Assembly (NCBI GenBank): GCA_017934275.1
Contig: JAGBJT010000023.1
Location: 1-61,919 of the forward strand
Direction of reading: 5' to 3'
From: Cardiobacteriaceae bacterium
Lineage (GTDB): Bacteria > Pseudomonadota > Gammaproteobacteria > Cardiobacteriales > Cardiobacteriaceae
DNA length: 61,919 nt
The stretch's first letter is position 1, and each line of letters starts with the position of its first letter. The position numbers and the translations under genes were made by a program. Positions 1 through 61,919 of the stretch are shown piece after piece. The notes beneath the pieces were generated by a model. The model ran no database searches. It saw nothing but the letters and a program-made list of their open reading frames with translations, and was not told the origin of the DNA.

Positions 1-49
1 AATCTCTTTCGTGCTTTAATTTATAGGTGTTCGCCATAATTTTTACCAT
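1..49 (-). CDS. Possible 5' end of a gene leaving the window on the left
   Basis: Reading the minus strand from 49 gives ATG GTA AAA ATT ATG followed by an uninterrupted frame to the window edge (MVKIMANTYKLKHERD). A second in-frame ATG lies at 37. No strong ribosome binding site is visible ahead of either start and only 16 residues can be read, so the family cannot be named. It may equally be non-coding. Nothing else is recognisable between 50 and 131. Confidence 0.22.
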   Translation of the reverse strand, partial: MVKIMANTYKLKHERD

Positions 50-131
50 TCTTTGACTAAAATTAAGTGAAATAATTATAGCAGAAAATTGAAATTTTAG
101 GAATGTTTTAGAAGAATTTTTGAATTTTTAG

Positions 132-347
132 ATGCGCCCTAAAGGTGTTAAAAGTGTCGATGCGGATTTTGAAATGGCAGTTACATTTACAGAAAGGGGG
201 GGTGAAATTGTGTTGAAACGCCACAAAGGCAAATGGTCTTGCACAATAGTAAAAAATAACAGCCAAATCAATGAAGATGCTCTTAAAGCAATAAATTCTG
301 AAAGATTGATTTCAGGATTGATTTCAGATTGTCAGTTGAAGAAGTGA
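132..347 (+). CDS. Small hypothetical protein (71 aa)
   Basis: A 71-codon frame encoding a basic, soluble-looking protein without signal peptide or membrane segment. There is no convincing Shine-Dalgarno sequence before the ATG (only AT-rich DNA), and I do not recognise a family. It precedes the small lipoprotein-like gene at 427 by 79 bases on the same strand. It may be a real small gene, the tail of a decayed one, or a chance frame. Confidence 0.3.
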   Translation: MRPKGVKSVDADFEMAVTFTERGGEIVLKRHKGKWSCTIVKNNSQINEDALKAINSERLISGLISDCQLKK

Positions 348-426
348 ATTCTGGAATGATTTATTAGGACGCAAACTTAAACATTTGGGCATCAGATTAA
401 CTTAACTCATTAAAGGAGTATTCATT

Positions 427-717
427 ATGAAAAATGCTTTAGCGATTGCAATGTCCCTCTGGTTAATTTGTATGAGCGGTATCTCTTGCAGTGTTGGCGT
501 TAAGGAAAAAGATGAAAAACAATCCGAAGTTATGGAAACAATAACCCGTCAGCAACGCTGTGATATTGCTAAACGTAATTTCAATATGTTAAACACTAAA
601 AAAGCAGTTTATGAAGAAAATGAGCGTGGTGACCTGGTTCAGCTTAATGATGCACAAATTGCACAAAGAAAATCTGAAAGTGAAACTAGCATTAGGAAAT
701 ACTGTGATAACGAATGA
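427..717 (+). CDS. Small exported or lipoprotein-like protein, Cys-containing (96 aa)
   Basis: A good ribosome binding site (AAAGGAG) lies 8 bases before the ATG. Residues 1-20 form a hydrophobic signal-like segment ending in a cysteine (C21, alternative C15), but the residues before it do not make a textbook lipobox. The remainder is charged, with QRCDIAKRN near residue 42 and a conserved-looking end VYEENERGDLVQLNDAQIA ... KYC. This resembles the tails of small DUF4124-type periplasmic proteins of beta- and gammaproteobacteria, which is only a family impression. Probable envelope protein of unknown function. Confidence 0.6.
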   Translation: MKNALAIAMSLWLICMSGISCSVGVKEKDEKQSEVMETITRQQRCDIAKRNFNMLNTKKAVYEENERGDLVQLNDAQIAQRKSESETSIRKYCDNE

Positions 718-827
718 TGATTGAAGCGCAGTCCTTTGTGGGTAATTTGTCAGAGAATTGGAGTAAATAATCTGTTGGACTAAACAATAAAACGATTTTT
801 TTCAGGTTCAAAAGACTATGAAAACAA

Positions 828-860
828 AAAAATCCGCCGTGTAAAAAACGGCGGATTTGT
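828..860 (-). terminator. Rho-independent terminator of the HMG-CoA reductase gene
   Basis: AAATCCGCCGT and ACGGCGGATTT pair around a short A-rich loop. Read on the minus strand, the stem is followed by a T-rich tail, which fits termination of the leftward gene ending at 926. On the plus strand the tail is TGTTTTG, so weak termination in that direction is also possible. Confidence 0.75.
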
Positions 861-925
861 TTTGCAAATAAATACAAAAACGCACTCGTAGATTCAAATA
901 AGGATTCGCTCCCGCCCGCAGCGGG
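852..925. repeat. Intergenic repeat family, copy C (divergent)
   Basis: The stretch CGGATTTGTTTTGCAAATAAATACA followed after 20 bases by GATTCAAATAAGGAT matches the two copies at 27715 and 27813. It ends in a GC-rich inverted repeat (CCCGC...GCGGG, 911-925) that directly touches the stop codon of the leftward gene. The core is conserved between copies and the terminal hairpin differs. Confidence 0.6.
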
Positions 926-1972
926 CTAGGTTTTGTTGGATCTTTCTATTGCGATGTGGGAGCGCATAAGTTCGCCAGGGTTGGTTTGTGCGGCGAGTAG
1001 TGATAATTCACCGCAAAGCGCGATGGCGGCTGCGATTGCAGCGATACGATTGCCGTTGTCGCCGATTTCGCGCTCTTCGCGGCAGCCGAGTTTTGTGAGT
1101 GCTTCTTCGACGACGGGAAGATTTCCGCCTTTGCCGTTACCGATCGCGCCGACAATTAAATTCGGCAGGCTGCAAGAAAAATACAAGCTGCCAGCACGGT
1201 TTTCGCAATGCACAATTCCTTGCGAGCCTTCGACGATGTTTGCGGCATCTTGCCCAGTTGCGAGGTAAAACGCGAGCAGCATATTGGCAAAATGTGCGTT
1301 GGCAGAGCGGATTGAGCCAGCGATGATGCCGCCGATGAGATTTTTTTCGAGGTTTAATTGGCAGATTTTTTCGGCATCTGTGCGTAGGATTTTTTGTAAA
1401 ACGCTTGCTGAAAGCGTAACTTCCGCGACTGTGCGCCGACCGCGTCCCAAAATTCCATTTACGGCAGATGGTTTTTTATCGGTGCAGAAATTGCCTGAAA
1501 TCGAGCCATATTCGCAAGCGGGAAATTTTTCTAATATTTCTTGAATGAGGCGGTCGGCAGCTTTGGTTGCGGTGTTGTGTCCTGATGCGTCGCCTGTGAA
1601 AAAACTGAAACGGACGAAAAGCAAATTTCCGACAACTTCTGTGTGAATTTCTTCGAGCTTAACAAATCGTCCCGTTGTTCGGACTGTTTGGGCTAAATCT
1701 TGAAATTGTGTTTTTAATGCTTTTGCGGTATTTACGGCACTTTCAGTATTACCACAACGCAATATTACCGAGCGGCTCATTGTGGAATTTTCGACGAATA
1801 CGGAGATGGCGTTATCTTCTGCGCTGGTTGCTCTTGCGCCACGCCGAACCGAATTCCACAGCGGTGTTTCATAAGTTGCAAGCGGTGCGGATATGGTTTC
1901 GTTTATAACATTCCCTCTGATTTTTATTCCTTCAATCCATTTAGTGGGAATTGGAGTAAATAATTCGCTCAT
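926..1972 (-). CDS. Hydroxymethylglutaryl-CoA reductase, class I-like
   Basis: HMG-CoA reductase reduces HMG-CoA to mevalonate with NAD(P)H, the committed step of the mevalonate route to isoprenoids. All four catalytic residues of the family are visible, numbering from the chosen start: Glu35 (ATYETPLW), Lys166 (CTDKKPSAVNG), Asp242 (GQDAANIVEGSQ) and His339 (RSHIAIERS). The cofactor motif is GDASGHN, where GDAMGMN is usual. The CTDKK and C-terminal SHxxxxRS motifs resemble class I (eukaryote/archaeal type) rather than class II. Length is 348 aa, the catalytic domain only, with no membrane anchor. The start at 1972 is preferred because AAGGAT lies 5 bases upstream; an upstream ATG at 2002 has no ribosome binding site. 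No other mevalonate gene is in the window. Confidence 0.88.
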   Translation of the reverse strand: MSELFTPIPTKWIEGIKIRGNVINETISAPLATYETPLWNSVRRGARATSAEDNAISVFVENSTMSRSVILRCGNTESAVNTAKALKTQFQDLAQTVRTTGRFVKLEEIHTEVVGNLLFVRFSFFTGDASGHNTATKAADRLIQEILEKFPACEYGSISGNFCTDKKPSAVNGILGRGRRTVAEVTLSASVLQKILRTDAEKICQLNLEKNLIGGIIAGSIRSANAHFANMLLAFYLATGQDAANIVEGSQGIVHCENRAGSLYFSCSLPNLIVGAIGNGKGGNLPVVEEALTKLGCREEREIGDNGNRIAAIAAAIALCGELSLLAAQTNPGELMRSHIAIERSNKT

Positions 1973-2058
1973 ATTTATCCTTAATATTTCTAAAAATTGC
2001 ATTAAGACGGTTGTTTTTTTATATCAAATAGTGCAATAAAAAATATCGAAGAGTGGGA

Positions 2059-3438
2059 TTATTTATTCTTCTTCGGTCTTTCCCAATCTTTGACTTCTTT
2101 GAGTGGCGGGCGGGTGAAGGCGAGGATTTCTGCTGATACATTTTTAGTGATTACCGAACCTGCACCGATAGTCGCGCCGTCGCCGATTGCAACTGGTGCA
2201 ACGAGAGCGGAATTTGAACCGATGAAAACGCGGTCGCCGATTGTCGTGCGATGTTTATTTGCGCCGTCGTAATTGCAGGTGATTGTGCCAGCACCGATAT
2301 TGACATCTGCGCCGATTGTGCTATCGCCGATGTATGACAAATGATTGACTTTGCTTGCATTTCCGATGACAGATGCTTTAACTTCGACGAAATTACCGAT
2401 TTTTGCTTGGTCGGAAATTGTGCTTTGCGGACGGATACGGGCGAATGGTCCGATTTGGCAATTTTTGCCGATGACTGCGTTTTCGATGATGCTCATTGGC
2501 TCGATTTTGCTGTTTTCGCCGATTTCTGCGTTTTCTATTATCGAGCCGCAGCTGATGAAAACACCGTCGCCAAGTGTTACTTTTCCCTTGAATGTGCAGT
2601 TTGGTTCAATGATTACATCAACTCCCACTGTGATTTCACCTGCGATGTAAGTTTGTTCAGGAGAAATTAAGGTAACGCCTTGGCGCATTAGTTCTTCTCT
2701 TTTGCGGTTTTGGTAGATTTTTTCTGCTTGGGCGAGTTGAATTCTGTCGTTAATTCCCAGTGCTTCGTCGGTATTTTGTGCGACAACTGCCGTAACATTG
2801 CCACCGTTTTTTTTGATTAGCGAGATAATATCGGTTAGATAATATTCTTGTTGAGCATTTGCATTATTGATTTTGACGATATTTTTTTTCAGTGCTTGAT
2901 TGTCAATTAGCATCACACCAGTATTTATCTCTTTGACTAATTTTTCTTCACTGTTAGCATCTTTTTCTTCTACTATGCGAGTTACAGAATTATTCTCTCT
3001 GATAATTCTTCCATAACCTTTGGGATTATCCAAAATTGCTGAAAGTAGAACTAAATCTTGTTTTTCGGCGGCTTGCAATATTTCTTCGATTGTGTGCTTT
3101 TGTAATAACAGTGTGTCGCCGAGTAAAACAAGTGTCGCACCGTTATCGGGAATAATTTTTAATGCGCTTGCTACGGCATTGGCGGTTCCGAGTTGTTCTT
3201 TTTGTTCGATGAGTAGGGTATCGGGGAAATTTGCGCTGATTTTTGCTTTTACTTCATCGCCGCCGAAGCCGTAAATTACCGCGCTGCGCGATATTTCTGG
3301 AATGTTTTTAAGTGTATCTAACAAGTGAAAAATTATCGGTTTTGCTCCGAGTGATTGCAGCACTTTGGCGGATTTTGAGCGCATTCTTGTGCCTTTTCCA
3401 GCTGCCAAAATTACTACTGTTAGGTCATTTATTTGCAT
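2059..3438 (-). CDS. glmU: Bifunctional GlmU: GlcNAc-1-P uridyltransferase / GlcN-1-P acetyltransferase
   Basis: GlmU makes UDP-GlcNAc for peptidoglycan and LPS: it acetylates glucosamine-1-phosphate, then transfers UMP. The N-terminal pyrophosphorylase domain carries the nucleotide loop LAAGKGTRMRSKSAK near residue 11 and LLGDTLLL near 104. From about residue 250 the left-handed beta-helix hexapeptide repeats (IGENSKIEP, IGKNCQIGP, IGADVNIGAG) lead to the acetyltransferase site (KVNHLSYIGD, CNYDGANK). At 459 aa it has the normal full length. It ends in a basic tail. It lies 86 bases upstream of the HMG-CoA reductase start on the same strand, so co-transcription is possible. Confidence 0.97.
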   Translation of the reverse strand: MQINDLTVVILAAGKGTRMRSKSAKVLQSLGAKPIIFHLLDTLKNIPEISRSAVIYGFGGDEVKAKISANFPDTLLIEQKEQLGTANAVASALKIIPDNGATLVLLGDTLLLQKHTIEEILQAAEKQDLVLLSAILDNPKGYGRIIRENNSVTRIVEEKDANSEEKLVKEINTGVMLIDNQALKKNIVKINNANAQQEYYLTDIISLIKKNGGNVTAVVAQNTDEALGINDRIQLAQAEKIYQNRKREELMRQGVTLISPEQTYIAGEITVGVDVIIEPNCTFKGKVTLGDGVFISCGSIIENAEIGENSKIEPMSIIENAVIGKNCQIGPFARIRPQSTISDQAKIGNFVEVKASVIGNASKVNHLSYIGDSTIGADVNIGAGTITCNYDGANKHRTTIGDRVFIGSNSALVAPVAIGDGATIGAGSVITKNVSAEILAFTRPPLKEVKDWERPKKNK

Positions 3439-3615
3439 TGTTTCTCCAAGAAGATAGATTAAAGATTTTGATATTAACGGTTCTAGTAAAAATAATAAAA
3501 ATTTATCCCTATTTGCAAAAATGAGAAATAACGGTTAAATTCTTATTGTTAATTATTCGCATTTGTAAATGCAATTAACAATCTTCAACTGTGCATTGTT
3601 TTTTAAGGAAATCAA

Positions 3616-4773
3616 ATGAAAAAAATCTTATTTTTGACTATTACCGCTTGTTTTTCGCCCTTTGTTTTTGCTAATAAAGCTACAGATGATGCAGCTAAAT
3701 GTGATGCAGGAGAGGGAAAAATTTGCCGCGAAATTGCTGGTGAAAAGCTAATTGCCCGTGATTTTCCTGCTGCGAAAAGATATTTAGAACTCGGCTGCGA
3801 GCATAAAGACCGTCTGTCTTGCGCTTATTTGGGTGAAATGTATTACTTCGGCGAGTTCCGTGTTGAGCAAAATCAGGACAAGGGCAAGGAATTGTTAGAC
3901 CGTGCCTGCGAACTCGGGAGCGTGAGCCGTTGTGATTTCGCGCCTTTGGAATCTGCGCCAGTGAAAGCGCAAGATTTGCAAGTTTTTGAACCGACGGCTG
4001 ATTTGCGCATTCACGCGAGAACTTATCGTAACAACTTAAATTATGAAAAAACAAAAAAAAGAAAAGTCTTTTATGACGAAAACGGTAAATATTCCGAAAA
4101 AGAAGTAGAAGGTGGTTTTTACCGTGAATATCTTGGCAAAACCGCTGACGGTAACTTAATCGCGCAAGATTTTTATCAAGATAACGATGCACCGCTTACG
4201 CCGATTGGGACGGTTTTATCGTTAAAAAATATTCCAGAGTATTTGCAGGATAAAAAAGTTAAGTTACCAATCCTTTCAGGTGATAATTTAGATACGATTA
4301 TTAACTTCTATCCTAACGGAAGAGTGAAATTTTTCCGCCAAGAGAAGTTTATTAAATTAGCAGATAAGCAAGTTAAAGAAGAAGATAGAAATTACAAACA
4401 ATACTTTTTTTATCCAAATGGCAAAATTGCAAGCCAAAGCGAACGGCAAAATAATCAAATCCGTGCGGTAAGTTTTTATAAAGAAAGCGGCAATATTGCT
4501 TCGTTTTCCGATACTTATATCGGTAAATATTCAGAGAATAAAAGCGAAGATGAAGTTATTCCATATTCCTATACTTATGCCGTAGATGGAACTCCGATAT
4601 ACGCAAAAATCAACAAAAAGATGCACTTTTTTGACCGCAAAGGTAATAATGCTTCTGGTATAAGAGTGTTGAAATTTGATGCAAATGGTGATTATGCAAT
4701 TTGCAAAGAAACGCTATCTGAATTGTATAAGGAAATTAAAGCAGCTTTACGGATAAATGTTGAGTTTGAGTAA
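3616..4773 (+). CDS. Periplasmic Sel1-like / MORN-like repeat protein
   Basis: The 385-aa product begins with a cleavable signal peptide (ending FVFA, about residue 19). Residues 25-115 form Cys-rich Sel1/Hcp-like helical repeats (CREIAG, YLELGCEH, LSCAYLGEMYY, LLDRACELGSVSRCD). Each repeat carries cysteines, typical of exported Hcp-type proteins. The second half has antitoxin/MORN-like strands (FYPNGRVKFF, FYPNGKIASQ, FYKESGNIAS), as in YwqK-like proteins. The two halves together suggest a periplasmic scaffold or binding protein, but no enzyme motif is seen. AAGGAA lies 5 bases before the ATG. Stand-alone gene. Confidence 0.7.
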   Translation: MKKILFLTITACFSPFVFANKATDDAAKCDAGEGKICREIAGEKLIARDFPAAKRYLELGCEHKDRLSCAYLGEMYYFGEFRVEQNQDKGKELLDRACELGSVSRCDFAPLESAPVKAQDLQVFEPTADLRIHARTYRNNLNYEKTKKRKVFYDENGKYSEKEVEGGFYREYLGKTADGNLIAQDFYQDNDAPLTPIGTVLSLKNIPEYLQDKKVKLPILSGDNLDTIINFYPNGRVKFFRQEKFIKLADKQVKEEDRNYKQYFFYPNGKIASQSERQNNQIRAVSFYKESGNIASFSDTYIGKYSENKSEDEVIPYSYTYAVDGTPIYAKINKKMHFFDRKGNNASGIRVLKFDANGDYAICKETLSELYKEIKAALRINVEFE

Positions 4774-4791
4774 AAAAGGAATGTAAGACAA

Positions 4792-4838
4792 AAAACGGCA
4801 ATAGTGTTATTTTTAACCGCATTTGCCGTTATTTTTAG
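4792..4838 (+). terminator. Rho-independent terminator after the Sel1-like gene
   Basis: AACGGCAA (4794 on) pairs with TTGCCGTT (4823-4830), closing a long AT-rich loop, and is followed by ATTTTTAG. It lies 20 bases downstream of the stop codon at 4773. Confidence 0.6.
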
Positions 4839-4906
4839 AGATTTGTTGTAAAAAAACTAACGAATTTATTAAGCTTTTTTATATAAATTCGTGTTTTTAA
4901 CGATCA

Positions 4907-4932
4907 AAAGTGTCAAAATATTTTCACACTTT
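4907..4932. promoter_or_regulatory. 26-bp near-perfect palindrome, probable operator of the aldehyde dehydrogenase gene
   Basis: The half AAAGTGTCAAAAT at 4907-4919 mirrors ATTTTCACACTTT at 4920-4932. Only one symmetric base pair position breaks the dyad, so 24 of 26 bases are symmetric. It sits 67 bases before the dehydrogenase start codon in the intergenic space, where a dimeric repressor or activator would bind. The regulator is not in the window. Confidence 0.6.
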
Positions 4933-4999
4933 GTAGTGCAGATTTTCTGATGTCCATCAGAAATTTTCATTTTCTTCACAAAAAACTAGGAGACAGCAA

Positions 5000-6481
5000 A
5001 TGGCTGAATTGCAAAAAAAATATGGACTTTTTATCAACGGTGAATTTCGTGATGCATCTGACGGTGCAACGCTAAAAACTTACAACCCAGCAACGGGTGA
5101 GCTTTTGGCAGAAATCGCTGATGCAACCGAAAAAGATGTTGATGACGCGGTAAAAGCGGCGCGCGAGGCGTTCAAAAAATATAAATGGACAACTCCTGCG
5201 CAAAGAAGCGAATTACTGCTCAAAATTGCCGACATCATCGAAGCAAATAAAGAGCATTTAGCGCAAGTTGAAAGTATGGATAACGGTAAGCCAATCCGTG
5301 AAACTCTCAATGTTGATGTGGCGTTTTCCATCGAGCATTTCCGCTATTTTGCTGGCGTAATTCTTGGCGAAGAAGGTCAGGCAAGCGTTTTGAACGAACA
5401 GCATTTGTCGATTATTTTGCGTGAGCCGATTGGGGTTGTCGGACAAATTGTTCCGTGGAATTTCCCATTCTTGATGGCTGCTTGGAAACTCGCGCCAGTG
5501 CTTGCGGCAGGCGATGCTACCGTCTTCAAACCGTCTTCTGAAACCAGTTTGAGTGTGCTTGAACTTGTGCGTTTGATTAAAGATGTTCTACCGAAAGGCT
5601 TACTCAATGTGGTTACGGGTAAAGGTAGCAAGGCTGGTAACTATTTGAAAGACCATAAAGGTTTGGACAAACTCGCATTTACGGGTTCTACCGAAATCGG
5701 ACGCGATGTTGCGGTTGCGGCTGCGGATCGGATTATTCCTGCAACTTTGGAGCTCGGCGGTAAATCAGCAAATATCTTCTTCGACGATGCGGATTTGGAA
5801 AAAGCTCTCGACGGCTTGCAACTTGGAATTTTGTTCAACCAAGGTCAAGTTTGCTGCGCTGGCTCACGGATTTTCGTGCAAGAAAGTTTCTACGACAAAT
5901 TCGTCGCCGAGGCGGTAAAACGCTTCAATGCGGTAAAAGTCGGCGATCCGCTCGATCCGAATACGCAAATGGGCTCGCAAGTTAATAAAGGTCAAGCCGA
6001 GAAAATTTTGGAATATGTCAAGATTGGCGTAAGTGAAGGTGCAACCATCGCTTGCGGCGGTGAAGCTTATACCGAAGGCAAATGCGCAAACGGTGCATTT
6101 GTTAAACCAACGCTTTTGACGAATGTAAATAACAAAATGCGGGTGGCACAAGAGGAAATCTTCGGTCCAGTCGGTGTGGTGATTAAGTTCAAAGATGAAA
6201 AAGACTTAATCGAAATGGTGAACGACTCTGAATACGGTCTTGGCGGCGGTATCTTTACCAAAGACATCACTCGTGCTTTGAATGTTGCGCGCGCAATGGA
6301 AACTGGTCGCGTTTGGGTTAATACTTACAACCAAATTCCTGCGGGCTGTCCGTTCGGTGGTTGGAAGAAATCAGGTATCGGTCGGGAAACTCACAAGGTA
6401 ATCCTCGAACATTACACCCAAATGAAAAATATTCTCATCGACCTTACGGGACAAACCAGCGGTTTCTATCCAGCTCCGTAA
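5000..6481 (+). CDS. NAD(P)-dependent aldehyde dehydrogenase (acetaldehyde dehydrogenase-like)
   Basis: Oxidises aldehydes to carboxylates with NAD(P)+. The 493-aa protein has normal family length. It shows the cofactor-site motif VPWNFPFLMAAWKLAPVLAAG (140-160), the FTGSTEIG loop (227-234), the general-base Glu251 in ELGGKSANI and the nucleophile Cys285 in NQGQVCCAGSR. The end (HYTQMKNILIDL ... GFYPA) resembles the acetaldehyde dehydrogenases ExaC and AldB, so short aliphatic aldehydes are likely substrates, though specificity cannot be read from sequence. AGGAG lies 8 bases before the ATG. Single-gene unit bounded by a palindromic operator candidate and a terminator. Confidence 0.92.
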   Translation: MAELQKKYGLFINGEFRDASDGATLKTYNPATGELLAEIADATEKDVDDAVKAAREAFKKYKWTTPAQRSELLLKIADIIEANKEHLAQVESMDNGKPIRETLNVDVAFSIEHFRYFAGVILGEEGQASVLNEQHLSIILREPIGVVGQIVPWNFPFLMAAWKLAPVLAAGDATVFKPSSETSLSVLELVRLIKDVLPKGLLNVVTGKGSKAGNYLKDHKGLDKLAFTGSTEIGRDVAVAAADRIIPATLELGGKSANIFFDDADLEKALDGLQLGILFNQGQVCCAGSRIFVQESFYDKFVAEAVKRFNAVKVGDPLDPNTQMGSQVNKGQAEKILEYVKIGVSEGATIACGGEAYTEGKCANGAFVKPTLLTNVNNKMRVAQEEIFGPVGVVIKFKDEKDLIEMVNDSEYGLGGGIFTKDITRALNVARAMETGRVWVNTYNQIPAGCPFGGWKKSGIGRETHKVILEHYTQMKNILIDLTGQTSGFYPAP

Positions 6482-6518
6482 GCGATTTAGAAGTTTTCTA
6501 TTTCACATTAGTTAAGAA

Positions 6519-6550
6519 CAAAAACCGCCGTAGAAATACGGCGGTTTTCT
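6519..6550. terminator. Bidirectional terminator between converging aldehyde dehydrogenase and moxR genes
   Basis: AAAACCGCCGTA and TACGGCGGTTTT form a perfect stem around a 4-base loop, with A-rich flank on the left and TCTATTTG on the right. It can stop transcripts from both sides. Confidence 0.8.
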
Positions 6551-6585
6551 ATTTGTTTTGTCTGTCTCTTATAGCTCTTCGTCGC

Positions 6586-7551
6586 TTATGAACGCGGAAC
6601 TGGAACGCTATCGAGTATTTCCTTAATGATTTCACTAATGCTTATACCGTCAATTTCCGCTTCTGGACTACGGCGCACTCGGTGGCGTAAAACGGGTAGG
6701 GCGAGTGCTTTGATGTCTTCTGGCAGAACAAAATCGCGCTGTTGGAGAACGGCTCTTGCGCGAGCTGAAACTAAAAGTGCAATGCCCGCGCGCGTTCCAG
6801 CACCGTTTTCTAAATGTTGATGATTGCGACTTTGGCGAACTATTTCAGTGGTGTAGCGAATAATTCTGCTATCAACGGTGATGTTTTTGAGTGCTTGCTG
6901 CAAAACGGGTAAATCATCGGCTAGAAGAACTTTTTCGTTCGAGAGAGTTTTATTTTTCAGCGGTGTGTCGTAAGTCAAAATTCGTTCGAATAGCGCGATT
7001 TCTTCTGCTTCGCTGGGATAGGAAATATGGATATTGAGCAGAAAACGGTCGAGTTGCGCTTCTGGCAGACGGTAAGTTCCTTCTTGTTCGAGCGGATTTT
7101 GCGTCGCCAAAACCATAAACGGAGCTTGGATGGCAAGCGTATTTCCTTCGATTGTGGCTTGCCGCTCCTGCATAACTTCCAACAGTGCCGCTTGGGTTTT
7201 AGCAGGAGCACGGTTAATTTCGTCGGCAAGCAGCAAATTAGTAAAAACAGGACCTTTTTGCAGTTTGAATTTATGTTCTGACGGGTCGTAAATCATTGTG
7301 CCCGTGATGTCTGACGGCATCAAGTCGGGAGTGAATTGAATTCTTTTGAAGTCAGCATCAATGCTTTTTGCCAGAGCTTCAACCAGCAGCGTTTTACCGA
7401 GACCTGGCACGCCTTCAATCAAAATATGACCGCCAGCAAGAAGCGCAATGATGCTTTGTTCGATAACTTCTTTTTGTCCGACGATTGTTTGTTCCAGATT
7501 GCGGTAGAGATTGCTGGCGACTGCACGCAATTGTTCGATTTCACTTGACAT
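6586..7551 (-). CDS. MoxR-family AAA+ ATPase
   Basis: MoxR ATPases act as chaperones that mature or insert cofactors into partner proteins, often with VWA-domain proteins. The 321-aa sequence carries Walker A GVPGLGKT (47-54), Walker B LLLADEINRA (about 110), sensor 1 ATQNPLEQEGTYRLPEAQLDRF (from about 150) and a C-terminal lid with the sensor 2 region (RHRVRRSPEAE). AAGGAAAA lies 4 bases before the ATG. No DUF58 or VWA partner gene follows, as is usual in moxR operons; the gene stands alone and is convergent with the dehydrogenase. Confidence 0.93.
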   Translation of the reverse strand: MSSEIEQLRAVASNLYRNLEQTIVGQKEVIEQSIIALLAGGHILIEGVPGLGKTLLVEALAKSIDADFKRIQFTPDLMPSDITGTMIYDPSEHKFKLQKGPVFTNLLLADEINRAPAKTQAALLEVMQERQATIEGNTLAIQAPFMVLATQNPLEQEGTYRLPEAQLDRFLLNIHISYPSEAEEIALFERILTYDTPLKNKTLSNEKVLLADDLPVLQQALKNITVDSRIIRYTTEIVRQSRNHQHLENGAGTRAGIALLVSARARAVLQQRDFVLPEDIKALALPVLRHRVRRSPEAEIDGISISEIIKEILDSVPVPRS

Positions 7552-7589
7552 TATTTTTCCTTTTGCTACTAGCGGTTTGACGGCGAAAT

Positions 7590-7696
7590 TATAGTCGTTT
7601 CAGTTCAAAATAAGACAAGGCAGCGAGCTGAAGACAGTATCTAGAATACGGCGAGGCGAAGCTAACGCAGTATTATTTTGAAATGGAACGACTATA
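7590..7696 (+). mobile_element. MITE copy 1 (~107 bp)
   Basis: Starts TATAGTCGTTTCAGTTCAAA and ends in the inverted TTTGAAATGGAACGACTATA. The core holds GACAAGGCAGCGAGC...AGACAGTAT and ATACGGCGAGGCGAAGC. The same element recurs at 12009, 27939, 53602 and 60232. It is too short to encode a transposase. It lies between the divergent moxR and hslVU. Confidence 0.85.
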
Positions 7697-7738
7697 TCTT
7701 GATTTTTCCAGTTCTGTTGCCTTATTGCGCCTTGTGTG

Positions 7739-7769
7739 CTTGAAAAACCGCGCTTTGGGGCGATTTACA
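7739..7769 (+). promoter_or_regulatory. Possible heat-shock (sigma-32-like) promoter of hslVU
   Basis: CTTGAAA at 7739-7745 matches the sigma-32 -35 consensus. About 14 bases on, GGCGATTTA only partly matches CCCCATTTA. The position, 30-60 bases before the hslV start, and the heat-shock role of HslVU elsewhere make this worth noting, but the -10 half is poor. Confidence 0.3.
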
Positions 7770-7797
7770 ACCGCGTTTTTTATTTTTGGAGAAAGCA

Positions 7798-8343
7798 ATG
7801 TTTGATGCACATTCGACGACCATTCTTTCGGTTCGACGCGGAAATTGCGTTGCGATTGCGGGAGACGGTCAAGTAACCTTGGGACATACGGTGATGAAAG
7901 GCAATGCTCGCAAAATTCGCCGTCTTTATAAAAATTCGATTTTGGCGGGATTTGCTGGTGCTACGGCGGACGCTTTCACGCTTTTTGAATTATTCGAAGG
8001 GAAGCTGGAAGCAAATGACGGTCAGCTTTTGCGAGCAGCAGTTGAGATGACCAAAATGTGGCGCACCGAACGGACTTTGCGGCATTTAGAGGCGATGTTG
8101 ATTGTTGCCGACCGTAAAAACACTCTGATTTTGAGCGGTAACGGCGATATTGTGGAAACGGAAGACGATATTGCGGCGATTGGTTCTGGCGGTGCTTATG
8201 CGCTTTCAGCCGCGCGCGCACTTTTTTATAACACCGAACTTACCGCCCCAGAAATCGCTAAAAAATCACTCGAAATTGCAGGCAACATCTGCATTTACAC
8301 CAATCAAAACATCATCTGCGACCAGTTATCAGAAGAGGAATAA
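7798..8343 (+). CDS. hslV: HslV, ATP-dependent protease catalytic subunit
   Basis: HslV is the N-terminal-threonine peptidase that forms a dodecamer and degrades proteins unfolded by HslU. The mature protein should begin at Thr7 ([16 protein letters not shown]), giving a six-residue propeptide; E. coli HslV has only the initiator Met. [20 protein letters not shown] and [14 protein letters not shown] are family motifs. The ATG at 7798 is chosen because GGAG lies 7 bases upstream; a TTG at 7786 overlaps that site. Product 181 aa. hslU follows after 3 bases. Confidence 0.96.
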
Positions 8344-8346
8344 AAA

Positions 8347-9702
8347 ATGAGTTCATACCGCGATTTGAATATGACACCGCGCGAAATTGTTGAAGAATTA
8401 GACCGTTACATCATCGGGCAGAAAGATGCCAAAAGAGCGGTTGCCAATGCAATGCGTAACCGTTGGAGAAGACGGCAAGTTGCCGAACCGCTTCGAAGTG
8501 AAATTACTCCGAAAAATATTTTGATGATTGGACCGACTGGTGTCGGTAAAACCGAAATTGCACGGCGGCTTGCCAAACTCGCCGAAGCACCGTTTATCAA
8601 AGTGGAAGCGACCAAATTCACCGAAGTTGGCTATGTCGGGCGCGATGTGGATTCGATTATTCGTGATTTAGCGGATACGGCGGTAAAACTCGAACGGGAG
8701 AGGGCGCGGGTGCAAGTGCAGAGTAAAGCGCGTGAGCAAGCGGTAGAGCGGGTTTTGGATATTCTTATTCCGCCTGCGACCAAAACTCCTGCTTGGTATG
8801 AAGATAACGAAAAACCCGAAGAAGATGCAGCCCGCAAAGCTTACCGCGAGAGGCTTTTGCGCGATGAAATGAACGACAAAATTATCGAAGTTGATGTAGT
8901 CCGTCCCGAAGCGCAAATCGAAATAATGACTCCGCCTGGGATGGAAGAAATGAGCCAGCAGCTCGGGGAAATGTTCAAAAATTTCGGTAAAGAGAAAAAA
9001 ATCAAGCAAAAAATGACCGTCGCGGAAGCTCTTGTCAAACTCGCCGAAGAAGAAGCCGACAACTTGATAAACGAAGAAGAAATCCGTGCTGGCGCGGTAA
9101 AAAATGCCGAAGAAAACGGAATTGTTTTTATCGATGAAATCGACAAAATCGCGCACCGTAGCGATGTTCGCGGCGGTGAACCGTCCAGAGAAGGAGTGCA
9201 ACGGGATTTGCTACCGCTAGTTGAAGGAACGGCGGTTTCAACGAAATACGGAATAATCAAAACCGATCACATTTTGTTTATCGCTAGCGGTGCTTTCCAT
9301 TTGGCAAAACCGTCCGATTTAGTTGCGGAATTGCAAGGTCGCTTGCCTGTTAGAGTTGAATTAAACGCGCTTACTGCCGAAGATTTCAAAAGAATTTTGA
9401 CCGAACCTGATGCCTCTTTGATTAAGCAATACAAGGCACTTTTTGCCGCCGAAGAAATAAATTTAGAGTTCTCCGAAGACGGTATCGCCAAAATCGCCGA
9501 AACCGCGTATCAGGTCAATAAGAAAACCGAAAACATCGGTGCAAGACGCTTATACACCTTGATGGAACGGATTACTTCTGAACTTTCCTTCAACTGTGCG
9601 GATAAACCAGCAGGCGAAACGGTCAAAATCGATGCGGAATTTGTCGAAAAAGCTCTGGGCAATATTTGCGAAGACGAAGATTTAAGCCGTTTTGTTTTGT
9701 AA
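8347..9702 (+). CDS. hslU: HslU, AAA+ unfoldase of the HslVU protease
   Basis: HslU hexamers unfold substrates and feed them to HslV. The 451-aa protein shows [12 protein letters not shown] near residue 22, Walker A GPTGVGKT (62-69), the pore motif GYVGRD (about 97), a charged I-domain (about 110-240), Walker [13 protein letters not shown] and sensor 2 [14 protein letters not shown]. The C-terminal DLSRFVL is the peptide that docks into HslV and activates it. Full length, spaced 3 bases from hslV, certainly co-transcribed. Confidence 0.97.
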
Positions 9703-9884
9703 AAAATAGCCGTTTATTACAACTTTCGGGTTATGAAATATACGATGCTGATTAACAAAATAATCAACTAGTTTTTTTATAAAAAATTGATAGCTTTTGC
9801 TAGAATTGCTCGGCGTTTTCGGGCGTTTTTGGACTTTATATTTCTTTATTTTTCAATCTTTTCAATCAACAAGGAAGACAAACT

Positions 9885-10889
9885 ATGACATTAAAAGTCG
9901 CTATTAACGGATTTGGTCGTATTGGTCGTTTGGCGATGCGCCGTTTAGCAAATGATTCTGCGGTGCAAGTTGTTGCGATTAACGATATTTCTGGCGATGC
10001 TTCAATGCTCGCTCATTTGTTCAAATATGACACCGCACAAGGTCGCTTCGACGGAACGGTGGAATCCGATGCCGAACATCTCATCATCAACGGCAAATCA
10101 ATCAAAATGCTCGAAATCAAAGATCCAACTCAACTACCTTGGGGCGATTTGGGTATTGATGTAGTTTTGGAATGCACGGGCGTTTTTGCTAGCAAAGAAA
10201 AATCACAAGCGCACATCAACGCTGGTGCGAAGCGAGTTTTGATTTCTGCTCCTGCGGGAAATGATGTTCCAACCGTGGTTTATGGTGTAAATCAACAAGT
10301 GCTCAAAGCCGATGACAAAATCGTTTCTGGCGCATCTTGTACTACAAACTGTCTCGCTCCGATGGCGAAAGTATTACAAGATTCTTTCGGTATTGAGCAA
10401 GGCGTGATGACCACAATCCACGCATACACAGGCGATCAAATGACCTTGGACGGTCCGCACCGTAAAGGCGACAAACGCAGAGCTCGGGCGGCGGCGGCGA
10501 ATATTGTTCCAAATAGCACGGGCGCTGCAAAAGCTATCGGTTTGGTTATTCCTGAATTGCAAGGCAAACTCGACGGTGCAGCGCAACGGGTTCCTGTTCC
10601 GACTGGTTCTTTAACCGAATTGGTAACGGTTCTCAAAAAGGCGGTTACAAAAGACGAAATCAATGCGGCGATGAAAGCGGCAGTTAGCGATTCTTTCGGC
10701 TATACCGAAGAAGAGTTGGTTTCATCAGACATCATCGGCATAACACAAGGTTCGCTCTTTGATGCAACGCAAACCAAAATCGTCGATGTTGGCGGTAAGC
10801 AATTAGTGAAAACGGTTGCTTGGTATGACAACGAAATGTCATACACCTGCCAGTTGGTGAGAACTTTGAAACATCTCGCGACCGTGTAA
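9885..10889 (+). CDS. gapA: Type I glyceraldehyde-3-phosphate dehydrogenase
   Basis: Glycolytic and gluconeogenic enzyme that converts glyceraldehyde-3-phosphate, NAD+ and phosphate to 1,3-bisphosphoglycerate. The NAD loop is INGFGRIGR (8-16), the nucleophile Cys152 lies in SGASCTTNC, and HAYTGDQ and [12 protein letters not shown] are phosphate-site motifs. At 334 aa it is full length. AAGGAAGA lies 8 bases upstream of the ATG. It is monocistronic, with a strong terminator 20 bases after the stop. Confidence 0.97.
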
Positions 10890-10908
10890 AAAATCGCATA
10901 AATAAAGC

Positions 10909-10936
10909 AAAACCCCGTGAAAAAACGGGGTTTTTT
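10909..10936. terminator. Strong terminator after gap, shared with the converging microprotein gene
   Basis: AAAACCCCGT and ACGGGGTTTT pair around GAAAA and are followed by TTCG on the right. On the minus strand the stem is followed by TGCTTTATT, so it could also end the leftward 28-codon gene at 10968. Confidence 0.85.
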
Positions 10937-10967
10937 CGTTTTATCCGTGTATGAAAAAAAATAGTGT

Positions 10968-11054
10968 TTATTGCAAAAGCAGTACCAGCACAAATGCAAT
11001 AAATAAACCGATGAAAAGTCCAGCTAGATTACGGATGATGCGTTTTTTATTCAT
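10968..11054 (-). CDS. Predicted 28-residue single-span membrane microprotein
   Basis: The frame reads MNKKRIIRNLAG, then the hydrophobic span LFIGLFIAFVLVLLLQ and a stop. A basic N-terminus before one hydrophobic helix predicts N-in membrane insertion. AAGGA lies 7 bases before the ATG on the minus strand, which strongly supports translation. It lies between gap and ligE on the opposite strand and ends before the gap terminator. I do not recognise a family; such proteins often modulate membrane complexes. Confidence 0.5.
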   Translation of the reverse strand: MNKKRIIRNLAGLFIGLFIAFVLVLLLQ

Positions 11055-11130
11055 ATGCAAGTCCTTGATTTATTAAGAAATAATTAACTAATTAGCAAAA
11101 TAACACTCTGTTCAACGAAAGGAAAATTGT

Positions 11131-11958
11131 ATGCGTTTAGTATGTAAATGTCTTATTTTTGTATGTTTATCGATATCGAATCTTCCTGTTTTTGCCGAAT
11201 TGATGCTTGCCCAAAATTATCACGATGAAGAAGTTATCGGTTGGCTGGCGAGCGAAAAACTCGACGGTATCCGTGCTTATTGGGACGGTAAAAAGCTTAT
11301 TTCCCGTTCTGGTAAAGAATTTTTGAATACCGCGGAATTTGTCCGTGATTTTCCGAATTTTCCGATTGACGGCGAACTCTGGATTGCTCGCGGTGAATTT
11401 GAGCAAACGATGAGCAAAGTCCGTAGCGGTGATTATTCAGGAATTTCGTTCAATATTTTTGATGTGCCAGGTCAGGAGGGCGGAGTTCTAGCGCGTTTGC
11501 AGGTTTTGGAAAATTATTTGAATAGCAAGCCTGAGCTTAAATCTCGCATCAAAGTGATACCGCAAAAGCAAATCCGCGATATCAATGAAGCTCGCAAAAT
11601 GCTTTTTGATATTGAACGGCAAGGCGGTGAAGGTGTGATGTTGCGGCATCCTGATGCGCCTTATGTGCCAGGTCGGACGGACAATATGCTGAAATTAAAG
11701 AGTAAAGAAGATGCTGAATGTCGGGTAACCAAGCATTATTCTGGTAACGGTCGCAATGTAATACGGCTTGGCTCGCTTGATTGCAAGGATTTATCGAACG
11801 GAATAACGGTGAGAATTGGCACGGGATTTACGGATGCCGAACGGGATAATCCACCGCCAGTCGGTGCGGTGATAACTTACCGTTACTCTGGTTATACCGC
11901 GAAAGGCAAACCGCGTTTTCCAACTTTTTATCGGGTTTATCGAGAACCGATTAAGTGA
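11131..11958 (+). CDS. ligE: Secreted minimal ATP-dependent DNA ligase (LigE type)
   Basis: LigE seals nicks in DNA with ATP and is exported to the periplasm or outside. Residues 1-22 form a signal peptide (ending PVFA). The nucleotidyl-accepting Lys43 lies in SEKLDGIRAYWDG (motif I); RSG is motif Ia, FNIFDVPG motif III, GGEGVMLR motif IV and DNMLKLK motif V. The OB fold follows from about residue 195 and ends KPRFPTFYRVYRE. At 275 aa there is no extra DNA-binding domain, as is usual for LigE. AAAGGA lies 8 bases upstream. The family occurs in Neisseria, Haemophilus and Vibrio, where roles in DNA uptake or biofilm DNA are suggested. Confidence 0.93.
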   Translation: MRLVCKCLIFVCLSISNLPVFAELMLAQNYHDEEVIGWLASEKLDGIRAYWDGKKLISRSGKEFLNTAEFVRDFPNFPIDGELWIARGEFEQTMSKVRSGDYSGISFNIFDVPGQEGGVLARLQVLENYLNSKPELKSRIKVIPQKQIRDINEARKMLFDIERQGGEGVMLRHPDAPYVPGRTDNMLKLKSKEDAECRVTKHYSGNGRNVIRLGSLDCKDLSNGITVRIGTGFTDAERDNPPPVGAVITYRYSGYTAKGKPRFPTFYRVYREPIK

Positions 11959-11978
11959 TTACCTGTGCCGAAAAAATA

Positions 11979-12008
11979 AAAAATCCGCCGTTTTTTGGCG
12001 GATTTTTG
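11979..12008 (+). terminator. Terminator after ligE
   Basis: AAATCCGCC and GGCGGATTTTT pair around GTTTTTT, ending in a T run. It directly touches MITE copy 2. Confidence 0.85.
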
Positions 12009-12113
12009 TATAGTCGTTTCAATTCAAAATAAGACAAGGCAGCGAGCCGAAGACAGTATGCTTAATACGGCGAGGCGAAGAGAACGCTATTATTTTGAAG
12101 TGGAACGACTATA
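12009..12113 (+). mobile_element. MITE copy 2 (~105 bp)
   Basis: TATAGTCGTTTCAATTCAAA at the left end mirrors TTTGAAGTGGAACGACTATA at the right end, with the same core as copy 1 and a few substitutions (AAGAGAACGCTATTATT where copy 1 has AAGCTAACGCAGTATTATT). It separates the converging ligE and the lipoprotein gene at 12129. Confidence 0.85.
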
Positions 12114-12128
12114 TTTCAAATAAATACA

Positions 12129-12626
12129 TTAGCGGACATAATCAGCACGCATTACTACACGGGCGTGAAATGTTCCAGCTTGACAGATAACTTCGCCGCC
12201 AGTAATCGGCTGTTTTTCAAACCAAGAATGCAGATTGGAAACCCCGCGAGCTCCGTTTTTTGCTGCTGTGCGTTGGAATTTAGCCGCAGCGTTGATAACC
12301 GCGCGCTCGCAAGCAACGGCATCAGTGCGACCAGAAGCATTGGCAGATTGATGAGTTATGTCATTTTGCTTAATAACTTGACCTGGAATTTGGTCAAAAG
12401 AAACCTGAATTGGAAATTTATTGAGAAATCTTTGCGCTTGTGCGGTTTGCAAAATTGCTCGACCGTTGCAGCGGTAAAGAACATTTTTTCCGCCAGTTGC
12501 TAAATCACCGCGAGCGAGTGTGCAAAAACCGCTTTGTTGTCCAACTTCGGTTGGGTTATTTCCTCCGCGACAGGCGGTAAGCAAGCAAGCGGTTATCAGT
12601 AAAGAAGAAAAAATAATTTTTTTCAT
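12129..12626 (-). CDS. Small lipoprotein, unknown function
   Basis: The 165-aa protein starts MKKIIFSSLLITACLLTAC; LTAC gives a lipobox with Cys19 lipidated (a second candidate is Cys14). The C-terminal part (ACERAVINAAAKFQ ... NLHSWF ... ICQAGTFHARVVMRADYV) resembles small proteobacterial proteins that databases often mislabel as excinuclease ATPase subunits; they are exported and have no nuclease motif. AAGGAAT lies before the ATG on the minus strand. The role is unknown. Confidence 0.75.
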   Translation of the reverse strand: MKKIIFSSLLITACLLTACRGGNNPTEVGQQSGFCTLARGDLATGGKNVLYRCNGRAILQTAQAQRFLNKFPIQVSFDQIPGQVIKQNDITHQSANASGRTDAVACERAVINAAAKFQRTAAKNGARGVSNLHSWFEKQPITGGEVICQAGTFHARVVMRADYVR

Positions 12627-12754
12627 AAATTATTCCTTTTGATTTGTGAAAAGTTTTATTGGGAGATTGATAAAAATTTATCTGCAAATAAGTTAAAAAT
12701 TTTGCGGATATGATACAATAGTTTCTATACTGTTGTTGAACTAATATTAAATTG

Positions 12755-12772
12755 TTTTTTTTTTTTTTTTTT
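12755..12772 (+). repeat. Homopolymer of 18 T upstream of the APE locus
   Basis: Eighteen consecutive T lie 14 bases before the first APE start codon. TTGAAC (12736) and TATAAA (12777) flank it at 35 bases, too far apart for a promoter at the present length. Tracts this long change length by slippage during replication. Confidence 0.9.
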
Positions 12773-12786
12773 GTGTTATAAACAAG

Positions 12787-13509
12787 ATGCATTGCAATTT
12801 TTCTATTAAGGCTTGGAATGCGGTTTCAAGTTATTTTTCCCGAAAAGATGATTGGCGAGCTTATTTCGATGGTGCAGATTTGGCGGATTTTTCTTCCGTT
12901 AAACCAGATTTGAGCTTTTTGCCTGCAATTGAACGCCGCAGACTGGGAGTAAGCGCGCGGCTTGCTTTTGCTGCGGCTTGGAATTTATTTGACCAGAAAA
13001 AAGCTTGTCCCGTTGTTATGGCTTCGCACGACGGAGAAATTAACCGTTCTTTTCGGCTTTATTTAGATTTGTTGCGCGATGGTCTTATTTCTCCGATGAG
13101 TTTTGGTCTGTCTGTGCATAACGCGATTTGCGGTCAATGGACGCTTTTTAGACAAGATAATTCCGAAGTGTCCGCAATTGCTGCGAGTGCGGCGGTTTTG
13201 GAAGCGGGAATTGTTGAAAGTGTCGGTTTTTTAGCCGACGGTTATGAGGAAGTTTTGCTGATTGTGGCAGAAGAACCGCTGGCAGAGGAATTTGCGGTGA
13301 AACCATATTGCCGTGCGCCGTTTCCTTATGCTTTGGCGATGCGAATTACGAAAGGAGATATGTGGAAATTAGAGCGAAGAGAGGAAAAAAATAATCAAGC
13401 TGGTGCTTTTTATTGGGGAGCTTTTAATTGGATTGATGCGAGTTTAAGCGAGAGATTAAGCTTTATGAATGACTATAACACGGGAAATTGGCAGTGGTCG
13501 CGCTTGTAA
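12787..13509 (+). CDS. apeC: APE ketosynthase-like chain-length factor
   Basis: Matches the short N-terminal-type beta-ketoacyl synthase proteins (Ketoacyl-synt_2 kind) that pair with a full ketosynthase in aryl polyene synthesis and set chain length. Landmarks are AFAAAWNLFDQKKACPVVMASHDGE (60-84), SPMSFGLSVHNAICGQWTLF (about 102-121) and a C-terminal APFPYALAMRITKG. The active-site Cys of true ketosynthases is absent, as expected of a chain-length factor. First gene of the rightward APE operon; the start lies 14 bases after an 18-T tract, with no strong ribosome binding site. 240 aa, the usual length. Confidence 0.8.
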   Translation: MHCNFSIKAWNAVSSYFSRKDDWRAYFDGADLADFSSVKPDLSFLPAIERRRLGVSARLAFAAAWNLFDQKKACPVVMASHDGEINRSFRLYLDLLRDGLISPMSFGLSVHNAICGQWTLFRQDNSEVSAIAASAAVLEAGIVESVGFLADGYEEVLLIVAEEPLAEEFAVKPYCRAPFPYALAMRITKGDMWKLERREEKNNQAGAFYWGAFNWIDASLSERLSFMNDYNTGNWQWSRL

Positions 13510-14252
13510 TCCAGAAAGTTTCTATCTGTTGGCGATTTATTGCAACGGGATTAGGTTATTTGATTTTCGGGTTTTTCGGTTTAATTATGTCACTCTTCTT
13601 GCTTATTTTTTACTCTGTTAAGTTTAATAGAAGCCATAACGGACAAATCTTTGCTCGCAAAATAGTAGCTTTTTCTTGGAAGTTGTTTTCTTATTATATA
13701 GTATTTTCTGGTGTATGCAAAATAAACTATCAAGGATTAGAAAAATTAGGCAGAAGAGGGCAGATAATTTTATGCAATCACCCCAGTTTATTGGATGTGG
13801 TTTTTTTATTTAGCCGTATTTCAAATACGAACATTGTGGTTAAAAAAGAACTACTCAAAAATCCCGTAATGATTGGACAAGTGAAAGCTTGCGGATTTCT
13901 TGTGAATGAGGATATTTCAGTTGAAAGCGCGGTGGAGAGCTTAAATAAAGAGGCAATTTTGCTTTTTCCAGAAGGAACAAGAACTCGCTTGAATGAAAAA
14001 AACAAATTCAACCGTGCGGCAATTTCTTTTGCCCTCCATACGGCAAAAATCATCACTCCTGTAAAAATAAAAATGCAGCCTGCAAACTGGACAAAAGGTC
14101 AGAAATGGTGGAAAATTCCTACTGTTCGACCAAAATACGAGTTTATTGTAGGTCAAGATATAATTGTTGCAGATTATTTAGCGAATACTCAAATACCAAT
14201 TGCCGCAAGAAAGCTTACTACTGAATTGGAAAACTACTTTAATCAAAAATAG
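13488..14252 (+). CDS. apeD: APE lysophospholipid-type acyltransferase
   Basis: PlsC-like acyltransferase with a membrane segment near the N-terminus (YLIFGFFGLIMSLFLLIFY), the catalytic NHPSLLD (HX4D) at about residues 97-103, and the substrate motif LFPEGTRTR at about 159. In APE clusters this enzyme is expected to move acyl chains onto the glycerolipid or sugar carrier of the pigment; the exact substrate is inferred. It overlaps the preceding gene by 22 bases. The start is uncertain (TTG at 13488 or GTG at 13494). Confidence 0.85.
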   Translation: MAVVALVIQKVSICWRFIATGLGYLIFGFFGLIMSLFLLIFYSVKFNRSHNGQIFARKIVAFSWKLFSYYIVFSGVCKINYQGLEKLGRRGQIILCNHPSLLDVVFLFSRISNTNIVVKKELLKNPVMIGQVKACGFLVNEDISVESAVESLNKEAILLFPEGTRTRLNEKNKFNRAAISFALHTAKIITPVKIKMQPANWTKGQKWWKIPTVRPKYEFIVGQDIIVADYLANTQIPIAARKLTTELENYFNQK

Positions 14253-14264
14253 AAAGGAATATCA

Positions 14265-14531
14265 ATGGAAGAGTTTTATACGGAAATAAAACAGCTGATT
14301 ATCAACACTCTGGATTTGGAAGATATTAGCCCAGAAGAGATTGACACGAATGCACCGTTGTTTGGTGATGGTGGTTTGGGGCTTGATTCAGTTGATGCTT
14401 TGGAACTTGGAATGGCGGTGCAGAAAACTTATAAATTCAAGATTGATTCGGAAAATGTTTCAATGCGGGAAAGTTTTGAAAATGTTGCAACACTCGCTGA
14501 CTTTATTAGTAAAAATCGAGGTGATAAATGA
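14265..14531 (+). CDS. apeE: APE acyl carrier protein 1
   Basis: An 88-aa acidic acyl carrier protein. The phosphopantetheine site is Ser42 in GLGLDSVDALELGMAV, followed by the usual helix III region. In APE systems one of two ACPs carries the growing polyene. AAAGGAAT lies 5 bases before the ATG, and the end overlaps the next ACP by 4 bases (ATGA), implying translational coupling. Confidence 0.93.
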   Translation: MEEFYTEIKQLIINTLDLEDISPEEIDTNAPLFGDGGLGLDSVDALELGMAVQKTYKFKIDSENVSMRESFENVATLADFISKNRGDK

Positions 14532-14791
14532 AAAAAATGACGGAAGAGGAAATTAAAAAATTATTATTTGCTGCATTAACCGAATTATTCGAAATTGAAG
14601 CTGAAAAAATCACATTATCTAGCAATTTATATGAAGACTTGGATATAGATAGCATTGACGCAATTGACTTGATTGATTACATTCAAAAACAAACGGGATA
14701 TAAAGTCCGTGCCGAAGATTTTAGAGCGGTGAGAACGGTTGAAGATGTAATTCAAGCAGTGATAAAAATTCAAAATTCAAGTCAGGTATAA
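14528..14791 (+). CDS. apeF: APE acyl carrier protein 2
   Basis: An 87-aa acyl carrier protein with Ser42 in YEDLDIDSIDAIDLIDYI as the phosphopantetheine attachment site. The N-terminal MKKMTEEEIKKLLFAAL is typical of the APE-type second ACP. It overlaps the previous ACP by 4 bases. Confidence 0.93.
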   Translation: MKKMTEEEIKKLLFAALTELFEIEAEKITLSSNLYEDLDIDSIDAIDLIDYIQKQTGYKVRAEDFRAVRTVEDVIQAVIKIQNSSQV

Positions 14792-14812
14792 GACAATAAA
14801 AATAACGAGCAA

Positions 14813-15355
14813 GTGATGAAAAGATTTGTCTTTTTTCTGCTTGGTTTAATTAGTTTTCTATATCCATTCTTTTGGTATTTTGGACGAGAAAAATTCTTCA
14901 CTCTTTTGGCAATAATAATGGCTTGTTTATGGTTTATTCGCGGAATTTATGTGCAAATATTTGGGCAGAAAATTATTGCTTTTAGTTTATCGCTATTTTT
15001 CACTCTTTTATTATTTTTCCGCCAGCAAAATGCAATGTATTTTTATCCTATCTTGGTAAATTTTTTATTCTTCTTGCTATTTTTTTCTTCCCTCTTTCGA
15101 GAAGAAACGATGATTGAAAAATTGGCAAAAATACAAAATCCCAATTTACCGCAGGAAGGAATTATTTATACCCGTAAAGTAACCAAAATCTGGTGTGTGT
15201 TCTTTGTGATAAATGCCGCTGTTGCTGGATTGCTGGCTATTTTTGAGTTTTATCAATTATGGGCAATTTACACAGGAATAATCTCCTATCTTTTAATTGG
15301 AATATTGCTGGCTAGCGAATATTTATATCGAAAATTTTATTTGCGTATTAACTGA
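14813..15355 (+). CDS. apeG: APE-locus integral membrane protein (COG4648-like)
   Basis: A 180-aa protein with about five to six hydrophobic segments (FVFFLLGLISFLYPFFW, FFTLLAIIMACLWFI, AFSLSLFFTLLLFF, FYPILVNFLFFLLFF, IWCVFFVINAAVAGLLAIF, YTGIISYLLIGILLASEYLY) and a conserved loop IQNPNLPQEGIIYTRKVTKIW. Members of this unnamed membrane family sit at this place in APE clusters. The role is unknown; a place in the inner-membrane assembly complex is plausible. ATG at 14816 or GTG at 14813 could start it. Confidence 0.75.
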   Translation: MMKRFVFFLLGLISFLYPFFWYFGREKFFTLLAIIMACLWFIRGIYVQIFGQKIIAFSLSLFFTLLLFFRQQNAMYFYPILVNFLFFLLFFSSLFREETMIEKLAKIQNPNLPQEGIIYTRKVTKIWCVFFVINAAVAGLLAIFEFYQLWAIYTGIISYLLIGILLASEYLYRKFYLRIN

Positions 15356-16095
15356 TGAATAAAAATAAAAATTTCTTTCTTGCGGCAATTATTCCGCACT
15401 ATCGCCACGAAAAAACTCTACTCTTTGTAGTGGAAAAATTGCAAGAACATAATTTAACCGTGTTTGTCGTTGATGATTGTTCAGGAAATACTGCCGATGA
15501 GGTTTTAGAGCAATGCCGTGTGAAAGGAGTAAAAGTCATTCAAAGAAACATAAATGGCGGCAAAGGTGCGGCAATGAAGGACGGGATTAGGGCGGCAGCA
15601 GCGGAAAATTTTACAAATGTTCTACAAATTGATGCAGATGCTCAGCATAATTTTGACGATATAGCACAAATGATTGCAATTGCGCGACAAAATCCCGATG
15701 ATTTGGTTTGTGCTAATCCGATTTACAGCGAAGATGCACCGCGTGCGCGAATTGTCGGTCGCAAAATTACTAATTTTTGGAACCTGATTAACTCTTGTTC
15801 GAGAGAAATTAAAGACGGAATGTGCGGTTTTCGCATTTATCCGTTGTCGATAACGATGAAAATAATAGAAAAATACCAAATTGGCAACCGAATGGATTTT
15901 GATAATGAAATTTTGCTGCATTTTTATTGGAATAAGGTGAAATTTCATTGGATTGATTCGCAAGTGAAATATCCAGCCGATGGAATTTCGCATTTTGCCT
16001 TGTTTCGTGATAATTGGATTATTAGCAAAATGCACGCAGGACTTTTTTTTATCTCTTTACGGCAAAAATTAGGCTTTTATGAACGGGTTAAATAA
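15355..16095 (+). CDS. APE family 2 glycosyltransferase
   Basis: A GT-A fold glycosyltransferase of 246 aa: IIPHYRHEKTL at the start, the nucleotide motif FVVDDCSGNT (about 37-46), GGKGAAMKDGI and the metal-binding QIDADAQH (DXD) at about 91-98. There is no membrane anchor. In E. coli-type clusters this domain is fused to the acyltransferase that follows; here the two are separate genes overlapping by 17 bases. It is expected to glycosylate the lipid carrier of the polyene. Confidence 0.88.
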   Translation: MNKNKNFFLAAIIPHYRHEKTLLFVVEKLQEHNLTVFVVDDCSGNTADEVLEQCRVKGVKVIQRNINGGKGAAMKDGIRAAAAENFTNVLQIDADAQHNFDDIAQMIAIARQNPDDLVCANPIYSEDAPRARIVGRKITNFWNLINSCSREIKDGMCGFRIYPLSITMKIIEKYQIGNRMDFDNEILLHFYWNKVKFHWIDSQVKYPADGISHFALFRDNWIISKMHAGLFFISLRQKLGFYERVK

Positions 16096-17020
16096 GCAAA
16101 ATAAAGTTCATTGGGCACTTGAAAAAGAACGGGGAAGTTATTTTTTTCTGAAATTAACTTTAATTTTAGTGCGATATTTGCCGTTATTTATTTGCTATTT
16201 TTTTGTCTATATCGTTTGCATTTATTTTTATATAAGTTCTAGACAATTAAGAAAAAATATTTTGCATTATCAAAATAACTTGAATAAAACTTTTCCTGAA
16301 AATAATTTGCCGAAAAAATTTCCGATTTTTTTGCAAGTGGTGAATTTTGGCACTTCTATTGTTGATAGATTTGCGGTTTGGTCAGGAAAAATTGCTCACA
16401 AAAATTTGCTTATATCCGATCCTGATGGAATTATGGAGCGCTTGACAAACAATAAACGCGGAGAAATTTTTATTTGTTCGCATCTTGGAAATCTAGATGT
16501 TTTGCGCGGCTTTTTGCATATTTATCCTGAATTTAAGCTCAATATTTTGCATCACTCCCAAAATGCCAAAATGTTTAACCGTGTGTTAGAGGAAAGCGGT
16601 GCGGAGAATATTCGGCTTATTCAAGTAAGCGAATTAGATGCGGATTTTATGCTGAAACTGTCGAACAAATTAGAACAAGGAGAATGGATAGTCATTGCTG
16701 CTGACCGCATTCCTTTGTCAGGAAATAAATACTGTTCGGTTAAATTTTTGGGGGAGGAAGCTAATTTTCCAACTGGTTCTTGGCTGTTAGCAAGCATATT
16801 AAAAGCACCGACTAATACCATTTTTGCCTTAAAAGAAAAGAGTAAATTCAGGCTTATTTTGCGTAATTTTTCAAGTGTTGAAGATATTAGAAATAAACGA
16901 AAAAATTTCACCCCTTTGATTGAAAAATATTCTACTGTTTTAGCTGAAATTGCCAGAGAATATCCCCTGCAATGGTTTAATTTTTTCGATTTCTGGCAGC
17001 AAGGTAGAGAAAACAAATAA
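16079..17020 (+). CDS. APE LpxL/HtrB-type acyltransferase
   Basis: A 313-aa lysophospholipid/lipid A-type acyltransferase. It has a hydrophobic N-terminal anchor (LILVRYLPLFICYFFVYIVCIYFYI), the HX4D motif SHLGNLDVLRG at about 145-155, and AADRIPLSG near 213. The family transfers acyl groups from ACP to membrane-bound acceptors, so it probably joins the ACP-bound polyene or a fatty acid to the glycolipid. It overlaps the glycosyltransferase gene by 17 bases. Confidence 0.87.
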   Translation: MNGLNKQNKVHWALEKERGSYFFLKLTLILVRYLPLFICYFFVYIVCIYFYISSRQLRKNILHYQNNLNKTFPENNLPKKFPIFLQVVNFGTSIVDRFAVWSGKIAHKNLLISDPDGIMERLTNNKRGEIFICSHLGNLDVLRGFLHIYPEFKLNILHHSQNAKMFNRVLEESGAENIRLIQVSELDADFMLKLSNKLEQGEWIVIAADRIPLSGNKYCSVKFLGEEANFPTGSWLLASILKAPTNTIFALKEKSKFRLILRNFSSVEDIRNKRKNFTPLIEKYSTVLAEIAREYPLQWFNFFDFWQQGRENK

Positions 17021-17058
17021 TTTTTACACTCTTAATATGTTTTGGAGATAAATAAATA

Positions 17059-17505
17059 ATGGCAAAACAGCATATTTTTATTCGAGAACGACTTCAAATG
17101 CAGGCGCATTTTTTTGATGTTGATTCGGTTAATGTGGTTTGGCACGGAAATTATGTCAAGTATTTTGAAATTGCCCGTTGCAATTTGCTTGACAAAATTG
17201 GCTACGGCTATAACCAAATGCGCGCTGATGGTTTCGGTTATCCAGTGGCAAAATTTGAGTGTAAATATTTAGCACCGATTCGTTTTGCGGATATTTTTGA
17301 AGTTGAAGCTTGTTTGACGGAATATGAAAGTTCTTTGCAGTTTTTATACTTTATTTTTGATAGAAGAGGTAGAAAAATTACTCGTGCCAGTTCAATGCAA
17401 GTTTGCATTCGTTTAGATACTTTTGAAAGCTGTTTTAGCACATCGGAAAAACTGCAAACAGTGGTAAAAAATTATTCTGGTTATATTCCAAAAGAAGAGG
17501 AATAG
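17059..17505 (+). CDS. apeK: APE hotdog thioesterase (4-hydroxybenzoyl-CoA thioesterase family)
   Basis: A 148-aa hotdog-fold acyl-CoA/ACP thioesterase. The motif HFFDVDSVNVVWHGNYVKYFE (15-35) carries the catalytic Asp and the HGNY signature. Such enzymes in APE clusters probably release aberrant or finished acyl chains. GGAG lies 10 bases before the ATG; the gene is 38 bases after the acyltransferase. Confidence 0.85.
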   Translation: MAKQHIFIRERLQMQAHFFDVDSVNVVWHGNYVKYFEIARCNLLDKIGYGYNQMRADGFGYPVAKFECKYLAPIRFADIFEVEACLTEYESSLQFLYFIFDRRGRKITRASSMQVCIRLDTFESCFSTSEKLQTVVKNYSGYIPKEEE

Positions 17506-17514
17506 GAGAAAATA

Positions 17515-18069
17515 ATGCGAAAAATATTTTTGTTTTTAAGTTTAATAAGTTCAGTTAATTTATATGCTTTTTCTTTGCAAGATTTGAAAATTCAGCTTGA
17601 AAATCAGCAAAATATTCAAGGCGATTTTCATCAGGAAAAATACTTGAAAGGAATAAATAATCCCTTGCTAACTCGTGGTAAGTTTTCTTTGCACCAAGGT
17701 AAAAATGCCGAACTTTTGTGGAATATTTCCGCGCCGATTGAATTGCAATTAAAAGTTAATAAACACGGAATATCCCAGTGGAATGGGGATAAACAAGACT
17801 GGATTGCAAGTGCAGATAAAAATCAAAGCGAGCAGGTGAAACTATTTTTAGCGATTTTGTCAGGCAATAGTTCGGAGCTTGCAAAGTATTTTGATTTGCA
17901 AATTACTGGTGATGAGGATAATTGGCAATTAGAAATGCTTCCTAGTAATAATTTAGTCCAGCAGATTTTTAATAAAATCATAATAAAAGGCGGAAAAAAT
18001 ATCAAAACAGTAGAAATTTTAGAAGCGGCTGGTGAAAGAACTTTGCTGTATTTTGAAGTTAAAAAGTAA
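17515..18069 (+). CDS. apeL: APE LolA-like periplasmic carrier
   Basis: A 184-aa exported protein with a signal peptide ending about residue 18 (NLYA) and a LolA-like beta-barrel: NIQGDFHQEKYLKGINNPL (about 35-53) and LLWNISAPIELQLKVN. LolA carries lipoproteins across the periplasm; the version in APE clusters is thought to carry the pigment lipid to the outer membrane. AGGAG lies 6 bases upstream. Confidence 0.85.
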   Translation: MRKIFLFLSLISSVNLYAFSLQDLKIQLENQQNIQGDFHQEKYLKGINNPLLTRGKFSLHQGKNAELLWNISAPIELQLKVNKHGISQWNGDKQDWIASADKNQSEQVKLFLAILSGNSSELAKYFDLQITGDEDNWQLEMLPSNNLVQQIFNKIIIKGGKNIKTVEILEAAGERTLLYFEVKK

Positions 18070-18080
18070 ATAATAAAGTT

Positions 18081-19739
18081 ATGAATAAAGAAGAAATAAC
18101 ATTAAAAGATTTTATTTTTAAGCGCAAAGAGCGGCAATTTACTTCTGATTGGACAACGGCTCAATTTATCGAAACAGTTAAATTTTTAAGCAACTATTTA
18201 TTAGAAAAAAATATTGAAAGAGTGTGCTTAAAATTTACCGACACTGCTCGTTTTACGGCTAGTATTTTTGCTTGTCTTGCTGCTGGCTGTGAAATTTATT
18301 TACCGAATAATTTAACCGTAAAGACCCGTGAATTTTTATCTGAAAGAGGGGTGTTTTGGATAAGCGATGATGTGAAAACTGCTGACTTTTATTTTTCTGC
18401 TGAAATTGAAAAAATTGAAAGCACAAAAGATTTAGCGAATTTTGAGGACAAAGCTCGGATTTTTGTTTTTACATCAGGCACGACGGGAGAAAGCAATATC
18501 GTCGCAAAAACTTGGTCTCAAACTGCACTAGAAGCGGAATTTATCGCGGAAAAAATGCAAAAATATCGCGCCCGAACCGCAATTTCTTCGATTATTCCTG
18601 AGCATTTATACGGTTTAAGTTTCCGGGTTTTTGCTGCTTTTTTGCTGGATTGGATCTTTACTCGCACGCGTTATTTGTATCCCAATGAACTACTTTTAGC
18701 GGCTAATTGTCCTAGTTTGTGCTTATCATCTCCTGCGGTTTTGAACCGTTTTGACTTCGATTTGTCCGATGAACTCAAAGAAAAAATTAAAAATATTCAG
18801 GTCTTTTTCACCGCAGGCGGCAAAATTGCTCCCACCGTTGTGAATAAATTGCGCGATTTTGGAACGGAAGTTATTGATATTTACGGTTCGACGGAAACAG
18901 GGCTGATTTCTTTTCGTGAGGATAATGATGAGTATCAGATGTTTGAAGAAGTGCAAATTGAGACTGCGGAAAACTCGACATTTATTACTACACCTTGGGC
19001 GGGGCGAATGCAAATTGGCGATTGTCTAGATATTTCGCAAGGAAAATTTCGAATTTTAGGCAGAGCTGATCGCGTGATAAAAATTGCGGAAAAACGCTAC
19101 TCTTTGGATGAAATTGAGCATTTTTTACTAGAAAATAATTTGATTTCTGATATTGCACTGTGCTTAAAAAATAACCGTGAAAGATTATTTGCAGCGATTG
19201 CTTTAAGTGCTGAAGGGATTGAATTTTTACGCAATTACGGTCGTAAGTCTTTGATTTTGCAAATAAAAAATTATATGCAGGAGCAATTTGATGCTTTGGC
19301 AATTCCGCGCTATTTTCGTTTTGTGCGAAATTTAGCCCGTGGAAATACTCATAAAATTTCTCGCAAAACCATTGACAAACTTTATCAAGATGGTGAAAAA
19401 ATTGAATTTATCCGTGCAGACAATATTGACGGGAAAGCTGCTGAAATAACTTTTCGTGCTCGTGTTCCTCTTGATTTGCCGTATTTTGCAGGACATTTTG
19501 CAAGTTTTCCACTTGTTCCTGGTGCGGTGGAGGTGCTTTGGATTGAGGATTTAATTAAGCAATTTGATTGGGGACGGCGCAAAATTTTGCGGATTGAAAA
19601 TCTCAAATTTGCGCATTTTGTCCGACCTGATGATGAACTTTGCATTACATTGAATTACGATGCTGATAAAGACAAAGCATATTTTGCGATTTCTGTTTTG
19701 GATAAAACTTGCACTTCGGGAAGAATATGTTTTTCGTAA
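18081..19739 (+). CDS. APE acyl-AMP/ACP ligase fused to a FabZ-like dehydratase
   Basis: Two enzymes in one 552-aa chain. Residues 1-440 are an adenylate-forming ligase with TSGTTG (131-136), YGSTETGL near 275 and a hinge GRADRVIKIAEKRYSLDEIE near 330; it should activate the aryl starter and load it on an ACP. Residues 455-552 are a hotdog 3-hydroxyacyl-ACP dehydratase with His472 in AGHFASFPLVPGAVE. These correspond to the separate ApeH and ApeI of other clusters. The gene sits after the LolA-like gene instead of after the membrane protein gene. The ribosome binding site is weak. Confidence 0.87.
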   Translation: MNKEEITLKDFIFKRKERQFTSDWTTAQFIETVKFLSNYLLEKNIERVCLKFTDTARFTASIFACLAAGCEIYLPNNLTVKTREFLSERGVFWISDDVKTADFYFSAEIEKIESTKDLANFEDKARIFVFTSGTTGESNIVAKTWSQTALEAEFIAEKMQKYRARTAISSIIPEHLYGLSFRVFAAFLLDWIFTRTRYLYPNELLLAANCPSLCLSSPAVLNRFDFDLSDELKEKIKNIQVFFTAGGKIAPTVVNKLRDFGTEVIDIYGSTETGLISFREDNDEYQMFEEVQIETAENSTFITTPWAGRMQIGDCLDISQGKFRILGRADRVIKIAEKRYSLDEIEHFLLENNLISDIALCLKNNRERLFAAIALSAEGIEFLRNYGRKSLILQIKNYMQEQFDALAIPRYFRFVRNLARGNTHKISRKTIDKLYQDGEKIEFIRADNIDGKAAEITFRARVPLDLPYFAGHFASFPLVPGAVEVLWIEDLIKQFDWGRRKILRIENLKFAHFVRPDDELCITLNYDADKDKAYFAISVLDKTCTSGRICFS

Positions 19740-22042
19740 AGTTTTATCAAAAAATTCTGGCAATTTCTTTTTTATTGCTTGTTTTTTTATTATTTTTACC
19801 GAAAAATAACTTTATTCAAACCGATTTAACTGCGCTTTTGCCTGAAAACCGTATTGCAAATCAAGCTGAAAATGCGGCGAATAACCGTGAATTGCAAACA
19901 TTTAACCGCAATATTATTTTGCTTTTTGGAGCGGACGATTACGATCAAGCCAAATCTATGATGAAAAAAACACTTGATTTATGGCGAAAGAGTGGTATTT
20001 TTTCTAGCATAGAGAGCGATTTTTTACCGAAAATAGATGAAATTCGCACAGATAGCATTAAATATTCGCTTGCAACTTTTCCCCGTGAATATTCTGAAAT
20101 TCTTCGTACCAATGCGGAAAAATATATTTCTTTGCGTATCACTGAAATTTTCAATCCTTTTTGGCAAACAATAAACAATATTTCCGATGATTTATTTGCT
20201 TTTTCACGGGGATTTATGTTGCAAAAATCACTTGGTAATATGCAATATAAACTGGAAGATGGTAGTTTATTTGTTGAGAGAGATGGAAAAAATTGGTTGT
20301 TTTCCCGTGCAATTTTAGAGGAAAATTCGCTTCCTGCCAAAGAATTATTGCAATTATTATCAGAAACAGAGGAGATTGCAAATAGAGAAGGAGTGGAATT
20401 TTTAGCAACAGGAGGAGCGATTTTTTCAGCAAAAGCCAAGATTATTTCTGAAAAAGAGAGTAGTTTTTTGTCGTTTATTGGGATAAGTCTTACTTTTTTC
20501 TTGCTAATTTATGTTTTCCGTTCTTTCAAAATTTTTCTTTTATTTTTACCGATATTCATCGGGCTTTTTGCTTCTTTTTTAATTACTGTATTGATTTTTC
20601 GTGAAATTCACATCATTGTGCTGGTGATTGGCAGCAGTTTGATTGGGCTTTTGGTTGATTTTCCCTTGCATTTTTTGGCAGGAACTTTGTTTGCAGAAAA
20701 TGGCAAATGGCAGGCAAATGTCGTAATGCGTCGCACAATTCCCGCGTTTTCTTTGAGTTTATTGATTACGGTTTTGGGATATTTTCTGCTTTTATTCACT
20801 CCGCTTGCGATTTTGCGGCAAACGGCTTGTTTTTCGGCTTTTGCTTTGATTTTTTCATTTATTGCGAGTTATTTTCTAATGCCAAAATTGTTCAATAATT
20901 TTGCCCTAGAAAATAAAAATTTATTACTTACAGTTGATAAATTAAGTCGAAATATCAGCAAAATCAGCTTATTTATTTTTAACCATCGGATTATTTTTAG
21001 CCTATTTTTCGGCATTTTTATTGTTGTGGGACTATTAAAATCTAATTGGAATGATGATATTCGCAATTGGATTATTTTATCGCCAAAAATGCTAGAAGAT
21101 GCGAAAAAAATTACTGATATTTCAGGTATCGGACAAAATAATAAACGGCTTTTAATTACCGCAAAGAGTGAAGAAAAATTATTTGAAATTGCGCATAATT
21201 TAGAAGAAAATTTGCCACAAGAGGCAGAAATTTTCGGATTACATCAATATTTTAGAACCGAAAAAGAACAAGAACAAATTAAAGCCGCTATAAGGCAAGT
21301 TAAAAATAATGAACAAGCATTAGCAGAAATAGAGAAAATTGGCATCGAGAGGGAAGAAATTATTCGGCAATTAGATAAATTTGCTAATTTAGAAAATATT
21401 TCTGCAAAAGAATTGCTAGAAAGCTCGATGATGGAACATTGGCGGAATTTTTATTTAGGAAAAATTGCTGATAAATCAGATAATTACGCGATTATTTTGC
21501 AATTTTCTGCTGAATTTTCAAATAATCAAATGCAGGATATTATTGATAAAAATTGCCGAGAAGAGTGCAAAATTTTAGATAAAAGAGAGGAGTTAAATGA
21601 ATTATTTTCCCAAACTCGCTATCAAGCCTTGTTTATCAAAATTTTCTCTTTATTTTTAGCCTTTTTTGCTTTACTTTATTTTACGGGATTTAAGCGGGCA
21701 TTATTGATTATTTTCTTACCGTCAATGGCTTCGATAATAACAATTGCAATTTTTTCTTATCTTAATTTGTCAATAGGTTTATTTACAATTTTTGGAATGT
21801 TACTTGCAGCGGCAATTGGTTTAGATTATGTTCTTTATGCTATTTATGCAAAAGAGGGTAAAAAATTAAAAATAACGGCAATATCTTTGGCAGCAATTAC
21901 AACGGGAATATCTTTTGCATTACTTGCATTTAGCAGCATTCCAGCGGTAAAAGAATTTGGAATGAGTGTTGCGTTTGCTGTGTTTATTAGTTGTATTTTT
22001 GCATTATTTTTAACGACTAATCTGGATAAGCTAAACTTTTAG
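19727..22042 (+). CDS. apeM: APE RND/MMPL-family exporter
   Basis: A 771-aa transporter of the MMPL/RND superfamily with two repeats: one N-terminal span, a large periplasmic domain (about 35-240), a bundle of spans (FIGISLTFFLLIYVF, LFLPIFIGLFASFLITVL, HIIVLVIGSSLIGLLVDFPLHFLAG), then a second span, periplasmic domain and bundle (about 640-770). The intramembrane aspartates (LLVDFPLHF; AAIGLDYVLYA) are likely proton-relay residues. It probably extracts the pigment lipid from the inner membrane. The ATG at 19727 is chosen for its GGGAAG site; it overlaps the previous gene by 13 bases. Confidence 0.88.
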   Translation: MFFVKFYQKILAISFLLLVFLLFLPKNNFIQTDLTALLPENRIANQAENAANNRELQTFNRNIILLFGADDYDQAKSMMKKTLDLWRKSGIFSSIESDFLPKIDEIRTDSIKYSLATFPREYSEILRTNAEKYISLRITEIFNPFWQTINNISDDLFAFSRGFMLQKSLGNMQYKLEDGSLFVERDGKNWLFSRAILEENSLPAKELLQLLSETEEIANREGVEFLATGGAIFSAKAKIISEKESSFLSFIGISLTFFLLIYVFRSFKIFLLFLPIFIGLFASFLITVLIFREIHIIVLVIGSSLIGLLVDFPLHFLAGTLFAENGKWQANVVMRRTIPAFSLSLLITVLGYFLLLFTPLAILRQTACFSAFALIFSFIASYFLMPKLFNNFALENKNLLLTVDKLSRNISKISLFIFNHRIIFSLFFGIFIVVGLLKSNWNDDIRNWIILSPKMLEDAKKITDISGIGQNNKRLLITAKSEEKLFEIAHNLEENLPQEAEIFGLHQYFRTEKEQEQIKAAIRQVKNNEQALAEIEKIGIEREEIIRQLDKFANLENISAKELLESSMMEHWRNFYLGKIADKSDNYAIILQFSAEFSNNQMQDIIDKNCREECKILDKREELNELFSQTRYQALFIKIFSLFLAFFALLYFTGFKRALLIIFLPSMASIITIAIFSYLNLSIGLFTIFGMLLAAAIGLDYVLYAIYAKEGKKLKITAISLAAITTGISFALLAFSSIPAVKEFGMSVAFAVFISCIFALFLTTNLDKLNF

Positions 22043-22077
22043 CTATATTTTTCTTATCAATTTTTAAGGAGAAACAA

Positions 22078-23322
22078 ATGGAAAGAAGGCAGGTTGTGAT
22101 TATCGGAGCAGGACCAAGTGGTTCAGCTGCGGCTTCCTTTTTACATCGGACGGGAATTGATTGTGTTGTGCTTGACAAAATTCATTTTCCCCGTTTTGTT
22201 ATCGGTGAAAGTCTGTTGCCGAATTGCAGCGAAATTTTGGCAGATGCGGATTTGCTTTCCGCGGTTGAGAGTGAAATAACTTTTCAGTTCAAAAACGGTG
22301 CGGCATTTTCTTGGGGTGAGCGTTATGCGTATTTCGATTTCACTAAAAAATTCTCGCCTGGGCGTGGGACAACATATCAAGTTCGTCGTGCTTTGTTTGA
22401 CAAAATTTTGATTGATACGGTAGCAAGTCGCGGTGTAGAAGTGCGTTTTGGCGATGAAGTTATCGGTTTTTTAGATGCAGAGCGCGGTGCAATTTTGACG
22501 GTTAAATCGGAAAACGGGGAAACTTATCAAATTCAAGCCGATTTTGTTTTGGACGCTTCGGGTTACGGTCGAGTTTTGCCGCGGCTTTTGAATTTAGAAA
22601 TACCGTCAGATTTACCGCCGCGCGAGGCTCATTTCACTCACATTGATGACAACATTTGCGATCGCGCGTTTGACCGTCAAAAAATCCTTGTTACAACTCA
22701 CAGTAAATATCGCGATGTTTGGATTTGGTTAATTCCATTTGTGGATAACCGTTGTTCGATTGGTGTTGTGGGGCTACCTGAACGCTTTGCTGAATTTGCC
22801 GACGACAGCGAAAAAATTCTCAAATCCTTTGTTTATGAATGCCCGATGCTTGCGCGTATTTTGAAAAATTCAGGTTGGGAAAACGAAGTTCCATACCGCA
22901 AAATCCACGGTTATAGCGCGAATGTTTCTCGGCTTTACGGGGAAAATTTTGCGCTTCTTGGTAATGCTTCGGAGTTTTTAGATCCTGTGTTTTCGTCGGG
23001 AGTAACGATTGCTTTGCAGTCGGCTCGAATGGCTGCTAATTTGCTGATACGGCAATTTGCGGGCGAGCAAGTCGATTGGCAGAAGGAATTTGCCGAAGAG
23101 TTGATGGTTGGCGTTAATGCGTTTCGGACTTATGTCTGCGGTTGGTATGACGGTGTTTTCCAAGATGTGATTTATCAGGAAAACCGCTCCCCTGAAATTA
23201 GCGAGAAAATTTCTGCGATTTTGGCGGGATACGCTTGGGATAAAAATAATCCTTTGGTGGAAAAATCAGATCGAATGCTCAAAGCTTTGGGAGAAGTCAT
23301 TGAAAAATTGCAATACCGTTAA
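22078..23322 (+). CDS. FAD-dependent oxidoreductase of the APE locus
   Basis: A 414-aa flavoprotein of the tryptophan halogenase / geranylgeranyl reductase-like group. The dinucleotide fold is VVIIGAGPSGSAAASFL (7-23), FPRFVIGESLLP follows at about 38-49, and the FAD-pyrophosphate motif GNASEFLDPVFSSGV is at about 296-310. The halogenase Trp motif (GWxWxIP) is replaced by DVWIWLIPF, so halogenation is uncertain. It probably oxidises or reduces the aryl polyene or its precursor. AAGGAG lies 7 bases before the ATG. Confidence 0.85.
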   Translation: MERRQVVIIGAGPSGSAAASFLHRTGIDCVVLDKIHFPRFVIGESLLPNCSEILADADLLSAVESEITFQFKNGAAFSWGERYAYFDFTKKFSPGRGTTYQVRRALFDKILIDTVASRGVEVRFGDEVIGFLDAERGAILTVKSENGETYQIQADFVLDASGYGRVLPRLLNLEIPSDLPPREAHFTHIDDNICDRAFDRQKILVTTHSKYRDVWIWLIPFVDNRCSIGVVGLPERFAEFADDSEKILKSFVYECPMLARILKNSGWENEVPYRKIHGYSANVSRLYGENFALLGNASEFLDPVFSSGVTIALQSARMAANLLIRQFAGEQVDWQKEFAEELMVGVNAFRTYVCGWYDGVFQDVIYQENRSPEISEKISAILAGYAWDKNNPLVEKSDRMLKALGEVIEKLQYR

Positions 23323-23719
23323 ATCTGTTGCTTTTTTATTTTTTTTATTATTTTTTAGCGCGTGTAGCAGTCCGAAATATTCTCCCGAAGATTTACCGCA
23401 AATTGCACCTAAACGCGTAATTTGGCTAAAACTAGAAAAAATAAACAGAGAAAACACGGCAATTTCGACCGAAATTCTTTCGGTGCAAGGACTTGAAAAT
23501 AACGAAACTCGCTGGCTTTTAACTGATGCATTTGGCGCGGTAAAAGCCCGCGTTATTGCTACAAATGATGGTTGGAAGAATGACGGTTTTGCACCACCTA
23601 ACCGTGAAGCGCGGCGTTTATTCCAAGCAATTTTTAGCGAAGTTGATAAGCCAGTTTTAGCGGAAAAAATCATCGAACTCGGCTCGGATAAATGGCGGAT
23701 TGCGCCGATGAGTGAATAA
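23300..23719 (+). CDS. apeN: APE-locus lipoprotein (DUF3261-like)
   Basis: A 139-aa exported protein with hydrophobic segment VAFLFFLLFFSAC; Cys22 is the probable lipidation site, though Phe at -3 makes the lipobox imperfect. IAPKRVIWLK and ETRWLLTDAFGAVKARVI are the recognisable parts. Small DUF3261 lipoproteins occur at this position in APE clusters, probably at the outer membrane. The start is TTG, supported by GGGAGAAG 4-10 bases upstream inside the end of the oxidoreductase gene (23-base overlap). Confidence 0.7.
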   Translation: MKNCNTVKSVAFLFFLLFFSACSSPKYSPEDLPQIAPKRVIWLKLEKINRENTAISTEILSVQGLENNETRWLLTDAFGAVKARVIATNDGWKNDGFAPPNREARRLFQAIFSEVDKPVLAEKIIELGSDKWRIAPMSE

Positions 23720-23721
23720 AT

Positions 23722-24918
23722 ATGACAATTTATTTGAATAAACCAGGAGTTATTTCCAGCATCGGTGTTGGAATAGAAGAAAGTCTTGCTAATTTATTTT
23801 CACCGCAGAAAAACTATTTAACTCGTCGTGCGGATTTTGGGGTAGGGGAGCGATATTTCGGGCAAATTAACCCTCAACATTTGCGAGCATTTCCTGATGA
23901 TTTGAAAGCTGAATTTCGCGGAATAAATAATCAAATTCTCTGGACGGCTTGCGGGCAAATTGAAGAGCAAATTGCGGATGTAGTTGAGCGTTACGGAAAA
24001 AAACGAGTTGCGGTTGTAGTCGGCACGAGTTGTTCTGGTGTTGATGAAAATTTACCGATATTTCAAAATGTTGTTGCAGGCGGCGGTTGGTCGGATATTG
24101 CGATTTCACGAGCGCATCAAATTATGTCTGCGCCTGCGGATTTTCTCTGTCATATGTATGAATTAGATTTTGCTTACGGCATCAGCACCGCTTGCACATC
24201 AGGAGCAAGAGCGATTATTTCCGCCGCCAGAATGTTGCAGGCAGGTTTGGCTGATGCGGTTATTGCAGCGGGTGTGGATAACTTATCACAGCTCACAATT
24301 GCAGGATTTAACTCGCTTTCCGTGCTTTCCAAAGGTATTTGCGAGCCGTTTTGTCAAGGTCGCGACGGAATAAATATCGGCGAGGCAGCGGCTGTTTTTA
24401 TGATGACACGGGAAAATTTATATGACGGATTGCCGCTTCTATCTTGGGGAGCAAGTTCTGATGCCTTTCATATGTCTTCCCCAGATCCTAGTGCAAAAGG
24501 TGCAAAACTCGCTTTTCAAGCGGCACTTAACAAGGCGAATTTAGAGCCAACGGATATTTCTTACATCAATTTGCACGGCACGGGAACGGAACTTAATGAT
24601 GCGATGGAAAGTAAAGCTGTCGCGGAAATTTTCCCTGCAATCTATGCAAGCACAAGTAAAAATCTAACGGGGCATACGCTTGGTGCATCAGGTGCATTGG
24701 AAGCGGCATTTATTTGGGCTGCGGTGTCGCGCAAATTTAATCCCGAAGGAAAATTGCCCGTGCAAGTTTTTGCACAAACTTCCGTAATCGATGAGAAATT
24801 ACCGCAACTGCGCTGGACGGATAAAAATAGCCGTTTTGAAAACAATCGCCGTATTGCTGCAAGTTCGAATTTTGCTTTTGGTGGAAATAACAGCGTTGTT
24901 ATTATTGGTGAGGAATAA
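23722..24918 (+). CDS. apeO: APE beta-ketoacyl-ACP synthase
   Basis: The elongating ketosynthase, 398 aa. The thiolase fold shows the nucleophile Cys158 in GISTACTSGARA, His285 in INLHGTGTELND and His318 in LTGHTLGASGALEA: a complete C-H-H triad. It should condense malonyl-ACP with the growing aryl polyene together with the chain-length factor encoded first in the operon. It starts 2 bases after the lipoprotein stop codon. Confidence 0.92.
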   Translation: MTIYLNKPGVISSIGVGIEESLANLFSPQKNYLTRRADFGVGERYFGQINPQHLRAFPDDLKAEFRGINNQILWTACGQIEEQIADVVERYGKKRVAVVVGTSCSGVDENLPIFQNVVAGGGWSDIAISRAHQIMSAPADFLCHMYELDFAYGISTACTSGARAIISAARMLQAGLADAVIAAGVDNLSQLTIAGFNSLSVLSKGICEPFCQGRDGINIGEAAAVFMMTRENLYDGLPLLSWGASSDAFHMSSPDPSAKGAKLAFQAALNKANLEPTDISYINLHGTGTELNDAMESKAVAEIFPAIYASTSKNLTGHTLGASGALEAAFIWAAVSRKFNPEGKLPVQVFAQTSVIDEKLPQLRWTDKNSRFENNRRIAASSNFAFGGNNSVVIIGEE

Positions 24919-24925
24919 ATAAAGT

Positions 24926-25411
24926 ATGGAAAATATCAATAAACTTGAATTACCGATAAAAAATCCCGCAAAATTTATGCCGCATTCAGGAAAAATGGTT
25001 TTGATTGATGAAATTATCCAATTTGATAAAAATAGCTTAACAGCTAGTGCGAAAATCAATAAAGAACATATTTTTTTAGATGGAAGAGATGAATTTTCTA
25101 GCGTTTTAGGTCTAGAAATAATGGCACAAGGTGTGGCTTGTTATGCGGGAATTGGAAATTATCTCAACGGCGAAAAAGTCCGTCTTGGATTTTTGCTGGG
25201 GACGAGGAAGTTAAATATTCATCAAGAGAAAATCAAACTCGGCACTCAACTTGTTGTTTTGGTCAAAAAATCGTGGAGCGGTGATGGAATGGGACTTTTT
25301 GATTGCACGCTAGCAAAACAAACGGCAGACGATTTAACTGAAATTATGAACGCCGCACTCAATGTCTATTCTCCAAATGATGAACAAATGAATTCTTTGC
25401 TTGGAAAATAA
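24926..25411 (+). CDS. apeP: APE 3-hydroxyacyl-ACP dehydratase
   Basis: A 161-aa hotdog dehydratase of the ApeP type, with His20 in AKFMPHSGKMVLIDEI and the helix LGLEIMAQGVACYAGIGNY. It removes water from 3-hydroxyacyl-ACP to make the trans double bonds of the polyene. Last gene of the operon here, followed by a terminator; the ketoreductase (ApeQ) and second ketosynthase (ApeR) genes that usually follow are absent. Confidence 0.88.
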   Translation: MENINKLELPIKNPAKFMPHSGKMVLIDEIIQFDKNSLTASAKINKEHIFLDGRDEFSSVLGLEIMAQGVACYAGIGNYLNGEKVRLGFLLGTRKLNIHQEKIKLGTQLVVLVKKSWSGDGMGLFDCTLAKQTADDLTEIMNAALNVYSPNDEQMNSLLGK

Positions 25412-25423
25412 GTTTTATGGAAT

Positions 25424-25462
25424 AAAAAACGGCAAGATTTTTACCTCTTGCCGTTTTTTATT
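25424..25462. terminator. Bidirectional terminator ending the APE operon and the SUKH gene
   Basis: AAAAACGGCAAGA (25426 on) pairs with TCTTGCCGTTTTTT, leaving a short loop and a T run on both strands. It lies between the converging apeP-like gene and the leftward gene at 25478. Confidence 0.85.
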
Positions 25463-25477
25463 TATTGTGTTGTTTAA

Positions 25478-26023
25478 TTATTCCATTAAGTCTGACCAAA
25501 AAGGAATGTATTCATAATATTTCAATTGTCCATCTAACTGCTTATTACAAAACTCAACTTGCAGATAATCAAGTAAATTTTGACCATAATATATAACATC
25601 TGTTTCATAAATAGACAGGACTGGTGGATTGTTATTCACGATAGGTATATAACGATGTAAATATATTGGAATAAGCGTTGGAGAATTATTTATCCGTTCG
25701 GTTAAAAAATCATATTTTTGCTGCTGATTTAATGGTTCTGTTCCCCATTTGTGTGACCATTCTATGAATTCTAAATTCTCTTTTAAAATTTTTTTTGGTT
25801 TATTTATAAAGCGTGAAATATTGATGACATTTTGTTCTGAAAAGTCTTTCCAATTATAAAAACCTTGCGAAATTGGCAGAGCTTCTTGTATAAAATTTTT
25901 GTATTCAAGTGGAAAGTCGATGTTATAAATATTTTCTATCTTCGCTAGTTCCTCATCAGTAATACCATCGCTAAAAATTATGCCATCTCTTTTCATTATA
26001 AAAATAATCTGTTGATAATTCAT
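25478..26023 (-). CDS. SMI1/KNR4 (SUKH) family protein, probable immunity protein
   Basis: A 181-aa acidic protein with the SUKH core: TDEELAKIENIYNIDFPLEYKNFI (about 21-44), where W/F-rich helices precede ILKENLEFIEW and LIPIYLHRYIPI. SUKH proteins are widespread immunity proteins for polymorphic toxins. It follows 11 bases after a barnase-type RNase domain on the same strand, so it probably neutralised that toxin; barnase itself uses the unrelated barstar. The ribosome binding site is weak and Met10 is an alternative start. The frame is intact although the toxin is not. Confidence 0.75.
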   Translation of the reverse strand: MNYQQIIFIMKRDGIIFSDGITDEELAKIENIYNIDFPLEYKNFIQEALPISQGFYNWKDFSEQNVINISRFINKPKKILKENLEFIEWSHKWGTEPLNQQQKYDFLTERINNSPTLIPIYLHRYIPIVNNNPPVLSIYETDVIYYGQNLLDYLQVEFCNKQLDGQLKYYEYIPFWSDLME

Positions 26024-26034
26024 TTTTGCACCAT

Positions 26035-26421
26035 TTACTTAATTTTTATAAATGATTTATAGTGATCATTGGTATACCAAACACTACCATCATCGCCAAT
26101 TACAATTCGCTCTTTACCTCTATTTACACCTTTTGTATGAGGATTTATATCGTATTCGCGATAAGTTGTATGATTTGGTAATGTGTTGTCTCGGTTTTGA
26201 AATATTCTTCCACCTTTATACCCAGCTGGTGCAGCACCATTATGACTGTTTGCATAATTAACGACATTGTTGATTTTGTTACTTGTAGCTTGGGAAATAT
26301 TTTGATGCTGAAGATTTTGATTGGCAGAGTTGCTGTGATTCCCCGCACTCTTCTCTGTATTTTTTACCTCTGTTGCAGTGTTTTTAGCAGCTTTGGCAGC
26401 ATCTTCCGCAATTCCTCTATT
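26035..26421 (-). pseudogene. Barnase-type RNase toxin C-terminal domain without a start codon
   Basis: The minus-strand frame from 26421 is open for 128 codons but contains no ATG, GTG or TTG; TAG TGA stand just before it. Residues 68-128 read GYKGGRIFQNRDNTLPNH ... YREYDINPHTKG ... NRGKERIVIGDDG ... TNDHYKSFIKIK, a close match to barnase. The catalytic residues (barnase Glu73, Arg83, Arg87, His102) correspond to Glu89, Arg101, Arg105 and His120. Residues 1-60 look like the linker of a polymorphic toxin. It overlaps the end of the mafA-like frame by 58 bases in the -1 frame. Probably an orphan toxin cassette left by recombination. Confidence 0.8.
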
Positions 26422-27260
26422 TCACTAGAAAATTTATTTTGACTTGAATAAGGAGTTATATCCGAAAAATCTACTAACAATTTATCTGCTTCTTCAATTG
26501 ATTTATTTTTCGATAAAGGTCCCGTCCAAAGAATATAATTTTCCTTATATCTTGCGGCAAAAGAATTGACCTCTGGTTTGATTAAAATTCTACTGTTACG
26601 GTCAATTGCCCGCGACGCGCGGGGGCGAATCCAAAAGAAAAATAATTCGCCGTTATTTCTAATCGTTCCGAAAACAGTGGTATCGAGATCCCCGACATTA
26701 ACGAATAAAAAGGCATCAGCCGCTTCATTTGGAATTACCTCTATGCCGCGTAAAAATAACACTGTTTGTATCAAACGGGATAAAAATACGGAGTCCTGCG
26801 GATTTTGAATGAGAGTTTCATTTTTATATTCACTGTTACCGCCAGAAATTTCCACTCCCGTGTGAATATTTCTACCTTCTTGATTATTTTTTGAGCGAAT
26901 TGGCGCATTTAATACAGAATTAGAAATTGTTGTTCCTGAAAGTCCATCGGTATTTGTTTCGGCAACGGTTGTGTATTCAGGATAAGAATATTCGGTAATT
27001 GAGTGCGGTAAGTTTTGATATTCACCGCGAATTAAATTAGTTATTGAATAGCGACCACCAGTAAAATTTCCACTACCTTGATCACCGATAGCCGAGATAT
27101 AGAGTGCTACTTTTTTACCCTCTAATGCTTCTAAATCCATACTCTTTACCGCTTTTCGAGCAGAGCTTGCAATCAATTCTTGCTCTATCGCGAACCGCTT
27201 CCCACCGCCGTGGGAAGGCTGTCCAGTTATAGTTCCGCAAGCTGATAATGAAGCTGTCAT
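26364..27260 (-). pseudogene. Degenerate MafA-family lipoprotein
   Basis: The sequence ACGTITGQPSHGGGKRFAIEQEL, IGDQGSGNFTGGRYSI, NETLIQNPQ, FLRGIEVIP, KENYILWTGP and VDFSDITPY matches Neisseria MafA, whose genes precede secreted MafB toxins and MafI immunity genes. The frame continues upstream through a signal-like segment (KSKIFKSISLFIMTASLSAC) but no ATG, GTG or TTG occurs between it and a TAA at 27363; the ATG at 27260 leaves only 7 residues before the lipobox Cys. A conserved stretch after FGTIRNN is replaced by GELFFFWIRPRASRAIDR, encoded by a GC-rich inverted sequence. The C-terminus runs into the toxin remnant out of frame. Likely inactive. Confidence 0.75.
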
Positions 27261-27362
27261 AATGAATAAAGAGATGGATTTGAAAATTTTGGATTTGAAA
27301 TAAGAATTTTTTCTACCGTCGCTAGAAAAATTCCTATCTGTTATGATTTTGATTTTGCAATC

Positions 27363-27467
27363 TTACCGTTGAGCCGTTGAGCCGTTGAGCCGTTGAGCCG
27401 ATATTATCCCCGCCATCCGATGGCTCATCTTACCATCTTTCGACAAGTTTGTCAATAAATTTCTCAT
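27363..27467 (-). other. Short leader frame containing the 8-bp repeats, upstream of mafA
   Basis: ATG at 27467 follows AAGGAAATTTAT and opens 34 codons (MRNLLTNLSKDGKMSHRMAG ... AQR) that end at TAA directly after the 8-bp tandem repeats. It is in frame with the mafA body, from which this one TAA separates it. It may be a translated leader or a chance frame in repeat-derived DNA. Confidence 0.3.
27366..27400. repeat. Four tandem copies of an 8-bp unit (CCGTTGAG)
   Basis: CCGTTGAG is repeated four times (27366-27397), followed by CCG. As 8 is not a multiple of 3, a change in copy number would shift any frame through it. It lies about 105-140 bases upstream of the first mafA ATG. Confidence 0.9.
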
Positions 27468-27562
27468 ATAAATTTCCTTAGATGAATTAAAAATAACGCT
27501 TTACAAATAAAGCAGGGAGATTATAAAAGTTAATAATAATTTGTCAAGAGAAGTTGCGGCAG

Positions 27563-27675
27563 AGATTTTTCGCCTACGGCTCAAAATGACGGTCGCGGTG
27601 AGATTTTTCGCTGCGCTCAAAATGACGGTCGGACGGGATTTTTCGCCTGCGGCTCAAAATGACGGAATAGGGCGG
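27563..27675. repeat. Three imperfect tandem copies of a ~37-bp repeat
   Basis: Each copy reads AGATTTTTCGCCTGCGGCTC followed by AAAATGACGG plus 6-9 variable bases; copies start at 27563, 27601 and about 27637. No frame or hairpin explains them. They are part of the 810-base gene-free stretch 27261-28070, which otherwise holds the 8-bp repeats, two intergenic-repeat copies and a MITE. Confidence 0.75.
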
Positions 27676-27694
27676 AGATTACGGTGAAAAATAA

Positions 27695-27721
27695 AAATCC
27701 GCCGTAAAAAACGACGGATTT
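27695..27721. terminator. Terminator-like hairpin at the edge of the intergenic repeat
   Basis: AAATCCGCCGT pairs with ACGaCGGATTT across a 5-A loop. It matches the hairpin at 828-860 and forms the left edge of repeat copy A. No gene ends nearby, so it probably travels with the repeat. Confidence 0.5.
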
Positions 27722-27779
27722 GTCTTGCAAATAAATACAATTAACGGCAACAGTAAATCCAAATAAGGATCGCCCGTCG
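27715..27779. repeat. Intergenic repeat family, copy A
   Basis: Runs CGGATTTGTCTTGCAAATAA ... AACGGCAACAGTAAATCC ... AATAAGGATCGCCCGTCG. It is nearly identical to copy B 98 bases downstream (27813-27878). The DNA between them is a GC-rich inverted stretch. Confidence 0.85.
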
Positions 27780-27812
27780 TGGCACACGACCGCCACCGCG
27801 CGCCGCGGGCGG

Positions 27813-27878
27813 CGGATTTGTCTTGCAAATAAATACAACTTAACGGTAACAGTAGATCCAAATAAGGATCGCCCGTCG
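27813..27878. repeat. Intergenic repeat family, copy B
   Basis: Direct repeat of copy A with a handful of substitutions (AACGGTAACAGTAGATCC for AACGGCAACAGTAAATCC). After the shared end GGATCGCCCGTCG the flanking sequence differs from copy A. Confidence 0.85.
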
Positions 27879-27938
27879 ACGCTGGCGACCGACCTATAAT
27901 GCGGTGCTTGGAGCCGTAAGCATTTGGCGTTTATTTTT

Positions 27939-28045
27939 TATAGTCGTTCCATTTCAAAATAATACTGCGTTAGCTTCGCCTCGCCGTATTCTATATACTG
28001 TCTTCGGCTCGCTGCCTTGTCTTATTTTGAACTGAAACGACTATA
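27939..28045 (-). mobile_element. MITE copy 3 (~107 bp, inverted)
   Basis: TATAGTCGTTCCATTTCAAA ... ACTGAAACGACTATA, the reverse orientation of copy 1. It ends 25 bases before the relA start codon, so the relA promoter must lie inside or beyond it. Confidence 0.85.
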
Positions 28046-28070
28046 CTTATCTGAATAACTTAAATTAAAT

Positions 28071-30233
28071 ATGAATGACTTTAATTCCGTGCAGCCAGAT
28101 TGGCTTGATTTAGAAATTTATCCGAGTGTTGAAGCGAAAGATTTACTTTTACGGGCATTGCGTTTAGTTAGTAATTGCGGTGAATATAAAAAGCAGGAAA
28201 ATCAGGCGGTTTTATGCAGACTTCTGTGTGAATTGCATTCTGATAGTGTTTTGCTTTGTGCGGGAATTCTGTTTTATGCCCGTCTGGACGAAAAAATCAG
28301 CGATGAAGAAATAAAAGAAGAATGTTCAGTGGAAGTGGTGGAATTGTTTAAGGCTTTCAATGCGCTTTCTTTGATTGACAATTTGCTAGACCGCGAAAAA
28401 AGCGATATTGAGCAGTTGCGCAAAATGTTGCTGGCGATGGCAAGAGATATGCGGGCGGTGATTTTGAAGCTTGCGCTGCAGGTTGTTGTTATGCGGCAAA
28501 TTCACCGTTTTACGCCCAAAGAGCAGCAGAAGAGGGCGATGCAAACCCGTGATTTATTTGCACCGCTTGCCAACCGTCTTGGAATTGCGCAACTGAAATG
28601 GCAGTTGGAAGACGGAGCACTCAAAGTTTTAGAGCCTGATATTTATCAGGAAATTTCGCAAAATCTGGAAGAAAAACGAGTTGATCGCGAACGCTACATC
28701 GCACGGATAATTTCCGAACTTGAATATGAATTGCAAAATAAATCGATAAAAATCAATCGTATTTACGGTCGAGTAAAACACATCAATTCCATTTACCTAA
28801 AAATGAAGCGCAAGAGATTGCGTTTTGATCAATTAAACGATATTCGTGCGGTGCGGGTGGAGGTTGAGACGGAAGAAGATTGCTACCGTGCTTTGTCGGT
28901 GGTAAATGAGCTTTGGCAGCCCGTGATTGAAGAATTTGACGATTACATCGCACACCCGAAACCGAACGGTTATCAATCTTTGCATTCGACCTTAATCGGA
29001 CCAGAAAATCGAATGCTCGAAGTGCAAATTCGCACGACAAAAATGCACGAAAAAGCGGAACTAGGTATCGCCGCGCACTGGAAATATAAGGAAAAAGGTG
29101 TCAAACATTCACGGCAATTTGAGCAGCAAATCGAATGGTTACGCAGATTGCTCGACGGTAAAGGTGATGAAAAACGCGGTGATGTAATTCTCGACCAATT
29201 CCGTAATGAAGCCTTCCGTGATCGCGTTTATGCCGTAAGTCCAGAAGGTCGCGTGATTGATTTGCCAGAAGGTGCGACACCGCTTGATTTCGCCTATCAC
29301 ATTCATACGCAAATCGGACACCGCTGCAAGGGCGCGAAAATAAATGGACATTTAGTCCCGCTCACTACCGCTTTGAAAAACGGTGATTCGGTGGAAATTA
29401 TCACCCGTAAAGAACCTGCGCCATCGCCTGATTGGCTCGCGGAACATTTGGGCTATTTGCAATCTGGTAAGGCAAAAGCCAAAGTCCGTAGCTATTTCAA
29501 AAAACAAGAACGGGAAAAGAGTATCGAAACGGGACGGGAAATGCTCGCACGGGAAATGAAACGGTTAGATATTTCCGCTGCGAATGTCGATTTTGATGCG
29601 GTTGCCCGTAAATTTAATTTGATAAATGAAGATGATTTGCTTACGGCTATCGGTAACGGCGGATTGAGTGTGCTTGCGGTGGCGCATGAAATTTCTCGCG
29701 AGCAAAGCAAACATCAGAAAAAAGAACAAACTCTTGGCGAACGGCTCGCAGAAATTCCCGTTAAAGCCGCGAAAAATTCGAAAAAGCAAGATATCGAAAT
29801 CGAAGGCGGTGTTGATTTGCCGATAAATTTCGCGAGTTGCTGCCGTCCTGTTCCGCCTTGCGAGGTTATCGGTTTTATCACTCAAGGTCGGGGAATAAAT
29901 ATTCACCGTAAAACTTGCCAAAACGCCGAACATCTAGCCGCTAAACACCCAGAACGGATTTTGCAAGCAAAATGGAATGCAGCAAGCCAAGGTCGCTATG
30001 TTTCCGATATTTATGTCTATGCCTACGACCGTGTCGGTGTGCTGCGCGATATCAGTCAAGTTATTGCGAATGAGAAAACCACAATTTCCAAAATTGATTT
30101 GTCGCACAATCAACGCGGCGATTTGGAAGGCAAAATTAGTATCGAAATTGCCGATGTCGCACAACTGTCAAGAATTATGGATCGCTTGCGGCAAATAAAA
30201 GATGTCGCGGAAATTAAACGGATAAAAGCGTGA
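28071..30233 (+). CDS. relA: RelA-type (p)ppGpp synthetase
   Basis: Makes the stringent-response alarmone (p)ppGpp from ATP and GTP/GDP when ribosomes stall. In this 720-aa protein the N-terminal hydrolase region lacks the HD motif (SVLLCAGILFYARL), so it should be synthesis-only. The synthetase domain (about 225-350) has GRVKHINSIYLKMKRK, the EFDDYIAHPKPNGYQSLHS segment with the ExDD form typical of RelA, and VQIRTTKMHEKAELGIAAHWKYKE. A TGS domain follows (about 385-445, RVYAVSPEGRVIDLPEGATP), then a conserved Cys segment (NFASCCRPVPP) and a C-terminal ACT domain. Full length for the family. The ribosome binding site is poor and a MITE lies immediately upstream. Confidence 0.95.
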   Translation: MNDFNSVQPDWLDLEIYPSVEAKDLLLRALRLVSNCGEYKKQENQAVLCRLLCELHSDSVLLCAGILFYARLDEKISDEEIKEECSVEVVELFKAFNALSLIDNLLDREKSDIEQLRKMLLAMARDMRAVILKLALQVVVMRQIHRFTPKEQQKRAMQTRDLFAPLANRLGIAQLKWQLEDGALKVLEPDIYQEISQNLEEKRVDRERYIARIISELEYELQNKSIKINRIYGRVKHINSIYLKMKRKRLRFDQLNDIRAVRVEVETEEDCYRALSVVNELWQPVIEEFDDYIAHPKPNGYQSLHSTLIGPENRMLEVQIRTTKMHEKAELGIAAHWKYKEKGVKHSRQFEQQIEWLRRLLDGKGDEKRGDVILDQFRNEAFRDRVYAVSPEGRVIDLPEGATPLDFAYHIHTQIGHRCKGAKINGHLVPLTTALKNGDSVEIITRKEPAPSPDWLAEHLGYLQSGKAKAKVRSYFKKQEREKSIETGREMLAREMKRLDISAANVDFDAVARKFNLINEDDLLTAIGNGGLSVLAVAHEISREQSKHQKKEQTLGERLAEIPVKAAKNSKKQDIEIEGGVDLPINFASCCRPVPPCEVIGFITQGRGINIHRKTCQNAEHLAAKHPERILQAKWNAASQGRYVSDIYVYAYDRVGVLRDISQVIANEKTTISKIDLSHNQRGDLEGKISIEIADVAQLSRIMDRLRQIKDVAEIKRIKA

Positions 30234-30299
30234 ATTGCAAAAATAAACGGTAAGATTGATGTTGAAGAATTATTCCTTCAAGTGATTGATTATTTAATG

Positions 30300-30353
30300 C
30301 AGTTTTCAGAGTACTCTGAAAACTGTTCTCTGTACTTGACAGAGAACAGTTTT
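30300..30353 (+). promoter_or_regulatory. Two-hairpin leader with competing stems, copy 1
   Basis: A 26-base dyad (CAGTTTTCAGAG mirrored by CTCTGAAAACTG, 30300-30325) shares its right arm with a second hairpin (AAACTGTTCTCTGT with ACAGAGAACAGTTT, 30320-30352) whose loop region contains CTTGACAG and which is followed by TTGTTT. The two stems exclude each other, as in attenuators. It lies between relA and the small membrane protein gene starting at 30382. It may simply be the relA terminator, but the same plan recurs at 60495. Confidence 0.6.
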
Positions 30354-30381
30354 GTTTAATCAATACTTTGGTGAGGATGTT

Positions 30382-30768
30382 ATGCAAGAAGATGCTGATA
30401 AAAATGAGAAGCAGGAGAAACGGAAGTCTATTTTGTTTAGTCTTATTGGCGTTCTTATAGTGATTCTGTGGGAATATTTCAAATGGGATGAAGCTCCTAG
30501 TTGTACAGATAGCAGTGTTAGATCTACTTTCAACCAGCTATTAGAACAAAACAATATAGAAAATTATAAAGTTGAAAAGGTAGAAACAGTATCTGATGAA
30601 CAGAAAAGTCCAAAATATTGTAGAGCCTATGTACGACACAAAAATACAATTGTAGAAGTTGGATTTTCCGTATCATTTAAAGATAGAGGATTTAGAACTG
30701 TCGAATATGGAGTTTATAGTGATGAACTTTATAAACTGCGCGCATCCGAATTTAACATTTTTCGCTGA
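30382..30768 (+). CDS. Small single-span membrane protein, unknown function (128 aa)
   Basis: A charged N-terminus (MQEDADKNEKQEKRK), one membrane span (SILFSLIGVLIVILWEYF, about 16-33) and an exported-looking globular tail with two Cys (PSCTDSS, PKYCRAYV). The ATG at 30382 is supported by GTGAGGA 6 bases upstream. I recognise no family. It sits alone behind the two-hairpin leader. Confidence 0.55.
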   Translation: MQEDADKNEKQEKRKSILFSLIGVLIVILWEYFKWDEAPSCTDSSVRSTFNQLLEQNNIENYKVEKVETVSDEQKSPKYCRAYVRHKNTIVEVGFSVSFKDRGFRTVEYGVYSDELYKLRASEFNIFR

Positions 30769-30814
30769 TTGTCAAATTTTTTCAACAATTTTTTATTTAA
30801 CTTAATTGCAGAAA

Positions 30815-30848
30815 ATAAAACCCCCACCTTTCGATGGGGTTTTTTTAT
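30815..30848. terminator. Terminator between converging genes
   Basis: AAAACCCCCA pairs with TGGGGTTTT across CCTTTCGA and is followed by a T run; on the minus strand the tail is TTATTTTCTG. It serves the small gene ending at 30768 and probably the SLC13 gene ending at 30885. Confidence 0.75.
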
Positions 30849-30884
30849 ATTTTAACGAAATAGCTAACAATAACTTGTAATTTA

Positions 30885-32471
30885 TTATTTTCCGAGTTGT
30901 GTAAGGCAGATAAAGCCTGCAACAATCAGAATACTTACAAAGTTTAGTGCCAGTCCTACGGTCATCATTTCCCGTTGTTTTATCAGTCCCGTTCCGAAGA
31001 CGATTGCATTCGGCGGTGTTGCAACAGGCATCATAAATGCGCAGCTTGCACCGATACCGATAACCAAAACTACCGTTTCTTTCGGCATTCCCATATTTAC
31101 CGCGATTGCGCCGAAAACTGGCACGAGCAGCGCAGCAGAAGCCGTATTGGAAGTGAATTCGGTTAGGAAAATAATGAAGGTTGCAACCGCGAAGATTATT
31201 ACTATCGGCGAGGAATTTTTCAGTGCTGCGGCAACTCCGCGTCCAAGTGCGTCAGATGCTCCCGATTGCGATAAAACTGCTGATAAAGCCAGACCGCCAC
31301 CGAACATCAATAGCACGCCCCAGTCGGTATTTTGCGCGACTTCCTTCCAAGAACAAGCACCGAATAACACAACCGCAATCGCCGCCATCAATGCGATAAC
31401 CGAGTCAATTGCATCGATTTTTAGTCCTGCGAATTTATGTCCGCCAAGTTCAAATCCACCGTTAATTTGTGAGGAAAAAATCCACAAAAGGGCGGTGGTG
31501 GCGAAAATTACTACGGTTACGATGCGGTGATATGTCCAAGGAATTTCTTCTTTGAGGGAATAATCATCGTGTGCTTCCGCTTCGGTTTTTGTGGTGTTGC
31601 GGCGGAAATTGAAGTTCGGGCGCAAAATCAACCACAAAGTTGCAACGGTAATTGGTAACAATAAACACATCACGGGCAAACCGATACGCATCCAATCTTT
31701 GAAGGCATAACCGAGGTCGCGCGCGGCAATGTTGTTTGGTGGCGAACCGACAATCGTTCCCAGACCGCCGATTGAGGCGCAGTATGCAATACCGAGTAAC
31801 ACAAATACGAAGGTTCTGCGATCTTTTTCACGATCCATCGTGTCGAGCATACCGATTGCGAGTGGAAGCATCATCGCTGCTGTTGCAGTGTTGGATATCC
31901 ACATCGAAAGTCCAGCGGTAACCAAGAAAATCAGGAAAGTCGCAATCATCATATCGCCGCCAGCAAGGCTCACCATAAATCCAGCGATTTTGCGGTCAAG
32001 GCGTTGCATATGTAGAGCCGCCGCAATTGCAAAGCCGCCGAAGAAAGTGAAAATTGTCGGATCAGCAAAGCTTGCCAGCGCAGATTTGAAGGTGATGAAA
32101 ACCGTGTCTTCGTTACCAGTTTTCGGGTTGAGCTTGGTTACGATTTCATAAATTGCCGAACCGTCTTCTTGTTTAACCGCTTTCACCGTCGGGATTCTGA
32201 ATAAAACCGCTAAAAACGGCACCATCAGAGCAGTAATCGTGATATGAACCGCTTCGGTAAGCCACATAATTCCGATGAAAACTAAAAGCGCGAGCCCCAG
32301 TTTGACGCTTTCCGAATCAAAATCGAGCATATGGTAAGTGCCGATTGCAATCAAAGCGGCAACTATCGTTATCGCAAGACCTTTGATGGTTGTAATAGGA
32401 ATTCCTGCACTGCGCAGGGTAAGATTTTCGGGGCGGGGAACTAGATTGTCCTCGTCCAAGTGCATAGTCAT
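30885..32471 (-). CDS. SLC13/DASS-family sodium-anion symporter
   Basis: A 528-aa inner-membrane carrier that imports dicarboxylates or sulfate with sodium. It shows the two hallmark SNT motifs in inverted repeats: WISNTATAAMMLP (about 186-198) and FTSNTASAALLVP (about 442-454), the sodium/substrate segments GGLGTIVGSPPN and MMPVATPPNAIVFGTG, and about eleven hydrophobic spans. The MPVATPPN end resembles di- and tricarboxylate carriers more than sulfate carriers, but the substrate is not certain. GGAG lies 9 bases before the ATG. Single-gene unit. Confidence 0.9.
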   Translation of the reverse strand: MTMHLDEDNLVPRPENLTLRSAGIPITTIKGLAITIVAALIAIGTYHMLDFDSESVKLGLALLVFIGIMWLTEAVHITITALMVPFLAVLFRIPTVKAVKQEDGSAIYEIVTKLNPKTGNEDTVFITFKSALASFADPTIFTFFGGFAIAAALHMQRLDRKIAGFMVSLAGGDMMIATFLIFLVTAGLSMWISNTATAAMMLPLAIGMLDTMDREKDRRTFVFVLLGIAYCASIGGLGTIVGSPPNNIAARDLGYAFKDWMRIGLPVMCLLLPITVATLWLILRPNFNFRRNTTKTEAEAHDDYSLKEEIPWTYHRIVTVVIFATTALLWIFSSQINGGFELGGHKFAGLKIDAIDSVIALMAAIAVVLFGACSWKEVAQNTDWGVLLMFGGGLALSAVLSQSGASDALGRGVAAALKNSSPIVIIFAVATFIIFLTEFTSNTASAALLVPVFGAIAVNMGMPKETVVLVIGIGASCAFMMPVATPPNAIVFGTGLIKQREMMTVGLALNFVSILIVAGFICLTQLGK

Positions 32472-32845
32472 ATACAGTTTCTCCGAAAAAAAATAAAAAA
32501 TGTTTCAAATTTTTTATTCGCTGGTTTTTGTGCAAAACAGTAGCGAATTGTTCTTTTCTCCCTGAATTTTTGCTTTTTTTACTTATTTTTTATTGACTTA
32601 TTTTTATTAGCAAAAACGCGGCAAATTTTAGTGAAAAACAATAATTTTTATTAAATTGGTGAAAATAAATTTTATTTATTTAAGTAGTGTTAAAAATAAC
32701 GCTTCATATATTAAATAGATGCAAATAATTGCTTTGCTTATATAATATTGCAAGATATTTCTTTATTTTTCAATATGTTACGGAAAATTCGTTAATTTTT
32801 TCTTAACTAAATTTTTAAGTTTGGGCAGAAAAAAATCCTTGCGAT

Positions 32846-32874
32846 TTGACAAAAAATATTTATTTCTATATTTT
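32846..32874 (+). promoter_or_regulatory. Sigma-70 promoter of livK
   Basis: TTGACA (32846-32851), a 17-base A/T-rich spacer and TATTTT (32869-32874) make a near-consensus promoter about 75 bases before the livK ATG. The rest of the 478-base gap 32472-32949 is very AT-rich; I see no gene in it. Confidence 0.7.
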
Positions 32875-32949
32875 TCACGCTTGCCGTTTTGGTTATTTTT
32901 TAAGAATGATTGAAACGACTTAATTACTCAACCAATACAAGGAATACCA

Positions 32950-34071
32950 ATGATTTGTAAGAAAAAAATTACATCTGCAATCGCGGCGACTATGTTTTCG
33001 TTTGCTAGTTTGAGCGCATTTTCAGCCGATGAAATTGTGATTGCATTAGCAGGACCGACGACTGGACCTGTAACACAATACGGCACAATGCAAAACATCG
33101 GTGCAGAGATGGCTGCCGAGCAAATCAATGCTGCGGGCGGAATTAACGGTAAAAAAATCAAAACCAAAATTTATGACGATGCTTGTGAGGCAAAGCAGGC
33201 GGTTACCGTTGCGCATCAGATTGTGAATGACAAAGTCAAGTTTGTTGTCGGACATTTGTGTTCTGCTTCAACCCTGCCAGCGGCGGAAATTTATGAAGAA
33301 GAAGGAATAGTTATGGTTAGTCCTGCTTCGACCGATCCAGCTTTGGGAGATAAAGGTTTTGAACATATTTTCCGCACTATTGGAACGGATTCGCAAAGTG
33401 CTCCTGCCTCTGCTGCATATATCGCCGATGTTTTGAAACCGAAAAAAATTGCTCTTTTGCACGATAAACAGCAATACGGTCAGGGACTTGCCGAAGGCGT
33501 TGCAAAAGTGCTGAAAGAAAAAGGCATCGAGCCCGTGATTTTGGAAGGTGTAAATAAAGGTCAAACCGATTTTTCTGCTTTGATTACTAAACTCAAAAAG
33601 GCCGAAATTGATTTTGTTTATTGGGGCGGTTATCACCCAGAATTAGGTTTGATTATTCGTCAAGGTGCTGACCAAGGCTTTAAGCCGACTTATATGGGAG
33701 CGGACGGTATTGATAATCAGGATATTTTTGCGATTGCGGGTAAAGCTGCTGATGGACTTCTCGCTACCGTGCCGAAAAACTTTATCGAAGAGCCGTCTAA
33801 TGCGGAATTGAAAAAAGCTTTCGAAGAGAAAAAACAAGATCCGAATGGACCGTTTGTGCTGCGCGGTTATGCGGCAATGCAAGTAATTGCTTTGGCGGCG
33901 AATAAAGCGCAATCGGAAGATACGGACAAAGTTGCCGAAGTGTTACATAAAGAGAATTTTGAAACTCCAATCGGCAAAATTGCTTTCCAAAAAAATGGTG
34001 ATTTGCAAGAAGCCGAGTCGGTTATTTATTCCTTAAAATCCGACGGTTCTCGGGAATTATTAACTAAATAA
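32950..34071 (+). CDS. livK: Branched-chain amino acid ABC transporter, periplasmic binding protein
   Basis: Binds Leu/Ile/Val (or related amino acids) in the periplasm and delivers them to LivHMGF. A signal peptide ends about residue 25 (SLSAFSA). The mature protein begins DEIVIALAGPTTGPVTQYG, typical of LivK, followed by AAEQINAAGGINGKKI, VVGHLCSASTLPAAEIYEEEGI and HDKQQYGQGLAEG. 373 aa, full length. AAGGAAT lies 4 bases before the ATG. A terminator after it probably lowers expression of the downstream transporter genes relative to the binding protein. Confidence 0.93.
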   Translation: MICKKKITSAIAATMFSFASLSAFSADEIVIALAGPTTGPVTQYGTMQNIGAEMAAEQINAAGGINGKKIKTKIYDDACEAKQAVTVAHQIVNDKVKFVVGHLCSASTLPAAEIYEEEGIVMVSPASTDPALGDKGFEHIFRTIGTDSQSAPASAAYIADVLKPKKIALLHDKQQYGQGLAEGVAKVLKEKGIEPVILEGVNKGQTDFSALITKLKKAEIDFVYWGGYHPELGLIIRQGADQGFKPTYMGADGIDNQDIFAIAGKAADGLLATVPKNFIEEPSNAELKKAFEEKKQDPNGPFVLRGYAAMQVIALAANKAQSEDTDKVAEVLHKENFETPIGKIAFQKNGDLQEAESVIYSLKSDGSRELLTK

Positions 34072-34084
34072 AATTGTTAAATAA

Positions 34085-34116
34085 AAAACGGCGGTATTCT
34101 CCGCCGTATTTTTTTG
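34085..34116 (+). terminator. Intra-operon terminator/attenuator between livK and livH
   Basis: ACGGCGG TATTCT CCGCCGT followed by ATTTTTTTG. Such a hairpin commonly allows partial read-through so that binding protein exceeds permease. Confidence 0.85.
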
Positions 34117-34183
34117 CACCGTTAGCGGTTATTTTTTATATCATCGCGGTTTATTTTTACCACCATAACAGGAAAATAAAAAT

Positions 34184-35098
34184 ATGCAAGACTTTGCGCA
34201 ACAGTTAATAAATGGTCTCTCTCTTGGTAGTATTTATGCCCTCATTGCAATTGGTTATACGATGGTTTATGGCATTATCGGACTAATCAATTTTGCGCAC
34301 GGTGAAGTTTATATGATTGGTGCTTATACCAGCATTGTTTCATTAGTCGGATTAGGGGCTTTTGGGGTAAATACGCTTGCTTTTTTATTACCTCTTGCCT
34401 TTGTTTTAACTATTGTGGCGACTTCTGGTTATGGCTTTATGTTGGAAAGAATTGCTTATAAACCGCTGCGTAATTCTCCTAGACTTGTGCCTTTAATTTC
34501 TGCGATTGGAATGTCAATATTTTTGCAACAATTCGTTGCAGTTGGTCAATCAGGAAAAGATATTGCACTGCAACCGATAATGAAAGCCCGTTGGGAATTA
34601 TTCTCTGGAAGTAATTTTTCAGTCAATATTTCAGCTCTGCAAATTGTGATTTTTCTGATGACGATTATTTCGATGACGGCATTGCATTTGTTTATTCAAA
34701 AATCCAAAATTGGTAAGGCTTGTCGGGCGTGTAGCGAAGATTTACAAATGGCAAAATTGCTCGGCATTCATACTGACAGAATCATTTCCATAACCTTCAT
34801 TATCGGTGCGATTTTGGCGGCTGTTGCTGGAATGTTAGGGGCTTTGTATTACGGTGTAGTTAATCCGTTTATGGGATTTATTGCGGGAATTAAAGCATTT
34901 ACGGCGGCGGTTTTAGGTGGGATTGGTTCGATACCTGGAGCAATGCTTGGAGGTTTTATTTTAGGCCTGTCGGAGAGCTTTTGCGGAGCTTATTTTTCAG
35001 CTGAATATAAAGATGTAGTTTCCTTCTCTTTGCTGATTTTAGTTCTACTCTTCCGTCCAACTGGAATATTGGGAAGAGCGGAAATTGAGAAGGTGTAA
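34184..35098 (+). CDS. livH: Branched-chain amino acid ABC transporter permease LivH
   Basis: A 304-aa permease with about eight hydrophobic spans. NGLSLGSIYALIAIGYTMVYGIIGLINFAHGE (10-41) is the family signature, ACSEDLQMAKLLGI is the EAA-like loop that contacts the ATPases, and AAVLGGIGSIPGAMLGG follows near 245. It forms the channel with LivM. AGGAAAA lies 11 bases upstream. 49 bases separate it from livM. Confidence 0.95.
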   Translation: MQDFAQQLINGLSLGSIYALIAIGYTMVYGIIGLINFAHGEVYMIGAYTSIVSLVGLGAFGVNTLAFLLPLAFVLTIVATSGYGFMLERIAYKPLRNSPRLVPLISAIGMSIFLQQFVAVGQSGKDIALQPIMKARWELFSGSNFSVNISALQIVIFLMTIISMTALHLFIQKSKIGKACRACSEDLQMAKLLGIHTDRIISITFIIGAILAAVAGMLGALYYGVVNPFMGFIAGIKAFTAAVLGGIGSIPGAMLGGFILGLSESFCGAYFSAEYKDVVSFSLLILVLLFRPTGILGRAEIEKV

Positions 35099-35147
35099 TA
35101 GACTTGAAGAATAATCTAAAAAGAATACGGAAAAATAAGGATAAAAG

Positions 35148-36629
35148 ATGAAAAATATAGCTTCTAGGTTTTATAAAAGTTTATTTATTGCTTTAATTAC
35201 ATTTGTTATTTGCCAGCCGATATTAGGTATTCATATTGAACAGTCCAATTTAGGCTTATCCTTGCATTATAAATATTGCCCTGTTGATGGTTGTTCGGCA
35301 ATATTAGGAATGCTTTATTGTTTTATTGCAGCGGTTTTTGTTTTTATTGCGCAGTTTTTTATTAGTTTTAATTTAACGGAAAAAATAAAACTAATCGGAA
35401 AAAATAATGAAGCAAATATTTTTAGAAAAATCTTTCCGACCTTTTTATTTAATCAAAAATTTTTTGTAATTGTTATTTTAATTTTTGCACTGTCATTGCC
35501 GTTTTGGTCTTCTCGTGCGGTTTTAAGTATTGCAACTCTTGCCTTGATTTATGTCTTACTAGGATTAGGATTGAATATTGTTGTCGGCTTTGCGGGCTTG
35601 CTTGATTTGGGCTATGTCGGTTTTTATGCCGTCGGTGCTTATACCTATGCGATTTTGCAGCAGCACGGTATTGGTTTTTGGTCGTCTATTCCGATTGCGG
35701 CGGTGTTTGCAGCGTTTTTGGGGATACTTCTCGGCTTTCCTGTTTTGCGCTTGCGTGGTGATTATTTAGCGATTGTTACGCTCGGTTTTGGGGAAATAAT
35801 CCGCATTCTTTTGCGCAATTTGGATAAATATACGGGCGGACCTTACGGTATCGCGGGAATACCGTCGCCGACTTTTTTCAATATCAGTTTTGAACGCAAA
35901 GTGCCCGAAGGAATGCGTGGGTTTTCGGAAATGTTCGGGCTCAAATTTTCCAGTGAATACAAACTCGCGTTTATGTATTTCATCATTCTTTTGTTTTGTA
36001 TTTTTACGGTTTTCATCATTTCACGCTTGCGCCGAATGCCTGTCGGTCGCGCTTGGGAAGCATTACGCGAAGACGAAACCGCTTGCCGTTCGCTAGGAAT
36101 AAATCCGACGACGGTGAAATTGTCGGCGTTTGCGCTTGGAGCCTTGTTTGCGGGAATTGCGGGAGTATTTTTCGCGGCACGGCAAGGGCATATCGACCCC
36201 GAAAGTTTTAGTTTTATGGAATCGGCGATTATTTTGGCGATTGTGGTGCTGGGCGGTATGGGAAGTCAGCTCGGAGTAATCATCGCGGCGATTTTGCTTA
36301 CCGCCTTGCCTGAATTTTTACGGGAGTTTTCGCAGTATCGGATGTTGATTTTCGGTGCGGTGATGGTTTTGATGATGATTTGGCGACCGCAGGGACTTTT
36401 GCCCGTAAAACGCCCGAAACTCGCACTTGGCGGTAAAAAGCAAATTGAGCAAATGCTGCACGCTGCGGAGAAGAAAAAAATAGCGGAGAGCGTGGCAGAT
36501 ACGGATAAAACGGAAATTGCGGTGGAAAATGCGGCAGTAACGGATAAAGAAAGCGATAAAAACCTAAAACCAGCGATAAAAATCAACTTACCGCAACCGA
36601 AAAATAATCCTGACACGGGAGAAGCGTGA
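35148..36629 (+). CDS. livM: Branched-chain amino acid ABC transporter permease LivM with a long charged tail
   Basis: A 493-aa permease partner of LivH. Residues 1-115 carry extra N-terminal spans as in E. coli LivM; the core shows YVLLGLGLNIVVGFAGLLDLGYVGFYAVGAY (135-165), RLRGDYLAIVTLGFGEI and the EAA loop LREDETACRSLGINP. After WRPQGLLPVKRP (about 420) a charged, low-complexity tail of about 70 residues (KKKIAESVADTDKTEI ... INLPQPKNNPDTGEA) extends past the usual end of the family. AAGGAT lies 7 bases upstream. Confidence 0.95.
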   Translation: MKNIASRFYKSLFIALITFVICQPILGIHIEQSNLGLSLHYKYCPVDGCSAILGMLYCFIAAVFVFIAQFFISFNLTEKIKLIGKNNEANIFRKIFPTFLFNQKFFVIVILIFALSLPFWSSRAVLSIATLALIYVLLGLGLNIVVGFAGLLDLGYVGFYAVGAYTYAILQQHGIGFWSSIPIAAVFAAFLGILLGFPVLRLRGDYLAIVTLGFGEIIRILLRNLDKYTGGPYGIAGIPSPTFFNISFERKVPEGMRGFSEMFGLKFSSEYKLAFMYFIILLFCIFTVFIISRLRRMPVGRAWEALREDETACRSLGINPTTVKLSAFALGALFAGIAGVFFAARQGHIDPESFSFMESAIILAIVVLGGMGSQLGVIIAAILLTALPEFLREFSQYRMLIFGAVMVLMMIWRPQGLLPVKRPKLALGGKKQIEQMLHAAEKKKIAESVADTDKTEIAVENAAVTDKESDKNLKPAIKINLPQPKNNPDTGEA

Positions 36630-37393
36630 TGACAATTTTGCTCAACATTAAAGGACTAAAAATGCGCTTCGGCGGGCTGCTTGCGGTAAATGATGTGAAT
36701 TTTGCGGTGAAAAAAAACGAAATTGCCGCCATCATCGGACCAAACGGTGCGGGAAAAACTACCGTCTTTAATTGCATTAGCGGTTTTTATAAGCCGACTT
36801 CGGGGCGGATAACTCTGGAAGATCGCGATATAACGGGGCTTTCCAGCGACAAAATTTGCCGTGCGGGACTGACTAGAACTTTTCAAAATATCCGTCTGTT
36901 TTCCAAAATGACCGTGCTCGAAAACTTGCTTGTTGCCCGTCATAATCAGCTCAATCGCGGATATTTCGCGGGAATTTTTCGTAGCAAATTCTTCAAAGAA
37001 AGCGAAAAAAATGCCATCGTCCGTGCTCTGGAAATTTTGGAATTTTTTGGACTTACGCAACATTGCGATCAAGCAGCGGAAAATCTTGCTTACGGTAAGC
37101 AAAGACTGCTGGAAATTGCCCGCTGTCTGATGACTAATCCGAAAATCATAATTTTGGATGAACCCGCAGCTGGGCTTAATCCGCAAGAAACCGCCGCACT
37201 CGGTGAATTTATCCGCAATATTCGCGCCAAACTCTCTACCGCCGTTGTGCTCATCGAACACGATATGAATCTGGTGATGAATATCGCAGAAAACATAATG
37301 GTTATGGAATACGGTTGTCCGATTGCTTACGGCAATCCCGCGGAAATTCGCGCCAATGAACGGGTAATCAAGGCTTATCTCGGTGAGGAATAA
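36629..37393 (+). CDS. livG: Branched-chain amino acid ABC transporter ATPase LivG
   Basis: ATP-binding subunit: Walker A GPNGAGKTTVFNCISG (near residue 37), Q-loop RTFQNIRLF, the degenerate signature LAYGKQRLLEIARCL, Walker B IIILDEPAAGLNP, H-loop LIEHDMNLVM, and the C-terminal VIKAYLGE typical of LivG. The ATG at 36629 overlaps the livM stop (TGATG), with GGGAG 7 bases upstream; a GTG at 36626 is the alternative. Confidence 0.96.
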   Translation: MTILLNIKGLKMRFGGLLAVNDVNFAVKKNEIAAIIGPNGAGKTTVFNCISGFYKPTSGRITLEDRDITGLSSDKICRAGLTRTFQNIRLFSKMTVLENLLVARHNQLNRGYFAGIFRSKFFKESEKNAIVRALEILEFFGLTQHCDQAAENLAYGKQRLLEIARCLMTNPKIIILDEPAAGLNPQETAALGEFIRNIRAKLSTAVVLIEHDMNLVMNIAENIMVMEYGCPIAYGNPAEIRANERVIKAYLGEE

Positions 37394-37395
37394 AA

Positions 37396-38127
37396 ATGAA
37401 TAGTGCAGATAACAAAACCGAACCGATGCTCAAAATCGAGAAATTAAATGCGTTTTACGGTGCGGTGCAGGCTTTGAAAGATGTTGATGTCGAAATTTAT
37501 CAGGGCGAAATCATCACCATCATCGGTGCAAATGGTGCAGGAAAATCAACGCTACTCAACAGCATTTGCGGTAATCCCAAAGCGTCTAGCGGAAAAATTA
37601 TTTTTGAAGGTAGAGAAATAACTCATCAGCAAACGCATCTGACAATCCGCTCTGGAATTGCGCTCGTGCCCGAAGGTAGGAGAATTTTTTCACGGCTTAC
37701 CATCGAAGAAAATCTCGAACTCGGCGGTTTTCATCAGGATAAAAAAGCAAATAACGCGGAAATCGAGCGGATTTACACAATATTTCCACGACTAAAAGAA
37801 CGCCGCAATCAACGGGCAGGAACGCTTTCTGGCGGCGAACAGCAAATGCTTGCTATCGGTCGCGGATTGATGATGAAACCAAAATTGCTTCTGCTCGATG
37901 AACCGTCTTTGGGACTTGCGCCGCTTGTAATTCGGCAGATTTTTCAAATTATTGAAGATATTCGTAATAACGGTATCAGCGTGCTTTTGGTCGAACAAAA
38001 TGCTCATCGGGCACTTGCAGTGGCAGACCGCGGATACATTCTGGAAATCGGAAAAATTGTTGGAACGGATACGGGAGAAAATTTACTCAAATCCGATGCG
38101 GTGAAAAAAGCATATCTGGGAATGTGA
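37396..38127 (+). CDS. livF: Branched-chain amino acid ABC transporter ATPase LivF
   Basis: Second ATP-binding subunit, 243 aa: Walker A GANGAGKSTLLNSICG (near residue 46), signature LSGGEQQMLAIGRGLM, Walker B LLLLDEPSLGLAP, and the end DAVKKAYLGM typical of LivF. It follows livG after 2 bases and ends the operon. Confidence 0.96.
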   Translation: MNSADNKTEPMLKIEKLNAFYGAVQALKDVDVEIYQGEIITIIGANGAGKSTLLNSICGNPKASSGKIIFEGREITHQQTHLTIRSGIALVPEGRRIFSRLTIEENLELGGFHQDKKANNAEIERIYTIFPRLKERRNQRAGTLSGGEQQMLAIGRGLMMKPKLLLLDEPSLGLAPLVIRQIFQIIEDIRNNGISVLLVEQNAHRALAVADRGYILEIGKIVGTDTGENLLKSDAVKKAYLGM

Positions 38128-38155
38128 GTGCTAATAAATTTTTATTATTTATGGG

Positions 38156-38179
38156 ATAATGCGCGCGGCATTATTTTTT
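38156..38179 (+). terminator. Terminator of the liv operon
   Basis: ATAATGC GCGCG GCATTAT followed by TTTTTG, 28 bases after the livF stop and upstream of ptsH. Confidence 0.75.
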
Positions 38180-38214
38180 GCACGAATAAATTTAAGTAGT
38201 GGGGCAGGTTTTTT

Positions 38215-38475
38215 ATGCAACAACAGTCAGTAACTTTGCAAAACCCGACTGGGTTACACGCTCGTCCTGGACGGCAACTCGTTGAATTAGCAAAAAAATT
38301 TAATAGCGATATCAGGTTGGTAAAGGAAAATACTCGTTGTAATGCAAAATCATTGATGAAAGTGCTGCAAGCTGGTTTCGGTGAAGGTAGCACGATCACT
38401 ATCGAGTGTGAAGGTTCGGATGAAGAATTCGCACTCGCCGCTCTCGTTGATTATGTCAGCAATCTAAAAGAATAA
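38215..38475 (+). CDS. ptsH: Phosphocarrier protein HPr
   Basis: HPr passes phosphate from Enzyme I to sugar-specific or regulatory PTS proteins. His15 lies in GLHARPG, the phosphorylated site. Ser46 in NAKSLMKVLQ is at the position phosphorylated by HPr kinase in many beta- and some other proteobacteria; no kinase gene is in the window. 86 aa, normal length. GGGGCAGG lies before the ATG. ptsI follows after 21 bases. Confidence 0.95.
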   Translation: MQQQSVTLQNPTGLHARPGRQLVELAKKFNSDIRLVKENTRCNAKSLMKVLQAGFGEGSTITIECEGSDEEFALAALVDYVSNLKE

Positions 38476-38496
38476 TTTTTAAGTAAGCGTGCCGCA

Positions 38497-40218
38497 ATGG
38501 AAATATTGAAAGGTCTTCCAGTATCACAGGGGATATCAATCGCCACCGCTTGGCTTTATATCCCGAAAACTCCTGCGGTTGAAAGTCGCACCGTTAGTTC
38601 TAGCCAAGTTAAATATGAAATTGCTGCCTTCCGTGCAGCACAGGAAGAAGTTGAAGCACATCAACGCCGAATTTACGAAAAAACCTTAAAACGCCTCGGC
38701 GAAAAAAATGCGGAAATTTTTGCGGCGCATATTGAAATGTTGCGCGATGAAGAATTCGAAAAAGATGTGCTCAATTTGATTGAAAAACGCCGTTACACCG
38801 CAATGCGCGCCGTTAAGGAATATCTCGACGAAGCTGCGGCGATTATGCGTAACCTCCCCGATCCGTTCCTGCGTGAAAGAGCAGGTGAATTCCAAGATTT
38901 GCAAACCAATTTACTTCTTGCCATCTCTCATTTACCTTTTACATCGCTAGCTAAAGCTCCGAAAGATAGTTTAGTTATTGCCCACGATTTAACTCCCTCC
39001 GAAACCGCTTTGATTGAAACTCGTCATATCAAAGGAATTGTTTTATCGGCAGGCGGTTTGACGGGGCATGTGGCGATTTTGGCTCGCAATAGCGGGATAC
39101 CGTCGGTAATGGGTGTACCAGATGTTTTGGCGAAGGTTAAAAACGGTGATACCGTGATTATCGACGGCGGACAAGGTGAAGTAATCATCGATCCTGATGA
39201 GGAAACACTCAACACATACAGAGCAAAAAAAGCGGAAGAAGAAAAATTGCAACAGGAATATCGAGAATTGCACGGTACGCCAGCAGAAACCGTCGATGGA
39301 CAAAGAGTAAATTTATATTCAAATATTGCGTCGCCGAGTGATTTGTATTTGGTGGAAGAGAACGGTTCGGAAGGGATTGGTTTATTCCGCAGCGAATTTT
39401 TATTTATGAAATCCTCGGTTGAGCCAGGCGAAGAAGAGCAATTTGATGCTTACCGCAAAGTGCTTATTAATATGGGGGAGCGTCCCGTAATTTTGCGTTT
39501 GGCTGATATTGGCGGTGATAAAAATTTGCCGTATATCGACATCGAAAAAGAAGCAAATCCGTTTTTAGGTTGCCGTGGCGTTCGGCTTTATAAGAAATAC
39601 CGCGATATTTTTGAAACACAAATTTGTGCGGCTTTGCGGGCAGCGGTATCAGGAAATTTGCGCTTGATGATTCCGATGGTTACCTCGGTTGAAGAAGTGC
39701 TTTTTGTGCGCGAAGAAGTGATGCGGCAAGCGGCACGATTAAAACGGCTTGGCAAAAATCACAATGCGAATATTCCAATCGGAGTGATGATTGAAACGCC
39801 AGCGGCAGCTTTGATTGCACCACAACTTGCCAAAGTATCGAGCTTTTTTAGCATTGGTTCGAATGATTTGACGCAATATGTTTTAGCGGTAGATCGCAGC
39901 AATATTGCTTTATCGGATATGTATGACAATCTCCATCCAGCGGTGTTGCGTTGTATTAAATTAGCGGTTGATGCGGCGAAGAAGGAAAAAATCGAAGTCG
40001 GAGTTTGCGGAGAAATTGCAGGGCAAATGACGGCAGTTCCGCTTTTGGTTGGAATGGGAATTGATGAATTATCTATTTCTGGCAAGAGAGTTGGCGCGGT
40101 AAAACGCTTAATTCGCGGTTTGGATGCGGCTAAATGTCGGGGAGTTTTAGGACAAGTTTTAGAGCTGGATAACGGCAAACTGGTGCGAGAACTTATAAAA
40201 CAGGAGTTTTCGCTATAA
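38497..40218 (+). CDS. ptsI: PTS Enzyme I (phosphoenolpyruvate-protein phosphotransferase)
   Basis: Takes phosphate from PEP and hands it to HPr. The 573-aa protein has the helical HPr-binding domain, the swivelling domain with His191 in GGLTGHVAILARNSG (GGxTSHxxI is usual, so Ser before His is Gly), and the PEP-binding barrel with ADIGGDKNLP, GCRGVRLYKK, MIPMVTS, IGVMIETPAA, FSIGSNDLTQY and CGEIAG. Full length. No sugar-specific EIIA/B/C set accompanies it. Confidence 0.95.
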   Translation: MEILKGLPVSQGISIATAWLYIPKTPAVESRTVSSSQVKYEIAAFRAAQEEVEAHQRRIYEKTLKRLGEKNAEIFAAHIEMLRDEEFEKDVLNLIEKRRYTAMRAVKEYLDEAAAIMRNLPDPFLRERAGEFQDLQTNLLLAISHLPFTSLAKAPKDSLVIAHDLTPSETALIETRHIKGIVLSAGGLTGHVAILARNSGIPSVMGVPDVLAKVKNGDTVIIDGGQGEVIIDPDEETLNTYRAKKAEEEKLQQEYRELHGTPAETVDGQRVNLYSNIASPSDLYLVEENGSEGIGLFRSEFLFMKSSVEPGEEEQFDAYRKVLINMGERPVILRLADIGGDKNLPYIDIEKEANPFLGCRGVRLYKKYRDIFETQICAALRAAVSGNLRLMIPMVTSVEEVLFVREEVMRQAARLKRLGKNHNANIPIGVMIETPAAALIAPQLAKVSSFFSIGSNDLTQYVLAVDRSNIALSDMYDNLHPAVLRCIKLAVDAAKKEKIEVGVCGEIAGQMTAVPLLVGMGIDELSISGKRVGAVKRLIRGLDAAKCRGVLGQVLELDNGKLVRELIKQEFSL

Positions 40219-40229
40219 ATTTTTGAGAT

Positions 40230-40258
40230 AACCGCCCAAGTTCTGGCGGTTTTTTTAA
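40230..40258 (+). terminator. Terminator after ptsI
   Basis: ACCGCC CAAGTTCT GGCGGT followed by TTTTTTAATT. It starts 12 bases after the ptsI stop codon. Confidence 0.85.
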
Positions 40259-40261
40259 TTT

Positions 40262-40879
40262 GTGCATAAAAAAATGGAAGTTATTTATAAATTTTTCGGT
40301 CGTCGGCGGTTTTTATCTAATGATTACAAAACTGCGATTTCTTATAACGGACTTACTTATCAAAACGCAGAAAGTGCTTTTCAGGCGCAAAAATGTTTGG
40401 AAAGAGCTTATGAATTTGTTGGATTGCGCCCGAATGAGGCGATTGCGTTGGGTAATACGGTTGAGTTGCGGACAGATTGGGATAAAGTCCGCGATGGTGT
40501 GATGTATGAAATTGTCCGCTGTAAATTCGTGCAGAACTCAAAAATTCGTCGGCAGTTGGTGGATACGGCAGGAAGTGAGATTGTGTGGAGCAATTTCTGT
40601 CATGAAAATCATTTTGGCGATTGCAGTTGTGAAAAATGTGCTGAAATCAAAGGCGAGAATATTCTGGGAAATATTTTGATGATTTTGCGTCAGGAATTTA
40701 TTGACGGTTTTTTGACGACTTCTCCGCATTCTTCGTTAGTTTTTTCGGACAATGTTGATTACCGTGATGACTATTACTTCAATGCTTTTTCAAAAACTGC
40801 CATATTGAAAGGCGAAACATTTGCGGTAAATCGTGCGGATTATCAAAATGATGATGCCGAAGATATAGAAGCAAAATAA
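40262..40879 (+). CDS. NADAR-domain protein (YbiA-like N-glycosidase family)
   Basis: The NADAR signature is clear: FFGRRRFLSNDYKTAI (about 11-26), YNGLTYQNAESAFQAQKC, ALGNTVELRTDWDKVRDGVMYEIVRCKFVQN and LVDTAGSEIVWSN. Family members hydrolyse N-glycosidic bonds of reactive early riboflavin intermediates or of ADP-ribosylated bases and NAD-derived molecules; some sit in defence or toxin systems. Here it stands alone between ptsI and cysS. 205 aa from a GTG; an ATG at 40274 (MEVIYKF) is an alternative start. Confidence 0.82.
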   Translation: MHKKMEVIYKFFGRRRFLSNDYKTAISYNGLTYQNAESAFQAQKCLERAYEFVGLRPNEAIALGNTVELRTDWDKVRDGVMYEIVRCKFVQNSKIRRQLVDTAGSEIVWSNFCHENHFGDCSCEKCAEIKGENILGNILMILRQEFIDGFLTTSPHSSLVFSDNVDYRDDYYFNAFSKTAILKGETFAVNRADYQNDDAEDIEAK

Positions 40880-40902
40880 CATAACGGTTAATTAGGAAGA
40901 AA

Positions 40903-40933
40903 TAAAAAAGCGGTTTGTTTGACCGCTTTTTTA
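40903..40933. terminator. Bidirectional terminator between the NADAR gene and cysS
   Basis: AAAAAAGCGGT and ACCGCTTTTTT pair around TTGTTTG, giving T runs on both strands for the two converging genes. Confidence 0.85.
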
Positions 40934-40949
40934 TTTATTTGAAGTTTTT

Positions 40950-42338
40950 TTACAACCATTTCCATTCTGTGCCAGCAGCAGTATCTTTTATTTCCACTCC
41001 CTGTTCTTTTAGTTGATTGCGGATTTCATCGGCGCGAGTGAAATTTTTTTCTTTTTTCGCGGCGAGGCGTTCGCTAATTAGCTGATTTATTTCATCTTCT
41101 GTGATGGAATTGTTTTTACTTTCGCCTTTTAGCCAAGTTTCAGCATTGCCTTGCAAAATGCCGATTTTTGCGCCTAATGTTTTGAGTATTGCTGCGAATT
41201 CACTGCTTGTTTTATCGTTATTTTTATTTGCTTCTTTGGCGATTTCGAATAAGACGGCTAATGCTTTTGGGGTATTGAGGTCGTCGTTGAGAGCTTCTAA
41301 AAATTTTTCTTCATATTTTTTATAGCTTTCCGTATCCGTTACCGTTACCGCATCATCATTGAGTTGAGAGATTGCGCTGTAAAGCCGTGTCAATGCTTTT
41401 TTGGCTTCTTGTAATCCTTCTTCGCTGTAATTTAGCGGTGCGCGGTAATGAGTTTGCAGAATGAAAAATCGTAGCGTTTCGCCGTCGAATTTTTCCAGCA
41501 CTTCGCGGACGGTAAAAAAATTGCCGAGAGATTTGCTCATTTTTTCGTCGTTGATTTGCACGAAGCCGTTATGTAGCCAGAAATTTACAGTTTTTTTGCC
41601 GAAAAATGCTTCGCTTTGGGCGATTTCGCATTCGTGGTGAGGAAATTTCAGATCGTTGCCGCCGCCGTGAATGTCAAAATGTGCGCCGAGTTCTTTGCCT
41701 GACATCGCCGAACATTCGATATGCCAACCTGGTCTGCCGTCGCCGAACGGGCTTTGCCAGAACGGTTCGTTAGCTTTTTTTGCTTTCCAGAGCACGAAAT
41801 CGAGAGGATTTTCCTTTTCTTCATTGAGTGCGATGCGTGCTCCGACTTGTAAATCTTCTAATTTACGGTGTGCGAGTTTGCCGTAGTCTTGAAATTTATT
41901 TACATGGTAATACACATCGCCATTGTTAGCTCGGTAAGCATAACCAAGTTGTAATAATTTTTCGATTATTTTGATAATCTCGGGAATATATTCGGTGGCG
42001 CGGGGTTCGAAATTTGGCGGCGTGCAGAGTAGGGAATGTTCATCTGCTTTCATTTCTTGGATAAATTTTTCGGTAAGCTGCTTGACATCGATATTGCTTT
42101 CTGCCGCTCTTTTGATGATTTTGTCATCGATATCGGTGATATTGCGGACATATTTCAATTTGTATCCTAAATTGCGCAAATGACGGGCGAGAATATCGAA
42201 AACCACCATTACTCTGGCGTGTCCGATATGACAATAGTCATACACTGTCATTCCACAGACATACATTCCGACTTCTGGTGGATTGATTGCTTGAAATTCT
42301 TCTTTTTTACCGCTCAAACTATTGTAGAGATGAAGCAT
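40950..42338 (-). CDS. cysS: Cysteinyl-tRNA synthetase
   Basis: Charges tRNA-Cys. The 462-aa class I synthetase shows the zinc/HIGH region YVCGMTVYDYCHIGHARVMV (26-45), GWHIECSAM (with zinc-site Cys), DIHGGGNDLKFPHHE and the KMSKS loop EKMSKSLGNFF. The C-terminal DALR and anticodon-binding parts are complete (EIKDTAAGTEWKWL). The gene is monocistronic and converges on the NADAR gene. Confidence 0.97.
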   Translation of the reverse strand: MLHLYNSLSGKKEEFQAINPPEVGMYVCGMTVYDYCHIGHARVMVVFDILARHLRNLGYKLKYVRNITDIDDKIIKRAAESNIDVKQLTEKFIQEMKADEHSLLCTPPNFEPRATEYIPEIIKIIEKLLQLGYAYRANNGDVYYHVNKFQDYGKLAHRKLEDLQVGARIALNEEKENPLDFVLWKAKKANEPFWQSPFGDGRPGWHIECSAMSGKELGAHFDIHGGGNDLKFPHHECEIAQSEAFFGKKTVNFWLHNGFVQINDEKMSKSLGNFFTVREVLEKFDGETLRFFILQTHYRAPLNYSEEGLQEAKKALTRLYSAISQLNDDAVTVTDTESYKKYEEKFLEALNDDLNTPKALAVLFEIAKEANKNNDKTSSEFAAILKTLGAKIGILQGNAETWLKGESKNNSITEDEINQLISERLAAKKEKNFTRADEIRNQLKEQGVEIKDTAAGTEWKWL

Positions 42339-42400
42339 TTTATTCCCCTAAAATTATATTTTAATGCCGTTGTGCTTATTTTAACCGCTGCGATAATGAC

Positions 42401-42429
42401 TTGAAAGCCTGCTTGAATTATTGTATTAT
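42401..42429 (+). promoter_or_regulatory. Sigma-70 promoter of the periplasmic cyclophilin gene
   Basis: TTGAAA (42401-42406), a 17-base spacer and TATTAT (42424-42429) lie 28 bases before the ATG at 42457. Confidence 0.6.
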
Positions 42430-42456
42430 GCGGTTTTTAACCGAAGAGTGTATTTT

Positions 42457-43023
42457 ATGAAAAAACTTTTTTATTTAATTGCAATTTTCTTTTCTTATTT
42501 GGCATTTTCTGCACCGACAGTAGAAATAAAAACTACGCAAGGTGATATTTTATTAGAGCTAGATGCGCAAAAAGCACCGAAGACAGTAGAAAATTTTCTA
42601 TCCTATGTTGAAAAAGAATTTTATGACGGAACAATTTTTCATCGTGTAATTAAAGATTTTATGATTCAAGGCGGTGGATTTGATACCAAATTAACTAAAA
42701 AAGCTACCGAAAAACCGATTGAAAATGAAGCAAATAATGGCTTAAAAAATGAACGAGGAACGATAGCAATGGCGAGAACGCAAGATCCAAATTCCGCGAC
42801 TTCGCAGTTTTTTATCAACCAAAAAGATAACGATTTTCTTGATTACAGCGCGGATAATGTCGGATATGCTGTGTTTGGAAAAGTGGTTAAAGGAATTGAA
42901 GTTGTCGATAAAATTGCCGCAGTTGAAACTGGTAGAACAAAAGGTATGAAAGATGTGCCGAAAGAAGCGGTGATTATTCAATCAATCCGTGTTATAAAAG
43001 ATGCGGAAAGAAATAAAGAATAA
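42457..43023 (+). CDS. ppiA: Periplasmic peptidyl-prolyl cis-trans isomerase (PpiA-like)
   Basis: Cyclophilin that speeds proline isomerisation in exported proteins. A signal peptide ends near residue 18 (AFSA). The catalytic core shows [38 protein letters not shown] and YAVFGKVVKGIEVVDKI. The ATG at 42457 starts the signal peptide directly; the longer frame from 42421 would put the promoter inside the gene. 188 aa. A cytoplasmic paralogue follows. Confidence 0.93.
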   Translation: MKKLFYLIAIFFSYLAFSAPTVEIKTTQGDILLELDAQKAPKTVENFLSYVEKEFYDGTIFHRVIKDFMIQGGGFDTKLTKKATEKPIENEANNGLKNERGTIAMARTQDPNSATSQFFINQKDNDFLDYSADNVGYAVFGKVVKGIEVVDKIAAVETGRTKGMKDVPKEAVIIQSIRVIKDAERNKE

Positions 43024-43095
43024 GTTATTTTTCAAGCCGATTTTTAAGTAAATATTTAGTAAATTTTTAAGTTGTTTATTATTGGAGACGCAAAA

Positions 43096-43587
43096 ATGAT
43101 TAAATTAACAACCAATAAAGGTGTAATTGAAATTGAATTAGACTTCGAAAAAGCACCGAATACTGCAAAAAATTTTCAACAATATGTTGAAGATGGTTTT
43201 TATAACGGGGTTATTTTTCACCGTGTAATTCCTGGATTTATGGTGCAAGGTGGCGGAATGACTTCGGGAATGCAGGAAAAAGAAACTCGCGAGCCAATTC
43301 AAAATGAGGCAGATAACGGTTTGAAAAACACTCGCGGCACGATTGCTATGGCGCGGACTTCCGAACCGCATTCAGCAAGTGCGCAATTTTTTATCAATTT
43401 AGTTGATAACAACTTTTTGAATTTCACCGCGAAAACCGCGCAAGGTTGGGGTTATGCGGTGTTTGGAAAAGTTACTTCGGGAATGGAAGTAGTTGATGAA
43501 ATTGCCAAAGTGAAAACAGGGCAATTTGGCTACTATTCCGATGTTCCGCTAGAAGAAATTGTGATTGAAAAAGCGGAAGTGATTTGA
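43096..43587 (+). CDS. ppiB: Cytoplasmic peptidyl-prolyl cis-trans isomerase (PpiB-like)
   Basis: Cyclophilin paralogue without signal peptide: [58 protein letters not shown]. The ATG at 43096 follows GGAG by 9 bases, which decides against the in-frame upstream start at 43072. 163 aa, full length. It arose from or shares ancestry with the preceding gene, a common tandem arrangement. Confidence 0.95.
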
Positions 43588-43600
43588 TTTTTTAATGCGA

Positions 43601-43629
43601 AATGCCCTAGATTTTTAGGGCATTTTTTT
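43601..43629 (+). terminator. Terminator after ppiB
   Basis: AATGCCCTA GATTT TTAGGGCATT followed by TTTTT. It starts 14 bases after the stop codon. Confidence 0.85.
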
Positions 43630-43645
43630 ATAAATGAGATAAAAA

Positions 43646-44998
43646 GTGCATAACCAAGACACAATTGCCGCAATTGCAACTCCCTGTGGAAGTGGTGGAG
43701 TTGCGGTTATTCGGATTAGCGGTAATAAAGCAAAAGATATAGCTAGTAGATTTTCTGGACTTCAAACATTCACTCCAAGATATTGTTATTTTGCAAATTT
43801 CCGTGATGAAAACGCTGAAATTATCGATCAAGGGCTTCTGATTTATTTTGCGGCTCCCAATTCTTTTACGGGTGAGGATACGGTGGAATTGCAGGGGCAC
43901 GGTGGAAGAGGGGTTGCGCAATTGCTTCTGCGGCAGTGTTTTATTTACGGTGCTCGTGCGGCAGAAGGTGGGGAGTTTTCCAAACGGGCATTTTTGAACG
44001 GCAAAATCGATTTGGCGCAGGCGGAGGCGATTGCGGATTTGATAAATGCGGAAACTGCGGCGGCAGTGCGCGCGGCAAACCGTTCTCTGCAAGGTGAGTT
44101 TTCCGTAAAAATTGAACAAATTGCCGCAGAAATTAAGGCTATTCGCGTTTTTATCGAGGCAGTTTTGGATTTTCCCGATGAGGAAATTGGCTATTTGGAA
44201 GAGGGCAAAATCGCGCGCCGTATTTTTGACTTATCCGCTGCAATAACGGACATTATCTCTAACGCCAGACAGGGAAAATTGCTCAATGACGGGATAAAAA
44301 TAGCCTTGATTGGCAAGCCAAATGTCGGTAAATCGAGTTTGCTCAATGCTTTAAGCGGCGATGATTTGGCTATTGTGAGTGCCAAAGCGGGCACGACTCG
44401 CGATATTGTTCGAAGCAAAATTGTGCTTGCGGGAATGCTCGTTGAGATTTTGGATACGGCGGGAATGCGTGCTGATACTCGCGATGAAATTGAAATGGAA
44501 GGAATTAAGCGTTCCCAAAAGGCGGCAAATGATGCGGATTTGCTGTTGGTTGTTTTAGATGCAACTGCAAGCCCAAAAGAAGAAGAGGAATTTTTATCCG
44601 AAATGGTCGAAATAATTCAAGATAAAAAGGATAAAACTATCTTTATTTATAACAAGCAAGATTTATTAACTGATGTAAATACCGTGGAAAATAAAGATAA
44701 ATTATTCATTTCCGCCAAAACAGGTTTTGGATTAAAAGAACTAGAAAATAAAGTTGCGGAATTAGTCGGAAAACAAGATGAAGAAGCGGTTTTTATATCC
44801 CGCGAAAGGCATATTTCGGCATTGCAAAAAACTCTTTCGGAAGTCAAAAATGCCGCTTGCAATTTAGAAAATAATCAGCTTGAATTTACTGCTTCTGATT
44901 TATATCAAGCGCAGAATTTTTTGGCTGAAATTACTGGTAAAGTCTCTACTGATGAACTGTTAGATGAGATATTTTCAGGTTTTTGTATCGGTAAATAA
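43646..44998 (+). CDS. mnmE: tRNA modification GTPase MnmE
   Basis: With MnmG it installs the carboxymethylaminomethyl group on wobble U34 of several tRNAs. The 450-aa protein begins DTIAAIATPCGSGGVAVIRISG, the folate-binding N-terminal domain (GEDTVELQGHGG). The inserted GTPase has G1 GKPNVGKSS, G2 AGTTRD, G3 DTAGMR and G4 NKQD. It ends FCIGK with the redox-active Cys. The start is GTG after GAGAT. lrgA follows 1 base after its stop codon. Confidence 0.96.
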   Translation: MHNQDTIAAIATPCGSGGVAVIRISGNKAKDIASRFSGLQTFTPRYCYFANFRDENAEIIDQGLLIYFAAPNSFTGEDTVELQGHGGRGVAQLLLRQCFIYGARAAEGGEFSKRAFLNGKIDLAQAEAIADLINAETAAAVRAANRSLQGEFSVKIEQIAAEIKAIRVFIEAVLDFPDEEIGYLEEGKIARRIFDLSAAITDIISNARQGKLLNDGIKIALIGKPNVGKSSLLNALSGDDLAIVSAKAGTTRDIVRSKIVLAGMLVEILDTAGMRADTRDEIEMEGIKRSQKAANDADLLLVVLDATASPKEEEEFLSEMVEIIQDKKDKTIFIYNKQDLLTDVNTVENKDKLFISAKTGFGLKELENKVAELVGKQDEEAVFISRERHISALQKTLSEVKNAACNLENNQLEFTASDLYQAQNFLAEITGKVSTDELLDEIFSGFCIGK

Positions 44999-44999
44999 G

Positions 45000-45380
45000 A
45001 TGAACTTTATTATTTCCTGCTTGCTGATTTATTTATCTTTAATTATCGGCAATATATTGAACTCTTTTATTCCGCTACCGAGTAGCATTTTAGGAATGTT
45101 ATTTTTATATTTTTTACTACTGTCGCGCAAAATTCCCGAAAAATATACCGCCCCTGTTTGTGTGTTTTTAATGAAGTATATGGTCTTATTATTTGTGCCT
45201 GTTAGTGTTGGAATAATCGCTTATTGGAATGAAATGAAAACTGCACTCTTGCCGATAAGTATGGCTTGTATTTTGGGCTCTATTATCTTAATTATTACGG
45301 TTGGCTTTATAGTTGAAATCTATGAAAGAAGAATAAATAAAACTAATATTGAAAATAGCACTGTTGAGGTGAAAAAATAA
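45000..45380 (+). CDS. lrgA: CidA/LrgA-family holin-like protein
   Basis: A 126-aa membrane protein with about four spans: ISCLLIYLSLIIGNILNSFIPLPSSILGMLFLYFLLL, then MKYMVLLFVPVSVGII and ISMACILGSIILIITVGFIVEIY. The PLPSSILGML segment is the family signature. LrgA/CidA proteins work with LrgB/CidB in murein hydrolase control and in uptake of small metabolites such as pyruvate. The ATG at 45000 is chosen because it lies just after the mnmE stop. It overlaps lrgB by 1 base. Confidence 0.88.
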   Translation: MNFIISCLLIYLSLIIGNILNSFIPLPSSILGMLFLYFLLLSRKIPEKYTAPVCVFLMKYMVLLFVPVSVGIIAYWNEMKTALLPISMACILGSIILIITVGFIVEIYERRINKTNIENSTVEVKK

Positions 45381-46102
45381 TGTTCTCTGCATATGATTTA
45401 AGTATTTTTAACCGCCATTTATTTTGGGCTATTCCATTAACCGTGCTAGCTTATTTTTTAGCAAGCAAAATATCACTCAAAATAAAAAATCCTTTATTTA
45501 ATACAATGCTGATGACGGTTTTATTTATTGCTTTGTTTTTATTATTATTCCATATTCCATATGATAAATATTTTCAAGGAAATCAATTGATACATCAGTC
45601 TTTGCAATTTGGAATTGTGGCTTTGGCTTTTCCGCTTTATCGGCAAACTCCGAATATTCTAGCTCTTTGGAAAATTATACCTCTTGCTTGTTTTTTAGGT
45701 AGCTTTTTAGCGATGATTTCTGGGGTGTTGATTGTATTTTTATGTGGTGGAGATAAAACAATTGCCGCCAGTGTTTTGGCAAAATCGGTTACAACTCCGA
45801 TCGCATTAGTTTTAACTCGTGAAGTTGGGGGTATTGAGGCTATTGCGGTAGCTTGTGTAGTTATTGTAGGAATATTCGGAGCGGTATTTGGACATTTTAT
45901 TTTGAATATTTGCGGAATTAAGAATAAAAGTGCGCGCGGACTTGCAATTGGTGCAACTTCTCACGCAATTGGCACGGGCAGATGCACAGAAGTTTGTGCA
46001 GAAGAAGCGGCATATTCCTCTCTTGCATTAGTTTTATGCGGTTTCTTTACTGCCATTACCGCATCATTTGTCTTTACTATTATGGCAAAATTTTTATACT
46101 AG
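45380..46102 (+). CDS. lrgB: LrgB/CidB-family membrane protein
   Basis: A 240-aa protein with about seven hydrophobic spans. VLAKSVTTPIALVLTREVGGIEAIAVACVVIVGIFGAVFG and ARGLAIGATSHAIGTGRCTE are the diagnostic LrgB motifs. It is the partner of the preceding LrgA. The overlap TAATG implies coupled translation. The physiological signal cannot be told from the sequence. Confidence 0.92.
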   Translation: MFSAYDLSIFNRHLFWAIPLTVLAYFLASKISLKIKNPLFNTMLMTVLFIALFLLLFHIPYDKYFQGNQLIHQSLQFGIVALAFPLYRQTPNILALWKIIPLACFLGSFLAMISGVLIVFLCGGDKTIAASVLAKSVTTPIALVLTREVGGIEAIAVACVVIVGIFGAVFGHFILNICGIKNKSARGLAIGATSHAIGTGRCTEVCAEEAAYSSLALVLCGFFTAITASFVFTIMAKFLY

Positions 46103-46257
46103 GAGTTGAAAAAAATAATTATCTTTTTGTAAAAATAGCGGCTGAAAATAATACTTTATTCACAATAATAATTAAAATTTACTCAACTATAAAGACTAGA
46201 TAAAACACCCGCAAGTTATGTTTATTGTTACTTTTAATTGATTACGAGGTTTTATCT

Positions 46258-47331
46258 ATGTCTCAAATTCAAACTAATCCGCGTGAATTTTTCAAATCAT
46301 TTGCGCGTAAATACTTTCTTGATGCCTTCACAGGAATGGCATTAGGTCTTTTTGTAACCTTGATTGCGGGCTTGATTTTTAAGCAAATCGGCATTTGGAC
46401 TGGCTTGCAATTTTTTATTTCCATCGGTGCTTTGGCTTCGACTTTAATGGGAGCGGGAATTGGTGCGGGGATTGCGGGTTTCTTAAAAGCTCCCCCTTTG
46501 GTGGTTTTTAGTTGCATTGTTGCTGGTTTTTTAGGAGCGCATTCTTCGGAAGTTGTGGCGAATACGGCGATAAATTATTCCCTTCCTGGAAACCCAGTTG
46601 CTGCTTATTTATGCGCGGTTATCGGTTACCGTCTTGGTGTTTTGGTTGCAGGAAAATCGTCTTTGGATATTTTGTTTATTCCCGCAGCGGTGATGATTGC
46701 TGCTTATGCGACGGCGGCGTTTTTATGTCCCTCGGTGGTGGCAGCGGTAAATGCAATTGGTGCGGCAATTCAGGCGGCGACACAGCTGCAACCGTTTTTG
46801 ATGGGAGTAGTGATTTCGGTTGCGATGGGGCTTTTGCTCACGCTGCCAACGAGTTCCGCGGCGATCGGTATTGCAATTGGTTTAGGGGGAATTGCTGGCG
46901 GTGCGGCTACGGTCGGTTGTGCGGCGCATATGGTTGGTTTCGCGGTGATTTCTTGGCGTGATAACGGTCTAGGCGGTGCGATTGCGCAAGGTTTGGGCAC
47001 GAGTATGCTGCAAATTCCCAATGTTTTGCGCAAGCCGATTTTGTTTTTACCTGTAATCATTGCTTCGGCAATTGTCGGACCTCTTGCGACTTGTGTCTTT
47101 CATTTGCCTTGTGTGCCATCAGGTGCTGGAATGGGAACTTCGGGTTTGGTCGGAGTTTTCGGGATTATCGATGCGGTGAAGGCGGAAAATATTGCAATGT
47201 CTGACAATGAATTATGGTTTGCAATAATTTTGCTGATGTTTGTCTTACCAGCACTTATTTCTTGGGCGGTTGCATTTGTGATGCGGAAAAAATCCCTAAT
47301 CTTGGACGGTGATTTGAAAATATTACGATGA
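46258..47331 (+). CDS. PTS IIC-like membrane protein (PTS_EIIC_2 type)
   Basis: A 357-aa polytopic protein with about ten spans, rich in Gly/Ala (GAGIGAGIAGFLKAPPLVVF, SAAIGIAIGLGGIAGGAATVGCAAHMVGFAVISW, HLPCVPSGAGMGTSGLVGVFG). It matches the PTS_EIIC_2 group, which usually lacks attached IIA and IIB domains and whose substrates are unknown. The ATG at 46258 is preferred (ACGAGG 9 bases upstream, start MSQIQTNPREF). It stands alone, 155 bases after lrgB; ptsHI lie 8 kb away. Confidence 0.8.
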   Translation: MSQIQTNPREFFKSFARKYFLDAFTGMALGLFVTLIAGLIFKQIGIWTGLQFFISIGALASTLMGAGIGAGIAGFLKAPPLVVFSCIVAGFLGAHSSEVVANTAINYSLPGNPVAAYLCAVIGYRLGVLVAGKSSLDILFIPAAVMIAAYATAAFLCPSVVAAVNAIGAAIQAATQLQPFLMGVVISVAMGLLLTLPTSSAAIGIAIGLGGIAGGAATVGCAAHMVGFAVISWRDNGLGGAIAQGLGTSMLQIPNVLRKPILFLPVIIASAIVGPLATCVFHLPCVPSGAGMGTSGLVGVFGIIDAVKAENIAMSDNELWFAIILLMFVLPALISWAVAFVMRKKSLILDGDLKILR

Positions 47332-47336
47332 GGTTA

Positions 47337-47373
47337 TAAAAAACGGCGGAAAAAAACTTCCGCCGTTTTTTTA
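47337..47373. terminator. Bidirectional terminator between the IIC-like gene and tamB
   Basis: AAAAACGGCGGAA and TTCCGCCGTTTTT pair around AAAAAC, with T runs on both strands. Confidence 0.85.
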
Positions 47374-47406
47374 TAAAAAAATCACCCTAACGGATAAACA
47401 AATTCT

Positions 47407-50400
47407 TCACTTTTCAAATTCATAGAGCAGGTCGATTGCGCTACCGTCTTTTTGTGAAGATGAGCCTTCGAGTGAAAGTCGGCTATTTATTTGATAACGG
47501 GCAAGGAATGTAGTTATCGAATTAAAGAAATCGGATTTCATTCCTACATAAATATCTTCTCCGAGATTTTTTCCTGCTTTTAGTCCGCTTACTCCGAGTT
47601 CAAAAACATCTAATCCCGTTTTATTTGCTAAATCGTCGGGGAAAAGTCCGCGTGTGCCGATGCTGGCAGCGGTTTGGAGCAAAGATGTGCTATCCGTTCC
47701 TGCATCGAGTGAATGTCCCGTAAGCAAGTAAGACAGAATTGAGGCATCGGGCATTGGCGGTTCAGAAGTGAGTTCAAGTTTCATATTTTTAACCGTGCCT
47801 GAAACTTTTGCCCCCGCTGAAATATCGCCGATTTCGCGCAGAGCCAGAATATCCAAGCTAGGGTTGGCGATATTTCCCGAGAAAGTCGCGCTACCGCGTT
47901 TAATTTGCAACTCTTGCCCGTAAATTTCATAAGTACCGTTCGCGACTTCAATCCGCCCGTTACCGAAGAGTTGTGAATTACGCAGCAAAATATTTAGCGC
48001 ACCGACAAGGCGGATATTCATATCGGAATTTTTGAAAAACACCTTGTTACCGAGCGTGATTTTTATCCGCATTTTGGTTGAGTTATTTGCGCTACTTGCG
48101 ACATTTTCCGCCGTATTTTTGCTAGCAGTTTTCGCATTTGCCGTATCGGATTTGCGTTTAATCACCACATCTTCGGATTTACTCACACTGCCGCGCATAT
48201 CAGGAATAGAAATTGCCGCTTCTGGAATATGCACTTCGCCGTTGATATCGACCCCGTTTTCGGGATTGATTTTGATGGCGAATTTAGGGCTCGCCGTAAC
48301 TTTCATCGTTTTGGAATTAGCAAGCTGCATTTTTTCGCCGTTCAAATTGAGATTTAGCACTAGCGGAATAAGTTGCAGATTTCCTGTTGCTTTGAGTGCG
48401 CCTTTGGGAGTGCCGATATTGCCGTTAATGCCGAATGTGCCATCGTTACGGCTTTGCACATTCAGGCGAATATCGCGTAGGTCGGTTGCGTATTCAGGAA
48501 TTACGACTTTGCCGTTGGCAAGCGTGATATCACCGCCGATATTTGGTTTAGAAAGAGCACCAGCAGCCCGTAATTTGCCGTTAATTTTTCCTTGTAAAAC
48601 CGATATTTGCGGCACGAAATATTTGAATTTACCGATATCTTTGAGTTCAAAATCGGCTTTTGCGTCCAGTGTGTTTTTGCTTAAATTTATGCCTGCAAGC
48701 GCGGAAAGAATGCCAGCATCGCCGAGGTCGAGATTAAGACGGTTTTGCAATTCGCTACCGCGGGCGCGAGTTTCCAGCAAGGCTTGTTTGATATTGAGCA
48801 CGAGCGGCGGTTTGCCAGCAATCGGAATAACGATTTTTCCAGGCTGCAAACGCAAATCACCACCGCCTGCGATTGTGCCTTTTTCGTCGATTTTGATTTC
48901 GGCTTTGCCTGACATTGCGGTTTCGACGCGCATATTTTTCGGTAAAAACGCGGCAAATGACTGCGGCACAACTTTTTCGATATTTGCTTTCAGCGTGAGC
49001 ACATTGTTTTTTGTTAAATCGAGGCAGAGATTTGAGTGTTTATCTGTTAGACAAAAGTTTGACAATGAAATATTTTTATCGGTAATTTTTACTGGCGAAC
49101 TACCGCGAAGTTTGAGTTCATTGTCCAGAGCACGCAAAGAAAAATTGCCGATATTTCCAGTCCAATTCGGTAAAGTGGAAAATCCCCCTTGTGCGGAAAT
49201 ATCGGTATTTATTTCGCCCCCGTTGGTGTTAATTTTTATACTGTGGTTCTTAAAAGTTCCAGCTGTTATGAGTTTTATTTCCTGCCATTTTTTACCGCTA
49301 GCGGAAATATTTTCGGCAATAATCTGATTATTAAAATTGCTATTTCCCGATAATGCACTATCAAGTTTTACCGTTATGCGGTCAATTGCATTGTCAAAAA
49401 TTTTCAAATTGCGAATTGACAAATCAGATTTAATATTCGGATTAGTCATTTTTCCTTTGGCGGAAATATTGCCTTTTACGCTACCTTTTAACGGTCGGTA
49501 AAACAAAGATAAATCTTCGATTGAACTTTTTGCTTCGATATCAAGTTCGCCAGTATCTTTAATTTTTCCCTTTGCATTCAATGAGTTAGCACTTCCAAGT
49601 TGCAAGGCAAGAGCTTTAATATCAACATTTGCACCGTCAATTGCAGTTTCACCTTTAAGCGATAATTTCTGTCCCTGCCAATTACCATCTATTTGCTTAA
49701 TTACGGCGGTGATTTCAGGTTTATTATTTACTATCTTACCGTTATTTTCTGCCACTATTGTGCTTATTTTTGCAGGAAAACCGACTAGGCGAGATAGATC
49801 TAAATTTCCCCCTGTTATATCTGTTTTCCATTCGATATTAGGATTAAATTTAGCTTGACCGTCAATTTTTGCTTGTCCGCCAAAACCTTTCACTATCAAG
49901 CTTAATTTTTTCACCTCTTCGGTGTTTGCAAGCACATCAGCATCGAGATTAAATTTTTCTTTTTGCCAAATTGCATTTGTGTTGATTTTTGCGGCTAATT
50001 CTTCGATTGTTCCCTGCGCGGTAATTTTTCCCTCTGGCAGTTCAACGATATTGTCGATTTTGAAGTTATTCCAAGCGATTTCACCGTTTAACTTCGGCGA
50101 AGTCAAATTGCCAGCAAGATTGATGTTGCCGAGAACTTTGCCGTGCAGCATTGGGACGATTTTGTGTAAATTTTGGGCATCAATATCAACTTTGAGCGCG
50201 GAAGATGATTGATTTTCCAGCGAAAATTTACCGTCCGCGACGAGTTTATTTCCCGCAATCTCGAGATTGACTTTTTCCGCTTGTATGTTTTTGTCATTCA
50301 GATGTATTTTTCCGTCAGCGTTTAAGAGCAGGTGTTGCCATTTGCCTTTAATTTGTTCGAGCGCGAGATTGATGTTTATTTTGTCCGTGATTTCGCCCGT

Positions 50401-51570
50401 AGAGCTGAATTTACCGTTCAATTGAAAATCTTTGAGTGCGGGAATTTTCTTGGCGTATTTATTTCCGTCTAATTTTTCCGCTGCCAAATTTGCTTGCCAA
50501 GCGAGGAGCTTTTCTTTTAATTGCACTTGACCGTCGGCGGTGATTTTTCCGCCTAAGGTGTTGATATCAAGCTTGATATCGCGGATTTCATCGAGAGTGA
50601 TTTCGGCGTTGAGCAGGGCTTTAATTTCAGGAATTTGCTTACCAGATATTTCGGCTGATAAAGCGGCAGCAATTGCGTTTAGCTTGCCTTTTAAGCTGAT
50701 ATTCGCGGCGGGGACGGTAATTTCATCGTGCAATATGCTCGTTTTACCGACATCAAGCGATAAATCAAGGCTTTGATTTTTATTGTCGATATTTCCCGCC
50801 AAAGTGATGATGCTCGCGGCAAAATCGCCGTTAGTTTTGATTTGAATTTCAGGATTGAGCAAAGTTCCGTTTGCCGTAATTTCAGCATTTTGAATTTGCG
50901 GTTTTTCGCCGATGAGCTTTACCGTTGATTTACCTTGAATTTCGAGCGGATATTCACCCGTTAGTTCAGTTTTGGCGGCAAGTGCAGCCGTGATATTTCC
51001 AGTGCTTTCATTGCCAGATAAAAGATAAATATTTGTATCTGTTTGTAATGCAATATTGCTTTGGTTAACGACGGCAGAACCCGTGAAATTTTCGATATTC
51101 AAAATTCCATCGATTTTGAAATTATTTATTTCTAAATTTTTGGCACTGATTGCAAGCGGAATATTGATTTCAGGAAGTTTTTGCGGCAGTTGCGGATAAG
51201 CTGATTTTTTTTCTTCTTTTTTTTCAGTAGATGACGGAAGAGTTAAAAGAGAATTTTCGACTTTTAATTGATTGATATTGATTTTTTTTGACAGAAGTGC
51301 GGTAGAACTTAAATCCAGAATGATGTTTTCGGCGGAGAAAATTTCTTCTTGTTTCATAGAAATTTTCAAATTTTTCCAAGAATTTTTTCCGAGAATTTTT
51401 CCTTCGATTTTGTCGGCTTGAATTACAACGGGAGAGAACTTATTCGCGATTTTTGGTAAAGCTCGTAAGCCACTTTCGGTATTCAAAATCCAATAAAGCA
51501 AAATTAGCAGGCTTACAACTAAAAAAATAATGGTGAATAAGCCGAATTTAATATTTTTTTTGTAATTCAT
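47407..51570 (-). CDS. tamB: TamB, AsmA-like inner-membrane bridge protein
   Basis: TamB spans the periplasm and helps lipid transport and outer-membrane protein assembly. The 1387-aa product has one N-terminal span (FTIIFLVVSLLILLYWIL), then a very long repetitive beta-rich region with recurring short strands such as GNIDNKNQSLDLSLDVG and GNLTSPKLNGEIAW, the taco-like groove of this family. The C-terminal DUF490 domain (from about 1130) ends ASIGTRGLFPDDLANKTGLDVFELG ... LYEFEK, with the terminal Phe expected for assembly. The ATG at 51570 is likelier than the TTG at 51582. Its usual partner tamA is not next to it. Confidence 0.92.
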   Translation of the reverse strand: MNYKKNIKFGLFTIIFLVVSLLILLYWILNTESGLRALPKIANKFSPVVIQADKIEGKILGKNSWKNLKISMKQEEIFSAENIILDLSSTALLSKKININQLKVENSLLTLPSSTEKKEEKKSAYPQLPQKLPEINIPLAISAKNLEINNFKIDGILNIENFTGSAVVNQSNIALQTDTNIYLLSGNESTGNITAALAAKTELTGEYPLEIQGKSTVKLIGEKPQIQNAEITANGTLLNPEIQIKTNGDFAASIITLAGNIDNKNQSLDLSLDVGKTSILHDEITVPAANISLKGKLNAIAAALSAEISGKQIPEIKALLNAEITLDEIRDIKLDINTLGGKITADGQVQLKEKLLAWQANLAAEKLDGNKYAKKIPALKDFQLNGKFSSTGEITDKININLALEQIKGKWQHLLLNADGKIHLNDKNIQAEKVNLEIAGNKLVADGKFSLENQSSSALKVDIDAQNLHKIVPMLHGKVLGNINLAGNLTSPKLNGEIAWNNFKIDNIVELPEGKITAQGTIEELAAKINTNAIWQKEKFNLDADVLANTEEVKKLSLIVKGFGGQAKIDGQAKFNPNIEWKTDITGGNLDLSRLVGFPAKISTIVAENNGKIVNNKPEITAVIKQIDGNWQGQKLSLKGETAIDGANVDIKALALQLGSANSLNAKGKIKDTGELDIEAKSSIEDLSLFYRPLKGSVKGNISAKGKMTNPNIKSDLSIRNLKIFDNAIDRITVKLDSALSGNSNFNNQIIAENISASGKKWQEIKLITAGTFKNHSIKINTNGGEINTDISAQGGFSTLPNWTGNIGNFSLRALDNELKLRGSSPVKITDKNISLSNFCLTDKHSNLCLDLTKNNVLTLKANIEKVVPQSFAAFLPKNMRVETAMSGKAEIKIDEKGTIAGGGDLRLQPGKIVIPIAGKPPLVLNIKQALLETRARGSELQNRLNLDLGDAGILSALAGINLSKNTLDAKADFELKDIGKFKYFVPQISVLQGKINGKLRAAGALSKPNIGGDITLANGKVVIPEYATDLRDIRLNVQSRNDGTFGINGNIGTPKGALKATGNLQLIPLVLNLNLNGEKMQLANSKTMKVTASPKFAIKINPENGVDINGEVHIPEAAISIPDMRGSVSKSEDVVIKRKSDTANAKTASKNTAENVASSANNSTKMRIKITLGNKVFFKNSDMNIRLVGALNILLRNSQLFGNGRIEVANGTYEIYGQELQIKRGSATFSGNIANPSLDILALREIGDISAGAKVSGTVKNMKLELTSEPPMPDASILSYLLTGHSLDAGTDSTSLLQTAASIGTRGLFPDDLANKTGLDVFELGVSGLKAGKNLGEDIYVGMKSDFFNSITTFLARYQINSRLSLEGSSSQKDGSAIDLLYEFEK

Positions 51571-51705
51571 TGCGCTCGCCAAAAGGTAAAAAAAGACAAG
51601 CGCGGAATTATCGAAAATTAGATATTGAAGTCAAACCGCATCAATCAAAATAATTAGGCTTATTAGACAAGCGAATTTTCAATATTTTTATAAATAAGGA
51701 TTTAT

Positions 51706-52065
51706 ATGAACACAGAAATTGCAACTGAACTCAACCAAGCTTTGCTCAAATTGGTGGAAAACACACTCGCGGAAATTAAGGCGGTGAATGTGCAAAGCAT
51801 TTCACTTGCGGGAAAGGCGGATTTTGCCGATTACATCGTTGTCGCATCGGGAACTTCCGACCGACATTTGCACGCGATGGCGGATAAAGTCGTCGAAGAA
51901 GCAAAAAAAGCAGGATTTCGACCGCTCGGCGTTGAAGGCGAAGATAGCCGTGATTGGGTTTTAGTCGATTTAGGCGATGTTATCGTGCATTTGATGCGAC
52001 CTGAAATCCGCGAACTCTACGGTTTAGAAAAACTCTGGTCGCTTACTCCAAGTCGCGGCGTTTGA
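51706..52065 (+). CDS. rsfS: Ribosomal silencing factor RsfS
   Basis: Binds ribosomal protein uL14 and blocks subunit joining during starvation. The 119-aa protein shows ADFADYIVVASGTSDRHLHAMADKV (about 44-68) and GEDSRDWVLVDLGDVIVHLM, the family signature, and ends YGLEKLW. Divergent from tamB; co-directional with the next two genes, which follow closely. Confidence 0.96.
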   Translation: MNTEIATELNQALLKLVENTLAEIKAVNVQSISLAGKADFADYIVVASGTSDRHLHAMADKVVEEAKKAGFRPLGVEGEDSRDWVLVDLGDVIVHLMRPEIRELYGLEKLWSLTPSRGV

Positions 52066-52067
52066 TT

Positions 52068-52529
52068 ATGAAAAAAGAAAAAACGCTTCTGTTTTTATTT
52101 GCTAGCTGGTCGCTGATTTTGATTTTTTTTGCGGTAATTTTTTTATTTCTGCTTGCTAAAAATGCGCCGCCAAAGTTGCCGTTTCCGAAAAATTTCGAAC
52201 GGGCGGAAGTTATTTTTATCCGTGATGGCGAGCAGAAAATTCGTTTTAATTTCAAAAATTCCGCTTGGCAGAGTGAAGACGGTAAAAAGCAGGAAAAATT
52301 CTCCGTTCTGCTCGGCGTGTTGGCTAAATCCTGCTATGAAAAATATCCGCGCTCCGAAATAAAAATAAATCCGCTTGATGAAGATTTAATCCTGATTTTT
52401 AACGGCGGGGAAAAATGGTTTTTCGGAGCGCATAACGCGGTGAAACAAAGACATTTTCTGCGTGTCGGAGAGAGCGTTTATTCCTGCAATGAACAAGTTA
52501 AACCGCGATTTGAACAGCTTTTCAAGTAA
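52068..52529 (+). CDS. Membrane-anchored protein of unknown function (153 aa)
   Basis: A single N-terminal span (LLFLFASWSLILIFFAVIFLFLLA, about 6-29) anchors a periplasmic domain with WQSEDGKKQEKF, GGEKWFFGAHNAVKQRHFLRVGESVYSC and a C-terminal RFEQLFK. The late part recalls DUF4340-type domains (a small ligand-sensing or lipid-related fold), which is only an impression. It sits between rsfS (overlap region TGATT ATG) and mutM (6 bases apart), so probably one transcript. Confidence 0.6.
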   Translation: MKKEKTLLFLFASWSLILIFFAVIFLFLLAKNAPPKLPFPKNFERAEVIFIRDGEQKIRFNFKNSAWQSEDGKKQEKFSVLLGVLAKSCYEKYPRSEIKINPLDEDLILIFNGGEKWFFGAHNAVKQRHFLRVGESVYSCNEQVKPRFEQLFK

Positions 52530-52535
52530 ATAAAA

Positions 52536-53345
52536 ATGCCAGAACTACCCGAAGTTGAAACCGTCTGCCGTGCGATTTCGCCGCGACTTATCGGTAAAAA
52601 AATAAAGTCCGTTGTCATTCGTGCTGAAAAACTTCGCCGTCCGTTAGATAAAAATCTCCACGAAATTGAAGCTAGAACGGTTAAAAATATCAGCCGCCGT
52701 GCGAAATATCTCATTTTTAATTTCGATGAAATCAATCTGCTTATTCATCTCGGAATGAGCGGAATTCTGCGCATTTGCCGTGAAAACGACGAAATTATCC
52801 GCCACGACCATCTTTCGATAATCACCGAAGACGGTGCGGATTTGCGCTTAAACGACCCGAGACGCTTCGGATTGGCAATGATTTATCCCGTAAATAATCC
52901 GCCTGAATTTCTGATAAATCTCGGTGTAGAGCCGCTTTCAGAAGAATTTGACGGTAAATATTTATTTGAAATCTGCAAAACCAAAAGCGCAAAAATCAAA
53001 CAAGTTCTGATGGAACAAAAAAATGTCGTCGGTGTCGGGAATATCTACGCTTGCGAGGCACTCTTTCAAGCGGAAATTTCACCCGTTCGCAGCGCAAAAA
53101 CATTAACTAAAACCGAATGCGAAAAATTAGTCGCGGCGGTGAAAGATAGATTAGAAGCGGGAATTCAAGCTGGCGGCACAACCTTGCGCGATTTTTTTCA
53201 CCCCGACGGCAAACCTGGCTATTTCAGTCAAAAACTTGCGGTATACGGCAAAGTTGCTGAAAAATGCCCGCGTTGCGGCGGAAAAATAGAGAACGAAAAG
53301 ATTTCAGGAAGAAGTAGCTTTTTTTGCCCGAAATGTCAGAAATAG
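52536..53345 (+). CDS. mutM: Formamidopyrimidine-DNA glycosylase (MutM/Fpg)
   Basis: Removes 8-oxoguanine and other oxidised purines and cuts the abasic strand. The catalytic N-terminus is PELPEVETVCRAI (Pro2 nucleophile after Met removal, Glu3). HLGMSG, DPRRFG, VVGVGNIYACEALF and AGGTTLRDF follow. The zinc finger CPRCGG ... SSFFCPKC closes the protein. 269 aa, full length. Confidence 0.97.
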   Translation: MPELPEVETVCRAISPRLIGKKIKSVVIRAEKLRRPLDKNLHEIEARTVKNISRRAKYLIFNFDEINLLIHLGMSGILRICRENDEIIRHDHLSIITEDGADLRLNDPRRFGLAMIYPVNNPPEFLINLGVEPLSEEFDGKYLFEICKTKSAKIKQVLMEQKNVVGVGNIYACEALFQAEISPVRSAKTLTKTECEKLVAAVKDRLEAGIQAGGTTLRDFFHPDGKPGYFSQKLAVYGKVAEKCPRCGGKIENEKISGRSSFFCPKCQK

Positions 53346-53384
53346 GGCGGTGAAAAATAACCGTAATGGGAAATTGGAGTAGAT

Positions 53385-53409
53385 ATAAAAAAACCGCCTT
53401 GCGGCGGTT
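53385..53409 (-). terminator. Terminator downstream of tRNA-Ser (and opposite, of mutM)
   Basis: AACCGCC TTGC GGCGGTT; on the minus strand the stem is followed by TTTTTTTATATC, fitting the tRNA gene. It also lies 45 bases after the mutM stop. Confidence 0.8.
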
Positions 53410-53415
53410 ATGTTC

Positions 53416-53507
53416 TGGCGGAGAGGAAGAGATTCGAACTCTCGATAGGGGATAAACCCTATACTCCCTTAGCAGGGGAGCGCCTTCAGCCACTCGGCCA
53501 CCTCTCC
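53416..53507 (-). tRNA. serT-like: tRNA-Ser(GCU)
   Basis: The minus strand folds into a class II tRNA: acceptor GGAGAGG pairing with CCTCTCC, D arm GGCCGAGTGGCTGAAGGC, anticodon stem-loop CTCCCCTGCTAAGGGAG with anticodon GCU, a long variable arm (TATAGGGTTTATCCCCTA), and T arm GAGAGTTCGAATCTC. The CCA end is encoded. It reads AGC/AGU serine codons. Confidence 0.95.
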
Positions 53508-53601
53508 AAAAGAGCGGCGCATTCTATAAAGATTTATCAAACTGTCAAATTTTGTCGTAAGCATTGCCGTAAATGACAAAAATTGTCGCATTTGTCTGCC
53601 G

Positions 53602-53708
53602 TATAGTCGTTTCAGTTCAAAATAAGACAAGGCAGCGAGCCGAAGACAGTATCTAAAATACGGCGAGGCGAAGCTAACGCAGTATTATTTTGAAATGGAA
53701 CGACTATA
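53602..53708 (+). mobile_element. MITE copy 4 (~107 bp)
   Basis: TATAGTCGTTTCAGTTCAAA ... TTTGAAATGGAACGACTATA, nearly identical to copy 1 over its length. It lies between the tRNA gene and recO, ending 2 bases before the recO stop codon. The rest of 53508-53601 is AT-rich without visible feature. Confidence 0.85.
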
Positions 53709-53710
53709 AA

Positions 53711-54373
53711 TCAATTTTTGAGCAGATGGAGCAAATTAACCGCCGTCCGTTTAGTTTTGGTATTGCGGCTGGAATTAAAAAGCTGTTGCAGATAGTGTTT
53801 GAGATGATTTATTTCCGCATCCGTGAGTATTTCTAAATTGTCCGCTTCAACTGCTTCAATCAAATTTGCCGCAAATCCCGTTTTGCTCGGAATAAGCCGC
53901 GCCCAGCCAGCGGAATAATCAACACGGTAAAAATCCGCCGCTATTTCCCGTTCAGGTATTAGTCCCGCTTCTAAAAGTAAATGTACTTCTAGAGCGCGAA
54001 TATGCCGCGCACTGCAAGTCGATAAAGCCAGCTTGTATTTTTCATAAAGAAGAAAATCCGCGTCGAGATGATGGTTGTGTAAAACAATCTCATTGAGATA
54101 ATTCGCAGTAAGCCAGTCTTTACCGTGCAGCGGAAAAATCGTTTTCGTCTCCGCTGAATGTAAATTTCCTAAATCAGTCTTTTTGGTTAGATGAATCAAT
54201 AATTCTCGAAATGGAGCAAATTGCTCCGTATCACGGTGAGTTTTTTGTTGAGAAATACGCGCAATCGCTCGGATTAAACCGTGGTTTTGCGTTAATAAAT
54301 CAAGGAGATAACGGCTTTCACCGTAGGGAATTCTTTTGAGAATAAAAGCTGGTTCTTGGTCAAGAATAAGCAT
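53711..54373 (-). CDS. recO: DNA repair protein RecO
   Basis: Loads RecA onto SSB-coated DNA in the RecFOR pathway. The 220-aa protein begins with the OB fold (EPAFILKRIPYGESRYLLDLLTQNHGLIRAIARI) and continues as a helical domain (YLNEIVLHNHHLDADFLLYEKYKLAL, ALEVHLLLEAGLIPE). The zinc-binding Cys of some RecO proteins are not present, as in many gammaproteobacterial forms. Single gene. Confidence 0.92.
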   Translation of the reverse strand: MLILDQEPAFILKRIPYGESRYLLDLLTQNHGLIRAIARISQQKTHRDTEQFAPFRELLIHLTKKTDLGNLHSAETKTIFPLHGKDWLTANYLNEIVLHNHHLDADFLLYEKYKLALSTCSARHIRALEVHLLLEAGLIPEREIAADFYRVDYSAGWARLIPSKTGFAANLIEAVEADNLEILTDAEINHLKHYLQQLFNSSRNTKTKRTAVNLLHLLKN

Positions 54374-54456
54374 ATTTTGTTATGAACTACAAATTTACAG
54401 ATGGGAAGATGTGGTAGGCTCACCGCTCAAAAATTTTACTTGGAACACTGCGTTTT

Positions 54457-55038
54457 ATGCTGCTAATGATTGATAACTACGATTCTTTTACCTACAACTT
54501 GGTGCAATATTTCGCCGAGTTGGGGCAAGAAATAACCGTAAAACGCAATGACGAGACCAATATCGCTGAAATTGAACAATTGCAACCTCAATATATTGTG
54601 ATTTCTCCTGGTCCCTGCACACCAGCAGAGGCGGGAATTTCTAAATCAGTTATCGAATATTTTGCGGGCAAAATTCCACTTTTGGGAGTGTGTCTCGGTC
54701 ATCAATGTATAGCGGAGGTTTTCGGTGGAAAAATCGTGCGGGCTAAAAAAGTAATGCACGGTAAAACTTCGCTAATCTCTCATTCGAATATCGGAGTGTT
54801 TAGAGGTTTGAGTAATCCATTGCAGGTTACTCGTTACCATTCACTCGTTGCAGAAGCAAAATCGCTACCGCAAGAGTTGGAAATAACCGCATCGATAGAA
54901 GAAGAAGGAGAACAAGTGATTATGGGATTGCGGCATCGGAAATATTGTGTTGAAGGTGTGCAATTTCACCCAGAATCTTTTATGAGTAACGAAGGGCATT
55001 CTTTGCTTGCCAATTTTCTTAAACAAGAGGCAAATTGA
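54457..55038 (+). CDS. pabA: Anthranilate/aminodeoxychorismate synthase glutamine amidotransferase
   Basis: Supplies ammonia from glutamine for anthranilate (tryptophan) or aminodeoxychorismate (folate) synthesis. 193 aa, class I amidotransferase with Cys79 in LLGVCLGHQ, and His171 and Glu173 in VQFHPES; it begins [19 protein letters not shown]. Whether it serves TrpE or PabB cannot be read from sequence, since neither lies nearby. The stop overlaps the pilB start (TGATG), an unusual neighbour for this enzyme. Confidence 0.9.
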
Positions 55039-56735
55039 TGGAAAACTATGATTTGCTAATCAACTATATGATTAAAAACGGTATTGCAACTCACGAGCAA
55101 ATCCGTGAAGTTCGCTCTGCCATCGTAAAAACTCGTGCTGGTTTCTTGCAGCAAATTTTGGCAGACGGTTTGATTTCTCCGTCAAAATTATCCGAAGCTA
55201 ACCGAGAACTCTATAACCTACCTTATGTTTCATTGCGGGAATTAGAAATTCCGCGCGAACTAACCAGTCAATTCAAAGAAGAAGTAGTCCGTAAGCATAT
55301 TGCCTTGCCGATGTTTTTAAGTGGCGGTCGCTTGTTTGTTGCAACGAGAGATCCAGGTAACCGCAATTTGCTCGACGAATTTAAGTATCAAGGCAATTTT
55401 TCATCGGTAGAACCTGTTGTTGCCGATAGTAATGTTATTGAAGCACTGATTGAAGAGCATTACGCAGGCACAGGCGGAATGGAAAATATCTTGTTGGAAG
55501 AAGATTCCACTCAACAAGATATGGATCGCATTTCCGATGCACTTTCGGCGATGGGCGGCGGTGAGGAAGAAGCACCAGTTGTCCGATTTGTTACGGGTAT
55601 GCTTTTAGATGCGATTCGCACAGGTGCATCTGACTTACACTTCGAACCGTATGAAACAACTTACCGTGTGCGTTTCCGTCGTGATGGTGTGTTACAAGAA
55701 GTAGCAAATCCGCCACCGAATATTGCAACTCGGATTACCGCTCGTCTGAAAGTTATGGCAAATTTGGATATTGCTGAAAAACGCGTTCCGCAAGACGGAC
55801 GGATTAAATTGATGGTATCCGAAACCAAAGCAATCGACTTCCGGGTAAATAGCTTGCCGACACTTTGGGGCGAAAAAATCGTATTACGGATTTTGGATAG
55901 TTCGGCGGCAAAACTCAATATCGATATTTTGGGTTTCGAACCAGAGCAAAAACAATATTATTTAGATGCAATTCATAAACCACAGGGAATGGTTCTGGTA
56001 ACTGGTCCGACGGGTTCTGGTAAAACGGTGTCGCTCTACACAGGATTAAATTTGCTTAATAAACCAACGGTGAATATTTCTACGGCGGAAGACCCAGTGG
56101 AAATTAACTTGCCAGGTATCAATCAGGTAAATGTCAATACCAAAACTGGTTTGGATTTCGCAGCGGCTTTGAAAGCGTTTTTACGGCAAGATCCTGACAT
56201 CATAATGGTGGGGGAAATTCGGGATATCACCACGGCGGAAATTGCGGTAAAAGCAGCACAAACGGGTCATATGGTTATGAGTACACTGCATACCAACGAT
56301 GTGCCGCAAACGATAGCTCGTTTGGTGAATATCGGTATTGAACCGTATAACATTGCCGCATCGGTGAATTTAATTATGGCGCAACGGCTTGCACGGCGTT
56401 TGTGTCAACATTGCAAAACTCGTGATCGCAAACGCCATCACGAAGAGCTAATAGCTTTGGGATTTGATGAAGAAGAACTCGATGATTTGAAAATTTATAC
56501 CGCCAAAGGTTGCGACCGTTGCTCGTATCAAGGTTATCGCGGACGGGCTGGTATTTATCAAGTTGTGCCGATTTCTGATTCTTTATCGGATTTGATTTTG
56601 AAGAATGCTTCTGCTGCTGAAATTGGTGAGCAATGCCGTAAGGAAGGATACGGAGATTTGCGCCGTTCAGCATTAAACAAGGTCAAGATGGGGTTGACTA
56701 GTATTGAAGAAGTGTTACGGGTAACAAGTGATTAA
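55038..56735 (+). CDS. pilB: Type IV pilus assembly ATPase PilB
   Basis: Cytoplasmic hexameric motor that drives pilus extension. The 565-aa protein has the N-terminal MshEN-like domain, Arg-finger region SDLHFEPYETTYRVRFRRDG, Walker A GPTGSGKTVSLYTGL, the Asp box PVEINLPGINQVNVN, Walker B DIIMVGEIRD, His box TGHMVMSTLHTND and a tetra-Cys zinc motif (CQHC ... CDRC). The ATG at 55038 follows AGAGG. pilC and pilD follow. Confidence 0.96.
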   Translation: MENYDLLINYMIKNGIATHEQIREVRSAIVKTRAGFLQQILADGLISPSKLSEANRELYNLPYVSLRELEIPRELTSQFKEEVVRKHIALPMFLSGGRLFVATRDPGNRNLLDEFKYQGNFSSVEPVVADSNVIEALIEEHYAGTGGMENILLEEDSTQQDMDRISDALSAMGGGEEEAPVVRFVTGMLLDAIRTGASDLHFEPYETTYRVRFRRDGVLQEVANPPPNIATRITARLKVMANLDIAEKRVPQDGRIKLMVSETKAIDFRVNSLPTLWGEKIVLRILDSSAAKLNIDILGFEPEQKQYYLDAIHKPQGMVLVTGPTGSGKTVSLYTGLNLLNKPTVNISTAEDPVEINLPGINQVNVNTKTGLDFAAALKAFLRQDPDIIMVGEIRDITTAEIAVKAAQTGHMVMSTLHTNDVPQTIARLVNIGIEPYNIAASVNLIMAQRLARRLCQHCKTRDRKRHHEELIALGFDEEELDDLKIYTAKGCDRCSYQGYRGRAGIYQVVPISDSLSDLILKNASAAEIGEQCRKEGYGDLRRSALNKVKMGLTSIEEVLRVTSD

Positions 56736-56754
56736 TTAACGGAGACTATTATTT

Positions 56755-57975
56755 ATGGCTGTCGAAGAGAAAAAACTCAAAACCTATACCTGGTCAGCAA
56801 AGAATAAGCAAGGCAAGACCATTAAAGGTGAGCACGATATGGCAAGTGAAGCTGTTTTGAAGGCTTTCTTGTCTCGTCAAGGTTTGACCAATATTCAGGT
56901 AAGAGAAAAAGCAAAACCTGTTTTTGAAAGTAAGGGAAGAATTAAGTCATCGAATATCGTGTTTTTTACACGGCAAATGGCGACGATGCTTCGTGCTGGT
57001 ATGCCTGTAATGCGTTCTTTGGAACTTGTAGGACAATCAATTGAACGCCCGAAAGCGATGCAGGAAATTGTTATTGATGTGTTTAACCGTATTCAAAATG
57101 GTGCAAGTTTTGCAGAAGCTTTGGCAGCGCATCCTGTTTATTTCAACAACTTATATACAAGTCTAGTAGCTGCTGGTGAAGAAGCTGGTATGTTAGAAAA
57201 AACAATGGATAACCTCGGCACTAACTTGGAAAAAAACGAAGCGGTTAAAAAGAAAATCAAAAAGGCTTTGCGTTATCCAATTATCGTTTTGTGTTTTGCG
57301 GCAATCGTAACAGCGATTTTGATGATTAAGGTTATTCCAGTATTTGCGGAATTTTTTGAAAGTAATGGTGGGCAATTACCGTGGATTACTCAATTTGTTA
57401 TGAGTATTTCTGACTTTTTGATTGATAAAGGAGCGTATTTACTTATCATCACAATTGCAGCTATTTACGGTTTTATATGGTTGAAAAAAAGAAATAGAAA
57501 TTTTGAAAAAAGGGTTAATAGGCTAGCTTTTAAAGCACCTCTGATTGGTGGAATTATTCGTTGCGGTGCGGTGGCTCGTTTTGCAGGAACAATGAGTATC
57601 CTTTTTAATGCTGGTGTCCCGATGATAAAAGGTTTAACTGCTGTTGCACCAGCTGTTGGCTCTGTGGTATTTGAAGAGGCAATCTATGTAATCCGCGACA
57701 ATGTGCAAAATGGTCAGCAGTTATCTTTTGCGATGAAAAATTCTGAACTATTTCCAATTGTGGCGGTGCAAATGACAGCGATTGGTGAGGAATCTGGTAA
57801 TCTAGGTGAGATGCTTGGTCGTGTTGGTCTTTTTTACGAAGAAGAACTTGATTGGCGGATTGATAACTTAACCTCAATGATTGAACCACTAATTATGGCG
57901 TTCTTGGGATTGGTAGTAGGTGGTCTCTTGATGGCTATGTATCTTCCAATGTTCCAAATTGGCGATTTGTTCTAA
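56755..57975 (+). CDS. pilC: Type IV pilus inner-membrane platform protein PilC
   Basis: Platform protein that links PilB to pilin assembly. 406 aa with two GspF-type repeats (FFTRQMATMLRAGMPVMRSLEL; RFAGTMSILFNAGVPMIKGLTA) and three long spans (IIVLCFAAIVTAILMIKVIPVF, YLLIITIAAIYGFIWL, LIMAFLGLVVGGLLMAMYLPMFQ). GGAG lies 11 bases before the ATG. It overlaps pilD by 1 base. Confidence 0.96.
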   Translation: MAVEEKKLKTYTWSAKNKQGKTIKGEHDMASEAVLKAFLSRQGLTNIQVREKAKPVFESKGRIKSSNIVFFTRQMATMLRAGMPVMRSLELVGQSIERPKAMQEIVIDVFNRIQNGASFAEALAAHPVYFNNLYTSLVAAGEEAGMLEKTMDNLGTNLEKNEAVKKKIKKALRYPIIVLCFAAIVTAILMIKVIPVFAEFFESNGGQLPWITQFVMSISDFLIDKGAYLLIITIAAIYGFIWLKKRNRNFEKRVNRLAFKAPLIGGIIRCGAVARFAGTMSILFNAGVPMIKGLTAVAPAVGSVVFEEAIYVIRDNVQNGQQLSFAMKNSELFPIVAVQMTAIGEESGNLGEMLGRVGLFYEEELDWRIDNLTSMIEPLIMAFLGLVVGGLLMAMYLPMFQIGDLF

Positions 57976-58847
57976 TGAGCATATTGAACGACTTATTTAC
58001 AGGAACTATCGGGCTTGCTTTTGCAAGCCTGATTGGTCTTATGGTGGGTAGCTTCCTTAATGTTGTGATTTACCGCCTCCCCGTGATGATGGATCGGCAA
58101 GAAAAACAACTAGCTTGGGAAATTCTGCACGGTGAAGGGCAGAAAAATCCATCTTTACCTGATGAGAAATTCAATCTCCTTTTCCCTAATTCGCATTGCC
58201 CTAATTGCAAGCACCATATTCGTGCTTGGGAGAATGTTCCTGTTATTAGCTATTTATTGCAGAAGGGAAAATGTCGTGGTTGTGGTCAGAAAATTTCTCC
58301 GCGCTATATGAGTGTAGAAATTTTGACGGCGGTTGCGAGTGGAGTTGCGGCTTGCTGTTTTGATACTGGCATTCAAGTTATTTTTGCTTTGCTTTTCACT
58401 TGGACGCTGATTGCTTTGATATTTATTGATGCGGAAAATTTCATTCTTCCCGATGTGTTGACCTTGCCTTTGATGTGGATTGGAATTTTTTGTGCTGTAT
58501 TACAGGGATTTTCTGGATTATTTGTATCTTTGCCTGAAAGCGTTCTTGGCGCGATGGTCGGATATGTATCGCTGTGGTTGGTTTATTGGATATTCAAAAT
58601 CATCACCAAAAAAGAGGGAATGGGCTTTGGAGATTTCAAATTACTCGCGGCATTGTGTGCTTGGCAAGGTGCGGTGATGCTACCGATAATTTTGTTTTTC
58701 GCTTCGATTTCAGGGATTATTTACGCCTTAATTAGCCGTGTTGGATTTGGTAAACCAATACCGTTCGGACCTTATTTAGCGGTAGCTGGTTGGCTATCAT
58801 TTTTATTTGGACGGCATTTGTTAGTGCTATTTGGTTTTGATAACTGA
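57975..58847 (+). CDS. pilD: Prepilin peptidase / N-methyltransferase PilD
   Basis: Cleaves the leader of type IV prepilins and methylates the new N-terminus. 290 aa, polytopic. Four zinc cysteines occur in CPNC ... CRGC (about 74-100). The two catalytic aspartates are in IFIDAENFILPD (about 154) and GMGFGDFKLLAALCAW (GxGDFK, about 220). Overlaps with pilC and coaE (TAATG, TGATG) show one operon. Confidence 0.96.
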   Translation: MSILNDLFTGTIGLAFASLIGLMVGSFLNVVIYRLPVMMDRQEKQLAWEILHGEGQKNPSLPDEKFNLLFPNSHCPNCKHHIRAWENVPVISYLLQKGKCRGCGQKISPRYMSVEILTAVASGVAACCFDTGIQVIFALLFTWTLIALIFIDAENFILPDVLTLPLMWIGIFCAVLQGFSGLFVSLPESVLGAMVGYVSLWLVYWIFKIITKKEGMGFGDFKLLAALCAWQGAVMLPIILFFASISGIIYALISRVGFGKPIPFGPYLAVAGWLSFLFGRHLLVLFGFDN

Positions 58848-59434
58848 TGATTATTGGCATCACTGGCGGTATTGCTAGCGGTAAGAGCAGTTGTTCGAAA
58901 TATTTTTCTTCGCTAGGTTATTCGGTGGTCGATGCTGATTTAATTTCGCGGGAAGTTGTTGCAGCGGGCGGTGATTTTTTACGGCTTTTGGTCGCAGAGT
59001 TTGGACGGAAAATTTTATTATCAGACGGTAATTTAGATCGAGCGTATTTTCGCGAATTGATTTTTTCTAATGCTGCCGTGATGAGCAAAGTTAATTCTCT
59101 GATGCACCCGTTAATTGCCGAAGTTGCGAAAGAACGGCTTTTCAATTATTCCCAATCAGATATAGTTTTCTACGATGCTGCACTACTTTTTGAGGCGGAG
59201 CATAATAAATTTTGCGATTTAACCGTAACCGTCGATATTCCTGAAAATTTACAAATTGAACGGGCACTGAAGCGCGGCAATATTACGAGAGAAATTTTGC
59301 AGAAAATAATGGCGGTGCAGATGCCGCGTTTTTTGCGCCTGATGCGTAGTAATTTTTGCATTGATAATTCTGGAACTTATGAGGATACGGAATATCAATG
59401 CGATTTATTTCTTAAAAAAATAAAAAATTTATGA
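58847..59434 (+). CDS. coaE: Dephospho-CoA kinase
   Basis: Last step of coenzyme A synthesis. 195 aa with P-loop GITGGIASGKSSCSKYF (3-19), DADLISREV, FYDAALLFEA and a CoA-domain lid. The gene is the usual partner of pilD in gamma- and betaproteobacteria. It overlaps pilD by 1 base. Confidence 0.95.
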   Translation: MIIGITGGIASGKSSCSKYFSSLGYSVVDADLISREVVAAGGDFLRLLVAEFGRKILLSDGNLDRAYFRELIFSNAAVMSKVNSLMHPLIAEVAKERLFNYSQSDIVFYDAALLFEAEHNKFCDLTVTVDIPENLQIERALKRGNITREILQKIMAVQMPRFLRLMRSNFCIDNSGTYEDTEYQCDLFLKKIKNL

Positions 59435-59441
59435 GACTTTT

Positions 59442-60146
59442 ATGAAAACGATTGCAATTATTGCTGCGATGCCAGAGGAATTGTTAGACTTATCTCATCA
59501 TTTGTCCGACATTTCGCAAGAGACAATTCACGGTAAGGAAATTACTACGGGGTATTTGGACGGTAAGCGGATTGTTTTGACTTTATCTGGTATTGGTAAG
59601 GTGAATGCCGCATTTGCGACGGCTTTGATTGTGTTGCAATATAAGCCAGATGTCGTAATAAATACGGGTAGTGCAGGTGCATTGTCGGCGGATTTGGATT
59701 TTGCTGATGTGGTTATTGCGGATAAATTGACGCAATACGATGTTGATATTAGCAAATTTGGATATTCAATCGGGCAAGTTCCTGGAATGTCGCAGTTTTT
59801 TGCAGTGGATAATGGGCTTTCTTCTTGTGTGGAAGCAGAGTTTTTGGCAACCGCGGCTAATAGCAATATAAAAATTCACCGTGGATTGATTGTTTCTGGC
59901 GATAAATTTATTGACGGTAAAGACAAAAAAACTGCGATTTTGCAAAATTTTCCCGCTGCTTTGGTTTGTGAAATGGAAGGCGCGGCGATTGCGCAAATTT
60001 GTGTGCAGGCGAATATTCCTTTTGCGGTTGTCCGTAGTGTGTCGGATAAAGCGGACGAAAGTTCTGGTATTGATTTCGACAAGTTTATAAAAGAAGCATC
60101 AAAAAGAAGTGCAGAAGTTGTTTTGCGCTTATTGCAAAAGTTATGA
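59442..60146 (+). CDS. mtnN: 5'-methylthioadenosine/S-adenosylhomocysteine nucleosidase
   Basis: Splits MTA and SAH, recycling methyl-donor by-products and feeding autoinducer-2 synthesis. 234 aa: IAAMPEELLDLS (7-18), NTGSAGALSADLDFADVVIAD, VSGDKFIDGK, and the ribose site EMEGAAIAQIC followed by VRSVSDKAD with the catalytic Asp. It starts 7 bases after coaE. The 428-base gap after it (60147-60574) holds a MITE relic, MITE copy 5 and the second two-hairpin leader. Confidence 0.95.
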   Translation: MKTIAIIAAMPEELLDLSHHLSDISQETIHGKEITTGYLDGKRIVLTLSGIGKVNAAFATALIVLQYKPDVVINTGSAGALSADLDFADVVIADKLTQYDVDISKFGYSIGQVPGMSQFFAVDNGLSSCVEAEFLATAANSNIKIHRGLIVSGDKFIDGKDKKTAILQNFPAALVCEMEGAAIAQICVQANIPFAVVRSVSDKADESSGIDFDKFIKEASKRSAEVVLRLLQKL

Positions 60147-60155
60147 CGGTGCTAA

Positions 60156-60229
60156 CTCGTTCCAATTCAAAATTAAGATAAGGTAGTAAGCTTAAAGATT
60201 GTATAGTCATTCCTTATCAAAATAGCTGT
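60156..60229 (-). mobile_element. Decayed MITE relic
   Basis: CTCGTTCCAATTCAAAATTAAGATAAGGTAGTAAGCTTAAAGATTG keeps the order of the MITE left half (GTTTCAGTTCAAAATAAGACAAGGCAGCGAGC...AAGA) with many substitutions, and TATAGTCATTCC follows. An old, degraded copy directly beside copy 5. Confidence 0.55.
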
Positions 60230-60231
60230 TT

Positions 60232-60338
60232 TATAGTCGTTCCACTTCAAAATAATACTGCGTTAGCTGCGCCTTGCCGTATTAGACATACTGTCTTCGG
60301 CTCGCTGCCTTGTCTTATTTTGAACTGAAACGACTATA
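60232..60338 (-). mobile_element. MITE copy 5 (~107 bp, inverted)
   Basis: TATAGTCGTTCCACTTCAAA ... ACTGAAACGACTATA, same orientation as copy 3, with a few substitutions in the core (GCTGCGCCTTGCCGTATTAGACATACTGTC). It lies between mtnN and the accessory genes at the right end of the window. Confidence 0.85.
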
Positions 60339-60494
60339 TCGACAAAGTCGGGAAATAAGCAGAAGCAGTGAGAATTTTGCGTTGGCTTGTCATAGCGGGT
60401 ATTTGCAAGAAATTAAAACTTGCTGATGATTTTAAGCTAAATACTTGCTATTGAATTTGTATATATAAAGTCTGGCTATGTAATACAAAAAACG

Positions 60495-60551
60495 GTTTAG
60501 TCTAGACTAAACCCCGTTATCTTGACAGATAACGGGGTTTAGTTTTTTTTT
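60495..60551 (+). promoter_or_regulatory. Two-hairpin leader with competing stems, copy 2
   Basis: A perfect 20-base dyad (GGTTTAGTCT mirrored by AGACTAAACC, 60495-60514) shares its right arm with a hairpin AAACCCCGTTATC / GATAACGGGGTTT whose loop is TTGACA, followed by AGTTTTTTTTTT. Same plan as at 30300 but unrelated stem sequence. It lies 24 bases before the start codon at 60575. It could end transcripts from the left or control the microprotein gene. Confidence 0.65.
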
Positions 60552-60574
60552 TACTTATAGATAGTGAGGTATTT

Positions 60575-60790
60575 ATGGCTATAAATGTTTTTGTTACTAG
60601 TAATAGACACGAAGCTGATTACAAAGTGTTTTTTACGACAAATAAATTTGAGGCAAAAGCTGCTCAAATTATCAAAGGTGGAAAATTGACTAGCAACAGG
60701 CATGTGGCAGATGCAAAAGTTTTTATTACTAATAACAAACATGAAGCGGATATTGTGATGCTGCAGGCTGATTTTCCAAAAGCTAAATAA
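60575..60790 (+). CDS. Tandem-repeat microprotein (DUF6150-like, 71 aa)
   Basis: Four imperfect 12-13-residue repeats: VFVTSNRHEADYK (5-17), VFFTTNKFEAKAA (18-30), KLTSNRHVADAK (37-48) and VFITNNKHEADIV (49-61). The pattern recalls the DUF6150 family of short beta-repeat proteins with N-x-x-x-A units. No signal peptide. GTGAGGT lies 6 bases before the ATG. Behind the two-hairpin leader and 12 bases ahead of the strong ribosome binding site of the next gene. Confidence 0.65.
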   Translation: MAINVFVTSNRHEADYKVFFTTNKFEAKAAQIIKGGKLTSNRHVADAKVFITNNKHEADIVMLQADFPKAK

Positions 60791-60802
60791 AGGAGGTGAT
60801 GT

Positions 60803-61631
60803 ATGCAAAAAAAAAATACCGATCGTCCTGCTGAAGACTGGAAAAGATTTAGATGGCATAGAAAATCCGTCAGTTCAAGAAATTTTAAGCAATGTTTGCG
60901 GGTCTTGGAAGATTAGTCAAGATCGTATAAAGGAAATTAAATATGCCGCTGCAGTTATAGATAATCGTATTGTTGCGGTATTTGAAGTTTCTAAATGGGT
61001 GCAGTGCGGAGATAGATATCGTTTTATCGGAAAACAAGCTAGTCCGAATATAGCTGATATGTTAGATGGAAAAGATGTATCTAAATATTACAACGGTAGT
61101 CAAAATCCAGTTAAATATTTGGGAATATCTGTTGTAAGCCTAGAACTAGTAGTAAGAGATACACCATCCACATATGAGATTGGGGTAAGTAAATTTGCTA
61201 CTGTTGAAGACAGAGAAAAATATGTTAAAGACATTAAAGACGGCGGCAGTGAATTGTTTTGGGAAGCTAATATGCTTTCTATGACAGTAATTCCATTAGA
61301 GGATACTACTGTAGAACTTACTACTTCCTACCGTATAAAAGATTTGAACGAAGATAGTGAAAGTGGTCGTGAAAGTATTGAAAAAGATATAAAAATTAAC
61401 ATTATTCACACAAGAATGCCGTTTAATGACGCAGAATCCCCTGTTAAGCTAATTGCAGCACATGGATGGAAAAGAAGATTTTATAGTTTTGATTTACCCT
61501 CCCATATTGATGTTGTAAATCTTGAACACAATTCTTTTTATGCCTTCAGTTTTCCTTGTTTGGATGGTTTTATGGATGCAGTGGACTATGGCGAAGATGA
61601 AGATGACACTAATCACACTTACATGATATAG
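60803..61631 (+). pseudogene. Hypothetical gene with a frameshift at a 10-A tract
   Basis: AGGAGGTGATGT gives an almost perfect ribosome binding site for the ATG at 60803. The next codons run through ten A; in the present state the frame ends after about 37 codons. With nine A the frame would continue from 60816 without a stop to 61631, giving about 275 residues: MQKKIPIVLLKTGKD, WKISQDRIKEIKYAAAVIDNRIVAVFEVSKW, DRYRFIGKQA, KYLGISVV and an acidic end. The VVAVFEV ... RYRFIGK pattern resembles an uncharacterised domain seen beside nucleases and defence genes. An internal GTG at 60999 has no ribosome binding site. The stop codon TAG is supplied by the end of the neighbouring insertion sequence. 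Confidence 0.65.
60807..60816 (+). repeat. Homopolymer of 10 A immediately after a start codon
   Basis: Ten A begin at the fifth base of the coding sequence at 60803. One A fewer restores a 275-codon frame, so slippage in replication or transcription would switch the gene. Confidence 0.9.
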
Positions 61632-61919
61632 TCAATTCGTAACAAGATAGCTCATTATTGCCTCTTCAATTGTATTGTAATTATGAATAACGCTTCGTAT
61701 ATATTTTTTAAGATTTGCCCAAGTTTTCTCTATTGGATTTAATTCTGGGGAGTAAGGCGGTAAATTCAGCACTGTATGACCATATTTTTTCGCGTATTCG
61801 CGCAATTTTTCGATTTTATGAAATGAGGCATTATCTAAAATAATGACTGAATTCGGTTTTAGTTCTTTCATCAAGAATTCGACAAACCATTTTTCGAAAA
61901 ATTCACTTGTCATCGTGCC
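61627..61919 (-). mobile_element. IS630-family insertion sequence, right part truncated by the window edge
   Basis: The element end TATAGTC (61627-61633) abuts the preceding gene and is followed directly by the transposase stop codon. IS630 elements insert at TA, consistent with the TA at 61627-61628. The first bases match the MITE ends (TATAGTCG). Only about 290 bases are in view. Confidence 0.75.
61632..61919 (-). CDS. IS630-family transposase, C-terminal part (partial)
   Basis: The DDE nuclease end: IILDNASFHKIEKLREYAKKYGHTVLNLPPYSPELNPIEKTWANLKK. The Asp of LDNASFH is the second catalytic residue and the Glu of NPIEKTW the third; the first lies outside the window. At least 95 residues, continuing past 61919, with ATG at 61913 only an internal Met. 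The fragment in view is intact. Confidence 0.9.
   Translation of the reverse strand, partial: GTMTSEFFEKWFVEFLMKELKPNSVIILDNASFHKIEKLREYAKKYGHTVLNLPPYSPELNPIEKTWANLKKYIRSVIHNYNTIEEAIMSYLVTN

Follow-up and report, generated by a model that had tools for sequence, protein, structure and literature searches.

Two sites in a 61,919-nucleotide contig of a rumen Cardiobacteriaceae bacterium, here called the window, each contain a palindrome that runs into a terminator-like hairpin in front of a small gene, which raises the question of whether the 2 sites represent one element and, if so, what such an element does. A sequence-only reading of the window had proposed a family of cis-acting attenuators or of mobile terminator elements. 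The analyses presented here indicate that the 2 sites are members of a genuine family of twin hairpins, each about 55 bases long, that has apparently not been described before.

Structure of the Two Window Sites

The first site starts with a perfect 26-bp TA-centred palindrome (HP1; 30300..30325, plus strand) with the core GAGTACTC, which we refer to as type B, and continues into a perfect 15-bp hairpin (HP2; 30319..30353, plus strand) that carries the 8-mer CTTGACAG at 30335-30342. The 3' arm of HP1 overlaps HP2 by 7 nt, and HP2 is followed by a weak, T-rich tail, GTTTAATC. A probable ribosome-binding site judged from the sequence, GGTGAGG (30370..30376, plus strand), is located between HP2 and the start codon of a gene at 30382..30768 on the plus strand, which encodes a protein of 128 amino acids with one probable membrane segment and no Pfam match.

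The second site contains a perfect 20-bp TA-centred palindrome (HP1; 60494..60513, plus strand) with the core GTCTAGAC, referred to as type A, and a 17-19-bp hairpin (HP2; 60506..60543, or about 60504-60545 at its widest, plus strand) that carries CTTGACAG at 60521-60528, overlaps HP1 by 8-10 nt and is followed by a strong, terminator-like T-tract. The segment immediately upstream (60460..60493, plus strand) holds the conserved start of the type A leader together with a probable extended -10 element, TGTATATAT (about 60459-60467), that may act as its promoter. This leader start, GTCTGGC.ATG.AATACAAAAA.CG, was conserved among the type A copies of 2 species. A scan for consensus promoters found none at either window site. 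The downstream gene (60575..60790, plus strand) encodes a DUF6150 protein of 71 amino acids (PF19647, E 1.6e-7), and the same leader was found with a DUF6150-like gene at a locus of a congener, here called G001 (L092).

The TA-centred dyads overlapping a terminator-like hairpin, as described in the sequence-only reading, were confirmed as the 26-bp and 20-bp palindromes, and the repeated arms CAGTTTT and GGTTTAG were present at the window sites. Its placement of CTTGACAG in both second loops held only in part, as the 8-mer occurs in HP2 at both sites but extends from the loop into the stem: at site 1, only ACTTG is unpaired and ACAG sits in the 3' stem, and at site 2 the unpaired loop is TGAC.

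A scan that ignored sequence and was blind to the loop, covering TA-centred palindromes abutting a hairpin, identified exactly these 2 sites on the plus strand of the window, none on the minus strand and none in 20 Markov-shuffled windows. The fold z-scores of the 2 sites were -4.7 and -7.4, and CTTGACAG occurred 4 times in the window versus 0.7 times expected. A looser structural scan of 693 kb of fetched DNA gave 19 distinct matches, of which 18 contained the same core and CTTGACA, a figure that serves as a consistency check and not as an independent count since much of this DNA had been chosen for holding the motif. The remaining match, also within the window, was a terminator with an A/T run.

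Covarying Stems around an Invariant Core

The copies follow a common plan in which an HP1 palindrome of about 20 bp with the core AGnnTAnnCT precedes an HP2 hairpin with CTTGACA, which in turn precedes a start codon on the same strand. In an alignment of 16 distinct copies, the AG, TA, and CT of the HP1 core as well as CTTGACA were invariant (16 of 16 rows), and almost nothing else was. Pairing was observed in 97.9% of the HP1 cells and 97.4% of the HP2 cells, with 46 and 68 double-change cells compared to shuffled means of 13.8 and 18.7, respectively, and it fell to 27% to 51% when the partner was slid by one to three columns as a control. The covariation that had been claimed from 2 sites is thereby borne out over 16 distinct copies. 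The HP1 arm was 8 to 10 bp long in most copies, and 13 and 15 bp in 2 of them. The type A copies were near-identical and had about 100-125 bp of upstream sequence in common, whereas the type B copies shared little outside the element and had unrelated flanks, with the exception of one pair.

Distribution in Two Phyla

The 1.4-Mb draft genome from which the window is derived contained 16 copies, as identified by BLAST, pattern searches and a covariance model, so the family, for which further copies in the genome had been named as the test, stands. These include 8 copies of type A, 7 of type B (one of which is located at a contig end and repeats another copy) and one degenerate copy, C30. The model, R1, matched site 1 at 30301-30356 (63.1 bits) and site 2 at 60492-60542 (64.8 bits). 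The congener G001 contained 5 copies, one of which had a mutated core and loop, and one additional copy interrupted by a repeat. In a scan of 84,980 genomes with a strict pattern, the 4 matches in Cardiobacteriaceae were all located in the metagenome-assembled genome (MAG) RGIG4814 from roe deer reticulum and matched copies in G001 in sequence, which indicates that G001 corresponds to RGIG4814.

The same scan also returned a Streptococcaceae MAG (L074), which contains a second hairpin around CTTGACAG even though HP2 was not required by the search pattern. The covariance model identified a second copy in this genome (L129) and one copy in each of 3 more Streptococcaceae (L135, L136, and L137), giving 5 copies in 4 genomes, with clear copies in 4 of 335 Streptococcaceae genomes. 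L135 and L136 both precede the same AraC-type gene. None of 397 genomes of other Pseudomonadota contained a clear element, and elsewhere in the family, order, and class the model gave matches that were weak (17-27 bits) and resembled ordinary terminators. It was also noted that ordinary terminators in these wider groups can carry TTGACA or CTTGACA in the loop (L097, L098, L100, and L102). A strict pattern gave nothing in viral contigs, and the viral matches to 2 looser patterns lacked a second hairpin and were judged to be chance. A plasmid search with a Streptococcaceae copy gave no match. A candidate in a Bacillota MAG (L073), with a palindrome and CTTGACA in the absence of HP2, resembled an ordinary promoter and was dropped.

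Position Relative to Genes and Joint Decay

In Cardiobacteriaceae, the script found a start codon for 16 copies, and in each of them it was located 37-52 nt past CTTGACA on the same strand; in Streptococcaceae, the distance was about 36-57 nt. The downstream genes are unrelated to each other and mostly encode membrane proteins or lipoproteins. Their products include 2 TbpB-like lipoproteins, a Sel1 lipoprotein, a glycine-zipper lipoprotein, DUF805 and DUF6150 proteins, an AraC regulator, small membrane proteins and several small proteins with no Pfam match.

The type A copies are associated with a divergent AAA-ATPase_like and PDDEXK_9 gene, usually starting 105-107 nt upstream, which indicates that type A has partly spread as a duplicated unit. 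This gene is present in multiple copies divergent from type A leaders (L078, L079, L080, L082, L087, and L091), which probably explains why many of the leader copies are located at contig ends.

The element and the gene mostly decay together. The copy G001:C30, with core AATCTAGACT and loop CTCGACAG, precedes a frameshifted gene, and its counterpart in the window genome, C31:33296, which follows the same chaperone gene, is intact. In the C19 copy, the gene is gone and HP1 is partly lost and contains a mismatch, while in G001:C15 a repeat interrupts HP2. A counter-example is C30 in the window genome, in which a degenerate element precedes an intact-looking gene. In C31:6282, the element is intact though a repeat has replaced the gene.

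Termination and Competing Hairpins

The number of T residues in the 10 nt after HP2 was 6.1 in Cardiobacteriaceae, compared to 3.8 in the next 10 nt and a background of 34%, which suggests termination in this family. However, the corresponding number was only 2-4 in Streptococcaceae, which contained no T-tract, and the tract was weak also in several of the rumen copies. A terminator scan accepted site 2 but not site 1. The reading of HP2 as a terminator is compatible with the T-rich tail in Cardiobacteriaceae but does not suit the Streptococcaceae copies.

The arms overlapped by 2-6 nt in most of the copies outside the window sites, and by 7 nt in L129, while in C19, which is decayed, they were 1 nt apart. 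The alternative folds differed by up to about 6 kcal/mol, and usually by less than 3 kcal/mol. With such a small overlap in most copies and such close fold energies, a clean two-state switch is not evident. The proposal of a family of cis-acting attenuators is supported as far as the family, the maintained pairing and the position in front of genes are concerned, but strong competition between the first and third arms finds no support as a general rule.

A Leader Element as the Preferred Explanation

We propose a cis-acting leader element that resides in the 5' untranslated region of genes that are accessory and mostly of the envelope type, and whose expression it would control via a trans-acting factor. 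A role in the leader is likely, and the explanation as a whole has in our estimate an even chance of being correct. It is supported by the fixed orientation and spacing, the covarying stems, the invariant core and CTTGACA, the joint decay with the gene and the restriction to particular clades. Against it stand the absent or weak T-tracts, the small overlap, the scarcity of G-U pairs and the palindromic centre of HP1 described below, the counter-example C30 and the failure to find a trans-acting factor or signal, or a consensus promoter at either window site.

According to this proposal, the order in the leader would be promoter, HP1, HP2, ribosome-binding site and start codon, and the putative factor would recognise the folded element by its invariant core and CTTGACA and thereby control gene expression. 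In the rumen Cardiobacteriaceae, its most likely target would be the premature termination of transcription at HP2, and HP1 would serve as a partly overlapping rival structure. Because there is no U-tract after HP2 in the Streptococcaceae, the output there would have to be at a different stage, for instance pausing, the stability of the mRNA or translation.

The proposed leader would mean that a single compact motif exerts common control over surface genes that are unrelated and horizontally variable, both in uncultured rumen bacteria and in distant Streptococcaceae, and if one factor indeed reads the motif, this would represent a new mechanism for a shared regulon. More tentatively, and in our opinion with a rather low probability, the copies may constitute an undescribed leader class that occurs in more than one phylum. 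A putative factor would read the symmetric DNA palindrome jointly with the CTTGACA hairpin, giving common control of laterally acquired envelope genes. Recognition would in that case possibly be of hairpinned DNA in the transcription bubble.

Recognition as RNA or DNA and Other Explanations

In the stems of the element, only 4 of 289 paired cells were G-U pairs. Ordinary terminator-like hairpins from this genome had 59 of 593, a comparison in which the element copies are related and the terminator calls approximate. The near-absence of G-U pairs hints at a constraint on the DNA, which is suggestive but not proof, and makes recognition as RNA or DNA directly testable by mutation. Furthermore, HP1 is palindromic through the central TA, where an RNA hairpin could not pair, in 4 core types (GAGTACTC, GTCTAGAC, GTGTACAC, and GTATATAC) and is close to 20 bp in most copies, which points to DNA. 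The element could accordingly work at the DNA level. HP1 would then be a two-fold symmetric binding site, a cruciform or a hairpin in the non-template strand, HP2 would be another DNA hairpin, and a protein that binds there, immediately past the promoter, would block or modify RNA polymerase. The Streptococcaceae copies without a T-tract are also consistent with this explanation. However, a sequence-specific operator would be expected to keep its arms, which here vary freely with both sides in step, and strict Watson-Crick pairing could also result from template-switch correction of inverted repeats. We consider an element acting as DNA to be possible, though on the unlikely side.

It is improbable that the element is a DNA-processing site, in which an HUH endonuclease or recombinase would nick CTTG/ACA in the hairpin and the genes would be cargo. 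In having an invariant 7-mer on hairpins whose stems vary, the element resembles rolling-circle origins of the pC194 kind, and type A is located in a duplicated unit with the AAA-ATPase_like and PDDEXK_9 gene. However, the orientation and the spacing of 36-57 nt to the starts of unrelated genes are fixed, no second site that bounds the genes was seen at the inspected copies, the decay of the element tracks that of the gene in some copies and the type B flanks are not conserved.

Even less probable is that the copies simply serve the upstream genes as ordinary intrinsic terminators and have the loop sequence in common by accident. While HP2 with its T-rich tail is terminator-like and TTGACA occurs in terminator loops of other members of the family and order, termination requires neither HP1 nor an invariant core, a terminator of its own is already present upstream of several copies (such as L088, L081, and L082), the Streptococcaceae copies have no T-tract and the spacing is fixed to the downstream gene. 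The HP1-HP2 plan was not seen between convergent genes among the copies inspected. A recent, functionless repeat family spread by duplication is highly improbable, as the near-identical type A copies with their common upstream sequence and divergent ATPase gene would fit such a family but the type B and Streptococcaceae copies share only the core, CTTGACA and the plan, with unrelated stems and flanks, and the extensive paired change requires selection or continual correction.

Comparison with Known Systems

In Rfam 15, only a tRNA exceeded the gathering cut-off in the whole window, and when both sites were scanned permissively, all matches stayed below threshold, such as rnk_pseudo (30.2 versus 55 bits) and DUF3800-I (23.4 versus 44.2 bits). 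The suggestion that no described RNA class has this pattern agrees with the lack of any Rfam family reaching its cut-off, and literature searches for such an element gave nothing relevant.

The RAT leaders of BglG and LicT are similar in that a short hairpin in the leader extends into the 5' arm of the terminator that precedes the regulated gene, but they have a conserved sequence with an asymmetric stem and precede sugar-use or PTS genes. They were rejected as a match, since the arms of HP1 vary and form a perfect palindrome, a terminator is missing from some copies and the genes encode lipoproteins, small membrane proteins, DUF805, DUF6150, and AraC proteins. ANTAR-responsive leaders of the EutV and NasR type also contain tandem small hairpins, the second of which overlaps a terminator. 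Their targets require 2 hexaloops with A1 and G4, which is not compatible with the HP1 loops AGUACU, UCUAGA, UGUACA, and UAUAUA and the HP2 loop UUGACA, as read from the alignment. Loops resembling anticodons did not fit either.

The RfaH/ops system likewise has a hairpin in the leader of envelope genes gained by lateral transfer, and this hairpin may be read as DNA. The ops element is a conserved 12-mer located before long operons and recognised by a NusG paralogue, whereas the copies here precede single genes and have 2 hairpins, and no ops-like word was noticed in the aligned leaders. Double-strand origins of the pC194 type present CTTG/ATA in the loop and are similar in showing CTTG-A on a hairpin, but the position here is fixed to start codons, and neither a Rep gene nor a replicon was seen beside the inspected copies. 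The ends of integron attC sites (RYYYAAC ... GTTRRRY, in cassette arrays) were not matched, as the stem ends vary and the copies are solitary.

Uptake-sequence hairpins in Neisseriaceae and Pasteurellaceae and Correia elements are, like the copies here, repeated intergenic hairpins with a constant short word, but our copies are few and located at gene starts. Transposable elements and MITEs were rejected because the copies keep one orientation and a constant distance from the start codon, unlike free insertion. The suggestion of mobile terminator elements is not supported on the same grounds, and also because the similarity among type B copies hardly reaches past the element itself.

Three other roles were also rejected. 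For TTGACA as the -35 box of the downstream gene, there was no conserved -10 box at 16-18 nt in the flanks. A promoter on the opposite strand ([CT]TGTCA-16..18-TAnnCT) would have a spacing of 19-23 in some copies and point away from the gene, and was judged coincidental. A conserved leader peptide was present in some type A copies, but the window copy reads ATG TAA.

Repeats and Accessory Genes near the Copies

Correia-like repeats (TATAGTCGTTTCAGTTCAAAATAAGACAAGGCAGCGAGCCGAAGACAGTATG...) are recurrent in the genus, as in the window at 60190-60345, in L022 at 1100-1250 and in L126 near 630. They are separate elements in this genome that adjoin or fall inside several of the leader copies, and interrupt some of them. 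Another repeat (GCGCATCCGAATTTAACATTTTTCGCTGATTGTCAAA...) is located at about 30740-30857 in the window, at the 3' end of the site 1 gene, which falls within this MITE-like element; it has several matches in G001, and in C19 a similar repeat stands where the gene after the leader would be.

A second gene at site 2 (60804-60900, MQKK...) is homologous to MQKKPSIVMFKTGKDL... in L091 and L092 but is out of frame after an A-run, which may be due to slippage, an assembly error or a broken gene. The relA locus that holds site 1 contains other accessory genes in G001, where the element is absent. Following relA in G001:C34 (L175), we noted the apparent end of a polymorphic-toxin-type protein with a possible immunity gene adjoining it.
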